Shown: piece after piece, positions 1-64,000 of the stretch
Numbering within the stretch: position 1 is the stretch's first letter
Layout: each line of letters opens with the position of its first letter
Assembly (NCBI GenBank): GCA_032622095.1
Contig: CP136067.1
Span: forward strand, 135,163,990 to 135,227,989
DNA from: Siphonodentalium dalli
Lineage: Eukaryota; Mollusca; Scaphopoda; Gadilida; Siphonodentaliidae
Direction of reading: 5' to 3'
Length of the DNA: 64,000 bases
Translations under genes and position numbers: made by a program
Notes under the pieces: generated by a model
What the model was told of the DNA's origin: nothing
Database searches by the model: none
The model's input: only the letters and a program-made list of their open reading frames with translations

Positions 1-215
1 TCTTCATCCGCAATTTTGTCCAAGACCATCCCTTTGACCACATGTTTCTGGGCCACATTTAATGGCACATCTCGAGAAATAACAAACTTAAAAAATCAAT
101 ATCTGATCACTCTGAGCTTTGATCGGTGGGTTCCTTGACTTGAATTAAATATTTTTTACCCCAGAAGCCAAAGAAATAGTAAATTAGGAGCATTAATTCA
201 GATTGAATTAATTGC
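1..215 (-). repeat. Repeat G, copy 1 (reverse)
   Basis: Read on the minus strand this matches stretches at 21330-21754 and 48441-48805. In minus-strand reading it contains an open segment with the peptide YYFFGFWGKKYLI, ending at a TGA after QSSE. The other two copies stop at the same place. The segment therefore looks like the 3' end of a repeated coding unit plus trailing sequence. It is cut by the window edge. I do not recognise the protein. Confidence 0.6.
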
Positions 216-443
216 ATAATTTTGAATGTCTTGAGAATTCTTATTCTACATAGCTGTTTAAAATGGGGAAAAATCATTATTTATCAATTTTATATTCACA
301 TATTTAAAGGTCTCAGGGCTTTCACAATCACCTAAAAGCATATCTGTTTCTCGAGCTGTCCAAATTTTACTCACTGCTGTAATTGCCAGAACATTCATAC
401 AAATTGCAACAAGTAATATTTTGGTTATTTTCTCTTGTTTTAA

Positions 444-695
444 CTCTTTCATGACAGGAGCTGTGCTGGTCCAGCATTAAAGACCCTGTGCCAGTACATT
501 CTCATATATATGCAAGTCTTCCATAGGGAGCCTCACATATATAAGAGAATGCACTGGCTTACAAGGTGATATAATATTGTTAGGCTATGTATTCTCTTAT
601 ATATGTGAGGATCCCTATGGGAGACTCGAATATATAAGAGAATGTATTGGCACAGGGTTTTCGCAAAATTTTAGGAAGTTCCAGTCATGCAAGGG
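444..695. mobile_element. TTAA-flanked MITE (CTCTTTCATGAC termini) with two hairpins
   Basis: It is flanked by TTAA at 440-443 and 696-699, and its ends are inverted (CTCTTTCATGAC and GTCATGCAAGGG). Inside are two head-to-head hairpins, at about 489-558 and 583-652. They carry the module ATTCTCTTATATATG and its complement. TTAA target duplication with a CCCTTT-like end is typical of piggyBac-type non-autonomous elements; the superfamily assignment is inference. No coding capacity. Confidence 0.7.
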
Positions 696-965
696 TTAAT
701 ACCAAGAAAATAATACGAGGTGACTAGAGTGCCACCATTGCTGTTGTAAATAATTTAATGAGGAAATACGCAGTGCACTGTCACTGATCCTGATCAATGC
801 TATCTGTATTTTAGAGTTATTGTTCTTTTTACTGAAAACATACACATTGGTTTATGTTAGAGTAGATTGTTACCAAAATTGATTTCAACATGCGGAATAT
901 CATCAATGGAGGATTATTGATAATTAACATATGAACAAATTCCTTCTATTCTAATAATGGTTTAA

Positions 966-1153
966 CCTTTCCGTGACTGGAGCTTCCTGAAATTATGTAT
1001 GCGAGTTTCTCATAGGCCTGTGCCAATGCATTCTCTTACATTTGCGAGTCTCCCATTGGCCTAAAATATTTACCTTGTAATTCAATTCATTCTCTTATAA
1101 AAGAGAATGCTCTGGCACATGATCTTCAATGCGCAGCTCCCATCATGAAAGGG
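966..1153. mobile_element. TTAA-flanked MITE, same family, more diverged
   Basis: TTAA lies at 962-965 and 1154-1157. The ends are CCTTTCCGTGACTGGAGC and its imperfect inverse GCTCCCATCATGAAAGGG. The central hairpin module is degraded. It belongs to the same family as the elements at 444-695 and 34378-34632. Confidence 0.6.
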
Positions 1154-1527
1154 TTAACAAGTTTGATATGATTTTCCAGCTGTACCCTCCATGATTGCCT
1201 TCCTTAACTTTAATATTGACGGTGGGGAATCGCATTGTTTCGAGGTTGGTCAGTACCACACATTCAAAATGGCCAATGCAAGTGCAAACTCACCGAAACA
1301 TAATATATGAGGAACTGACACAAAACATAGCATTTTGACTGTTACTGGTTTATTTTTTAAACAACATTCTGACCAAATTTGCTAGTCGGATGATCGTGGA
1401 ATACACCAGTCCATACATCTATCTAGGAGAATCCTTCGACTGACAACTTTGGTCAGAATGTTATAGCAAACAACTGAGTTTGAGGTATCAGCTTGTTTGA
1501 AAAATAGTATAGCATATACTATGTAAT
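1154..1527. other. No gene seen
   Basis: AT-rich sequence without a credible coding segment. A small imperfect inverted repeat (AACATTCTGACCAAA and TTTGGTCAGAATGTT) spans about 1365-1465. Confidence 0.5.
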
Positions 1528-1648
1528 ATATCATTATATAGTTTATTACCTTTTTCCTCGTTTCTGGTCGCTTTGCCTTGGCCATTTTGAATGCGTAATA
1601 CTCATCAACTCGAAATCACATGATTCCCTACTGTGTTTATATGTAATA

Positions 1649-4600
1649 CTAGCAGGATTACCTGGCGTTGCCCAGGTTAAAGTGATGTGAAACCCTCTGC
1701 ATATTGTGGATATATGGTGGGACTAGAGGATACTCTTGTTCAAAGAGTTACACATATTCTCATAAATTATATATCCAAATAGCATCACAAAACATGATTC
1801 TTACACACAGAATATAAGTAGTAGCTCACCTTGTCGGATTGGAGCGATTGTCATTTTGTTTATCGCGATTAATCCGTCCCACCAATAAATAACTATTTAT
1901 TTACAACTGCATATACTTCAGACGTTACAACATGCACATCATAAACACATTAGTTCGCATAAATAAAAGACGACAATTGGGTTTACATAGAGATGTATCA
2001 ATCAATCCAGTAGGTTTGACTAAGATTTTGAGGACACCTGGTTGTCATATCTCCATGCAGACACAGATGTTTTAAAGAAATGTCCAGGTACTCCTCTGTT
2101 CATTGTGCTATATACTGGCTAATTATTTGCAGTTTAAAAGAAATGTTGCCATGCAGTTATATCAGCTACATGTGCCGGTCACAGAGCGAGATTTTGAGTT
2201 GTTTATGTTAGGCGATGAGTCTGTTCTAAAACATGAAAGATATCATCTGTATATTGGGCAGATATAACCTTGTCATATGTCACTATTGGAGGATCCTGAA
2301 AAGTCATGTGCCACTGACTCCGTTTTCTTTTATCTCAGAAGAAGTTATATTTGACGGCACACTGTTACCACTATTGTTGAACAGGCCTTCTATACATTTC
2401 ATATCTCTTGTAACTTTTTTGTGGAAACTATATTGAATGGGGCAGTCTCAATTGTGTTATAATATTAACATGAGCTAATCTAATATTTTAACATGCACCA
2501 TTATCTTCCTCGTAAAAAGTTACCACTGTTAGAACGCCTTGGAGCCATCTCGATTGTACCCCGTGAAGTTATATATAGAACACATACAGACGGACGTATA
2601 TTTCCTAATATATCTAGGCACCAAATGTGACGTTTTTAACACGCACGATTTGATTCCTCGTATCATTTGAGAAGAACATATATGAATTTGATGTTAATTG
2701 GCACTAAACATATATCGATCAGTTTTGGTGACCCACCCGTCCCTATTTCGAACTCAAGCGGCGCCACATTTGAAATAATTAAACCACAAACTTAGACTCA
2801 TTATGGAGATGAATATATATAAAATTGTTAAAAATTGGCGAGTATACAAATTTCTATCAAATTTAGGGCCCCCGTATCTCTCACCCAAACGGCACCAATT
2901 TGGCGTATTTAAACCACACGATTAGATTCCTCATATCATGGAGAAGAATATGAATCAGTCTGGTGGAAATCTCCGCTAAACATATTGTTTATCCATTTTT
3001 GTGTCTTTCTCACCCTCTGTGGACCCCTGTCTCGAAAATGGCACCACTTTTGACATCTTTAAACCACACAATTAGACTCCTGATATCATGGAGATAAATA
3101 TTTATAAGTTTGGTGCTAATCGGCTACTATAAAACAATTTTGTTTATCAAATTTAGTGCCCACCCCACACCCCACACCATCTCTCACACAAACAGAACCA
3201 ATATAGCTTCTTTAAATCACATGATTTGATTCCTCGTATCATGGATAAGAATGTGTATCAATTTGGTGGAAGCTGGCGCTAAAATTGTGTATCAATTCTG
3301 GTGCCCCTCTCCTTTTCAGTGCACCCCTGACTCGAATGACGCCACTTTAACACTTTTAAGCCACACCATTAGACTCCTCATACCATGTAGATGGTTTTGT
3401 ATAAGTTTGGTTCTTATCAAATTTAGTGCCTACCCCCTCCCCCAATCTCACATCCAAACGATACCAATTTGGTATCTTTAAATCATACAATTAGATTCCT
3501 TGTATCATGGAGAAGAATATGTATTAATTTGGTGGAAATCGGCACTAAAATTATATTTTATCAATGTTGGTGCCCCTCTCCCTTTCAGTGCACCCTTAAC
3601 TCGATTGACGCCACTTTTGACAGCTTTAAGCCACCCCATTAGACTCCTCATACCGTGTGAATGATTTTGTATAAGTTTTTGTATAAATTTGGTGAGTATA
3701 CAAATGCGTATCAAATTTAGGGCCCCCATATCTTTAATCCAAACGGCACCAATTTGGCATATCTAAACCACACGATTAGATTTTTCGTATCACGGAGAAT
3801 ATGTATCAATCTGTTGGAAATCAGCGCTAAACATATTGTTCATCTTTTTTTGTGTTCCTCTCACCCTCTATGCATCCTGACTCGATTATGAGAGACAGCT
3901 TGTGACATCCTTAAACTAGACAATTAGACTCTTGATATTATGGAGATGATTATTGATAAGTTTGGTAAACCAATTTTGATCAAATTAAGTGCATACTAAC
4001 TCCAATCTCTCACCCAAACAGCACCAACATGGCGTCTTTAAATCACACGATCAGACTGCTCGTATTATGGATAAGAATGCGTATCACTTTGGTGGAAATT
4101 GGCGCTAAAATTATTGATATCAAATTGGGTGCCCCTCTACCTTTCAGTTCAACCCTGACTCGAATGACGCCACTTTTGACAGATGTAAGCCACACAATTA
4201 GACTCCTAATACCATGTTTTGTATTAAGTGTGGTGGCAATCGGCGACTAAACCCATTCTTATCAAATTGGGTGCCCCTCCCACAATCTTTCAACACGACA
4301 GCAATTTGGTGTCTTTAAATCGCACAATTAGATTCTTGGTGGAAATCTGCGCTAAAATGAGTTTTATCAATGTTGGTGCCCCTCTCCCCTTCTGTGCACC
4401 CCTGACGCGAATGGCGCCATGTTTCACATATTTAAATAACACCATTAGATTCCTCATATCATGGGAATGATTATATATCAGTTTCGTGGCAATTGGCGGC
4501 AAATATTTTTTCCAACCCTCCCCATTTTCTGCCCCTGACAACAGCGTCACTTTAGAAAATTATAACCCGCACCATTATCTTTCCCGTAAAAAGTTACCCG

Positions 4601-4957
4601 CAATAGATCGTTTGGTGCCATCTAGATGGTCCCTCAGCGCTAGTTTATCAATTTTGGTGCCCCTCTCCCCTTCCGTGCATCCCCGACTCGAACGGCGCCA
4701 CTCTTGACATATTTAAATCAGATTCCTTATATCATGGGGATCATTATATATAAGTTTCGTGGCAATCGGAGACAAAAATATTTTCTGCCCCTCCCCCTAC
4801 TCTGCCCCTTACAATAACGGCGTCACTTTAGAAAATTCTAACCCTCACTATTATCTTTCTCGTAAAAAGTTAACCCTAGTAGACCCCTTTAGTGACATCT
4901 AGATGGTCCCCTGTGAATTTCTATAGACAGACAGACATTCGCAAATATAGATATAGA
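1649..4957 (-). mobile_element. Non-autonomous Helitron, 3.3 kb, complete ends
   Basis: On the minus strand it starts with TC (TCTATATCTATATTTGCG) and ends with the stem-loop CCTGGGCAACGCCAGG, eight bases, then CTAG. It sits between host A and T. The neighbouring tandem copy near 5085 supplies the uninterrupted target GTAATATATCATT, so the insertion point is exact: GTAATA, element, TATCATT. These are the canonical Helitron marks (5' TC, 3' hairpin plus CTRR, A/T target, no target duplication). No Rep/helicase ORF is visible, so it is non-autonomous. Most of its interior is the array at 2640-4930. Confidence 0.85.
2640..4930 (-). repeat. Array of 120-150-bp repeats inside the Helitron
   Basis: At least 13 diverged units are marked by the recurring motif AAACCACACGATTAGATTCC and variants (for example near 2781, 2910, 3060, 3212, 3358, 3480, 3625, 3763, 3912, 4039, 4186, 4316 and 4433). 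Spacing alternates around 120-150 bp. Short ORFs across it are products of the repeat and differ between units, so I do not call genes. Confidence 0.8.
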
Positions 4958-5211
4958 TATCATTATCCTAGTTTATTAACCTTTTCCTCGTTTCTGGTTG
5001 CGTTTGCCTCGGCCATTTTGAATGCTTGATACTCATCCACTCGAAATCACATGATTCCCCACCGTGTTTGTACCCCCATATGTAATATATCATTATTCTA
5101 GTTTATTACCCTTTTCCTCGTTTCTTGTTGCGTTTGCCAGCCATTTTGAATGTGTGATACTCATCAACCTAAAACTACGTGATTCCCCACTGTCTTTTTC
5201 ATGTTTTACAG

Positions 5212-5321
5212 GATCTACACCTGTAGTGTTCATTATGGAGTCTATAATGGAACATGTGTCAAAGTATTTAAACAAGAATCCTACAGTTATCAAAACTGAC
5301 AACATGTACCGCAAAGGCCAA
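5212..5321 (+). CDS. XDH/AOX exon A
   Basis: Acceptor TTTTACAG, donor AA|GTAAGT. It begins two bases into a codon and ends on a codon boundary. It encodes the stretch from [10 protein letters not shown] through NMYRKGQ, matching the family segment between the FRG(F/P)G-type motif and the conserved NMY. The preceding exon, which should supply the substrate-channel residues, was not found in the window. Confidence 0.85.
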
Positions 5322-8300
5322 GTAAGTACCATCATATTAACAATGAGTTTGTTGGATCACATACATTAAACCTCTCCAAACTAGACCGTCTATTAAACTG
5401 AATCCCTCTCCATACCGAACGAACTAACCAGTCCCGAATTCACCCGCGTGCATTCTCACTAAGAATTACCTCTGTAATCTGAAGCCTCTCCAATCCGATC
5501 ACCGAATGAGATTTTTAGCCCATAAGTTACTGAACGCATGCATATTGACCTCTGGAAAAACTAATGCACATGCATGTCAGTTCCATGTGTTTGTACCATT
5601 GTCTAATGTACTGGGCTAATCAGTTATCTGTTGATTGGATAATGCCTTTAGCCTGACAATGACAACAGGTGTCTGAATAGATATCACTATGTTTGTTTTA
5701 TACCCAAATTGGACAATTGATAATTTACCGTTAGATTACCCTAGTTCTGAATAAATCCTCAGTGGTTTGAGAAGAATGAGGCTACCAGAAGGTGAATTTT
5801 GTGATGATAGCATGCATTGCACGATAACATAACTAAATTCACCCTCTGGGGACCTCATTCTGCAAATGACAGACACACTATTTGCTGGCATTCTTGAAAT
5901 GTGCTTGTAATTGTAACTCGTCATTGTAATTGTATACCACATTTTTCCCCAGTACACATACTAACACTGCTGAATTGGTCTTTATCCAATGGCCTTGGGC
6001 ACTAAATTTCCCAGTTTCATAAAACGGGTATTAGGTTATCTAAGTTCGCTGAAATTGCTATTGTGATACCAATGTTTGGTTCATGTATATATTCGATTTG
6101 AAATTTGATTTGAGTCGCAAATCTCATCCCGATTCGATTAAAAAAATTATTTGACTGTTAACCTCTTTGCTGCTATGACGTCCGTAACTATTACGGACGT
6201 AAAAGTGCACGCCGTGTGCTATATGGTCCGTAGAAGTAGGCCATTATACATAACTGGAACTCAGGGAATAGTGCATCGGAATAACTGTATCTCTACGTTT
6301 CAAAAAGTGTATGATGTCCCACAATTGTGAACGATAATAGCTTTCAGCTGAGTCAGTTGTATGGTTCTTGTGACATTCCCGCTATATTTTCCCATTGGAA
6401 AATGCCAATAACGTCAACAGCCCAGCACACGACGTCATAGCCTCATTTAGCAGCGAAGAGGTTAACCCCCGATTCGCAGGACCCTAGTTCATTGCCTACT
6501 GCTAGACGCTGACACTCATTTTTCTCGTTGAAGGTGACGCCATGTAAGATGCCATTGACTTATTGTAGCATTCGCTCTCTGATGGAGAAATTGAAACAAT
6601 TGGCATCAATAGAGAAGAGGGAGAGTGAAATACAAGAATATAATAAGGCAAGTATGAAACATTCAATAGAGTTATACAGTAATGCTCTAATTAATCGACC
6701 TCTTAACCACAGCAGAATTATGGGTAACTTTTCAGGATTTAGTCGGAAATATGGCTTGTTGCCATTCATCGGAAAGCTCTCGCTGAGAGCTTTCTGTTAT
6801 ACCAGTATATAACAAGCCATATTTCCGACTAAATCCTGAAAAGTTACCCATAATTCTGCTGTGATTAAGAGGTCGATTAATTAGAGCATTACTGTAGGGT
6901 ATTCACTCACAACGTAACCCGGTTGTAAATACCTATTGATTGAGGGCATGTTATATACTGGTATAACAGAAAATACAGTTCCTCGCTGGCTGAAAAAGAG
7001 AGAGAAGTGACACACATCAGGAAAGAAATGTCCCTCCAGACTGGTTGCTGATATCTCCATATGTTGCCTAATAACTGGATCATGCCTAGAATTTCTATTC
7101 AGTCTAACACCCTAGAAATCAAATTCCACCAGTACAAGACATTGGAACTTTTTGAAGTTTAATAACAGGGAACCTAATAAAGTCAATTATTATCTATTCC
7201 TTAATAATGTACTTCACTTTAAGTGAAGGTCCTAACTCGAAATTTCACAACTTGCTTTGCGTTGCATACAATTATGGCATTTTTCCTGGGTAATTAATTT
7301 GATGTTTATTGCGATATTGGCTCACAAAAGTCAGAGAAAAGCATGCAATTTTGAGTTGGGACATTCACCTACAATGAAGTACATTATTAAGGAAACGACA
7401 ACAACTAAGAAATATATTCCCCGCGTTATGTTTTCGACTTTATAAGGTTCCCTGTCAAGACTTCAAAAACTTCTCATGTTTTGTTCTGGTGGAACATGAT
7501 CTCTACGGGCGTTAGCCAGAGTAGAGATTCGTGGCATGATCTACCTAATAGTGACATTAGCCTATAAATAGCCTCAAACAGATAAAGTCATCTGCTGTTG
7601 AATGTTGTCATCTTCCATCTGTGTGAGTGCTCCTAAATAAGAACGTTTATTCCAATATTGTTATCATCTTAAATACGAGCATGTAAGTCATATGACTTCA
7701 GGCCTCAAAACATTTGCAGAATGAGGTCCCCAGAAGGTGAATTTAGTGATACTACCCCGCATAGCAGATTAGCATCACTGACTATGGGGACATCATTCTG
7801 CTCAGGTCTCATCTTCTCTGTAAAGTATCTTTATTATCAAATTAACAAGTTTAGCAGCAGGGAGTCTGATTGGACTTTTTTTATTGGGCAAACAACACCA
7901 CCCAACCCCTGTTCCGGTGAATTTACTCAGGCCCAACAATTTCTTTCAATGTTTCAAGCTGTAATTGGTATTTTTGAAAATATGTAGAACCTGATGCGAA
8001 CTGAACTATTGGCAAGAGTCACAAGCAATCTACTCCTTCATAAAATAAATATTAAAAAAACACCTTTGAATGGCATTTGTAGCTTGAGGACGGGAATGAC
8101 CCAGTCATACCATAGTCATTCAGCCAGGTTCTTTGACATTATTTAACCCTTTCAGTGCCAAGTCCGATTTTTGTATCAACCCATATTTCCTTGATCATTT
8201 TTCAAATTTATTGATTATAATAATGTGATACATTGATGGAAAGAGCTCTTAGAGCTCTTTCCATCAATAAGAGCTCTTTCCATCAATGTATCACATTATT

Positions 8301-11300
8301 ATAATCAATAATTTGAAAAATGATCAAGGAAATATGGGTTGATACAAAAATCGGACTTGGCACTGAAAGGGTTAAATAATATTTTTGTCAAAATGTAAAT
8401 ATGGAATGTGCAAAATAATTTTTTTCTATATACACGACCCTACACAAAATCTCTAACAATATATATGAATGAAAACTTCATTATTTTATATGTTACCTGA
8501 CATCAAATGCCTAGCCATTTGTGGTCAGTGGTACCAGACAATTGATTGTCTGTTTCATCATCTCATTGAAATAAAAAGTATATTATTGTGCACCACCATT
8601 GTAAAGAAAACAATGAAATTTCAATTGGCCCAAAGTAGCTTTAATTAAAAGTTTGAGAGTTTTCCGAAATTTGTGATTTGTATCACCACAATGCTGGGAA
8701 CTCCATATTCAAGTTAAACACCAACATAGCAATGACACTCATGCTAGGAATGCCGTATCCAAGGTAAACACCAACCAGGAAGTTGTGCAAGATAAGATAG
8801 GGAATTCCCTGTATAATAATAGTACAGGTTATTTATGGGGAATCCCTCTGTGACTGAGTAAATTCTTAAATAACTGCGCAATCTTTCTCCTGCATTCAAT
8901 TGTATCTAGGGTTTAATCCCGGGACCGGGAATTCCCGGGTTCCCGGTTCCGGCAGTCGGTCCCGATTCCCGGGAAATTCAATTAGCAGAACCGGGAATCA
9001 AAGTCCCTATAAAATTAGCGTAATACCGTCTAATACGTTCGATATTAGAACCAATATATTATTTCTTTTCATAGAACATAACGTGAATATTAATGTCTGC
9101 CCTCACGGAAGCAGGGTCAACAATTTAAAGAGTCATGACTCATGATTGGCATCGACGCATTCTGGCATGATGCTGCACATGCACAGTCGCGTCACTCACG
9201 AGTCACTCACTTGTGATCCATGTGTCCCAGTCGCAGACTCGTTAGGTCACGGGACTCACAGAGTCACGGCCTCACAGGATGAACATGGTTGTGTAATGCC
9301 ACAAATTCCACAATGTGTATACGTGACAATTGACAAACGTGAGGCACATTGAGCAATTTGATTGTCTATAAAGTATAAATAAGAATGACGCAATTCACGT
9401 GCGGATTGCAGACAGTGCAGTATAAAACTATAAATAAGAATGACGCAATTCACGTGCAAAGGCTCAAAGGTTGGGAGCCTGTGAAGTGCATGACGTCAGA
9501 TTTCTCAGAATCATTTATTGTGTACTGCTCAATGCTCACCTGCAAATCTGCAATGGCTGCAAATCAGCTGTGATTATATAACAGACTAAGTTTACCACCG
9601 AATTTGACCGAATGGCTAACAGGCAAAATCTATCGCCGGTATGGGAGTACTTTGAGAAAGTGCAGCCAGACAAAGCACGGTGCAAAAAGTGCATGAAGCT
9701 CCTGAGTGTTACCGGAGGCTCCACAGGGGGGCTGTTAAAGCATTTGCGATCGGTCCATGACATTTCAGTAAAACGGCCCACTGGACCAGAAGTGAAGACT
9801 GAAACATTGTCGCCTCAGAAAGTTCCCAGACAATTGTCAGTGGGTAACTTTTTTGTGAAAAAAGTGGACAGTCTTGGCAAGATTTTGGCGAAGCTATCTG
9901 CGGTTGACGGCTTCTCTATTCATGAGTAGCGAATACATCCGTGCATCGCTCAGCCGAGATGGGCACAATTTGCCCAGAAATCCAACAGACGCCATGCTTC
10001 TCATCCAGGGATTTGCAAAAGAAGTAAGGGAACAGATGGCCGTTGAATTTAAACAAAGAATTGCGGCAGGTGAAAGGTTTTCGTTAACACTTGACGAATG
10101 GACGAGCGTTAGAAACAGGCGATATATGAATGTAAATCTTCATGGATTCGGTGGGAAAGTATGGAACACGGGATTAAAGCGCGTGTTGGGGAAATTTACA
10201 TCAGAAGCAATGGTTGCGTCGGTCAGGGAACATCTGGCTGAGTTCAACATTGATATAGATTCTGACTGTGCTATTAGTACCAATGACGGTGCCTCTGTGA
10301 TGATAAAATTTGGTCGTCTAATGCCAACAATTCCCGTCGTTTGTTACAGTCATGGCATTCACCCCGCTGTGAGTGATATTCTGTACAAAGGCGAAACTAG
10401 CGATCAGAATGAGGATAACGAAACTGACGAGAATGTCGAAGTAGAAACTGTAGTGTCAGCCGAGGATCATGTCATAGATTCTGAGGACGACGATGAATAC
10501 CAGGAAGGAGCCGATATAACTGCCGAAGATGAAGACCCACCAGAATTGATAGACAGCTACAATGATTTGGTAAAGAATGTTTGGACGGACTGCAAGAAGT
10601 TTAGGCGCAGTCGGCTGACGAGATCTTGCAAACATACGTCAAAGCGGAACATGGCGAAGAGTTGAAGCCGATTTTGGACATTAAGACACGTTGGAATAGC
10701 ATAGAACAGATGTTTGCGGTTTTATAAAGCTCCGTTCGTGTATGGCCAAGGCATTCGTGGATATAAAATGCAGTTCTACCATCACAGATTCCGAGTTTAA
10801 ACGAGTTCACATGATTCAGGATACATTGCGACCAATAACTATTGCTAATGAAGCCCTCGGTCTTCGGGACATTACCTTTATTTCTGCTGATAGCATATTG
10901 GAATTTTTATTCAAACAGCTTGAGAATTTGAACACTGAAATCAGCACCCAAATGCTCATTCGCTTGAAAGATAGGCTGGCTAAACGCAGAGACAAGAACT
11001 TAGTATCGTTGTTACGCTATTTACACGACCCAGTCGACCCTTTGCGTGAGACCGGCAGCAGTACTTTCTTCGAACTTTCATCAAAAGCTGCACGTACTCG
11101 CCTGGTGAAATCGGAACTTGGTAGGATGAAACCCGCTGTTGACTTAGATGGAAATAATGATACAGAGAAGCAAACTTCGGACGGAAACCCCGTGGTTGCG
11201 AGCGTTGAAGAACCTGTGGTCACGACTGTTCACACCCTTGAACAGGAATGCCAGGCATATATTGATAAATCGGTGGCTACTCATAGTCATTCCGACAAGG

Positions 11301-14300
11301 ACGCGGAACCGAAAATAAACGCGGAGTTTAAACTATTCGAAGCAAACAAGGAAAGAACGCCCAATCTGAATTTCTTATTCGAGGCATTAATGAGTGGAAC
11401 ACCCACATCGGTTGAAGCTGAATGTTCCTTTTCGTAGGCTGGCCAGTTTGCGACAAAAATTCGCTCATGTCTTAGTGATCGATCGTTGTGCGATCTCCTT
11501 TTTCTAAGGAAGTACTTCGGCAGCAAAAACAGTTAACTGACTCAATGTGATTATGTGATTAATATCGCGTATTCAACTATTAAAAGTATTCATCAATTTA
11601 GTTATCTATTCTGTAACAGGAACTTGTTGTTACACATTTTAGTTGAGTGTTTACTGTTTAGTTGTTTACGCCGCAAAATTACGCGGTCGGAGACTCGGAA
11701 CTTCGGAAGTTAGGAACTTTGGAAGATGGTATGGTTTTATTTGTTTATTTTGATGAAAATAAGTCTGACATAAGAATATAAAGAATATGTTATGTGCCCT
11801 ACGTGAGTTTCTGTGTCACGAAATATTCAATTGTCAGTCATTCCTGTTGGTCTGTAAATTATACCCGGGAAAATTCCCGGTTCCCGGTTCTGATGACGTT
11901 TTCAGTCCCGGTCCCGGTTCCACAAAATCCGGGAATATATTAAACCCTAATTGTATCCAAGGTAAACACCAACAGCAACGGCGCTCATAATGGGAATGAC
12001 GTATCCAAGGTAAACACCAGCATAGCAACGGCACTCATGCTAGGAATTCCATATCCAAGATAACACACCAGCCCACATGGGGGAGAATGTATTTCAACAA
12101 GTAAAGTAGGTGCTTATTTTTAGTTGTCATTATGCGTGATATAGAAGAAATATTTACAAAATAGTTAATAATAAAATATAAACAGTATATAAATATATAA
12201 ATAAATATATACAAGTACAAATAACAATACACATAGTTAGCTGGCCTACAGCCAGTACTGGGCACGGCTGTCTGGTGTCAACATATTCTGTATTTGTTTT
12301 CTACGCCGATAGACTTCTGAAAAGGAAAGGCCCAGTGTCCCGAAACGGGTATATTTACCCAGTAATTTTCCGCATTGTTCTGGCATAAGATTCTTGAATA
12401 CCAACGTTTTCTTGAAGCCATTCTTTCCATGTAACTGTTATCTTGCCAACCAGTTTTTCAGTGCTGTGTAATTCAAATGCCATAATAAGCCATTCTCCGT
12501 AATCAAGGGAGGCATAGAGAGATACTGAATATGTTTTTTTTTGAGTAATCCATAGCCTGATTTTAAGATTATTCAATGTTGTCAAGGCTTGTAATTTCCA
12601 CATCAGATTGGCCCATTCTAACCATTGTCATTTCACAACAGGCAAACAGATGGAAGAAGAAGGGTTTATCAGTTGTTCCACTGAAGCGTGGCATAGATTG
12701 GGCGTCCTTTGAATACAATGTTTATGCCACCATCTATAATGGCGATGGATCAGTTGTGATTACACACGGCGGGATCGAGAGTGGACAAGGACTCAATACA
12801 AAGGTAGAGCAAATATATTTATCCACCGCTAGCTACCTTTAGTGCCTTTATAACACCTGCCTAATAAAGTTACGTTTATTACTTCAAGGTTAGGTAGCTT
12901 TATTAGGTCAACGTAGCTCTATTAGGTTAGTACTACTTTTATGATGTAAATTTATATGCAAATTGCACAAGTAACTAGGTATGTCAATCGGCCTATATGA
13001 CGTCATTGTGATTTTAAAATATTTTTATCGTCCATCAACTACTGTTATTGATACAAAATTAATAAACGGATATATATTTTAGCTCTAAAACATCAATAAA
13101 TCATCAGAACAAGGTCGGCTTAGAATAACTGTATAAAAAAGCCAAGACACTATTTCGCTCTGATCTACACTTTAGTTTGCCCATTTCATGAATACTAATT
13201 AGTTTGCTTGACCTCATAAATGTAAGGGCGTCATCGAAGTAACGAATGAAAAACTTAGGAAAATGACAGAATTCTCCCACAAAAGGCAAGCTTTGCACAA
13301 TGGATAAATAAAATATGTAGCTAATGCTATTGCTTAAATAGTTTATGTCAGCATCTATTGGACTTGATGGTTTTAACCCTTTGAGTGCCAGGTCGATTTT
13401 TGTATCAACCCATATACCCTGTGCCAATGCATTCTCTTATATATGCGAGTCGACCATAGGTCACCTCGCATATATAAGAGAATGCATTGGCCTAACAATA
13501 TATATATATATTTTTTTTTTTTTGATACAATTTTAATAATTTACTCTTATATCCTTTAACAGACTTATTTTGTAGGTTTAGGGCCGATGAGATCGGCCCC
13601 TAGCACTCAAAGGGTTAAGCGACATCACTAACTACATATTATATATATATTAGTATAGCTGGTAATATCATATCCAGCTTATTATTATTTCGCTGCCTCA
13701 ATCGATCCATTTCCACTAAACATTCAATTTTTATAAATGTTGGTGTTAATTCAGTATATTCCTTTTAAAGACATAATATGGATAATAAAAAAAATACCGG
13801 GCGTTCAATGCTAGTTTGTCAGATTTTACCGAGAGTTCAATTCTGTTGGAGCACCACGATTTGAAATCGGGCTTGTATATCGAGAAAACTCAGGAAACAG
13901 GGGCCAAACGTTAAGCGTGGTTTTCAATGGGATATTGAGGCATCCAAAACATGTCTTTGTTATTAAATACTACATCGTATAGTTTAGTGCTGGGACGGTT
14001 GTCCGGATAACCGGTTACGGTTTGGTTACACGTGTCAACCGGTTGGAGGAGGCCACAACCGGATAACCGTAATATTGATAACGATCGTACTATCATCGTG
14101 GTACTCCGTGTAAATGTTTCCGAAATCATTTACGGAAGTTTAAGTAATGAGAGTAAGCTGCTTAGAAGCGATTTGGACAGTTGATTGTGTATTCATATAC
14201 CCCACAACACATGCCTGTTTGATCACCGGCGGCTTTTCTAGACATGAAAACAACAACTACACTCTTATCTGTGTCAGTCTGTGAATCACTTGCTACACAT

Positions 14301-17300
14301 TCAATGCCAATTTCCTTTGGCGGCCTTACATGACGTTCCGGCTGCACGCGCACCACGGCATACATCAAAGCAATCAAGTCTAGACTTTTACAACGTCATC
14401 AACAGTATGTCTGTTTTCTTGAAACTGCCCCCCCCCCCCCCTTTGTCATTACCGGTATATACCATTAGTTCATCTCAAAGCGATGACAGAAGACCTACAC
14501 AAACGGAAATCGAACGTTTGGGGACATTTAGTCCTAAATTGAAGATGACGAAAAAAAAAGGAAGAAGAAATGGGCGGTATGCATGGCCTGCCGAACGCGA
14601 TTCGTTTATTCTGGATCAACATCCAATATGAAGTCGCACATCCAGAAAACACACAGGCCTACTGGGAGTGGGAAATCAGAGTATATCTAGTGATGTATTC
14701 GATAACTTTAATTCCTAAACACTGGCTGGGGCTTGCGTAATGAATCACAATGATTTAATTTTGTTTATTAAATAATTGAAATAACATTGTATAGCCACTG
14801 TGATTAATATATACCTGCCTATACCCAAACACTAGTAAACATTACTAAACAACAGTATACCTACCTTCAGTATCTTGTTTGGGCTAATCGTGCCCGGGAT
14901 ATACACAAGGGAGGAACTATATTTCGTCACTGAAGGTTTTGCAAGCAAGCGTTGTTTATGCGGTGCGGAACTCCCGTAAACATTGATATACTAGCGCACC
15001 ACTAATATATATTATATTTTAGTTTGTTTGGGCTCAAAACTGAATTAATTTATACACATTTACAACTATTTGATCGCCGTAACGGGAAAGCATTGTACGA
15101 CCAAGACATCGTCATTTGTGATCGCATGTATATCAACGCGGTTAACCTGTTATGGTTAGGTTAATGCCCGTGGTTAACAGGTTAGGAAAAAAACCCAACC
15201 GTCCCAGCACAGCTAGTATAGTTTGAAAAATGTGCTTTTGATCGCAAACGTGACGTGTTTTGAGCACGAAAATAGGAGGTTTAACCTTGATTGACAAGAG
15301 AACTAGACATGACACTGAAACGAAATTAGTACGAAAATGTAGCGGAACATACCCATCATCGAGGCAGATTGGCACCCGGGCTGGAATTTTTACACAATTG
15401 GGGGTAAAGACGAAAATATACGTACCGTAGTCAGTCTGAGGTGAGCGACTTTTGTTTATGGCTGTTTACCGCAAACCAGCGTTCACTTCCGTCCACACAC
15501 AGTGATGTTCATACATGATTTAATCTTATTATCTGAAAACACTAGTGCTCTTCACGGTAAGTGTAATGAAAACAGCTATTTACTGTAACATTTTATGTTT
15601 ACATACAGTGTACATAACACAAATTTCAACACGCCACATCTCGCTATTGGAGGGATATTGATAATGGAAATAAGAATAACGTATATATTTTCTGACTTCG
15701 TCTTGATAATATTGATTACTTTACAGAATTTTATGTTAACCCTATTGTGATGGGAGCTGCGCTGGTGCAGCATTAAAACCCCTGTGCCAGTGCATTCTCT
15801 TATATATATTCTCCCATAGGGAGCATCGCATATATAAGAGAATGCACTGGCTTACGAGGTACTACAATCTGTTCAGGGTCTTGTTGAGGTGTTCTTTAGT
15901 TATGTCCAGGCTTTCCCTGGTTTTATATTGGCAGTTAGCCCTTTGAGGCTTACTCCATTTGGGAGCGCATAATGGTGGGTAAAGTCAACAAATATAAGGA
16001 GAGTCAGCAAGCAATTTTCCTCTCTACCACAGGTCCTCAAGAAGAATAATAACAATCCGAAACTTGTTTCTAGCAAAGGATTATTCATTGTTTGTGATCT
16101 TCGCTGTAGATTAATATCTCCTTAGACTTTTATGTTAATTCGCTTTCAATGAATATTTTGGAACTGAATAGGTGAATGCATTAAAAAATAAAATACCTAT
16201 TTTTAGTAGATAGATATATTTGATTGATGGTTTATTAATGTTTATTACACTCCTATGCGCAATTTCCATTATTCAACGTTGTTAATTAAAAATGGTAATG
16301 TCACTAGTGAATTATGTCATTTCCCGTGACGTCATTGACGTTATGTCGCTTACTGATCCAGACTGAATTTTCGATGGTTGATCTTTCTCCACATTGGGAA
16401 TTTCATGCATTAATTCTATGTTTTTTAATCATATTTGGCTAACCAAATTGATGCAGAAGTGTAATAAATGGAGTAATCAATTAGTTCCGAGAATAACGTT
16501 CAATAATTCACTCGAGGCGAGAGACGTTTGGTAAGAAACTTGTGTGCTAACGCGCACTTGTTTCTAACCGTCGTCTCTCACCTCTTTTGAATTATCTAAC
16601 GTAATTCTCGGAACCAATTGATTACTCTCTATATATAACATTATTTGGTGTCACAGAACAAACAGCATGAACTAACATTTATGCAAATGGACATCGGTAA
16701 AGATGACACTAAAGGTACTATGAACTAGTTTCAGATATATCTAGTTATACATATATGTATATATATCACATAATTAGCCCCTAAACCCAGCCTCATATAT
16801 TTTAGTATATATATTTAGTATTATCGCATTACACAATGTCGTCAGAGTTCAACGCAACTCTATTTTAATGTTAATCTCATATATATTTTGAAGACCTCTG
16901 TTTGTCTGTCTGTATGTTTGTTTGTCTGTCATTTATACAAATCTACGATTCTCGACCGATCGGGACGAAACTTGGTACGTGTGTGTAGTTTGACCAGGCG
17001 GTGGACGTTGTCGTATTGGCGAGCCCATGCGGCGCCCGCTTCGCGCATGCGCAGAAGAGATCTCGGAAATGGGTGGAGCTATCGACTTGAAATTTGCTAT
17101 GTGAATGTATCTTGCCCCGGATACGAATTTTATCGGGTCGCCGAGCCCGTGCGACGCCAGCTTTGCGCATGCGCAGACGAGATCTCGGAAACGGGTGGAG
17201 CTATCGACTTGAAATTTGCTATGTGAATGTATCTTGCCCCGGATACGAATTTTATCGGGTCGCCAAGCCCGTGCGACGCCAGCTTCGCGCATGCACAGAC

Positions 17301-20300
17301 GAGATCTCGGAAACGGGAGAAGCTATCGACTTGAAATTTGCTATGTGAATGTATCTTGCCCCGGATACGAATTTTATCGGGTCGCCAAGCCCGTGCAACG
17401 CCAGCTTCGCGCATGCGCAGACCAGATCTCGGAAACGGGTAGAGTTATCGACTTGAAATTTGGTTTTTGAATAGCCCGGACAACGTCGGGCTCATCGTCT
17501 AGTTAGAATATAATTATGATATTCGACTTATGTTGGGTTATTTTGTGTTGATTGTGAGACAAACATGGGTGATAAGGGTGGTTGAACAATGTTGTCATCA
17601 TGAAAAGACACATTTAAAATGAAGCTATATTTTTTCTTTAAGATGTTTTTACTTCCTCTTTGGTTGTGATAAGGAAATCAATACTAATTTTTTATAACCC
17701 CAGCCGTTTCGAGATCCTTTTTCCTTTCTAAAATGTGGTTATATGATAAAATGGATCTCATGTTCATTACAATTCTATACAAAATTTATTAACCTTGTGT
17801 ACAAAATTTTATTAGATCCAAGCTTTTTAGAGCACTCAGTTAATAAATTTTGTGTAGAATTGCGACTCATTAGAGATCCTCTATGTATATCATATTATAA
17901 TAATATTAATTATTATAAATATTATATAAATATTATAATATATTATTATAAAAATTATAATATATTATTATAAAAATTATATAAATATTATATAATTACT
18001 GTGTGAATGTTATATAAATATATTTATCCCGCAGGGTCGTAACACAACAAAGACAGGTCTGCCTGATTGACTACCTTTATTTAATGAATTATTAATCAAA
18101 AAGGTAGTCGTGAAATTATTGGTAGGATGTTCACTGTCCAGTTATCCATTTTTTGCTTTGCGTCTTCCTTTTTTGGGCCACAATCCGCCATGGCCACAAG
18201 CAAACAAGCGGAGTCCGTGGGAACCCGGACCTGAAACGAGACACTAGACCCCCTGGTTAGTGATGTCTGCTGGTCAGTGCCAAGCGAATGCCGCAGGATC
18301 ACAAAATAAACAAACAAACAAAAAAAGGGGGAGGGTGGGGGGGTTAATTTCAAACAAAAACATACTTTCCCCAATTTTCGAATCTTACGAAAAGACCTTG
18401 GCCCTCTCACGACTTGATCACGTGCCTCCGGCGATATAGTTCCGCTCTCCCGATTTACTGAGAACGATCAGCGCCCTGGTTATATATTACCCTGATGCTG
18501 CTGAGAGTTTTTGGTAACATTGCGAATAAATTACCAGGCAGATGTTTACTTATTAAATCTTATTAATGATCATACAGTACTGCATGTTAATCCCACCAAT
18601 GGAATTTGTGTATCGATCCGCATGATCCATCAAATCTTTATTTAGCAACTGACCCAATCGGGCACATGATCTTGTTTTGGTTCTATTCTTAGTTTTGGTA
18701 AACAACTGCAAACGTGTCTCTCTAGCTGTCATGTTTTAGCGACCCGACGGGATAAATGCAGTCGCTGTGCGATGCTCGTTATATCTATGATATCGATAAC
18801 AAATAAATGTTCATCTATTTATTGACCAGTACACATTTTACTTAATAATTTCATTTCTTTTCTTATAAATGCATGTCCACTTAGTCGTTTCTGTATCCCA
18901 GTATTTTCAATGATTAAATGTTTGTAAAATATTTCAAGGGTAGGGAACTGCCAATAGTAAAGGCTGTATATATTTTTCTCACAATTCTTTCATAATAATA
19001 CACTAAATTATGAAGTCAAAGAAGTCTGTTTTCTATTGCTATTTCAGGTTGCTCAAGTTAGTGCATATGAGTTGAAAATCCCGCTCGACTTGATCCGAGT
19101 AACTGCCACAAATACACTGACATCAGCCAACAGCAGCTCGACGGGTGGTAGTGTGACCTCTGAACTCTGTTCTGCAGTGAGTACATGTCATGTAGAACGG
19201 CATTTAATTACAGCTTTAATTAAAACCTTCAGTATCATTTTGCTCTGGTCATTTATTTCTTCCCGATCACTCACTCGCCTTTGAAATGGAGTGCACTATT
19301 GTAGATTCAGTAATGCCCTAAATAATCAACTCCTTAACCACAGCAGAATTATGGGTAACTTTTCAGGATTTAGTCGGAAATATGGCTTATTGCCATTCAT
19401 CGGAAAGCTCTCACTGATTTAGTCGGAAATATGGCTTGTTTCCATTCATCGGAAAGCTCTCAGTGAGAGCTTTCCGATGAATGGCAATAAGCCATATTTC
19501 CGACTAAATCCTGAAAAGTTACCCATAATTACTGTAAGCTCCAACATTGGGCCTTTTTTTTTAAAGCATGACTCCCTCTTCTTAGAAACTCACCGAAGGT
19601 GTGTTGCTGATGCCAAGTGAAGGGAACATTATTAAGACTTATTCTGGATCACAGATTATCTGTAACAATTATAGTTGGTCACAATAGGGCTGAAACAGTT
19701 ACAGGATTTTTATGACTGGTTAACCACGGTCATGCAGGCCTACATTGACATATACACAAAAAATTATTCAATTTAAGTCAAACAAAGGCCAACATAAATG
19801 GACAGCAAACGCCAAAATTGTTGCTAAACCTTGATGATTTCCTTACTGTGCAAATGCGCGGAGTTCCGAATGAAACTCGGGTGGTTTTGATTATCTCCCT
19901 TGCAGTGAAATATACCTTCCATGCATATAAGAGGACATGGGTAGGTAGTAATTTCCGATCTGCAATTTTTCATCTTCGCTGTGCAGAGATCAGTCTACAT
20001 AATTATTGATAATACTGTCCCTATTATTTATAGCAGGCTAGCAACACATGGTGCCCAGTCAGCATATTTCACTTGTCCATACATTTTCCAGTTTGCGCGG
20101 GCACCGAAATTGACACATGTCTTGACGCTCAGACAAATGTCATGTTGTTAGGTACACTGTCATTAGGATGTCTCAAATATCAAAGACCCCCACTGGAGAA
20201 AAAAAATGTTGCAACAGTACCGACTTGATACACCACGTTATCATAATTATTCTCCAATTTTCATTGTCATAAAATGTCCCAGACAGTTCACTTTGACTGA

Positions 20301-22917
20301 GGTGTGTTAACCCTTAGGATCCCAACATTTTGCTACATGTATCTGACTAAATCACATGAAACCCCTATAATATCATTGGAAAATCCATTACATATTTTCT
20401 TATCTGTCACTAGTGGCTAATAGCAAATAGTCCAAGCGGTAATCACTTTCATTGTATACCTGCGCGTGGCATAATTTTGATTCCGTACCATTCTGTGAAT
20501 TACTATTGAAAACTGATTATTTGTTTTGATTAAAATTATAGTATTGACAAATGTTACCAATAAATAACCCAATAGACGTCAAATAAAGACGAAACTAAAA
20601 GGGACTATATTTCGTTGCGCGCGTAGCGCAGTACTGACGTATAGTGGTGAAGCATCTGAGCCAACACCAGAATTGTATACAGTTTGCGTGTTCTCTACAG
20701 GGCTGATGTTGTTAAAAAGGCATAAAGCTTTAGTTTTTTTCATGTGATATACAAGATCTTCAACTCGTTATGTTGTGTTTTAAGATTTTATGAAACTCGT
20801 TTCATAAATTTGATTCACAACTCGTCTACGAATCAAATTTATCAAACTCGTTTCATAAAATCTTATATCCCAACATAACTCATTGGAGATCCTCTATATA
20901 TCTGACTTGCCTAACGAATGTCTTCAAACTTTTCCATTATAACTGTAAAACCTTAATCGAACAACAGTTATTTCATATATAATTATGATGTAAGTTTCAG
21001 TGCTGGAGGAAATGACATGGATATGAAGATTTGATTTTCTTGCGCAAGCCTTGAAATAGGGTGTCTGTCATTTGCAGAATGAGGTCCCCAGAGGGTGAAT
21101 TTAGTGATGCTACCCCGCATAGCGGGCTAGCATCACCAAATTCACCATCTGGGAACCTCATTCTGCTGAGGTGTAAGCAGAATGAGGTCCCCAGAGGGTG
21201 AATTTGGTGATGCGGGTGAATTTGGTGATGCTAGCCCGCTATGCGGGGTAGCATCACTAAATTCACCCTCTGGGGACCTCATTCTGCAAATGACAGACAC
21301 CCTATTTCAAAGCTTTCTTGCGGCATTTTATTAAAGATTCATTATCTGAATTAACGCTCCTAAATTACTATTTCTTTGGCTTTGGGGGTAAAAAATATTT
21401 GATTCGAATCGAGGAACCCACCCATCAAAGCTCAGTGTGATCAGATATAAATTTTTAAAGTTTGTTATTTCTCAGACAAAATTGCGGATGAGGATGGATA
21501 ACTCTAAAATCGAGTGGTAATAATGCCAAATTTTGTGATACTCAAAAAGTGATAATACGGCCATATTTCGTTGAACAAAATATTGATAAATAACACGTTT
21601 TGTGAAATTTGATACCATAGTTGACAGCGGTTAGCATTATTTTGTTGCAATTAATCAATTCTGATAACAAAAGCGTATTTTGAAGAAATGTTGTTGTTTT
21701 GTTGTATCTTGATGAAATGGGGACCGTCTTATCAGATTGAGTACCTTTATAGTGATGTGAAACAATCCAGTAGGGTGATCAGATAGAAATGGAAAATAAT
21801 CCTCTTCACAGTTCTTAACTCTTTCACTGCCATGCAGCACCACAGACACATACATGTACATGTACATGTAGCATATTGCTGATAAATACATATGGATTGG
21901 GTATTTCTCAATAACGTTTGTATCTGCCGAGCTATTTTCATGAAACTTGGTATGCCTGTAGGTATTGGTCTGGGGAATGGAATACACGCCCCAGTCCACC
22001 ATTGTCATGTGACCACGACCACAAACCACAAAATGGCCGCCACCCCCCAAAATATAAGAAAATTTCAGTATTTCTCAATAACTTTTGTATTTGTAGAGAT
22101 ATTTTCATAATATTTGGTATGTAAGTAGGTATCAGTATTGGGAATAGAAAATATGTTCTAGTCCGCCAGTGTCACATTTCACCGGGAGTTTCCCGTTACA
22201 AAATTGATTACATCACGTACACTGTTTTCACATAATAATATAGAGTTACTTTCCATGGATTGATGTTACGGGACGAAGGTGTCAGGATTCGACTCAAGTC
22301 GCGATCGGCAGAGGATGGGTAATTCGACTCACGATCGGCAGTGAAAGAGTTAATATTAATTAAGTGCAGTGACTGTCGATGGTGAAATCGTTTTCGTTAG
22401 TTTATCATCGATAGATGCGTCCCGAAAGGAGTAGTAAGTATTTACAATTGAGCGTAGTTCAGACAATATTTTCTATGGAGTGGTACGGTCGATTTGCTTG
22501 AGATTTTTGGTGATGTTAGTAGAATGCTACATTTCACCAGTTGGCATAGCACCTGAATACTAACTTATCAGATTCACGCACCCGAACAACTGGGGCGCCG
22601 GAAGAGGGGGCAGCTGACCCCCCTGCCCTTGACCAAGGGCGGCGAGCGGGGGCAGGACTTGCCCTTTTTCTGGAGACAGAAAATGCTTTTTGTGTGTTTA
22701 ATCTCGTGTTTTTATAGCAAAATGTGACTTATTTGGTCCAAATACCACCAATTTCACAAGGAATATTTATTTTTTGTCAATTTTATCACAAAACGGCCAT
22801 AAAAACTGACAAATACCATTAAAATAGGGATTTTTGCCACAATGAATTTATGGTTATTTTCCCGAGTTTGCGGAGAAAATGCCCCTTTTTTGCGGAAAAG
22901 TGCCCTTTTTGTAGGCT

Positions 22918-22961
<44 letters not shown>

Positions 22962-25900
22962 TGCCCTTGGATGCTTCCGGCGCCCCTGCCGAACAAGTCC
23001 GTAATATATCTTTAAGTTATGCATTAATTTTCCTTCCTCAATCAGGGTGCTATCGAGTGCTGTAAGAAACTAAATGAAGCCATCCAGCCGGTGAGAACTA
23101 AGTATCCTGACTTACAGTGGAAGGAACTCATACAGAAATGCTACTCCGAGAAAGTCGATCTCACTGCTCGCTACATGTGAGTTACAAGCCTGCAAATAGT
23201 GGGTCTGTCATTTGCAGAATGAGGTCCCCAGAGGGTGAATTTGGTGATGCTATCCCGCACAGTGGGCTAGCATCTCCAAATTCACCTTCTGGTGACCTCA
23301 TTCTGCTTAGGCCTCATCTTCTAGGAAGTATCTATAGTCTCAAATTAACATTGTTTTTAGTTACTTTTTCCCTTCTGGGAAGTTTCTATATCCTCTAATT
23401 TGCAGAAGATCGAACGCATAATCGGGTGACTAACAAGTGAACACCACCAACTTCAACTGGGGAAGTTTAATCTGATCCTAGGTCTCCCATAGCAGTTGAG
23501 GCCTAAGCAGAATGATGTCCCCAGAGGGTGAATTTAGTGAGGCTAGCCCACTGTACATATTTTCTGATGCACATGATGTCGAACTCGTGTTATATTATTG
23601 ATCAAATAATAGGGACACATTCCAGCATTACCCAGCCTGATTATAGTGTGTCTGTCATTTTCAGAATGAGGTCCCCAGACGGTGAATTTAGTGATGCTAT
23701 CCCGCATAGCATCACTAAATTCACCCTCTGGGGACCTCATTTTGCTTAGGCCTCATCTTCTCTGGAAACTTTCTTTGTTATAAAATTTCTATAGAAACTT
23801 TTTTAGTTGTGACCTCATTCTGCAAATGACAGGCACACTATAATCACGCTTGAGTATAACAGTTATTTCATGACCTCCACTGAGATTGTACTCATAATAT
23901 ACAGTAATGTCCTAAATAATCGACTCCTCAACCACAGCAGAATTATGGGTAATTTTTCAGGATTTAGTCGGAAATATTGCTTATTGCCATTCATCGGAAA
24001 GCTCTCAGTGAGAGCTTTCCGATGAATGGCAACAAGCCATATTTCCGACTAAATCCTGAAAAGTTACCCATAATTCTGCTGTGGTTAAGGAGTCGATTAT
24101 TTAGGGCATTACTGTATTATTACTTTTGCAGGCTACGGCCAGAGGATAGATATATATTCCAGTATAACACATATGGTGTGACAGCCACGGAGGTTGAACT
24201 GGACGTGTTAACAGGAGAACATCAGATTACAAGAGTCGACATTCTCTATGATTGTGGCGAGAGGTAAGGTTTAAAGATCTGGAGGATGTTGATGGTGGGT
24301 AAAACCACCATAAACGGAAAGAATACTAAAATAAAGACAGGCTTTGTTCTTAAACGAATCGTAAAAATATCTCGTAAATAGCATGTTATTGTCAACTCAT
24401 ACATTGTGTAAACAAAGAAGACAGTCTGTTACAGAAGCTTTGTATATAAACTAACATTCGGAACCAGCCAAAGTCCAAAGAAGATTTTCCTCTTTTACTC
24501 TATTGTCTATAGAGTGCACTGTGGAAGGTGGAGATCAAAGTCATGGTGGCATGCACAGCAGTCTCATTCAAATCACACCAAGTCTCCTTTTAATCGACCC
24601 ATACTGCCCGCTGTGACTTCAAAATCCAGCTACTGTACGTTACTTCATAGTTGGAGAATGATCAGACAGAAAACGTGTACCTAACTTCATTTTTAGTCCC
24701 CTCCTCACTGAAACTAACCCCAACCACTGGGGAGAAACAAGAACAACTTTTAGCGGATTATTCTCTTCTTTTATATATTTTAGCTTGAATGCTGAGATAG
24801 ACGTTGGACAGGTAGAGGGTGCGTTTGTAATGGGACTTGGTTATTATTTGCTAGAGAAGACTGTCTATGATAAAGAGTCTGGTGAACTGTTATCAAATCG
24901 GACATGGGTATGTTATATAAAGTGTGAACTGTTATCAAATCAGACATGGGTATGTTATATAAATTGGACATGGGTATGTTATATAAAGTGTGAACTGTTA
25001 TCAAATCAGACATGGGTATGTTATTTAAAGTGTGATTATCAAATCGGACATGGGTATGTCATATAAATTGGAAATGGGTATGTTATATAAATCTGACATG
25101 GGAATGTTATATAAATCTGACATGGGTATGTTATATAAAGTGTGAACTGTTATCAAATCAGGCATGGGTATGTTATATAAAGTGTGAAATGTTATCAAAT
25201 CAGACATGGGTATGTTATATAAATTGGACATGGGTATGTTATATAAAGTGTGAACTGTTATCAAATCAGACATGGGTATGTTATTTAAAGTGTGATTATC
25301 AAATCGGACATGGGTATGTTATATAAATCAGACATGGGTATGTCATATAAATTGGAAATGGGTATGTTATATAAATCTGACATGGGAATGTTATATAAAT
25401 CTGACATGGGTATGTTATATAAATTGGGTATGTTATATAAATTAGACATGGGTATGTTATATAAATCAGGTTTGTTATATAAATCATACATCGGTATGTT
25501 ACATAAAGTAGAATATAATCCCCCATCATAAAATAAAAAATAGTTAATATACCTTTCTATGATAAATGTACTCTCCCACTCAGTTTGAACGATCTATTTT
25601 TCATTTGGAGGGACGTTCAGGTAATAAAAACGGACAAAAAACAAATAATACAAGAGCAGAATGATTCCTATTTATAGGTCGGAAATGTTCAGATAATAAG
25701 TTCAACAAACGACCTAAAGTCTTTTGTAGACTTATTGTCTAAACATTTCCAAAGGGAACTACTCATCAATGAGTATTTAGTATAGAAAGGGAATCAAGAC
25801 CTTTGAACTTCAAAGGCCTTTATTCCTTTTCCATACTTTTCTATATACAATGTATTGCAATACAATACTTTAGACATGTAATTGCCCTATCCCAGCTTTG

Positions 25901-28900
25901 AGGTACAGTAATGTCCAAAATAAACAACCCCTAACCACAGCAGAATTATAGGAAATTTTTCATGATTTAGACGGAAATATGACTTGCTACCATTCGTCCA
26001 AAAGCTTTCAGTGAATGGCAACAAGCCATATTTTCCGACTAAATCCTGAATTTTTTTACATAATTCTGCTGTGGTTAAAGGGTCATATACTTCTGACATT
26101 ACTGTAGGTTCATCTGAACTAACATAAATTTTATAAAAGATTGTAAAAACAACTACCATCAACAAGTCAATGTAAACTTGGATCGCCTTTTCTTTTGTTC
26201 TTTCTTAATAACTAACCAATAACGAGATTTCACAAGTCAAAACCATTGTTATGTATACATTATGGTTGCTGTGGCAGTACCGATCAAAGCCCAAAGTCCA
26301 TTTAGTCCAGTAATATACCAAGGTTTACTTGACAGTAAACATTGGAAAAGGTCAAAGCATTGAAAATTATTCTGAAAATCATATTCAGACTGAAACAGTT
26401 TAAATTACTACATGATTGATGATGTTTGTTGACAAATCACTGTCACAGTTTTGTTTGTATAAAAATAATTTCAACATGTGAATTTTTGCTATTGGAGAAC
26501 TATCAATAATGAATAGTTTATTTCTTTCTCCATGATCTTAGGCCATTAAATTAGATTCAGTAATGCCCTAAATAATTTAATATCATGAATATATAGTGAC
26601 ATAGAACATTATTAGCTGATCATTATAGTCTGGTGTACTAATTATAACTCCAGAACAATTGAAAGGCATTGGAGGAAATTTAGGATCACATGCTGTATAA
26701 TAATGGAGAGGTGTCAATTTATAGACAACAATAACAATTGTGAATAGTCAGGGGCATTAGAACATTATAGGTAATCCCTATGCATATACTAGTAACACAT
26801 TGTAATTTTTATATCAGATTAATTAAATGAGTATATGCAGAACAAAGTTTCCTCTACATTTTCTGACTATTACTAGACAATTGAAGCTATCATAATTCAT
26901 GCTTACAATGTGCACCAAAATTAAAAAATAAAATTAAAGTCCTCCCTCCCTCGTTGATTCAGAAAAAAAAAGGTCTGAGCTGGTCTGAGACTCAAATAAT
27001 TATTTTTTTGGCCTAAAGTTTCCATGTCTTAATGAGAATTATATCCACACAATTTGTTATAAATCTGTGGGTTATATATAAATTAAGGATAAATGTGATG
27101 GACAACAGTCCTGATTCAGTATATTGCTCATGTTTAGTGTCTCTGGTGAATATGGGACTAAAATAAATAGTTTATGTGGAAATACCTGACTCCTCAAAAT
27201 AATAATTTGAAATAAATAATATATATGCCTCCCTCATCACTTTGAAAAACATATTCTCTGAGAAACTAACTTTATTTTGTTTATCGAGTCAAAATTATAG
27301 AAATTTATTGGCAATTTGCAGCTATTGCAGAGAAATCAAAACCTGTTTTGCTGTTTTGATAAAATCCATCACTTCAATAATTACAGTAATGCCCTGAATA
27401 ATCAACTCCTTAACCACAGCATAATTATGGGTAACTTTTCAGGATTTAGTCGGAAATATGGCTTGTTGCCATTCATCGGAAAGCTCTCAGTGAGAGCTTT
27501 CCGATGAATGACAACAAGCCATATTTCCGACTAAATCCTGACAAGTTACCCATAAATCTGCTGTGGTTAAGGATTTGATTATTTAGGGCATTACTGTAAT
27601 CATGTCATATATATATCATCTTGAACTTTCTTGTCATTACCACTTTCAATACATGAGTTAAGTTAATGCATATTTATGCTTATTTATAAAAAGTTTATAA
27701 ATTTATTTTGTAGAATTATCATCCACCGTCGAGTAAAGATATCCCAATAGACTTCCGAATCCACCTGTTGAAGGATGCTCCAAATCCTGTGGGAATTCTT
27801 AGGTCAAAAGGTAGGAATCACAATTCTCAGGCAATAATACCTGTATAATAATAGTCATGTCAACGTGTTAAACATACACATTATGTTGGATACCTAGTAT
27901 ATTATATATATTAATTTATAAATTTTATATAATTACAAAGTGTAGTATCTAATTTATAGTCAAAATTGAATATATATTTGAAACAAGGTGATATTGTTGA
28001 AACCTTGATGTCTATTTTGATAGTTTCTGAACTCTGCTGAGCAAGTGAGTATAGATCGTAGCAATAACTGAAAACTAGCTATTTAACATGCTCTGGGCCT
28101 TTGAGATTACATTTAAAAACAAATGCCATCTTAGTAAATTACCTCAGTAAAACCATTTCTGAGTTATGAGTGATGAATTGTGATTAAAAACTGGTAATAA
28201 TTTAAGCTAATTTGTTTAATTACACGTCCCAAAGCTGTGGGGTTCCCTATTTATTACTCATCATTCTTTACAATAAAATCAAATATATTAAAGGATTATA
28301 ATGGTGTAGTTTTCTCAGTCATTATCAATGACCGCTTATCCACTGAGCACTTTGCCATAAAGATTTTTGTGATAGGCTCCCCAAAGTAATGCCATTCTTG
28401 ATCGTTAATGTTCCCTCTTGTGACGTCACAAGAGGGACTAGGTATTGGATTTTATCTACCGATGGTAATCAATAACTGATTGTTTATACAGAAACGGCTG
28501 ACCATCGGAACTGAAAAAAATTGTATATATGGGTAATTTGACCCATGGAATCTTAATCAACTTTGATTGGTTCTGTTGATACCAGATGTCTTAAAAGGCC
28601 ACTAATAATTTATTTAGTTAACTATTTAATTATATATCCAAAATTATTGCAATCTGCAGGTCAGTGAAAATTGAAACACGGGGATAAATTGACAAATAGA
28701 GTGTAATTAAATAAATGCCGTTGACCGCAGATGACTTAAAGCAGAAAATATGAGCAATAAAGAGCATTCATTGTGTAGGAAAATTGGTACAGATGGGTCG
28801 CCAGACTAACACATCTATCCTAATTCAATTTGCGAGCTGTATAAACACGGCATGACATACATGTAACCTCTGGCTAATACTCTCCCTGTCATACAATTGT

Positions 28901-31900
28901 TTTACCACTAATTTTCCCACATATACAGTAATGCCCTAAATAATTGACTCCTTAACCACAGCAGAATTGTGGGTAACTTTTCAGGATTTAGTCGGAAATA
29001 TGACTTGTTGCCTTTCATCGGAAAGCTCTCAGTGAGAGCTTTCCGATGAATAGCAACAAGCCATATTTCCGCTTAATCCTGAAAAGTTACCCATAATTCT
29101 GCTGTGGTTAAGGAGTCGATTATTTAGGGCATTACTGTATTCTGCACTGACAATAAATGCTCTATATTAATTATATAATTTATTATTCCATTATTCATGG
29201 TACATGGGAAGATGCGCCTATCCCATGACATTCCCCTGGTCTGGTGACACATCTTTCCTGATTTCCATACACAAGGAAGGCCCTTTATTACTCATATTTA
29301 CCCCTTTAAGTCATCTGAGATCAACGGCATCTATCTCATTAAACTCTGTGGGTCAATTTATCCCCGTGTTTCAGTTTTCACCTACCAGATTGTAACATTT
29401 CGGGGTATATAATTAACTATTTTATTAAATTAATTATCAGTAGCCTTTTAAGACATCTGGTGTCAACGGGACCTATCTAATAGGATTCACTGGGTAATTG
29501 ACACCACATAATCCATGATGGAATATTCAATTGCATTAATCGTCATAACTTCAGTTACAGGCGGTCAATCAAAAAAACATTTCAGCAATGTGCTCAGTGG
29601 ATTAGCGGGCAGCGATAATAACTGAGAAAAACTACACCGGTGTAATCAATTATTTACCAGCGAAACCAGAAGAAACGGTGTAAAAACTTTCCATTTCCGT
29701 TACTAACCATAACAATTTTTTTAAGACAACATAGGAACCAGTCTACAAGAAGTACATTGATGACCTTGACACAAATTTAAACATCGCTCTGAAAATTTTG
29801 TAAAGATTCTGATCTACTATATATTTTGAGACTTCCGTTTATCTATTATATATTTTGGAAGATCTGTTTGTTTGTTTGTTTGTTTGTGTGTGTGTGTGTA
29901 ATCGATGAACTCGAAAACGGCCGACCTGATTTCGATGAAACTTGGTATGTGGGGGTATTTTCGGGTCAGGAGTAACATAGGCCTATTGATTTTCAGATCC
30001 GAGGTCAACTTTTCACGTGCCGAGGTCAAATCTGTTTTTACGCTGTGTTACGGGACTTTCATTTGAGTTCGGTGCTTACAAATCGATTCGAAACAGCGCG
30101 AATAATAAAATGCCAGTCATAATAATGACATTGTGAGAATCTTTCGTGTTTCCTCTTTCCAACGATATATAATGCGTATGTATCCGTTTTAGTTATCTGC
30201 CTCAATTATCAAGAAGAAGTGGTACTATCTTCCATCAGGATAAAAACAATGCGTAACTTCTATGACGTCGTTAGAGGTCATAAAGTTAGATCACGTTAAC
30301 GCTTAACCGGCCGATGCATTTGACTGTTTCAGACGTCTTGGCGATATCTCGGGCACCGATGGTAATTTATCTTTACGTTGAAACTTGATAATTAATGAGC
30401 GTGTGTGTATGAGGCGCGTTTATATACTTGAGTGGAAATCAAATCGGGTTAAACTGGCGGATTTTTACGGACGAAATTTGATGCATAGGGTATCTCGGTA
30501 TCCGCTGGGCCGATTTCCCGGTATCCGCTGGGCCGATTTCTACCATTTTTGGGGTGTTGGTGTTTGACCCCACCTGACCTTCAAAATGGTCAATTCAAGG
30601 TCAAATCGGGTAAAACCGGATGGATTTCGATGGGTACTTTTGTTCGGGTACTGTGTTTTGGACGGGTCAAATCGTGACCCCACTTGACCTTGGCCTTCAA
30701 AATAGACAATTCAAGGTCAAACCCGGACGAAGTCGGGTCACCTTCTAGTAAATATATATATATGTGTGTATATATATATATATGTGTGTATATACTTTAT
30801 AGAATCGAAAACGGCTGCACCGATCGAGACCAAACTTCCCATCTAAGGGTAAAAACCCACGGGAATGGTCGTCGCGGCGTTTTGGAGAAGCTCCGTGCAC
30901 CCATTCTCCACTCTCAGTCACAAAAAACGGCACTGTGGGGTTAATCGTGTTGATAGTTAAAGAGCGTTCGTATCCGCAGTGTCGTTGATAAAGAGCGTAT
31001 GCGTGTAGTGTGATTCTTACGTCTGGGTCCACATGTGAGCGTGACTGTATCCAGACATGAGCATGTTGTGTGATTCTTACGGGGGAGATTTTCATCGGGT
31101 CAGTTTTTCCGCCCGAGGTGATCTTCACCTTGAAACGGGTACCCACAAATGATATATATGTGTGTCCTTTATAGACTCGAACCGATTGAGCTCAAACTTG
31201 CTACCTACGGGAAGTGTCATGGACGGGTTAAATTGTGACCCCAACCTGACCTTGACCTTGAAAATGATAAATTCAAGGTCAAATCGGGTAAAATTGAAAA
31301 ACAAAAAATTAAATTAAAAAATTAATAAGGCACAATTAACTCATTGAAAAACAAAAAATTTAATTAAAATATTAATTAAAAAAATTAACAATTGTCATGT
31401 ATCTGACGATTGCGGCCAGTGGTGGGCTAACCTGCTAGTTGTAATATATTTAGGAACATTTGATGAATTTCAAGATATTTCATAAATCAAACAGTTACAC
31501 CAAGTTTCCATCGCAATGACTGAATTACAATCACGACAATGCCTTTATAAATATTGATCACCTGATATGTGATCATACTAAATAGAATTACAAATATAGT
31601 ACCATAGGTTCTTCAACATAAGATGAGTTGCAAGAGTCAAACGATATAACAAACAATAGGAAACAGAGGTGACAGACATGAGAATTCTGGATCGAAGTTA
31701 AGTTTCTGAAACAATTTCCAATATATAACTGTCGACCACGCCCTGTGCTTTACAATGTACATGCATTTGATTGGGCCACATGCCCCATCCTGGTACTACT
31801 GGTTTGACTAGATCTTAAAGACATATTATGTACTTGTTCGGGTGCATGAAACTCATCAGTTAGTAACCAGACGCTATGCCAACTGGAGGAATGTAGTATT

Positions 31901-34900
31901 TTACTAACATCGCCGAAAATTTGAAGCGAATCGACCATACAACTCCATAGAAAACACCGTCTGAACTACGCTCAATTGTAAATATTTACATCTCGATTCG
32001 GGACGCATCTATCGGCGATAAACTAACGAAAACGATTTCGCCATCGAGAGTGACTACATTTAATAAATATATAAGACTGACGTTGTGTGTTGTAAATTTG
32101 GATTAATATTTATAAAAATAACTACTTTGAGGAAGATTATTCTCCATTGCTATATGATCACCCAACTGGAGTGTTTCACATCACTTTAATGTAGGATTAA
32201 TGGCCCATGATGGATATATTCAAGATATATCTCTCACGGGTCATCTTCCCACAATAAATTCTTTATGTGATTGTAAAGCAAAGGGCGACGCCTATTAATC
32301 ATACTCACGTTGAATCGTGTTACATAAGGCCAAAAAAAAAAAGTGTTTTGGTTCTCGGGCAATTTTTTTTTCAAATCAATGAGGGAGGGAGGGTTTTATT
32401 TTTATTTTTTATTTTTTTTCTGCACATAGTAAGCATGGACAAAGATACCTTCCTCTGTCTAGTAATAACCAGAAAGGTAGAGGGAACTGTTACGCATATA
32501 AACTCATTTAGTCTTGTATAAAAATGACATTGTACTACCAGTGTATGACTGAGATTACCTAACAATGTCAATATATAATGCCCCTGACATTAACTACTGT
32601 TATTGTTGTCTAAAAACTGATACCTCCCCATTCTAATATGTGATCCTGAATTTAGTCCTGTGCCTTTCAATTGTATAAAGTTACAATTAGTGTAAGTTGT
32701 TCACAATGACTAATTGTAAGAAGAGCATGAGGATCAGCTAATAATTTTCTTAATTGTAGTCATCTACTTCATGTTGTAAGCCTGCAAGTCACTTTTTAAC
32801 ATATTACATGTTAGAGCTCAATGCACACTAATATTCAACACATATCTGCTATGGACATGTTGATAAAATCCAAACAAAATAAAAAAAGTTTTTTTTTTTT
32901 TTTTCAAATTTATTTTTTCGTAAGTTTTTTTGTCATAACATCAGGCATTGCAATAAAAAGGCCTAATGCGGCCCTTTTTATTCAATGCGGCGGGGCCTGA
33001 GAACCAAAACCTTATTTTGTTTTGGCCTAAGTAAGAATTTTTTTTTTGTCAGCTAGAGTTGATTTCAGAAAGTTCCTTGACTTCTTTCCAGCTGTTGGTG
33101 AGCCACCCCTTAATATGAGTTGCTCCGCCCTGTTTGCTCTGAAACACGCTGTTGAATCAGCTCGGGAGGAGATTGGCAAAAATTCTCATTTCCAGCTAGG
33201 TAAGGCCATATAAATAAAAGTTATGTTTTCTCATGCACCTCCTTCGTCACTCAGGCACCTCCGTCGTCACTCAGGCACCTCCATCATCACTCAGGCACCT
33301 CCGTCGTCACTCAGGTGCCTCCCTCATCACTCAGGCACCTCCGTCGTCACTCAGGCACCTCCGTCGTCACTCAGGCACCTCCGTCGTCACTCAGGCACCT
33401 CCATCATCACTCAGGCACCTCCGTCGTCACTCAGGCACCTCCATCATCAATCAGACACCTCCGTCATCACTCAGGCACCTCCTTCATCACTCAGGCACCT
33501 CCGTCATCACTCAGGCACCTCCATCATCACTCAGGCACCTCCGTCATCACTCAGGTGCCTCCGTCGTCACTCAGACTTGTCACTCAGGCACCTCCATCGT
33601 CACTCAGGCACCTCCGTCATCACTCAGGCACCTCCATCATCACTCAGGCACCTCCGTCATCACTCAGGCACCTCCATCATCACTCAGACACCTCCGTCAT
33701 CACTCAGGCACCTCCGTCATCACTCAGGCACCTCCATCATCACTCAGACACCTCCATCATCACTCAGGCACCTCCATCGTCACTCAGGCACCTCCGTCAT
33801 CACTCAGGCACCTCCATCATCACTCAGGCACCTCCGTCATCACTCAGACACCTCCATCATCACTCAGGCACCTCCATCGTCACTCAGGCACCTCCGTCAT
33901 CACTCAGGCACCTCCATCATCACTTAGGCACCTCCTTCATCACTCAGGCACCTCCGTCATCACTCAGGCACCTCCATCATCACTCAGGCACCTCCGTCAT
34001 CACTCAGGCACCTCCGTCATCACTCAGGTGCCTCCGTCATCACTCAGACTTGTCACTCAGGCACCTCCGTCGTCACTCAGGCACCTCTGTCGTCACTCAG
34101 GCACCTATGTTGTCACTCAGGCACCTCTGTCGTCACTCAGGCACCTCTGTCATCACTCAGGCACCTCCGTTATCACTCAGGCACCTCCGTCGTCACTGAA
34201 ATTTTCTTTTAAAAAGCCTCGTCAAACATTTTTTTCATAATTTTCTGTTAGAAATATTGGATTTGAATGACAAAGATAATTTATTTGGGTTACTGGAGTA
34301 TGTTTTCCAGATTTTGAGAAAGAAATACAAATTGAGATCTAATTGAATTGCCTGAGAACACACATATTTTATTTTAACCCTTTCGTGACGGGAGCTGCGC
34401 TGGTGTAGCATTAAAGATCCTGTGTCAGTGCATTCTCTTATATATTCGAGTCTCCCATAGGGAGCCTCACATATATAAGAGAATGCATTGGCTTACAACA
34501 TCAAGGTAAATATTGTTAGGCCAATGCATTCTCTTATATATGGGAGGCTCCCTATGGGAGACTCGCATATATAAGAGAATGCATTGGAACAGGGTTTTTG
34601 CAAAATTTCAGGAAGCTCCAGTCATGGAAGGGTTAATTGCCTAAGTGGTCATAAAATGGATGCAGAAAGATACAGATTAACACGATCAGTTTGTAGTGAC
34701 GAATTTCCCTGATGTCAGCATTAAATTCATTAATTTGTTTAATGCCATATTAGAAAGACTGGGTTCTTAGGCATATTGCCAATATTTTGCCCAAATATTT
34801 TCAGGAGAAATCTGGGGAATGTTATTGTTTTTTATCCTTATGGCATGCTGGAAATAAAATATTCTGTAGGTCGAAATCATATCTCAGAACTGAAAATGTA

Positions 34901-35653
34901 AGAGTGGAAAATCAATAATATATATGACGACTATCCAAGCAGTGTAGAGGGACACCTTAAACATTCCAATCACTCATCTAATTATATATATATATTAATG
35001 TGCTGATTTTAGGTGAATTTTCCATGCTATTATCTTTCTTTATTGGACACTAAATCATGATTAAACTTCAAAATTCTGACTGACACATGATTATATACCC
35101 ATTTATCACATATCTTTTCTGTCGACTTCTTTAACTTTTCTCTTCTATCACAGCTCCCTCCTTCTCATCCCTGCACTATTTTCCCAACATCTATGAGACA
35201 ACACAGAACTAAAGCTAAATTACTGGCTTCCTTACCCTATAACTGTCTACATTGACACTTATAACATCACCGGAGGAAAGGATCTTATTTAATAAAAGCC
35301 AAATATAGTGGTATCCCTTCCTCATTTGAACAGTTTGTTTGTCTATGTATAAATTGTCAATGTGATGTTCTGTTTTGTTCAAATAAAATATATACAGTTT
35401 AAATCAGATCAGATCTGAACAATGACACAATCTGTGCTTTACTGTAATGCAAATTAAAGACTGATGGTGATTTCCAATTTTGAAAGTAAACAAGTCTGGT
35501 TTATACTGATTTTATCAAAAATGGCCAATTCGGTGTCCAGTTACATCTTGAGCTGTTATTTTGAATTGTTTTTCAGATGCGCCAGCAACAGTCGATGTAC
35601 TGCAGTCTAAATGTTTGTTGGATAGGGCACAGTTCACTTACGGACCTAGCTGA
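5212..35653 (+). CDS. Xanthine dehydrogenase / aldehyde oxidase family protein, C-terminal part (10 exons)
   Basis: Molybdenum hydroxylase that oxidises purines or aldehydes at a pterin-bound molybdenum centre; family members are normally cytosolic homodimers. Exons 5212-5321, 6534-6647, 12642-12803, 19048-19176, 23046-23176, 24132-24263, 24784-24907, 27714-27810, 33092-33199 and 35577-35653 join in frame to 1184 nt, about 393 residues, against about 1330 for the whole family protein. In order one sees [30 protein letters not shown] (cofactor loop), [17 protein letters not shown], and KAVGEPPL, whose Glu is the family's catalytic base. The C-terminus [13 protein letters not shown] also fits the family. 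Upstream domains (2Fe-2S, FAD) lie outside the window. All introns are GT-AG except the second (GC-AG). No frameshift or stop breaks the joined frame. The residues that separate xanthine dehydrogenase from aldehyde oxidase are upstream, so I leave the substrate open. Confidence 0.9.
5770..5905. mobile_element. Family I palindromic MITE, degraded
   Basis: The arms AGAATGAGG...GGTGAATTT and AAATTCACCCTCTGGGGACC face each other. The right end carries AAATGACAGACACACTATTT, as in the better copy at 21045-21314. The left terminus is lost. Confidence 0.6.
6163..6461. mobile_element. TTAA-flanked MITE with CCTCTTTGCTGC termini
   Basis: TTAA lies at 6159-6162 and 6462-6465. The termini CCTCTTTGCTGC and GCAGCGAAGAGG are inverted, and subterminal ATGACGTC / GACGTCAT extends the symmetry. 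It is 299 bp and non-coding. The ends differ from the CCCTTTC families elsewhere in the window, so this is a separate TTAA family. Confidence 0.7.
6534..6647 (+). CDS. XDH/AOX exon B
   Basis: Acceptor TTGAAG ahead of GTGACGCC. It encodes [20 protein letters not shown] to EIQEYNK. The only donor that keeps the family alignment is AAG|GCAAGT, a GC donor whose other positions fit the 5' splice consensus exactly. The exon is 114 nt and in phase 0 at both ends. Confidence 0.82.
6677..6894. mobile_element. Family H palindromic MITE (CAGTAATGCCC ends, TA target)
   Basis: The element begins CAGTAATGCTCTAA and ends TTAGAGCATTACTG, flanked by TA on both sides. The two arms share GGATTTAGTCGGAAATATGG and its complement around a short centre, so it folds almost end to end. 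A TA duplication suggests a Tc1/mariner-type non-autonomous element. It lies 29 bases after exon B. Confidence 0.75.
7075..7545. repeat. Imperfect inverted repeat / foldback
   Basis: The left arm (GGATCATGCCTAGAATTTCT, then TTCCACCAG, CTTTTTGAAG, ACCTAATAAAG, TCCTTAATAATGTACTTCA) is mirrored on the right by TGAAGTACATTATTAAGGA, CTTCAAAAACTT, CTGGTGGAA and GGCATGATC. It is probably a diverged foldback MITE. No target duplication was identified. Confidence 0.5.
7700..7990. mobile_element. Family I MITE fragment
   Basis: Arms AGAATGAGGTCCCCAGAAGG and CTATGGGGACATCATTCTG face each other around 7718-7802. They are followed by tail sequence (CTCATCTTCTCTG) also seen at 23310 and 23752. An ORF over it is a shadow of the repeat. 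Confidence 0.5.
8147..8371. mobile_element. TTAA-flanked near-perfect palindrome (CCCTTTCAGTGCC ends)
   Basis: TTAA lies at 8143-8146 and 8372-8375. The left arm runs from CCCTTTCAGTGCCAAGTCCG through TGATCATTTTTCAAAT to a centre of repeated GAGCTCTTTCCATC. The right arm is its complement almost base for base. It is 225 bp and non-coding. Confidence 0.8.
8372..8700 (+). other. No gene seen
   Basis: AT-rich intron sequence without repeats or coding features that I recognise. Confidence 0.5.
8907..11949 (+). mobile_element. hAT transposon, full length, decayed
   Basis: A 3043-bp element begins TAGGGTTTAAT and ends in the inverse ATTAAACCCTA. It is flanked by the 8-bp duplication ATTGTATC (8899-8906 and 11950-11957). 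Subterminal GC-rich blocks of CCCGGG / GGTTCCCGG repeats sit at both ends (about 8918-9000 and 11865-11930), as expected for transposase binding. An 8-bp duplication and this type of end identify the hAT superfamily, and the interior carries the matching transposase remnant. It is inserted in the intron after exon B. Confidence 0.92.
9612..11536 (+). pseudogene. hAT transposase (BED finger), broken
   Basis: The order of parts is intact. A BED-type zinc finger comes first (WEYFEKV...CKKCMKL...LLKHLRSVH). The catalytic core follows, with [20 protein letters not shown] and [10 protein letters not shown], then an acidic insert. [13 protein letters not shown] and a C-terminal hAT dimerisation region complete it (SVEAECSFS, then [16 protein letters not shown]). 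Reading frame is lost near 9920 and near 10605-10620, a stop and frame change occur near 10720-10745, and a TAG at 11435-11437 precedes the last 32 codons, which stay open to 11536. The copy is therefore inactive. Length and layout match ZBED-like hAT transposases. Each break would be confirmed by aligning to a full-length relative. Confidence 0.88.
12086..12641 (+). other. No gene seen before exon C
   Basis: Intron sequence with an AT-rich stretch of short TATAAA-like repeats at 12170-12235. No coding evidence. Confidence 0.5.
12642..12803 (+). CDS. XDH/AOX exon C
   Basis: Acceptor CACAACAG, donor AAG|GTAGAG, phase 0 at both ends. It encodes [17 protein letters not shown], an [15 protein letters not shown] strand, and [14 protein letters not shown]. 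In the family, the Gln of GQG contacts the molybdenum cofactor. Confidence 0.9.
12804..13376 (+). other. First part of the intron after exon C
   Basis: Low-complexity, partly self-complementary sequence near 12850-12935 (AATAAAGTTACGTTTATT and repeated CTTTATTAGGT). No coding feature otherwise. Confidence 0.5.
13377..13614. mobile_element. TTAA-flanked MITE (CCCTTTGAGTGCC ends) carrying the hairpin module
   Basis: TTAA lies at 13373-13376 and 13615-13618. Termini CCCTTTGAGTGCC and inverse AGCACTCAAAGGG, with CCGAT-type subterminal symmetry. Inside, at 13410-13493, is the hairpin GCCAATGCATTCTCTTATAT...ATATAAGAGAATGCATTGGC, also found in elements with other termini. Confidence 0.75.
13985..15215. 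mobile_element. Non-autonomous hAT element, 1.2 kb
   Basis: The 8-bp duplication GTATAGTT (13977-13984 and 15216-15223) flanks ends TAGTGCTGGGACGGTTG and, inverted, TAGCTGTGCTGGGACGGTTG (three bases differ in length). Subterminal GGTTAACCGG-like motifs occur at both ends (CCGGATAACCGGTTACGG; TTAACCTGTTATGG). I see no recognisable transposase. A short reading frame around 14281-14631 includes a basic stretch ([17 protein letters not shown]) that I cannot assign. Confidence 0.82.
15224..15735 (+). other. No gene seen
   Basis: Intron sequence without features I can support. Confidence 0.5.
15740..15870. mobile_element. TTAA MITE, left part only
   Basis: TTAA at 15736-15739 is followed by CCCTATTGTGATGGGAGCTG and one hairpin module (about 15783-15852). 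The right terminus found in the copies at 444-695 and 34378-34632 is missing. Confidence 0.55.
16468..16628. repeat. Foldback palindrome, about 65-bp arms
   Basis: GGAGTAATCAATTAGTTCCG, AGAATAACGTT, AATAATTCA and GAGAGACG on the left are mirrored on the right by CGTCTCTC, TGAATTAT, AACGTAATTCT and CGGAACCAATTGATTACTC. Probably a MITE; no clear target duplication. Confidence 0.6.
16875..17502 (+). mobile_element. Non-autonomous Helitron with 122-bp tandem units
   Basis: It begins TCTCATATATATTTTG after a host A. It ends with the stem-loop GCCCGGACAACGTCGGGC (17474-17491), seven bases and CTAG (17499-17502), followed by T. A 122-bp unit starting CTTGCCCCGGATACGAATTT recurs at 17110, 17232 and 17354, plus a partial unit before it. 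Overlapping ORFs on both strands are repeat shadows. Confidence 0.85.
17700..18010. repeat. Foldback followed by AT-rich low complexity
   Basis: ATTCTATACAAAATTTATTAA (about 17770) is mirrored by TTAATAAATTTTGTGTAGAAT (about 17840), with outer arms GAGATCC and GGATCTC-like. After it, 17890-18010 is almost only A and T (TATTATAAT-type). Confidence 0.5.
18011..19047 (+). other. No gene seen before exon D
   Basis: Intron sequence. A minus-strand ORF over 18096-18410 has no recognisable motif, and I do not call it. Confidence 0.5.
19048..19176 (+). CDS. XDH/AOX exon D
   Basis: Acceptor ATTTCAG, donor GCA|GTGAGT, phase 0 at both ends. It encodes [38 protein letters not shown] and LCSA. This matches the family strand-helix unit following the cofactor loop (T-x-T--x-N--S-ST-GS pattern). 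Confidence 0.9.
19308..19534. mobile_element. Family H MITE, rearranged
   Basis: The left end CAGTAATGCCCTAAATAATC is intact. The centre GGATTTAGTCGGAAATATGG is duplicated, and the right arm is shortened (CCCATAATTACTG), so part of the right end has been deleted. Confidence 0.65.
19535..20740 (+). other. No gene seen
   Basis: Intron sequence. A lone TTAACCCTTAGGATCCC near 20309 resembles a TTAA-element end, but I found no partner. Confidence 0.45.
20745..20890. repeat. Foldback palindrome
   Basis: The arms GTTATGTTG, AAGATTTTATGAAACTCG and ATAAATTTGATTC are mirrored by GAATCAAATTTAT, CGTTTCATAAAATCTT and CAACATAAC around CACAACTCGTCTAC. Confidence 0.6.
21045..21314. mobile_element. Family I MITE with 8-bp target duplication
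   Basis: Flanked by TTCTTGCG at 21037-21044 and 21315-21322. Ends CAAGCCTTGAAATAG and CTATTTCAAAGCT are inverted. Inside are several facing copies of AGAATGAGGTCCCCAGAGGG / CCCTCTGGGGACCTCATTCT. The 8-bp duplication suggests hAT-type mobilisation, though the terminal bases are not the usual ones. Confidence 0.7.
21330..21754 (+). repeat. Repeat G, copy 2
   Basis: It opens with a coding-like stretch [20 protein letters not shown] and QSSV, then TGA, as in the other copies. A conserved tail follows (GGATGAGGATGG, CGGCCATATTTCGTTGAAC, ATCTTGATGAAATGGGGACC). It lies directly before an F repeat. Confidence 0.65.
21819..22349. mobile_element. TTAA-flanked element, 531 bp, CTCTTTCACTGCC ends
   Basis: TTAA at 21815-21818 and 22350-22353, with 13-bp inverted ends CTCTTTCACTGCC. 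The interior has a diverged direct duplication of about 180 bp starting GTATTTCTCAATAAC (near 21900 and 22069). Inserted in repeat F. Confidence 0.75.
22590..22988. mobile_element. hAT-type MITE with poly-C tract
   Basis: The 8-bp duplication CCGAACAA (22582-22589, 22989-22996) flanks ends CTGGGGCGCCGGAAG and, inverted, CAGGGGCGCCGGAAG. CAGGGGCG is a classic hAT terminus. It contains a run of about 42 C at 22920-22961. Non-coding; glycine- or proline-rich ORFs over it are artefacts. Confidence 0.85.
23046..23176 (+). CDS. XDH/AOX exon E
   Basis: Acceptor TTCCTTCCTCAATCAG, donor CTACAT|GTGAGT. It encodes [31 protein letters not shown] and [11 protein letters not shown], plus two bases of a Met codon completed by exon F. 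This is the helical segment of the molybdenum domain (family pattern W-x2-L/W-V-x-A-Y). A family I MITE starts eight bases after the exon. Confidence 0.88.
23185..23552. mobile_element. Family I MITE, right-truncated, beside the exon E donor
   Basis: It starts CAAGCCTGCAAATAGTGGG eight bases into the intron, then AGAATGAGGTCCCCAGAGGG and its inverse, and a long tail shared with 37900-38100 (in inverse) and 42180-42320. The right terminus is not present. Confidence 0.65.
23628..23848. mobile_element. Family I MITE, second copy in the same intron
   Basis: Ends AGCCTGATTATAGTGTGTCT and inverse AGCGTGATTATAGTGTGCCT are well paired. The centre has the AGAATGAGGTCCCCAGACGG palindrome. Confidence 0.7.
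23902..24114. mobile_element. Family H MITE ending 17 bases before exon F
   Basis: Flanked by TA, begins CAGTAATGTCCTAAATAATC and ends GATTATTTAGGGCATTACTG. It is a near-perfect palindrome. Only TATTATTACTTTTGCAG separates it from the exon, so the branch point probably lies inside the element. Confidence 0.82.
24132..24263 (+). CDS. XDH/AOX exon F
   Basis: Acceptor ACTTTTGCAG, donor GAGAG|GTAAGG. It encodes [36 protein letters not shown] and ILYDCGE. This matches the family segment YF-YG-A--EVE-D-LTG-----R-DI--D-G-SLNP. The last codon (AG|C, Ser) is completed in exon G. Confidence 0.92.
24264..24783 (+). other. Intron after exon F
   Basis: GT-AG intron of 520 bp, one of the few here without a mobile element I can recognise. 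Confidence 0.6.
24784..24907 (+). CDS. XDH/AOX exon G
   Basis: Acceptor TATTTTAG, donor ACATGG|GTATGT. It encodes [32 protein letters not shown] and GELLSNRTW. The [13 protein letters not shown]-like block is among the most conserved in the family. The last 24 bases and the donor are duplicated many times in the following intron. The first three extra donors, at 24950, 24974 and 25016, keep the reading frame. Confidence 0.92.
24884..25515 (+). repeat. Minisatellite copying the exon G 3' end and splice donor
   Basis: Units of ACATGGGTATGTTATATAAA combined with variable linkers (GTGTGAACTGTTATCAAATC, TTGG, TCTG) recur about 20 times. The first unit is the true exon end. Frame stays open from the exon to 25066. 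ORFs on both strands further along reflect the repeat. Confidence 0.85.
25516..26538 (+). other. Intron stretch with one MITE, otherwise no gene
   Basis: A partly self-complementary section near 25670-25760 (GAAATGTTCAGATAATAAG and CTTATTGTCTAAACATTTC) and the diverged family H copy at 25906-26104 are the only features. Confidence 0.5.
25906..26104. mobile_element. Family H MITE, diverged
   Basis: TA-flanked, begins CAGTAATGTCCAAAATAAAC and ends TTCTGACATTACTG. The arms keep ACCACAGCAGAATTAT and the inverse ATAATTCTGCTGTGGT. Confidence 0.7.
26539..27016 (-). repeat. Repeat J, copy 1 (reverse)
   Basis: Read in reverse it matches 32360-32790: CCTCCCTCCCTC...ATTAAAAAATAAAA...CATGCTTACAATGTGCA here pairs with GAGGGAGGGAGG...TGCACATAGTAAGCATG there. 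The outer ends carry TAGGCC / GGCCTA. A short CAGTAATGCCCTAAATAAT fragment of family H sits near 26562. Confidence 0.65.
27384..27596. mobile_element. Family H MITE, well preserved
   Basis: TA-flanked; CAGTAATGCCCTGAATAATC to GATTATTTAGGGCATTACTG. Nearly full palindrome of 213 bp, 117 bases before exon H. Confidence 0.82.
27714..27810 (+). CDS. XDH/AOX exon H
   Basis: Acceptor ATTTTGTAG, donor AAAAG|GTAGGA. Starts on a codon boundary and ends one base into the Ala codon of AVGEPP. It encodes [20 protein letters not shown] and [12 protein letters not shown], matching the family KDIP-DFRV-LL---PN----L-SK block. Confidence 0.92.
27811..28299 (+). other. First part of the intron after exon H
   Basis: AT-rich; no recognisable element or coding feature. 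Confidence 0.5.
28300..29650. mobile_element. Foldback element with long inverted arms
   Basis: The left arm (GTGTAGTTTTCTCAG, TATCCACTGAGCAC, CCAGATGTCTTAAAAGGCCA, GGATAAATTGACA, AAATGCCGTTGA) is mirrored across about 1.3 kb by TCAACGGCATCT, TCAATTTATCCCC, GCCTTTTAAGACATCTGG, GTGCTCAGTGGATTA and CTGAGAAAAACTACAC. The arms are about 450-500 bp and diverged. A family H MITE (28926-29137) sits in the loop. I could not define a target duplication. Confidence 0.7.
28926..29137. mobile_element. Family H MITE in the foldback loop
   Basis: TA-flanked, CAGTAATGCCCTAAATAATT to GATTATTTAGGGCATTACTG, full palindrome. It is younger than the foldback it interrupts. Confidence 0.8.
29813..30748 (+). mobile_element. 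Non-autonomous Helitron with doubled 5' end
   Basis: Two 5' ends lie 29 bases apart: TCTACTATATATTTTGAGAC at 29813 and TCTATTATATATTTTGGAAG at 29842, each after A. The 3' end has the stem-loop ACCCGGACGAAGTCGGGT (30721-30738) and CTAG (30745-30748) before T. The interior repeats GACCTTCAAAATGG and TCAAGGTCAAATCGGGT. No Rep/helicase. Confidence 0.8.
30749..31437 (+). mobile_element. Helitron-like remnant
   Basis: It shares internal phrases with the preceding Helitron (CGAAAACGGCTGCACCGATC, ACCTTGACCTTGAAAATG) and ends CTGCTAG before T. The terminal stem-loop is not clear and the 5' end is buried in TATATGTGTG repeats, so this is a tentative call. Confidence 0.45.
31812..32191 (-). repeat. Repeat F, copy 2 (reverse)
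   Basis: The reverse complement matches 51781-52165 along its length: GTGATGTGAAACACTCCAGT, CGATAGATGCGTCCCGAATC, TTGTAAATATTTACA-type core, CGAACAAGTACATAATATGT. No A or B box seen and no terminal inverted repeat found. Confidence 0.75.
32321..33029 (+). mobile_element. Repeat J, copy 2, with terminal inverted repeats
   Basis: Starts AAGGCCAAAA...GTTTTGGTTCTCGGGC and ends GCCTGAGAACCAAAAC...TTTTGGCCTAA, giving inverted ends of about 35 bp with A-run differences. The inner part is inverse to 26539-27016. It stops 62 bases before exon I. Confidence 0.7.
33092..33199 (+). CDS. XDH/AOX exon I (catalytic Glu)
   Basis: Acceptor CTTCTTTCCAG, donor CTAG|GTAAGG. It encodes [31 protein letters not shown] and SHFQL. 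The Glu of GEPP corresponds to the general base that activates the molybdenum-bound water in this family. Confidence 0.93.
33223..34198 (+). repeat. 20-bp minisatellite, nearly 50 copies
   Basis: The unit GCACCTCCGTCATCACTCAG and variants (GTCGTC, ATCATC) run for almost 1 kb, starting 23 bases after exon I. The unit has no stop in any forward frame and 20 is not a multiple of 3, so all three frames are open and give the same 20-residue peptide repeat. I treat the long ORFs as artefacts. Confidence 0.92.
34378..34632. mobile_element. TTAA MITE with two hairpins, best copy
   Basis: TTAA at 34374-34377 and 34633-34636. Ends CCCTTTCGTGACGGGAGCTG and inverse GAAGCTCCAGTCATGGAAGG. Two hairpin modules face each other at about 34424-34490 and 34520-34590, separated by GTAAATATTGTTAGGC. 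Confidence 0.82.
34637..35576 (+). other. Rest of the last intron, no gene seen
   Basis: AT-rich. An AATAAA at about 35384 lies before the final exon and is not the gene's poly(A) signal. Confidence 0.5.
35577..35653 (+). CDS. XDH/AOX exon J, C-terminus and stop
   Basis: Acceptor TTGTTTTTCAG. It completes Asp and encodes [24 protein letters not shown], then TGA at 35651-35653. The D-PAT-----C pattern is the usual end of the family protein. Confidence 0.9.
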
Positions 35654-36320
35654 ACAAACATATATGAAATTGTTCAACTTCAGCCAATATTCGCTGCATC
35701 GACGACAGGTTACCTACTAATAAGACTTCATCAAAAATGTTTAAATCAGATCAACTTCATCCCAACTTTGCTGCATCAACGACATGTTACTTACTAACCA
35801 GACTTCATCAAATCTATTATATATTTTGGAACTTATGTCTGTATGTATGTGATGTGTGTATGTGGGTTATAGACTCAAAAACTGCTAGACCGATTCGACT
35901 CAAATTTGGTTTGTAGGCCTACCTTGATCCCAGGAACAATATGGGCGGGTCCAATTTCATGTGCGACCGTGTCCTTGACCTTGACCTCACTCATATAGGC
36001 ATATTTCTGGACCTCGACCGATCTGACTCATATTTGGTAGGTAGGCGTTCTTTGATCCCACGAACAATATGGGCTGGCTGAGGTTCAATTTCTCGTGCAA
36101 TCTTGTCCTTGACCTTGACCTCGCTCATATACGTTCATATAGGCATGTTTAGGTCTGCCCGGACGAAGTCGGGCACATCAGCTAGTATATATATAATTAT
36201 CAAATCAACTTCAGTCAACTTGATAACATGGCTGAACCAAAAATATAAATTTGTTCAACTTCAGCCCAATTTCACTCCATCAGGAACAGTCAGATCACTC
36301 ATCTGTGGAGCAGACTGTAT
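35654..36320 (+). repeat. Tandem repeats behind the stop codon, split by a Helitron
   Basis: A unit of CAACTTCAGCC, CTGCATCAACGAC, TTACTTACTAA and GACTTCATCAAA recurs at about 35680, 35750 and, diverged, 36240. It is likely part of the 3' UTR or just beyond. I find no AATAAA nearby and cannot fix the transcript end. Confidence 0.5.
35813..36185 (+). mobile_element. Non-autonomous Helitron, 373 bp
   Basis: Starts TCTATTATATATTTTGGAAC after A. Ends with GCCCGGACGAAGTCGGGC (36157-36174), seven bases and CTAG (36182-36185) before T. Interior has a doubled phrase (GTCCTTGACCTTGACCTC, ACAATATGGGC). It lies 160 bases behind the XDH/AOX stop codon. Confidence 0.87.
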
Positions 36321-36534
36321 CATACATATATGAATACGGTGAACTTGAGTCGTAAAAATATGAGGAGCCTGAAATTATAGTCACAGGCTAATGTTCAAGT
36401 GCTTAATGACTCATGCGATTAAATAGATATGGCTCATTCAAACCCAAAATTATGTGTACATAACTTGGTAAGAAGTATCCAAAAACATAAAAAATTGTTT
36501 TACCACTAATTTTCCCGAATATACAGGAGATATT

Positions 36535-37230
36535 CAGGGAGGGAGATGTTCAGGGAGGGAGATGTTTGTCCTGGAAAAAGTTAATTTCCCACCGTTTCAT
36601 GACTATATACAGCAAAATAAGCAATTTTACCATAAGAGGATTTTATGTCATGTAGGTGATGGGTGCATGGGGGGGGTGGATGTAAAAAATATCCAGGCCT
36701 GTTCAATTAAAAAAAAAAGAATGAAGATTTAAATAAGGAAACAAAAAAATTCTGGCCATTTCAGGATCAAACGATATCAAATGAGTGAAATTTATTTTTA
36801 GTCATAAATGGGGGGGGGGGGAGGGGGGGGGGAGATATTCAGGGAGGGAGATGTTTGTCACTTGTAAAATAAAAAACAAAATTAATTAAATATCAAAAAT
36901 CACTTTTCTGGCCATTTCAGGGTCAAACAATATCAAATGAGTGAAATTTATTTTTAGTCATACATGGGGGTGGGGGGGGGGGGATATTCAGGGGGGCAGA
37001 TGACATGTCACACCTGTATCAAAATAGGTCGATAAATACCTGTACTAGCTTTCTACGAGCATTATATTTCCCAGACAAGACACATTGAAGTAATAAACAA
37101 TACAACTTTGAACACAATTATATGGACCCTGTATTGCTTATTTTGCTTTATATAGATAGTCATGAAATGACGAGCAATTAACTTCTTACGAGAAAAATTC
37201 AGGGTTTGGGGTGGGGGAAGATATCCTGTT
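36535..37230. repeat. Inverted-repeat element with G-rich core
   Basis: TTTCATGACTATATACAGCAAAATAAGCAA on the left is mirrored by TTGCTTATTTTGCTTTATAT...AGTCATGAAATGA on the right. Between them a unit with GGTCAAACAATATCAAATGA and TTTATTTTTAGTCATA recurs with runs of G (near 36668, 36812, 36968). Confidence 0.55.
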
Positions 37231-37369
37231 ACACTGGGAAAAATTCAAAAGTGAATATTATTAGGTGTGTTTTGGGGCTCAAACCGCCATGTGGCTTTAA
37301 GTGATATATAAAAACTATCCATTATTAGCTAAGTAATATGGTATTCCTGATTCAGGGACTGTAGGTTAC

Positions 37370-37592
37370 AAGTATATAAATGATAATTAACAAGCTCTTG
37401 AAACATCTCCAAAGCTTTCAGGCCAAGGCCTTCATCGTGAAATTTAATTCACTATAAAAGTTACATTCTTGCTGCTGCTTCAACACAATTAAAAGTTATA
37501 CATTTTATGGTGAATTAAATTCCACCAACGAAGACCTTGGGCCGAAAGCTTTGGAGATGTTTCAAGAGCTGTTAATTATCATTTATATACTT
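37370..37592. mobile_element. Foldback MITE with about 49-bp arms
   Basis: AAGTATATAAATGATAATTA, ACAAGCTCTTGAAACATCTC, CAAAGCTTTC is mirrored at the right end by the inverse with one change (GCTGTT for CTTGTT). Internal arms AAGGCCTTC and GACCTTGGGCC add to the fold. Confidence 0.72.
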
Positions 37593-37782
37593 CTATCCAT
37601 TATTATTATTATTATTATTATTATTGTTCATGAGTATAAAAGAGATCTGAACATTCTCGAGAGATCTGAATATTTTTGGTCATGAATATTATATTCTCAT
37701 TTGAATATTCATTTATATTGTAACATTTAAGTTTTAATGGAATTTATTTTTAAAATTATCTGACATTTGACATATTTTTGAA

Positions 37783-38220
37783 CAAGCCTTGAAATAGTGT
37801 GTGCGTCATTTGCAGAATGTGGTCCCCAGAGGGTGAATTTAGTGATGCTATCCTGCATGGTGGACTAGCATCACCAAATTCACCCTCTGGGGACCTCATT
37901 CTGCTAAGGCCTCAACTGCTATGGAAGACCTAGGATCAGATTGATTTTTCCCAGTTAAAATTGGTGATGTTCACCCATTAGTCACCTCGATTATGCATTT
38001 TATCTTCTAAAAATTAGGGGATATAGAAACTGAACAGATGGGAAAAAGTAACTAAAACAGTGCTAATTAAATACTACAGATACTTCCCAGAAGATGAGGC
38101 AGAATGAGGTCCCCATAGGGTGAAATTAGTGATGCCATTCCTCTGTGCGGGGTAAAGTCACTAAATTCACCTTCTGGGGACCTAATTCTGAAAATGACAG
38201 ACAAGCTGTTTGAAGGCTTG
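37783..38220. mobile_element. Family I MITE, longest copy
   Basis: Ends CAAGCCTTGAAATAGTGTGT and, inverted, TTTGAAGGCTTG. Two palindromic blocks (37817-37905 and 38100-38190) flank a middle tail with GTTCACCCATTAGTCACCTC. Non-coding. Confidence 0.7.
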
Positions 38221-39032
38221 GCGAGTGACAATTTTTGGTATCTACTCAAAAACACTAGATATCCTCTATTTATCTACCATTTCCTATGAAATTTGATGAT
38301 AAAAATGGCGATAATGAATTGTGATAAAAACATCTGTATCATTGCTGCAGTTGCAGTACAAGGCGCACATGATGTCATTGACTGGTCAAAATGATGAATG
38401 AACTGACATCACATCAATCGTATGAAAAATTAAAACAACATTCCATCGTATATTCTTGCGTACTATAAACAGATAGTTCGTAGATTTTTACATTATTTGG
38501 TTGCCTCCCATCGTGGGTATTATGGAAAAGCATATCACAAAGTAACTAATACATATATGTTGAGTATTTATTATATAATTATATAAAACTCGGGATAAAA
38601 GAATTTGTCCATTGAATTCAATTTCCGTTAGGCATATTCACGTCAACTTACAGGTTTGGGAGAATTTAGCAAATCGAGATAATTGTGTGAAACTGTTACA
38701 TTTACAGATTGGGAGAATTTACTCAAGAAAGCTTATCATCGAACACAAATCCAACAATTTTGGCTTTTAAAAATTTCCTAAAATGTAATTTGTGTGGTGG
38801 ATTCTGTCACACAAATGGTAGATAAATGTGTTGTATACACAATGTATTTGTAACAATTCATGTATCGTGACTCCGCTAGTTTTCGAGGATACATAGTGAC
38901 TCGGCAACCAAGGTCGCCTCGTTGCTATATGACCACGAAAACTAGCCTCGTCACGATGCACGAATCGATACAACCACATTGTGTATATAACACATATTTA
39001 TTACACTCTATAGTCTTTATATTATAAACATA
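38221..39032 (+). other. No gene seen
   Basis: AT-rich sequence. A loose inverse relation between CATGTATCGTGACTCCGCTA and TAGCCTCGTCACGATGCACG (about 38860-38960) is the only structure. Confidence 0.45.
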
Positions 39033-40382
39033 CAGTAATGCCCTAAATAATCGACTTCTTAACCACAGCAGAATTGTGGGTAATTTTTCAGGATTTAGTC
39101 GGGGGGGGGGGGGGGGGGTCGGAAAAAAATTAAGAATACAAGGACCGGGTGGGTGGGTGTCCCCGAGCCCGGAATGCAGATTTTTTCTGATGTCATGCAA
39201 TTTTTTTCCAAAATCATTTCTAAGACAAATTACAGCTTCAAAATGAATTGAAACAATCAGATTCATATAGTAGTGCATGCTATAGCCTTATACAAGTGAG
39301 GGGGGCTCTATATTTAATTTTTTTGTCCACAATTTCTCCCTTAAACCATGGGGTGGGTCCGGTTTTGGTCGAGGAAAAAAAATCCATTCTCATCTTTTCT
39401 CATAGTTTATCCGGGGAGGGGGGGGGGGTCGCACAAAAGTTTTATCATACAGGGCCGGGGGGGGGGGGGGGGGGGGGGGGGGTCCGAAGAGTCCCAAAAA
39501 AATGAGTTTGTGCAAATTTTTTTCTATTCACATTTTTGCCCTTGTTTTAAGTTGTTTTCAAATATATTCATTAATAATTGTGTTCTAAGGCAGGTTATGG
39601 CCTTTACAGACACTTAGGAACAGGGTAGGTATACGATATAAGTAATACAGGGGTGAGTGCATCTCAGAGGCCTGAACAAACTTGTTTGTGCAAATGTTTT
39701 TCAACCCACATTATGGACATTGTTTTAAGTTGTTTTCACTAATAAATGTTTTCTAACATAGATTATGACCTTAACCAACACTTAAGAAGAACATATGTAG
39801 GTATAAGATAAAGCACTCTCTGGTGCCAAATAAAAGTGATGAATGAATAGGAGTGCTGGTTTGCATTTCACCTCAAATTAATATTGAATAGTGCCTGATA
39901 GTGCTGGCATTTTCACTCTGGCATGTCTAATGACCAAATAATACTAGTGCTGCAGAGTGCTGGCTAACAAAATACCTCAAATTAAAAAATAAACATGCCA
40001 GCCTGTTTATTTGGCTTTAAAGAGTGATACTTATATACTATATAACTGTCATTGCAGGTATGGCTATAAGGTGTTCTGATATGATGGTTGGTGGCACCTT
40101 TTTGGGAACAACAGTGAAGAAGTCATTAATTAGTAACTGGACTATTTATGTAAAAATTAAACATAATGTTGGCTTATTGGCACTATAAATATTACCTCAC
40201 AATATCTGTGCATACTGTAGAATAAAACACTTTTTATTTCAAAATGTATTTTTCAATGCCATTCATCGGAAAGCTCTGAGAGCTTTCCCATGAATGTCAA
40301 CAAGCCATATTTCCGACTAAATCCTGAAAAATGACCCATAATTCTGCTGTGGGTATGGAGTTGATTATTTAGGGCATTACTG
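39033..40382. mobile_element. Family H MITE split by about 1.15 kb
   Basis: The left arm 39033-39100 (CAGTAATGCCCTAAATAATC to GGATTTAGTCGG) and the right arm 40254-40382 (GCCATTCATCGG to GGGCATTACTG) are two halves of one family H element. Between them lie G-run sequence and a tandem duplication (TTGTTTTAAGTTGTTTTCA near 39541 and 39720). Confidence 0.6.
39100..39485 (+). repeat. Poly-G runs
   Basis: Runs of G at about 39100-39118, 39417-39428 and 39458-39482, each followed by GTC(G/C). Glycine-rich ORFs over them are artefacts. Confidence 0.7.
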
Positions 40383-40462
40383 TGTATTGTTTGCTACCAC
40401 ATGTGTTATACATATAATATTAATATAAACTATTATCCATATGATTGTTTTCTCTCTCTTAA

Positions 40463-40622
40463 CCCTTTCATGATGGGATTTAATTAAGATCATTAAGATC
40501 CTGTGCCAATGCATTCTCTTATATATGCGAGTCTCCCATAGCGAACCTAAGAATATATACTCGTAATATATAAGAGAATGCACTGGCACAGGGTTTTAGC
40601 AAAATTTCAGGAAGCTCCAGTC
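40463..40622. mobile_element. TTAA MITE, right end truncated
   Basis: TTAA at 40459-40462, then CCCTTTCATGATGGGAT, one hairpin module (40507-40588) and the subterminal AAAATTTCAGGAAGCTCCAG. The closing AAGGGTTAA is missing. Confidence 0.65.
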
Positions 40623-40904
40623 CAGTGGCCTCCAACTTTACTGGTATTCTCTCTCTTAATTTGAGAGTATGGCCTCCCTGCCTCCACATTTACTTTTACT
40701 GGTACATGTGTTTCAGATGCTATTAAATGATACACATCACCCCTATCCCCATTCCAAATATCTATTGTGGACATCAGATATGTTCTATATAGTCTCCGTA
40801 ATTAAAATTAATTGATTGAGTGAGTGGGTGTTTTATGGAAAAAATGTATCTGCTCATAGATATGAATTGTTCACTTACTTACTGTGATAATATCAGCAGG
40901 TGTG

Positions 40905-41525
40905 TGGTGAATATTTAGAATGTCTTGGGAGGGGGACACCCGACAACACCCTTTGTTTGACCTTAATCTGTATATGTCCGAGAAATGGCCCTGGGTGCCC
41001 TGATTGAACCCCTCTGGACGGCTGCCATTTTGGATTGGTGTGGGTGAATATTTAGAATGTCTTGAGGGTGGGGGGCACGAACCCCAAAACATCCTTTGTT
41101 TGACCTAAATCGGTCAAGGGGCCGAGAAATGGCATGGGTACCCTATATGAACTCCTTTGGATGATGGCCATTGGATCCGGTGTGGGGTGAATATTTAAAA
41201 TGTCTTGGGGGGGGGCACCCTACAACACCCTTTGTTTGACCTAAATTGGTCAAGGGCCCGAAAAATGGCATGGGTGTCCTACTTTAAACCCTCTGGATGG
41301 CGGCCATTTTTTATCAGGGTGGTGTCAATATTTATATGTCTTGGGGGGGGGGGGGCACCCAATAACACCCTTTCTTTGACCTAAATCAGTCAAATGGGCC
41401 AATAAATGGCATGTATGCCTTATTTGAACCCATCTGTCCATGGCCGTTTTGAACCGGGTGTGGTGTGTGAAGTATGTGGAAAGAGTGTCTTGGGAGGCCA
41501 GCCTACAACACCCTTTATTTTAGCG
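40905..41525 (+). repeat. 130-145-bp tandem repeat, five units
   Basis: The phrase GTGAATATTTAGAATGTCTT with CAACACCCTTTGTTTGACCT and ATGGCGGCCATTTT-type ends recurs near 40908, 41042, 41187, 41325 and 41480. Units are diverged. No coding. Confidence 0.75.
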
Positions 41526-42042
41526 AAATATGAAGAAAAAAACGAATAAGGAATGGAAGTTACTTTCTTTTCTGGACGATTAAAGGTTTGACCTAGAATA
41601 CATTTGGACTAAGTTGGTATTTATTCCATTTTGAAAAGGAATATATCCTCTATAACCAAAATCCGCGTTGAGCAAAATGTATTACAGAGATTTTATAAAT
41701 GCCCATTTTCCGTCCTTGGGAATTAGGATTTTGTACAATAGCCTCATCGGCGACACGAGAACGACTTACTCCTCATTCGATGATATATACCAGTTCGTGG
41801 GGAAACTGAAGTATGGGAGCGAATAGTGTGACACGGGCAGAAAATAATGCAATCGCGTCATGAAGTGGCTGTCAAAATGGCCGCAACCATAAAATAAACT
41901 CAGTTGGCGAAGAGGAGCCTTATATTTTACGTGCATATAACGCGTCAGGACAGTTAAGCCCCTATACGTAGGTTCGATCGGAACAGATGCTTACCTCTCC
42001 GGGGCCCCCAACACACCAGAGCAACCCTCATCTATCGAATCA
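41526..42042 (+). other. No gene seen
   Basis: Mixed-composition sequence without a recognisable feature. Confidence 0.5.
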
Positions 42043-42354
42043 AGAAAACTTGAAATAGTTTGTCTGTCATTTGCAGAATCAGGTCCCCAGAGGGTGAATT
42101 TAGTGATGTTATTACTCATGGCGGGCTAACATAAAAATGCACCGTCCGTGGGACCTCATTGACAGACATATATAGTATAGTTGAGAAGTATCTACATGTA
42201 TATTATCAAATTAACATTATATATAGTTGGTTACTTTTCCCCCCTCTTTTCAGTTTCTATATCCCATAATTTGCAGAAGATAAAATGCATAATTGAGGTG
42301 ACTAATAGGCGAACCTCATTCTACAAATGACAGACACACTATTTCAAGACTTGC
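42043..42354. mobile_element. Family I MITE
   Basis: Ends ACTTGAAATAGTTTGTCTGT and the inverse AATGACAGACACACTATTTC / AAGACTTG. The left palindrome block is degraded, and the right block is reduced to CCTCATTCTACAAATGACAG. Confidence 0.6.
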
Positions 42355-43858
42355 GAGTCAACCAGTATAAATATCAACCCACATACGTGTGCATGGTGTA
42401 TGTTCTCATTGGCTATCCATCTACTATTAAGCTTTTGATAGTGCATGTCGGCGAACAAAATGGCAACACCAGATGAGTGAGAAGTATAATATTTGACATC
42501 AGGTATATGGTTATATAGAGCGGTTCCACCTTGAATGTCGCCGCTGTTATAGATGCGCACGTGACCTCTGATGAGAATAGAGCATTATATGGTACGTTCA
42601 TACACTAGCAAAATTGCCAGGTATTCTTTTGCAGGCAATCGGTGTAGAAAGCTACAATTTAACTGTCAGAAACCGAATGCCAAAATGCTTATGAAATTCA
42701 CCTGCACCACGGCTAACTATATATTAGAGATACAACTATGTAGTTTCACTAGCTATCGAAATTTAGCTGTAAATATGAAATTATCTCGCATGAATCAATC
42801 ATACAGGTATTATAAATCAATGTGTTAGTAGCGCCGTTACATATAGAACTACCGAAGTTTTACTTCTCCTGTCGTTAGCATTGGTAAATATGCATTGTTT
42901 TTTTTACCCTGTGCCAATGCATTCTCTTATATATGCGAGTCGACCATAGGTCGCCTCGCATATATAAGAGAATGCATTGGCCTAACAATTTTTTATCATT
43001 TTTTTTAAATAAATGTTTCTTACAATTTTTAGGACATAAAATAAAAACATCCATTACCCTGCAGAGAGCCCCTCGCATATTGCATGTTCAAAAATTGCCC
43101 TTCATATTCTGGCACCATATATTTTTCAATGGAAACATGCCTGCAAAAAAATGTATTGCAAACTTGCAATAATACATCTATATTAGTCCCAGCTTATATA
43201 TAGTCCCATAGCTTCAGGGCAGTTATGCGCCTCTAGTTTTATGTTGTCACATAAGCCATGTTGCCAAAAGACAATTTCAAAAGTCTATAGATCGTCTTGC
43301 GATGACGTCAATCATACTTCCGAATTCATGACGGCCGTCCCTGTCGATTTCGTGAACCGATTTGCATAACTTACTCATTATAGGCTGCTGGAGAGCAATG
43401 TTTTTAATCGATGGGAACTGATGCACCTCCCCCGGGCACGCGACATGTATGAACAACCCTCATCTATACGCTGAAAATTTAGTACCGGATTGTCCATTTG
43501 TTAATGGTCAAACCTATGCGCACAATTAGGTGCGCCGAGTTAATCGGTAGAAAGACATGTATCAAAGCCGTTACGTGAAACGATTCCTGTGGCTCCAAGA
43601 AAGTTAAAAATAGAAACTATCATCTTCCTCCCACAACTGATAGGTACTAATTTCTCCCTGGGTAACGGCTCAGTCGACACGCCACAGTACCCGACATCAC
43701 TCATCTACCCGAATATACATCGAGTATCCGCGAAACTCGACACAGTGTGCGGTGACACTCAACAGCCGCTAAACATAAAGCGGGTAGATTCAGAGAAACT
43801 ATACCGGTAGATTCACAGAAGCTAGCTTACCTGCAGGGAATCATTGCATTCTTTTCAG
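42355..43858 (+). other. No firm gene; one hairpin module
   Basis: It contains a lone hairpin module at 42906-42990 (see that entry). The stretch before 43859 may be the 5' region of the candidate exon there, but I see no TATA box or other promoter element I can support. Confidence 0.4.
42906..42990. repeat. Hairpin module without TTAA element ends
   Basis: TGCCAATGCATTCTCTTATA...GCGAGTCGACC / GGTCGCCTCGC...TATAAGAGAATGCATTGG, a 70-bp near-perfect palindrome, followed by T-rich sequence like that in 44018-44408. No paired CCCTTT ends are visible around it. Confidence 0.75.
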
Positions 43859-43917
43859 AATGGTCCGGATTATGTTTTCTATCGTGGTTTTATTGGTGAC
43901 ATTCACAGCAGAGCCAG
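43859..43917 (+). CDS. Candidate signal-peptide exon
   Basis: Sequence TTCTTTTCAG gives a good acceptor; the exon starts AATGG with the ATG at 43860. It encodes MVRIMFSIVVLLVTFTAEPG, a short basic start, a hydrophobic core and a small-residue end, typical of a secretory signal. It closes with CCAG|GTGAGT, a strong donor. No further exon in matching phase was found downstream. The small ORF exon at 47411 is not in phase. It may be the first coding exon of a secreted protein whose other exons are too short or too distant to recognise, or chance. Confidence 0.35.
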
Positions 43918-44017
43918 GTGAGTTTAGAGAAATGTGCAGGGACGTCTTCGTGCATGTGGGGGTTCGATCGTCCACGGGTTGGACGCTATATCACATACAC
44001 CTTGGAATCCGGCTTAA

Positions 44018-44408
44018 CCCTTTACCCAACAAACCGGCCAAAACCGGCCAAATAAAGCTTCAACAGCCTAAAATATCTTCGGTCTGTCTCAATAGAACCA
44101 TACAAATATGGATATCATTGGAACCGGCTCCTTGACCACATTGTGATAGTTACAGTTATGCCCTGTGCCAATGCATTCTCTTATATATGCGAGTCGACCA
44201 TAGGTCGCCTCGCATATATAAGAGAATGCATTGGCCTAAAAAAATACTTTTTTAACACTTTTTACCATTTTTTCTTACATTCTTTAACAATTTTATAATT
44301 TTTAATGTGTTAAGCCAATGCATTCTCTTATAAATGCGAGGCGACCTATGGTCGACTCGCATATATAAGAGAATGCATTGGCACAGGGCCGTTCTGTTGG
44401 GTAAAGGG
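44018..44408. mobile_element. TTAA element with CCCTTTACCCAACA ends, copy 1
   Basis: TTAA at 44014-44017 and 44409-44412. Ends CCCTTTACCCAACA and inverse TGTTGGGTAAAGGG. The left third carries CCGGCCAAAACCGGCC and TCTTCGGTCTGTCTC. Two hairpin modules face each other around T-rich sequence. Near-identical to 61334-61725. Confidence 0.87.
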
Positions 44409-44744
44409 TTAAAACATGAACTCCAGGATCCAGTTTAATAATATAACAACAAGGAACACCGGTATACCACGACACATGTATCTCACCCTGTGTATCCCCC
44501 CACCCGTTATAATTTTATTATGAACTACTTTTGGAGAAAACAACATTCTTTGCATGTTAATTTAAACCAATAAGAGGGATATTTTCTTCACCATATTTAG
44601 TTCACTACCCAACAGTGGCGGAGATAATATAAGGACAAACTGGTTACCGTATCACTGGTTACCGTATCACTGCGTATTATCGGAACGAATTGCGTTACTT
44701 CACTAATCTTTAAAATGAGATTAATACTTAAATTGTCTAAATAT

Positions 44745-45172
44745 CATGTATTTAGTATCAATTGTCTTAATGGCAATGCATTTAGTATCAGTTGTCTTAA
44801 TATCAATGTTTTTAGTATCAGTTGTCTTAATATCAATGTATTTAGTATCATTTGTCTTAATATCGACATCTTTAGTATCAGTTGTCTTAATATCAATGTA
44901 TTCAGTATCAATTGTCTTATATAAATGTATTTATTATCAATTGTCTTAATATCAATGTTTTAGTAACAGTTGTCTTAATGTAAATGTATTTAGTATCAAT
45001 TATCTTAATGTAAATGTATTTAGTATCACTTGTCTTAATATCAATGTATTGAGTATAAGTTGTCTTAATATCAATGTATTTAGCATCAATTGTCTTATAT
45101 CAATATAGTATACATCGTCTTAATATAAATATATTTGGTATCAATTGATTTAATATCAATGTATTTAGTCGA
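44745..45172 (+). repeat. 30-bp minisatellite
   Basis: The unit TATTTAGTATCAATTGTCTT with AATATCAATG recurs about 14 times with small changes. Two overlapping hydrophobic ORFs (repeats of ISCLNINVFS and VVLISMYLVS) are artefacts. Confidence 0.85.
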
Positions 45173-45349
45173 TTTGGAACGCGCAAGATTCTGATGCTTA
45201 TGTATGAATTGTTCAATTTCGCTGCAAACGGAATCACGTTATGCTGTTAGAAACTGGCGTATACGATGATAGAGCCGCCATACGGCTCCAAACCACCAGG
45301 AATCCGGCGTACTGGTTGGTTTCCTCAGTTTAATTTGGTTTATTGTGCA

Positions 45350-45636
45350 TGGTTCATCGTCGTTTCTGCCATATACGGGTGGTTGTATAATACCGCATTA
45401 AGCTGCACAGATGGTTAATTTCTCCAGGAAATAATTCCACTGCACGTAGAAACCACAAACCATTGGAAATCCATTGTACAACTTGCCCAGATGCACGAAT
45501 CAGGTCACATTCCCCTCGCGTGTATATCACAAATCCGTGCTGCATGATCTGGATTAGAACCAGTCAGTTTCGTCATCGCTGGGCGGCTTATGTTGAAATA
45601 ATGCGCCATGAACCCTACCACTGAGCCACCAGGGAC
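45350..45636 (-). mobile_element. tRNA-derived SINE (reverse)
   Basis: On the minus strand the head has an A-box-like TGGCTCAGTGGTAGGGTTC (about 45608-45628) and, 60 bases on, a B box GGTTCTAATCC (45551-45561). The body includes TTTCTACGTGCAGTGGAATT, resembling the conserved central domain that recurs at 56100-56230. The 3' end is not clear. Confidence 0.7.
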
Positions 45637-46519
45637 CATGCGGACGAATCGGAGTTACTATTCGATATGTTGTCGCAAGCTACCGCATACAAACACCATT
45701 TACTTTAGCATTCAATGCGGGTGGAATTGCCCTATATCAATGAATTTCTGGACCGATTGGGATTTCAGCAAAATTAACCTCATTGCTGGGTGGTCCAAAA
45801 CGTATACCCTATAGCAACACCCCTGATCCGTTCGACCTCTTCGGTTAGTCCATAGAATCTATCTTCGATGGAATAAAATTGGTCAGTTCGGATTTCGGCA
45901 AATATTAACCCCATTAAATTAAATAAGTATGTTTATTTGGATCCCGAGAGTAGAACATGTCCAACCGTAGGTGTGTTGGTTTGGAAATTTCTAGCAGTTA
46001 TAGGAATCTTGAGATACCAACGGGAGTGCAATTATTTTTAGTTGGACACCCCCTTCCCGTCGTTCCAACGGAGACGATCTATAGCTGCGTCCCTGGCTAT
46101 AATCATGCATCGAGTTGCTCGGTCCCCCAACACCGTAAATATGACAGTTTGAGAAAAAAATCATATATATATATTTACACACTAAGTGTTGTCATCACTA
46201 AATCCAGCATTCTGATTGGTCGGCGCCCACGTGGCTAGTTGCAGTTATTTCTCGGTGAATGCGTAACGCCTCATAACACCAAGCTAATAACACCATCGAT
46301 ACGTCATTAGGTTTGGAAAGACGAACGCGTAATGTTTTGGGCGCATTTGGACTCGCGCAGGATTGACTTAATACATCATCGGGTTTCAACATGAAGAGAA
46401 ATTGTTCCTATTAACTTTTGCCAAGGGTGCTATTGGGTATTTTGGGCTGATCTTGTCACGATACACTTTTCGATTTAAATATATTTTCAAAAGTGGCTTT
46501 TTCGCTAAATGTATATAAA
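45637..46519 (+). other. No gene seen
   Basis: No domain or splice-supported exon recognised. Short ORFs on both strands lack motifs. Confidence 0.45.
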
Positions 46520-46648
46520 TATAAGGATTAACTGTCATGTGGACTATTTTTATGGAGATGTAACGGTGAGGTAAGTGGACATAACTTGTGTAAAACCCTC
46601 ACCGTTACATCTCCATAAAAACAGTCCACATGACAGTTAATCCTTATA
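46520..46648. repeat. Perfect hairpin, 51-bp arms, 27-base loop
   Basis: The left arm starts TATAAGGATTAACTGTCATG and ends TAACGGTGAG; the right arm is its complement with one difference (GACTATTTTT against GACTGTTTTT). The loop is 46571-46597. Either a very young small MITE or a small-RNA precursor; sequence alone does not decide. Confidence 0.8.
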
Positions 46649-46849
46649 TAACAACATTGCTCTGCTGTGCCAATATCATGTGACTATCCCAGATGGACAC
46701 GACATCATGATTAATATAGCAGGACCACCTGTATATGCACACTACACATGTAATCGATTGAATGCGGTTCGGTTCTACACCCCGTTCTCTGTAGTTATAT
46801 GTCTTTGTAATTGCTTTATTCTCTGATCCAATATATAGTGACCTCCCAA

Positions 46850-47165
46850 ACGTTTTCATCGTCACCATCATCATAGTCATCATTGTCATCGTTGTCCTCG
46901 TCGTCGTCGTTGTTGTCGTCGTCGTCGTCATCATCGTCGTCACCAGCATCTTCGTCGTCATTATCATTGAAACAACAACATCATCATCATCGACATAATC
47001 ATCAGTAGCATTAGCTTCATCATCATAATCATCATTAGCTTCATCATCATAATCATCATTAGCTTCATCATCATAATCATCATCATCGTCGTCTTCCTCG
47101 TTAACATATATCATGTGGTCGTCATCATCATCGCTTCATCATCATCATCATCATCATCATCACCA
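46850..47165. repeat. Trinucleotide repeat (ATC/GTC)
   Basis: CATCATCATCGTCGTC-type repeats with a 27-30-bp higher unit (TTAGCTTCATCATCATAATC). The Asp-rich minus-strand ORF over it is an artefact of the repeat. Confidence 0.85.
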
Positions 47166-47350
47166 TTCACAACAACAACAATAACAACTAAAACAACAAC
47201 ATTTTCGATGCGCACGAAATTTCTATTCGAACACTGAAAAACGTGTAATTATTTTCTTTTATGGGCGTCAGTGCAAGAGCTTTCACATATTGCATTGTCG
47301 CATGCGGTGTTAAACTGGCCCACACTATTCTGCACCCTACATACATTGTA

Positions 47351-47394
47351 TATAAAAGTGGTATTTGAAGAAGAATTGAGCATTTATTTCAGTC
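47351..47394 (+). promoter_or_regulatory. Possible TATA box and initiator ahead of the small ORF
   Basis: TATAAAAG at 47351-47358 and TCAGTC at 47389-47394. The 40-base spacing is longer than the usual 30, so this is weak. TTTATTTCAG here could instead be a splice acceptor in front of the ORF. Confidence 0.25.
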
Positions 47395-47410
47395 AAACAA
47401 TTACAACGGA

Positions 47411-48500
47411 ATGTTTACAATGATATATAGTGACTACGAGGCTCAAAATTTAATATCTTTTATGTGTTTGATGCCGAATTGTGTATTATACAGCATGGTT
47501 AACAACGCCATGCACCCAACAATAAAAGAAGCGAAAAATATTACGGTGACGCCGATAAAAGAAATTGAAGATGCATTATCCGAATTAAAGCTCCCAAGTT
47601 ACTATTTCTTTGGCTTCGGGTGGATACACACATGCATGTAATCTCTGTATCGTATTTTACATGGCCACACCGATAATTGACAACATTAATCACCTGAGAG
47701 CGAGCGGTTCATTGTTAACAGGCCAGACAAGTGAGTACTCATAAGCGAAGTCAAACTATCTGCTATCAGGACATTTAAGGCCAGTCCAAAACATGTCTTC
47801 TCTTACGGATGTGGAAAATTAGTTAAGTCTGTGTGATATCTGGCATTTTATTAATGCACATCACCAGAAGCGACACATCTGGTGTATACAGGCTTGATAT
47901 AGAACATTTTCGACCATGATGCTTGCTTAGCGTGGGGTTTCGAAAGCTTCAAATCGATAAGGGACTTAGTTGAATGTATCGGTCGGAATAATCTGGTCAA
48001 GAAGGTATAATATATGTTTTACTTAAATAGCTCAGAGTTAGTCTGGTAACTTTCTGGATCATATATAGCCCCTAGTCGGGGGGTCATATATAGCCCCTGC
48101 GTCCAGGAAATCCTGATAATATTGCCCCCATGTTGGGGATCATAGCCCCTGCGTTGGGGAAATCCTGGGGCCATCATCGGTATAAATATCAAGAGAAGAC
48201 TGACAATGACTTAAACAGAAAGTCCAACATTTGGGTTATCGCGCGAACAATTATTTTAAGCGGCCTGACGACTTGGTTCAGTCAACGGTTCTCTGCACGC
48301 TCAGAGCTTGGCTCACTGTGGTCAAACATAGCCGCAATGATTGGGTTGTCAACGGACACATATTACATGGTCTGTATGATCCATGTAAAACTCCAAATAC
48401 ACGATAATACAGAGGATTACATGCATGTGTGTATCCACCCTTCTGGGGTAAAAGATATTTGATTCGAGTCGAGGAACCCACCCATCAAAGCTCAGAGTGA
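47411..48500 (+). pseudogene. Small ORF of repeat G, split by an inserted element
   Basis: The ORF starts MFTMIYSDYEAQNLISFMC, runs through PIKEIEDALSELKLPS to YYFFGF, and is cut at 47617 by the element at 47618-48440. Past the element and its second TTC, the frame resumes with [18 protein letters not shown] and TGA at 48498-48500. The uninterrupted product would be about 87 residues. The copies at 1-215 and 21330-21754 share the last 31 codons and the same stop, so this is the genuine C-terminus of a repeated coding unit. The frame also stays open upstream to 47369, so the start could be a spliced exon rather than this ATG. I do not recognise the protein family. Confidence 0.55.
47618..48440. 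mobile_element. 823-bp inverted-repeat element, TTC duplication
   Basis: Ends GGGTGGATACACACATGCAT and its exact inverse (26 bp including TGTAATC). TTC flanks it at 47615-47617 and 48441-48443. The other G copies show the empty site GGCTTCTGGGG. A 3-bp duplication and GGG...CCC ends are seen in PIF/Harbinger relatives, but TTC is not their usual target, so I leave the superfamily open. No recognisable transposase. Confidence 0.8.
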
Positions 48501-48805
48501 TCAGATATCGATTTTTGAAGTTTGTTATTTCTCGAGACGTGCATTTGTGGCCCAGAAAAGAGTTCTTGGACAAAATTGCGGATGAAGATCGATGACTCTA
48601 AAATCAAGTGGTAATACGGCCACATTTCGTTGAACAAAATGTTGATAAATAACAAGTTTGTGAAATTTGATACCATCGTAGAGTGTGGTTAGCATTATTA
48701 TGTTGTATTAATCGATTTCTGATAACTATATTGTTTTTTTTGAAGAAATGTTGTTGCTGTATCTTGATGATATGGGGACCGTCTGATCAGATTGAGTACA
48801 ATTAA
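48441..48805 (+). repeat. Repeat G, copy 3, 3' part
   Basis: After the stop codon the sequence follows the other copies (GATCAGATATCGATTTTTGA, CGGCCACATTTCGTTGAAC, TATCTTGATGATATGGGGAC) and ends near GATTGAGTAC, where copy 2 meets repeat F. Confidence 0.7.
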
Positions 48806-48982
48806 TGACACTTTTCCAGTGTTCGAATGAATTTCGCAGAGGTGCAAGCTCATATGTACTTCTGTGCGACAGTGTTAATTGTCATGACAACACTGCATCT
48901 ACACGCGCAATTTATATCGATAACGATGTGACAATATCTGGCCTAATCGATAATGGAGAAATAAAAGAATTACGTTGAAATA

Positions 48983-49464
48983 CAGTACCAGTCAAAAGAA
49001 GTGGTATATTATAAGCGTTCTATTTTCGCGCCCAATATCGCAATAATATTGCAAGTGGAAACGCTTAAAAAGCGCGCCGCTTGCGATGTTATTGCACTAT
49101 TTTACGCTTATAAGATCGAAATATTTCGCGATTAATATTGCGACATTTTGCGCTCAAAATTGTGAAATTTAAAGCAAATTATTGCTTCTTCTATATTGTG
49201 TATTGCATAAATAGAGACAATGTTTTAGATGTGTAAATAATTATAGTTGTAAATGCTATATGTGTACACTATATGCACAGTATATATATCTAATATAAAT
49301 ATAACACTATCGGGTCTGTATGAAATTTTGCGCGCTTAATATCACAATATTTTGCGCTCGATATCGATTTTTGGTATTGCGCTATAATCGCGCCTTTTTC
49401 GAAATTAAGCGCGCTCATATCACAATAAGGCGCGCCTCAATACACCACTTCTTATGACTGGTAC
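48983..49464. mobile_element. Tc1/mariner-type MITE
   Basis: TA then CAGTACCAGTCAAAAGAAGT at the left; ACCACTTCTTATGACTGGTAC at the right. CAGTACCAGTCA is a common Tc1 terminus. The interior is rich in GCGC and AATATCGC words (GCGCCCAATATCGCAATAAT). The final bases of the right end are changed, so the second TA is lost. Confidence 0.65.
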
Positions 49465-49991
49465 GACCCATTTTGTGTTGAATATCGGCAGCGTTGAAAA
49501 AATTCACACCGAGAACGCGGGGACATATAACAATTCCGAGAACGGGACGTACAGTATAACACCGAACCTCATTCAATCGATTACATGCGTGACATACTTG
49601 ATAATATAAACATGTATACATATGCACAATCATTATTATAATAATATTGCTGTGAATTTTGTGGGATGTGGCGTGTAACTTCTTTAGCGTGTGTTTTATC
49701 ATAAGATAATGAACGGTAAAGCAACATACATTTTCGTTTGAGCGCTGAAGTATATATAATACCGGCACTAACTATTCTCAAAGACTATCATTTGCACCGC
49801 GGGTTTGATATACGACCACTGCCCCCAGTCTTCAATCAACATCAAACGAAATGTATTTCGAACGTAAGTATAATGAGACTTGGACTAATAGTTACATTTT
49901 TCTTGGTGTATAACTTCTCGTTGGCCTGAAGAACGAAGAAACAGACCCACTCAAGCATAGGCATGTAGTACGCAAGAAATTTACACGCAAC
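49465..49991 (+). other. No gene seen
   Basis: A reading frame ending MRLGLIVTFFLVYNFSLA (about 49870-49929) looks like a signal peptide but stops at once, with no splice donor in the hydrophobic stretch. Confidence 0.4.
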
Positions 49992-50340
49992 AGATTAAAG
50001 ACATGTCATATTATGGACTTGTTCCGGTGCGTGAAACTTATAAGTTAGAACTCAGGCGCTATGCCAACCTGAGGAATGTATATATCACTATACTAACATC
50101 GCCGAAAATATAAAAAAAATCGACCATATACCACTCCATGGTAAACATCGTCTGAACTATACGCTCAAGTTGTAAATATTTACATGAGATTCGGGACGCA
50201 AGTATGGCGATAAACTAACGCAAACGATTTCGACATCGAGAGTTATTGCATTTAATTAATACATATGAATGACGATGTGTGTACTCAGTTTGGATTAATA
50301 TTCGTAAAGATAATAACTTTGAGCAAGATTATTCTTTAAA
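49992..50340 (-). repeat. Repeat F, copy 3 (reverse)
   Basis: Reverse complement follows the F sequence (CGAAATCGTTTGCGTTAGTT, TTGCGTCCCGAATC, GTTCAGACGATGTTTACCAT, CACCGGAACAAGTCCATAAT) with more changes than copy 4. Confidence 0.7.
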
Positions 50341-50690
50341 GAAAGCAGGCGCGGATAATTCGATATAATTATATAAATATAGAGGGTATCGAATTGATGG
50401 GTTATATACCAATTGCCAAAAGGACTCCTTGACTTCCGTCCGCACTTCTCCCTTCAGTTATAAAAGTATACACTGGAATTGTCTAGCATTCGTTTGGCTC
50501 AGAACATGGATGTTCATTATTGCTCAATGTGCGTAAACAAATTCTTAATTATTATCGAAATGGCCATGTATCGGTAGGAATGTCACATTGAGATGTCCCT
50601 TATCTCCAAATCAACCTTGAAAATTGGTCCCGATTTTCGCCCATGTATATGGATTCGAACCAGCACCGGCCATGTCTAGCCTACACTCTT
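50341..50690 (-). other. Possible SINE fragment; otherwise nothing
   Basis: On the minus strand GCTGGTTCGAATCC (about 50650-50663) matches a tRNA B box. The expected A box is not convincing, so I only note it. Confidence 0.3.
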
Positions 50691-50935
50691 ATGACTAATG
50701 TGTAGGTTTTCTACACAAAATGTGCAGCCCTGCTACACAATCATTATTCAATTTTGATCTTAAACATATTTGTGTAGTATATGTGTTGTTTCATATTCGT
50801 ACACAAATTGTGTAACAATTTTTACACATAAATGGGTAAATTTATACACATTTATACACAACTGTGTGCATAAAATCAACACATCCCTTACACATTTTGT
50901 GTAGGTTCTTACACACAAAATTCGTAGACAAGAAA
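50690..50935. repeat. TACACA-rich region
   Basis: Irregular spacing of TACACAAA, TTGTGTA and TTTACACA on both strands over 240 bp (for example ACACAAATTGTGTAACAATT). No unit length is fixed. Confidence 0.5.
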
Positions 50936-50939
50936 TGTA

Positions 50940-51780
50940 AGTTCAGTAGTCCGATGTGGGTAAAATATTAAAGATATATACAGATTTATCTGTTAAAACT
51001 TTCATGGCGCATAGTGGTATGTATACACTGCGATGATGGTTTATAAGAAGTTCGGGGGAGAGATACAGCATCTTTAATTGTGAAGACCACGGTTTGCAAC
51101 AGAGCGCACCAACCCATTGTGTTCGCGGCTTTAGTGCATATATGCGTGATGCATGTTTGTGTATATACCAACGCTCGATCATGTACGTTGTACTAATTAG
51201 CAAAACATTCTAGGTTAACTCTCGCGAGGTTTAGCTTTTTTCTTTCTGCTCCTTAGATCGGTCTCTGTACAACCGTGATGTTTTCTTTTTCCTCTTCCAT
51301 CATAATATTGCGACCATAGATTCCGTTACACGAGAGCGCATCACAATAATACAGGCGGATTCCGTTCTCTAGCGATATGTTTTTGCAGCATAGCATGCAT
51401 GCACCTATCACGTTTTGATTAATATACGGAATATGCAATTGCACACATACCAATAAAACTTATGTTTGTAACAAACTATCTCTGTTATGCCAACTTCTGG
51501 AATGGGATGTGAAATCCTCTAGACTTTTAAGAGTATAGAATTAAGATGTCTAGCATATACGCGTAGCAGACGCGAAAACTGAGTGTCGGGTCGGTAACAT
51601 AATTATTATTTCCACACCTGTGCTTTGCAGCTTAAAGGGGCATATGGGGAGGGTGGCGGTCTGCACACGTTATTGGCACAGGGAGGGGTGGGTGGCTGAT
51701 TCGAGGTCGGAACAAATATGTGCTATTGCCACGCTGTACATGCGCATGCAAAGCATTCTATTAGAATATAAGCCTTTTTC
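50940..51780 (+). other. No gene seen
   Basis: No feature supported. ORFs here lack motifs and splice context. Confidence 0.45.
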
Positions 51781-52165
51781 TAAGATGAGATGTGAAACAC
51801 TCAGGTAGGGTGATCAAATAGAAATGGAGAATAATCTTGTTCAAATTAGTTGTTTTACAAATAGTACATGTAAATTGACAACACATACCGTCTTTCTTAG
51901 ATATTAATTAAATGCAGTGACTGTCGATAGCGAAATCGTTTTCGTTAGTTCATCGCCGATAGATGCGTCCCGAATCGAGTAGTAAATATTTACAATTGAG
52001 CATAGTTCAGACGATGTTTTCTATGGAGTGGTGCGGTCGATTTGCTTGAGATTTTCGGCGATGTTAGTAGAATCATACATTCCTCCAGTTCGCATAGCAA
52101 CTGAATACTAACTTGTCAGTTTAACGCACCCGAACAAGTCCATAATATGTCTTTAAAGTCCCACT
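51781..52165 (+). repeat. Repeat F, copy 4, uninterrupted
   Basis: The cleanest copy: GATGTGAAACACTCAGGTAG, TTAATTAAATGCAGTGACTG, CGATAGATGCGTCCCGAATC, TGGAGTGGTGCGGTCGATTT, CGCACCCGAACAAGTCCATA. About 385 bp. No ORF, A/B boxes, poly(A) or terminal inverted repeat that I can see. Confidence 0.78.
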
Positions 52166-52496
52166 TAATTTTCGAGTTACCGATAATCTTTATTATAGTG
52201 CCTTAATTGATATAGGGTTTTATTAACAATCTATGCCATAAAATATGATTAAAATACTATAATTCATCACTATGTGAAGCGTCTGGGCCTCAGAAGATGC
52301 CCATAAAGAAATATAAATCAGCTGAAATCATAAAAAAGACCCCCCCCCCCCCCCCGTTATGGCTCACATAATTCAAAATAAAAATTTCAATGGCTCTCCT
52401 CATGGTTTGCATATAAACTCGCTGACATGTTCGTGTCCGACCACTGCAGACGACATCACGATAACATCACTGACAGAGCACGGTCTGCGAAAACTT

Positions 52497-53788
52497 ATTG
52501 ATTAATGTTATGACTATATAGTAAGAAGTGGAGATTCCAGTTTTCGCACGAAAAAAGTAAGGTTGTTATCTTCAATACCACTCGCAAACCAGCAAAGGTC
52601 GCAGAAGATAGGTCGTTTGTACTAGGACCCAGTGCAATAGCTGAATCCTTCCAGGTCACGCATCTGGGCATACTCCAGGATTCCAGAAGTTCCCATACAC
52701 CGAACATCGAACACGCATCTCAAATGATACGAAAATGCTTCTTTGCCGCTTGTCGCGCCCCTGTTTCGAAATATTTCACTCCCCTAACCAATATTAAACT
52801 GTTTAATCATGTAGCCATTCCTAAAGCCCTCTATGGTTGCGAGATGTGATGGAGCCTTGCATGCATGTACGAACTACCTCAATTTAGAACGGGCATATCG
52901 TATGTGCATTAAGAACATGCAACTTATCTCTCAGAGAAGTATAGTACAATTCTTTCTCTCTCCTTACTTGGCGTCTTGCCAATTGAGTATGATTTGGAGA
53001 GGAGAAAACTCTTGTTTCTGGGGGTCATCAACTTACCTTGTGGTCATAGGCAAGCTTTAGAAAAAGAAATATTTGCGTACAATCTTCATGCGAAGTTGCT
53101 ATATGACCGTCCACCCACGGGCTTTCTAGCGGAAATTACATGCGTTCTCCCAAAAATATGGCCTAAAAGCCCTAAATGGTCACCTCTTATAAACTTCGCA
53201 ACTACTGGAGCTTTTCCGTCTATGTCAATTTGCAAAAAGACTATAAAGGAACGCCTCACTGCTCACTACTGTCGTGAAACAAGTATTTATGCACAAGGGG
53301 ATATGCTATTCCTCTTTAAGGTCAGAACTGGTCCAATTTCAATTTGGAAACTTTGGGCTACACGTCGAGACGAACCAGCCTTTTTCGCTAACTGTGTTAT
53401 CATGGCAGGCACTCTTAACAGAACGACATATGATAATGCATCTATATGTAACCACTGCACATTAATGTATTCGAATCAATTGTTTCATATGTATAAAGAA
53501 TGCTCGTCTGACTTCGCTCTGATAACGCGGAACGCATTCTGGTATTCCATAATTGATAGATTTAGAATACCAGTGTTCAACTTCTTAGAAGCTATGTCGG
53601 AAGAAACCCTCTTAGCTTATTGCTTTGGTGGATGCAGAAGTGCACCTCATCTGCGTCGAGAAGCAATTATTCGAACAATGCGTCCGCTTCATTTGCGAAC
53701 TATGCGCGGTCTGAATAATACACACATATTTATAGATCTCCTTGACACCTTGTCTTGCAGGATTTATTCCCACAATATATCTGTATAG
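52497..53788 (+). pseudogene. LINE remnant: end of reverse transcriptase ORF and C2HC domain
   Basis: First frame (about 52497-52846): WRFQFSHEKSKVVIFN, FQVTHLGILQDSR and IKLFNHVAIPKALYGCEM, the thumb region that follows the reverse transcriptase core in non-LTR retrotransposons. After a frame change come LERAYRMCIKNMQLI, then LPIEYDLERRKLLFLG through to 53788. Near the end is CNHCTLMYSNQLFHMYKEC, a C2HC zinc-binding motif. Two frame breaks lie at about 52846 and 52960. It is 5' truncated, as is common for LINEs; the clade cannot be set. Confidence 0.75.
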
Positions 53789-54020
53789 TGATATATGAAC
53801 TATTCTTCGGTCTTCAGTGTGGTGACTGGTAAGTCATCCGACCTCCTGATATTTTGATTATCACATAAAGAACTATATCGGCCTGTCCGCACGTACACAT
53901 TTTGATGGAGGTCCTTACCTAAGTTATATTTAATTATCGACTTCAAATGAGCCTTCTCAAGTTAAAATTGTATTGTGTATATATGTCTCCAGTTTACTTT
54001 TTGTGTGTATATATATATAT

Positions 54021-54247
<227 letters not shown>

Positions 54248-55374
54248 GTGTTAATTCACGAAACGACGATAAACCCAAAATAAAACATAAACATATGGGG
54301 TGTTTAGTATAAATAATATACAATGTAGCCGCGTTTTATTATTATATTTAAGACGTGAATGTTGTTTGTGTGTGTTTTTATTGAATGGTGTATATAATAG
54401 CGATGAGACCTTTGGGCACATTGTGCAAACGGCGAAGCGTTTCTATAAATGTGCTCCAACGGCCACATGCAGCGTTATATACCCATGCACCAATAAATCA
54501 AACGCAAACTACATTCATTTCTTATATTTAATATTATTATTTATATAACTTCTTTACGTATTAATTTCTATAAACGCAGCTGATTTTTTTCTGACATATA
54601 TATGTATACATGTCTGCAGTTTTGTATGTTTATCCCAATAGCTGCATGCAAATTAGACCAATTATCAATAACTTTGAATTATCGATCGACTGTTGTCTAT
54701 GGCCGCGGTTAAAAAAAAACAAGCGCAATTATGCTGATGGCTATCCGCATTTAGTCATGTATTTTATTGGGATATAAAACGCATGATCCGAGTAGCAGTT
54801 GACCAATCAGTGCAATCAGCGAACGGGATTTAGTGTGACACACGTGCTATGTAAATTTTGGAAAATATTGGCCACAAACCGAAGGTCAAAGGTCACAAAC
54901 TGAAGGTTGATGCGCCGCAGCCAGAGGAATGTGTATCTTCTTATAAGATACATTAGCGCAATAAGGAACTTTCCTGGCAAACTGTCACATATCTGTGTCT
55001 ATTGCACATTTTGAGTGATAAGCATGCATGGGTATAAAGTTACAAAATGTGTTCCTTTGATTGTTGCATAATTATTCTCTGCCAGCAGCTGCGATATCCG
55101 ATGGTTGTGATTTTCGTCCAATATGAAAACTAAATTCGGACAAATGACAGTTGTATCCATAACCGTGTGCCCCCGATCATTACAATGTTATGCGTGACAA
55201 TTTCGACTACACAATGTCAAACCCTTTATAAGTTTAGCGTCCAATCGCCCGTGGCTTTCTATAACACCCATCGCAAACTATCACAGACACCTACATGTAA
55301 TGCATCTTGATAATTGATCACTGAAATTGTTTGCATAGCCCTCTGCGACAAATCACCTAGGAGAAAAACGTTCT
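54248..55374 (+). other. No gene seen
   Basis: AT-rich with no recognisable element or exon. Confidence 0.45.
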
Positions 55375-55622
55375 TTAAATAATTGCTTTTTAAAAATAAC
55401 GCTCTTTAAAATGACATCTTCGAAAGAAAAAAAAACGCTCTTAAAAACGCTCTTTAAAATCACTTTAAAAAAATCTACGCTCTTTAAAAAATATCCATAA
55501 AATTAATAACGCTCTTTAAAATGACATCTTCGAAAGAAAAAAAACGCTCTTAAAAACGCTATTTAAAATCACTTAAAACAAACGCTCTTTGAAGAAATAT
55601 CTTTAAAAAGCGCACTCTTTAA
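55375..55622 (+). repeat. AACGCTCTTTAAAA repeats
   Basis: The word ACGCTCTTTAAAA recurs about ten times. A larger duplication of about 120 bp begins AACGCTCTTTAAAATGACAT (55399 and 55509), followed by CTTCGAAAGAAAAAAA. Confidence 0.75.
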
Positions 55623-55679
55623 AAATGTTACCGATGCCAGCAGACGGAGTCGGATTAATTGAGTTTAATTTCGATTTCA

Positions 55680-55955
55680 GCAACTAAGGCCATATCACGA
55701 CATTGCCAGTTTTAGTGGTGGAGGAAATCCGCACACTTACAGCTAATGTAACAGTAATTTCAATGGCTGATACAATCGTCGACCATGCGTGGTAAACCAC
55801 CGGCCATCGGCGAGTAACTGGCAACTCCACCAGATAACGAATTCGAGTTACTTAGTTCATGATGGATACATGTGGATTTCAACCCTCATCGTCAGAACTG
55901 GAGGGCGAGACGGCTTGGAGTTGTACCACTAACCGACTGAGCCACCGAGCCCCCC
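55680..55955 (-). mobile_element. tRNA-derived SINE (reverse)
   Basis: Minus-strand head GGCTCGGTGGCTCAGTCGG with TTAGTGG (A box, about 55930-55953) and B box GGGTTGAAATCC (55873-55884). The tail ends TCGTGATATGGCCTTAGTTG, shared with the fragment at 56100. Confidence 0.75.
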
Positions 55956-56099
55956 CCTAGCCGGAGGTCGGATCTGAAGCTATAAGGATTAGATATTGTT
56001 GCCAGGGCATAACATTTTAAACAGGTTTACGCTGGTAGCGCATAACAGTGTAAGGATCGGGATAATTTGCTGGTGATTGTGATTGGTTTAAAGGATCGT

Positions 56100-56230
56100 T
56101 TCAACTGCCAGGCCATATCACGACACTGTCACATTTACGAGCGAAGGAAAGACCACACAAAGTGTTAATTTCAACGGGAGACCAATCCGCTGCACGTAGA
56201 AAAATACACGTTGTGTAACGCTGGTTCGGA
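56100..56230 (-). mobile_element. SINE fragment, 3' half (reverse)
   Basis: On the minus strand: TTTCTACGTGCAGCGGATTG, CCGTTGAAATTAACACTTTG, then GACAGTGTCGTGATATGGCC. This is the conserved body and tail of the SINE at 55680, without its tRNA head. Confidence 0.65.
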
Positions 56231-56559
56231 CACAGTTTAGAGTTTTCACAATCGTTATTGAATCCAGAATATGGTGCATGCATGAGTATAGGTTTTACCA
56301 CAACAACAGTTCCTAAGATCAAGGCAGTTAGAGTTTTCGCATGAAAGTCAGTTGTGGGGCTATTCGGTCCCTTCAAGAACGTAGGATCGCCGGTCTTTTC
56401 AGATGTGGATTGCCAAACTTCTCATAAACTTCGTTTGCTCTCAGCTCACTTAATCCCGACTCGTCACACGGAGATTCTTACAATTTTGACGCTTCGCCTA
56501 TACAAATAAATCCAGGCCCTCCACGAAGACAAACCCAGCAAACACTTGGTCACGGTGAA

Positions 56560-59176
56560 CTGAGAGTACTTAGCATCAATTTAAAATGACAAGAGATGGA
56601 ACCTAGCAAATATTATCAGCAGTGCAACACCTGACATCGTAGTAATAGGCACGGACTGCCACGGAAACATGGCTAAAACCAACAATCCACAACTCAGAAC
56701 TATTCCCCGAAGGCTATAAAATATTGACGAGAAAAGACAGATCAGATGGATATGGAGGCGTGTTGATAGCAACCAGATCAGACATAATAATTATGACATC
56801 CAAACTATCTCGACGACCATAATACAGAATTGTTGCAATAAAAATATCCTGCCGCCGAAATCACGAACTCGTTGTCGCGGCTATTTATCGCCCAACAGAT
56901 AAAAAACCAAGAGTACAGCATGTGTGCAAGACTATGAAGGAACTATTATATGTGACAACCACGGTAAAGCCACTATCTGGATATCATACGACACCAACCT
57001 GCCTGATATCAATTGGGAGGGAATGACTACAGACGGAAACCAGTAACAGAAAAGCATATATGAGGAGTTCATCAATATTGTACCAATATGCAGACTTGAG
57101 CGGATCGTCTCGTTTCCAACCAGGGATACAATCCTTCTGGACACTTTCTTCATAAACTGTTCAGACCATCACTAATAATATTGCGCAGACCCATCCCAGG
57201 AGTAAGTGACCATATCAGCTCACAAATCATGGCTAAATAACACCGACAACAAAAGATGAAAATGGTCAAAAGCAGATCTATCATGTCTGTCACTAGCTGT
57301 CAGAATCCAAACAGAATTTCCGAACCAATGTTTCAAAAACCTACAGCACTGAAGATCACTGGACAGCTTTTAAAGATATATGTTCCCACCTGATGCAGCT
57401 TATACAAATCAAAGACAGCTGCACCCGATACAGCCAGCACTGGGTAACAACAGAAATCAAACAGCTGTCAAGGAGAAAACACCGAGCATACAACGAGGCA
57501 AAACAAACTGAAAGCGCTACAAAACCACCAAAAAGACAGCAGAAAAGGCTTGCAGGAAAAAACACTGACAATTATCTACATGGTATGCTGACCGAAGATA
57601 GTTGCCGAAAAATGTCAAAGAGGTTCTGTTCAAACGCAAGCGGAATGAAAACTCAAGGCGTATTCCCACTTAAAACGAATGACGTCATATATAGTGATGG
57701 AAAGAACAAGGCTGAGATCCACAAAAAAAACAGTGTTCTTCAGTTTTCACTACAGAGAACATCTCCACCATGCCAACCACCAACATAGTTGAAAGTAGAG
57801 GACATCGAGATTTCAGAAAACGGCGTCCTTCACCTATTGAAAAACATCAAACCGCATAAAGCTTCAGGCCCAGCTAGAATACCAGGTCGACTATTGAAAA
57901 AAGTGCATCTGAAATAACACTGATGGTCACACGTATGTATCAAGCTACCATCGATTAAGGCAGAATCACATCGGAATGGAAAACAGCATATATCACTCCG
58001 CTATTAAAGAAAGGAGATAAATCAGATCTTGCAAATTACAGTATCACTATAACACCAATGCAGTAAACTGTTGGAAAACATCATCCACAATGAAATAATA
58101 GATTACCTTGAGAAAGAGAACATCCTTTCTGACTACCAGCATGGTTTCCGTAAGAAAAAGATCTTATGAAACCCAGCTACTACTTGCCACCGATGACATC
58201 ACGAGAGCAATATATCACAAGAAGCAAACGGATGATATACTCTTGGATTTCTGCTCAAGAAAGGCAAGATGTATGGAGTAAATGGAACCCTACTGACATG
58301 GATCGAGGACTTCCTACTTTCAGGTAGTCCTGGATGGGGAATAATCAAAACCAACAGCAGTGACATCAGGAATCCCACAAGGTGATGTAAACTCAAACGA
58401 CCTCCCAAAAATGCGTCACTTCAACACATCGTCTCTTCGCGGATGACTGCCTTCTGTATCGAACCATCACCTCGCAAAAAAGGTCGAAGAGCTACAAGCA
58501 GACCTCAACAATCTTGGGAGGAGACATGGCAGATGCAACTAAATCCTGATAAATGTGAACTGCTACGCATCGCCAACAACAAGCCGATCAACATCGGATA
58601 TAAGATCCAGGGCCAAACTCTCAAAGAGGCAAACAATGTCAAATATCTTGGAGTAAATCTGAACCACGATATGACTTGGGGCAAACACATAAACACCATC
58701 ATCAAAAAGACAAACTCAACATCGGCCTTCGTTACCTGCCAAACTGCGGTCCGGATATAAAATCGAAATTCTACAGGACGTTAGTGAGACCAATCATAGA
58801 CTACGCATCAACAGTGTGGTGTCCATACCTGGAAAAAGAATGACACAACTGGATAAAATACAACGCCGAGCTGCAATGGCTGCCTATAACAACTACAGCA
58901 ACAGGAGAAGTGTAACAGCTATGCTGACGCAACTTGATTGGGATGGTCTGGTAAGCAGACTTGTACAGGAGCAGAACACCAAAGCATCCACACCATTGGT
59001 CCAAACAAATTAAAAAAAACAGAGGGCATTCAAAGCTGATCAGACAGATGCAAACAATAGTTAAATTGTACCAACACTCTCTCTTTCCGTCAATGATCCC
59101 CCGCTGGAACAAACAGGACGAGGAGTTTGTCAAGAGCGAGTCATACGAGGAATTTGTGGCCACAAAGACAGTATGA
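56560..59176 (+). pseudogene. APE-type LINE, endonuclease to C-terminus, many breaks
   Basis: Endonuclease pieces appear at 56590-57150 (DRSDGYGGVLIATRSD, AAIYRPTDKKP, TNLPDINWEGMTTDGNQ, FPTRDTILLDTFF). A linker follows at 57390-57700 (WVTTEIKQLSRRKHRAYNEA). Reverse transcriptase pieces follow (KASGPARIPGRLLK, ITSEWKTAYITPLLKKGDKS, YQHGFRKK). The active-site FADD lies at 58436-58447. Thumb and tail follow (QLNPDKCELLRI, VKYLGVNLNHDMTWGKHI, MTQLDKIQRRAA, MIPRWNKQDEEFVKSES) to a TGA at 59174-59176. Frame changes and stops occur throughout. The motif set suits the CR1/L2/Jockey group, but the clade needs an alignment. No clear poly(A) or target duplication. Confidence 0.85.
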
Positions 59177-60413
59177 GAAGAAAAAATCAAGAAGTTTAAC
59201 TTACACATATTAATTGAGCACCTATTTGGATTTTAAGCTGTCATTCTCCCTCCCGCCCGGGCAACAATGCGAAAATACACTTTTGGATATACTGAAGATA
59301 AAATGAATAATAACCCAGATATAAAATGCACCAGTTACCACATGAACATGCAGTATAATCCATGTATAATGACAAACGGAGTGTAAAATGACATTTGATA
59401 AATATACCTGTATTAACCTTGTCGAACAAAAACCAATCGTCATGCAATCGCTCGTTTTCATATGTCCTGCTTACGAAAAACTTCGCATTTAAGTTGTTTC
59501 GCAACATAACAATAACAATATGTGAGTACACCACATGCTTCCATGGAATGACAGAAGAAAACATTAATTTCATTTTCTAATGGAAATAGACACATTGTCA
59601 CAATAAATATCATATGCGACATATAATCGGGTCTTTCTTTGAAAAGCGACAAAGCTTTTAATTGTATAATGATTACATGAACAACTTATGATTGAGTTCA
59701 GAATATAAATTTTGACTGCGTCGGGTAATGTTTAATTCATATTACTCTATGTTTTATATGCGCATGTATGTGTATATGTTATATGTCATTATTGCAATAA
59801 AATATTTGTATATTGCATCTTACAAAAATATCATCACAAAATATAAATATTGACCACACACATGCACATGTATACATGCATCAAAGCACTGAAAGCAATG
59901 CAATACATCTACATGGCGTCGTGACGAATGTACTTGATGAGCAATGAGATTTTTTAATGTGCAGACATAGCCAGAGGGTAATACCGTGCATTTATTATGG
60001 CTCATACCGGTAGGTATAAATTCAATAAACGTCGAAGGAAAAAAAACATGGAAGATACAAAACATCTTAGCATTATTTACGACCACGCGGTACCATACAC
60101 GACGACGCCGATACAGACTAAACTTACAAGAAATAATTTATTTACACAAGGGTCGTTTGATTATGTACAAAGTGATATTGCATCCCCTGGCGTCTGTGTT
60201 GCTTTGTTGAGATAACAAGCCCGATAACAACCAGAAGAGGAGGGAACAAAGGTAATATTCTCCCAGATTCCCCCATACGTAATAAACCGGAAAGGCTCCC
60301 TGTAACTTCCCTTTGAGATGAGCTGTCTCATAACGGTTGCTATCTTCTAGATAAATTAAACACACAGTGTGCACTTTGGCTATCATGTTAATATAATTTA
60401 CACTCAAGCACTT
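59177..60413 (+). other. No gene seen
   Basis: AT-rich, with no features I can support. Two overlapping plus-strand ORFs near 59986-60215 have no motif. Confidence 0.45.
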
Positions 60414-60722
60414 GCGCTGTTGAACTTGAATGCAGGAAGCTGGTTGTTGATATCGCGTCACGTGACAAATCTCTACCAGAACGCACCAGTCATACTTCCT
60501 TTCTGACTCTATCGCCGACTGGGTACTAGTCCATCTCTATATTTACATGTAGCGCTGTTCAGCACTCAATAGATTGCGCTGTGCAACTTGAATCAGGACG
60601 CTGCTTGTTAAAATCGCGCCATGTGAACAATCTCTACAATATCGCACCAGTCATACTTAATTTCTGATGCTATTCCCGACTGGGTACGTCTAGTCTAGTC
60701 TGTCTCTATATATTTAGCGCTG
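60414..60722 (+). repeat. About 173-bp direct duplication
   Basis: GCGCTGTTGAACTTGAATGC, CACCAGTCATACTTCCTTTC and CGACTGGGTAC are repeated as GCGCTGTGCAACTTGAATC, CACCAGTCATACTTAATTTC and CGACTGGGTAC. Confidence 0.75.
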
Positions 60723-61333
60723 GTTTTTCCAGCCAAATTTAAATGGCGGAACTGATCGCTCTAAAGTAAAACTTGTGCTTTGAGAACAATTCCCGCACTA
60801 AAAACTTATTGACAAAATGGCGAATTAGAGCGGTAGTTTTGTTGACCATTTTCGCACGCCATATATATTCAGTAAAATCGCAGTAAATTATAACTCTTGT
60901 GTTTGACTTGACTGATGTTTGCGATGCATGTTGTTGTCCATTTTCGTTTATATAGACCTCTGTGTTGATAAAATAATCGGAGAACCAAATCACACCGTTT
61001 CGAGATATAGTTCTTTGGTTTTAGTGAGTCTTTCCAAACTTAAGTACGAAATTACACAATTTATTTCGATAGTTTGTGTGCTTGTTAAAGGGCAACATGT
61101 GGCTCTTTTCTCTTAGTATGTATGGTAATATCGCGGAAATCCACAAAATGTGGGTAAAATGTTGCCGGTAGCAGCGGTCATACCGATTAATCAAGTGAGA
61201 TAAAGCCTGCATTGTGTTTGTCATGTGACGTCGCACGCAAACATTAATTTGTTTCCATATTATTTGGATGTTGATTTTGTTACTTCCCATGGAGTAGTCA
61301 CGAAATTTACCCAATACTGGGCAATGGTTTTAA
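60723..61333 (+). other. No gene seen
   Basis: No feature supported. Confidence 0.45.
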
Positions 61334-61725
61334 CCCTTTACCCAACAAACCGGCCAAAACCGGCCAAATAAAGCTTCAACAGCCTAAAATATCTTCGGTC
61401 TGTCTCAATAGAATCATACACATATGGATATCATTGGAACCGGCTCCTTGACCACATTGTGATAGTTACAGTTATGCCCTGTGCCAATGCATTCTCTTAT
61501 ATATGCGAGTCGACCATAGGTCGCCTCGCATATATAAGAGAATGCATTGGCCTAAAAAAAATCTTTTTTTAACACTTTTTACCATTTTTTCTTACATTCT
61601 TTAACAATTTTATAATTTTTAATGTGTTAAGCCAATGCATTCTCTTATATATGCGAGGCGACCTATGGTCGACTCGCATATATAAGAGAATGCATTGGCA
61701 CAGGGCCCTTCTGTTGGGTAAAGGG
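61334..61725. mobile_element. TTAA element with CCCTTTACCCAACA ends, copy 2
   Basis: TTAA at 61330-61333 and 61726-61729. It matches 44018-44408 along its full length with a few substitutions (for example AATCATACACATA for AACCATACAAATA) and one length change in an A run. Two hairpin modules inside. Confidence 0.88.
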
Positions 61726-61729
61726 TTAA

Positions 61730-63280
61730 ACAACGCATGATTTACCCAAAATTAATTTCCCTTCTGCGTTGGGTGATTTTTTTGTAACCGTAAATTAATA
61801 TTGGGTAAATTGTTACCCTGCGTTGATTAAAAACATTGCCCAACAGTGGGTAAAATTAACCCAACGTTCGCGCGGTTGTGCCAATACGGGTACATATAAC
61901 TCTTAAGACGATCAAAACGGTTTGATTATTTAATTACAACAAAGTCAATAATGTTCAATCATCGGCATCTGGTTTCTTCCTAGTTTGTGTTCGTCTTCCT
62001 GTCGTCTGCTCGGGTTAGGGTCTTCTTGCGTCCTCATCAGTTGGGCGTGTCTGCTTGTTGTCTGCTCGGTTGAGTTCCGGTTGAGTTCGTCTTCCTGTCG
62101 TCTGCTTCGCTTCTTCGTCGGCACATTGGGGTAGCGTCGTTAGAAATACAAGATTGTAATGTTTACCTTGTATTCCTATCCATGTTCCCGACTGGAGATC
62201 CTAGCTGTCTTCTTAGCGCCACGAGAGTCGTTGGTCACATCTTGTAGCTCGTTGGGAACTGTGTATCGTGTCTCGGTTTGCCCGTGTCTAAATACAATGA
62301 GGGGATTATGCTGGCTCGATGCGCATTTCATGGTGCATCAACAGGGGCGTTCCTGGGTTAATCGAGCAGCGTCGTTTTCCTATATATATGCGTTCCTTAG
62401 ACTGCTCTTCTCGTCCAGCGCGCTGCATTAGGTTTCAATAGTCTTCTCTAGCAAGGCATCTGGTCTCGCTAATCCCGAAATTGTTCCGTTTACTCCCCCA
62501 ATTCTTCTTCTCTATATGTATCACGCTATAGGTATGTATACGTGCCCACTAATCTGCTTTTGGTGTCCAGTATTTCGCAATCACGATTTAGTCAACAGAG
62601 GCGCTGATATGTGTGGTAAATCGAGCAGCCCCCGCGAACCAGAGATTGTCTGTTTTCCCGGGTTGAGGGTTGTGTCCTTGGGGTTATCTTGGTACCCGGT
62701 GCTATATGCACCATTGTGTTGGGTAAAAGTGTATGGATGCAAGTTGGCATGACATTTTAGAATTAAATGTATTGATTAAGAAATTTGCTTGCATGCATGT
62801 GTTCAATAACCTATTGGTCTGACATTCTGTGAGCATGGAACGCAAAAAATGTCAGACCAACTTGCATCTACCTCCAATAGAAAGCAACAAAAACAACACC
62901 CTATCCTTATATTTAATTTCGCACTCAACTGGTTGATTAATAGAACATTTTATAGCCGATTTTTAACGGTATTCTGGTAGCTGTTTGGGACATTGGTTCT
63001 ATACAATATTAAAACAAGGTGGGGGCATGTCCGTGACGTCACGTGGCGTGATTTCAACCAACCAATGTCCCCCATTCATCTTAAGAGTGTGAATTTTAAA
63101 AACCCTTTCTATACTAAAGCATCATCACTCCTCGCGCCGGATCTGTGCGTTGCGGTGGGTCTGTGTATAGCGTTACAGTTAATGCGGTTAGAATTTTCGA
63201 CAATTGCTACATACTTTCCCTGGATATAGTGTTTGGGTAGTAACTTGTCGGTTTTATTCACTGAAATAAGAGCAAAATAT
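61730..63280 (+). other. No gene seen
   Basis: ORFs such as 62159-62431 lack any motif I know. A short duplication of CTTCCTGTCGTCTGCT (61997 and 62091) and an inverse pair GGTCTGACATT / AATGTCAGACC (62816, 62849) are the only structures. Confidence 0.45.
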
Positions 63281-63670
63281 ATCTTTAAATGACGTGAAGC
63301 ACTCTAGTATAGCTTGATCAGATCGAAATGGGGAATAGATAATCTTGCTCAAAGTAGTTATATTTACAGATATTATATCCACTTTGACAACACACACACG
63401 GTAATTCCTGTATATTAACTAATTGCATGCAGTGACTCTCGATGGCGAAATCATTATCGTTAGTTTATCGCCGATAGTTGCGTACCGAATCAGAAGAAAT
63501 ATTTACAAGTGAGCGTAGCTCAGAAGATGTTTTCTGTGGAGTAGTACGGTCGATTTGCTTGAGATTTTCGGCCACGTTAGCAGAATGCTACATTACTCCA
63601 GTTGACTTGGTGCCTGAATACTAACTTATCAGTTTCACGCAACCGAAGAAGTCCATAAGCTCTCTTTAAA
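63281..63670 (+). repeat. Repeat F, copy 5
   Basis: ATCTTTAAATGACGTGAAGC, TTGCATGCAGTGACTCTCGA, ATTTGCTTGAGATTTTCGGC and AGAAGTCCATAAGCTCTC follow the F sequence. It starts from the same point as copy 1. Confidence 0.75.
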
Positions 63671-64000
63671 ATCAAATCATGAAAAAATATAATGGTCTAA
63701 ACAGACAAGAGACTTTAAGTTAAATCACTAACGTGGCGGTAAGCTGAGTATTATAGCTACCTCCAGTCTTAGCCAGAGATGTTTATCTCGTTACGGCGCT
63801 CGTAATACCAAAGTCGTGGAAGATAAATTATCTACTGAAATGAATTATAACAGAATGTAACATTTCTTCGCGTGCCTCACGTGACCTTGGTGGTATATTG
63901 CACCATTCATGCTCTCACTCGCTCCCCCTGACTATACTGATGATGTCCTGAGCAGCTGTTGTGAACAATGGCGCAGCATTCAGGTTGAATGGAATAACAA
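63671..64000 (+). other. No gene seen
   Basis: No feature supported to the window end. Confidence 0.4.

Follow-up and report, generated by a model that had tools for sequence, protein, structure and literature searches.

The splice donor of one exon (exon G) of a predicted aldehyde oxidase/xanthine dehydrogenase-like gene of Siphonodentalium dalli has been multiplied in tandem, as the earlier note had proposed, with 18 copies of GTATGT among 21 donor-like sites, and donor-spanning duplications have recurred in paralogs that share the exon G intron. It is this recurrence that is new. The array is real and probably a by-product of a repeat-rich genome. We consider it likely that a 42-bp duplication spanning the donor was followed by tolerated growth of a minisatellite, with the first donor still ending the exon for the most part.

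The window, by which we mean the whole 64,000-nt stretch analysed, lies on contig C7 of a genome of 2.23 Gb in nine contigs. Exons of the gene, which is encoded on the + strand, were taken from the sequence and from paralog matches. Exons G and H, when joined, matched AOX1 (Aldehyde oxidase 1, 7px0) in the structure database (phmmer, E 6.5e-24); this was the top hit among 27 distinct sequences at E <=0.001, and the closest solved relatives are enzymes of the family. The peptide joined from exon F to the last coding exon contains the molybdopterin-binding domain MoCoBD_2 (PF20256, E 2.2e-32, residues 8-96), whose match spans exons F and G and the beginning of exon H, and the joined reading frame is open from exon G to the last coding exon. 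A genome search, which gives lower bounds, found at least five paralogs. We refer to the window gene as gene A, to those at C5:29.63M and C5:29.73M as genes B and C, and to those at C8:47.75M, 47.82M and 47.95M as genes D, E and F. The features of the window gene are as follows.

24132..24263, + strand: exon F, which precedes exon G; donor GAGAG/GTAAGG, without a junction copy in the window gene.
24784..24907, + strand: exon G (SLNAEID...GELLSNRTW), ending in phase 0; phmmer match to 7px0, intron position common to five paralogs.
24882..25509, + strand: tandem array in which a first, partly exonic unit is followed by 20 more (42, 24, 38 or 18 nt); TRF and unit split.
24908..24913, + strand: putative canonical donor of exon G, TGG/GTATGT; gapless junction in three relatives, U1 pairing of -6.5 kcal/mol.
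24950..24955, + strand: candidate extra donor, +42 nt, in frame; sequence, U1 pairing and frame reading.
24974..24979, + strand: candidate extra donor, +66 nt, in frame; same evidence.
25016..25021, + strand: candidate extra donor, +108 nt, in frame; same evidence.
25054..25499, + strand: 17 further donor-like sites, the first shifting the frame and the other 16 lying behind an in-frame stop.
27714..27810, + strand: exon H (...RSK), acceptor TTTGTAG; sequence, phmmer and paralogs.
33092..33199, + strand: exon I, carrying AVGEPPL; sequence and paralog matches.
35577..35653, + strand: last coding exon (...FTYGPS stop); paralog match in genes D, E and F, and sequence.

The glutamate of AVGEPPL in exon I is presumably the catalytic one held for the aldehyde oxidase/xanthine dehydrogenase family. 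The array had been described as close to the exon of this residue; it does lie upstream in the same gene, but exon H intervenes before the exon with the GEPP motif.

The unit split gave a founding unit of 42 nt made of 26 exon bases and 16 intron bases, in agreement with the claim that the first unit consists of the exon G end plus the donor. The sequence and coordinates given earlier hold, with the correction that the array takes in just the last 26 nt of exon G. About 20 units had been estimated and 20 were counted after the exon, of which eleven measure 24 nt, five 42 nt, two 38 nt and two 18 nt. Each 42-nt unit runs from the 16 intron-start bases into the 26 exon-end bases, while the 24-nt units correspond to a 42-nt unit minus 18 bases and the 38-nt units to one minus 4 bases. 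TRF also detected a higher-order duplication of 260 nt within the array (94% matches), the two blocks of which differ at 15 of 260 positions. All 17 occurrences of the 9-mer TGGGTATGT on the window's + strand fall within the array, and the - strand has a single one. Across the genome itself, three TGGGTATGT words spaced 9-40 nt apart gave 2336 matches (1164+1172) against 1058 (613+445) in a backward control, and three tandem copies of AGGTAAGT gave 1165+760 against 627+682, with matches to these word patterns overlapping within arrays; minisatellites with TGGGTATGT are therefore common and ordinary in this genome. The array has 22 other genome matches at 70-75% identity, one on C7 (189.6M) and 21 at C3:28.7M. 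The latter were considered as related arrays and rejected, as they sit in a 25-nt minisatellite in which inspection of two loci indicated no relationship.

A second minisatellite is present in the window at 33230-34197, with a 20-nt unit in 49 copies, and each of the three + frames has long stretches free of stops. It begins about 30 nt past the exon I donor and, unlike the exon G array, contains neither exon nor donor.

Apart from the 18 GTATGT sites, which fall between 24908 and 25494 (24908, 24950, 24974, 25016, and from 25054 onward), the donor-like sites of the array comprise two GAATGT and one GTTTGT, and GT is kept in 19 of the 21, having been lost at 25102 and 25386. All but one of the 18 GTATGT sites carry the full TGGGTATGT, and predicted U1 pairing is identical, at -6.5 kcal/mol, for these 17. 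This value lies toward the weak end, tied at rank 36-37 among 46 donors of six related genes. The four donors first proposed, at 24908, 24950, 24974 and 25016, were confirmed in position, and joined reading bore out the frame arithmetic: choice of the second, third or fourth would lengthen the protein by 14, 22 or 36 residues and leave the frame open. As had also been claimed, the site at 25054 (+146) breaks the frame, and a stop is reached in exon H or I. For every site at 25078 or beyond, the exon extension itself contains an in-frame stop. Hence three of the 20 downstream sites are in frame and 17 shift the frame or follow a stop (two of the 17 without GT).

Which donor normally closes exon G can be approached by homology. 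Three printed phmmer alignments to structure-database relatives show no gap at the G-H junction, and the intron after exon G occupies the same place in the five paralogs found; together these suggest that 24908 is the functional donor. A search of the same genome for a near-identical retrocopy with a joined G-H junction found none with 0 or 1 mismatch among the matches listed; matches begin at 2 mismatches and total 577 against 409 in a backward control, a search that addresses near-identical copies and leaves room for a strongly diverged one.

We propose that the array originated when 42 bp bridging the 3' terminus of exon G and the donor were duplicated in tandem, and that it then grew, with shorter units arising by internal deletions and one block of 260 bp being duplicated. 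The exon-attached first donor would still close exon G in most transcripts, and the downstream copies, judged by their sequence, would be decoys of nearly equal quality. Rare in-frame forms could come from the first three extra donors, and later sites, if used, would yield frameshifted or truncated transcripts. Intronic copies behind a working donor would do little harm and might be close to neutral, which would let the array persist, while an equivalent duplication that hit an acceptor or an exon interior would more often be removed. More generally, tandem repeats would arise throughout the genome, and those that straddle a donor could be retained because they leave the exon-attached copy where it was and functional. 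In some laboratory tests a donor closer to the acceptor prevails over an identical one upstream, and if such a preference applied here the array would be harmful.

Examination of the paralogs showed that the exon G donor is duplicated in three of the six genes of the family (A, B and D). The repeated unit measures 43 nt in gene B (2.8 copies) and 112 nt in gene D (two copies), and an alignment test found no junction-spanning copy at the exon G donor of genes C, E and F. We read the duplications in A, B and D as separate events because the intron halves of their units look unrelated, their breakpoints differ, and gene E, a sister of D, is without the 112-nt duplication. The absence of the latter from its sister gene suggests that donor duplications of the D type are separate and fairly young. 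Donors of neighboring exons are also affected. In gene B the end of exon F and its donor form a ladder of five donors at 57-nt spacing, each step in frame and open (L030; L028 1263-1543), which is more cleanly in frame than the array of the window gene. At exon F, gene C carries a single decayed copy with its donor lost (GACAG/GTA to GACAT/GTA, the GT following CAT, not CAG), and exon H of gene B has a partial copy with six exon bases only. With the offset of this exon H copy (130 nt) included, founding duplications of 42 and 57 nt keep the frame and those of 43, 97, 112 and 130 nt break it. With two of six founding units being multiples of three, the in-frame property of the window array is not beyond chance.

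Arrays of this kind are already known, as a minisatellite in human IFI6 supplies multiple donors. Turri, Cuin and Porter reportedly described this minisatellite (in 6-16, G1P3) and its multiple splice donor sites in 1995. The IFI6 units are 12 nt long, resemble the donor consensus and start near the end of an exon. The array in gene A is similar in that it starts within an exon, by its 26 exonic bases, and crosses the donor into the intron, and in that its units carry donor sequence. It differs in its units, which mostly measure 24 or 42 nt, with 26 bases of a conserved enzyme-coding exon in each 42-nt unit, and in the duplication of the same donor in three of the six genes of one family. In addition, whereas IFI6 units are reported to be used in mRNA, the window array is known from genomic sequence and most of its downstream sites break the frame or lie behind a stop. 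Among the titles and abstract openings listed by literature searches, we found no report of such an array in an aldehyde oxidase/xanthine dehydrogenase gene.

Two further classes of event can be compared. In human segmental duplications, internal tandem repeats at exon-intron boundaries alter splicing in recent paralogs (PMC2812944). As in the present case, minisatellite growth at such boundaries in recently duplicated genes alters the possible splicing; that work is transcript-based and describes the formation of novel introns, whereas here an existing donor was multiplied and the evidence is genomic. Intron gain by tandem duplication (PMC4974935, PMC2809761) likewise copies gene sequence bearing on splicing, but no new intron is formed here, and the 5' splice site copies lie inside an old intron common to six genes.

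The IFI6 example bears on the first alternative to tolerated growth, that the array is a working source of isoforms, with splicing spread over the first four in-frame donors and 0, 14, 22 or 36 extra residues placed before the NYHPP motif. Such use would fit the three nearest extra donors, which are in frame and open with U1 pairing equal to that of the first, as well as the exon F array of gene B, where five of five donors are in frame, and PMC4526556 describes two downstream IFI6 repeat units that serve as donors and give three mRNA species. We nonetheless regard it as unlikely, given that four of six founding unit lengths break the frame, that 17 of the window's 20 downstream sites would not be productive, that the three structure relatives have no gap here, and that three of five paralogs are without a junction copy at the exon G donor. 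The frequency of TGGGTATGT minisatellites genome-wide and the presence of the same intron in the five paralogs found further argue against an isoform source that was selected.

We then compared splice sites with their surroundings, counting junction-spanning copies within about 380 nt by alignment against shuffles. The counts all come from one gene family and are based on 47 exons in six genes, set by hand, with exons further upstream outside the count; one donor and six acceptors that the search strings did not locate were dropped and nine exons have no defined acceptor, leaving 46 donors and 32 acceptors. The intron background excludes a 39-nt satellite of gene F (L044-L046), which has about 248 copies and makes up most of the intron before exon E2. 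Copies were found at 6/46 donors, 0/32 acceptors and 29/400 random intron points. The excess of donors over acceptors is suggestive (one-sided p 0.036, two-sided 0.076), and under this test neither donors (p 0.16) nor acceptors (p 0.15) differ significantly from intron points. An earlier, looser measure, 30-nt identity within 1.5 kb, gave 4/46 donors at a cut-off of 23/30 and 7/46 at 20/30, with 0/32 acceptors at both, against backgrounds of 8.8% and 16.2% for 4000 intron points and 3.0% and 5.0% for 4000 exon-interior points. Exons are thus poorer in repeats than introns, yet not free of them, and the loss of acceptor-straddling and exonic repeats is weakly supported. When the looser measure was restricted to 12-330 nt downstream, 8000 intron points gave 4.2% and 6.9%, with binomial p values for the donors of 0.12 and 0.038, the latter for 7/46 donors against 6.9%. 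Exon H of gene C was counted by the looser measure and dropped out under the alignment measure.

Some of these counts hint at a hotspot at exon G and at the exon F, G and H donors, beyond plain tolerance. Exon G donors exceed other donors (3/6 against 3/40, Fisher p 0.022) in a comparison chosen post hoc, and the corresponding post hoc binomial value of 0.0064 becomes 0.058 after correction for nine exon classes. By the looser measure, F/G/H donors stand at 7/18 against 0/28 for other donors (p 0.0006, again post hoc). A bolder reading holds that, in this animal lineage, donors of the AOX molybdopterin-domain exons are a duplication hotspot making in-frame ladders, from which splicing would give enzymes with stepwise longer loops near the active site, varying between individuals. 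The ladders behind it number five donors of five in the C5:29.63M paralog and four in the window gene, the first donor included; we think this reading quite improbable.

As an outside sample, 20 of 93 cytochrome P450 profile matches were taken roughly by rank, one per cluster, before any sequence was viewed, with exons ending near profile position 408. By the 30-nt identity measure, 0/20 of these donors had a copy within about 360 nt downstream. The best identity at the donor was 14-17/30, and at one locus (L058) 20/30 was reached for a window four bases further in. Since three pairs (L050/L052, L065/L069 and L066/L067) look near-identical, there are fewer than 20 independent donors. Comparison of AOX, scored by alignment, with P450, scored by identity, gave 6/46 against 0/20 (p 0.17), and all donors pooled gave 6/66 against introns (p 0.61).

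Two further alternatives to tolerated growth fare worse. Many near-equal donors, mostly leading to premature stops, might tune output by cutting functional mRNA in proportion to array length, in keeping with the 16 of 20 downstream sites behind a stop in the lengthened exon (two without GT) and with a first donor on the weak side by U1 pairing. This would require regular use of distal donors, and a constant cost would be expected to favor loss of the array, which makes it very unlikely. That the array is in part an assembly artefact, as the 260-nt block repeated at 94% might suggest, is highly improbable given the 15 differences between blocks, the varying unit lengths and the donor arrays built of different units in other paralogs.

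How the spliceosome picks one of several equal 5' splice sites can be studied on arrays of near-identical donors, which serve as natural experiments. The present genome has several such arrays at homologous donors, along with array-free sister genes as controls, and the first-donor rule is therefore directly testable by RNA reads. If the extra donors are used, an aldehyde oxidase-like enzyme would illustrate how length variation in a protein can originate from minisatellites.

Other repeats occur around these genes. By eye, similar palindromic foldback elements are found at 23900-24120, 25900-26110 and 27390-27600, one stopping just before exon F and two within the G-H intron, and gene C has an element of like kind just past exon G (L024). 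Three long open frames at 9582-11434 are flanked on both sides by oxidase gene exons and resemble an intronic transposon; the first has a BED zinc finger (PF02892, E 8e-11), and the second and third have no Pfam match. The window also contains a run of 41 C at 22921-22961 and a CT repeat of about 113 copies at 54024-54247.
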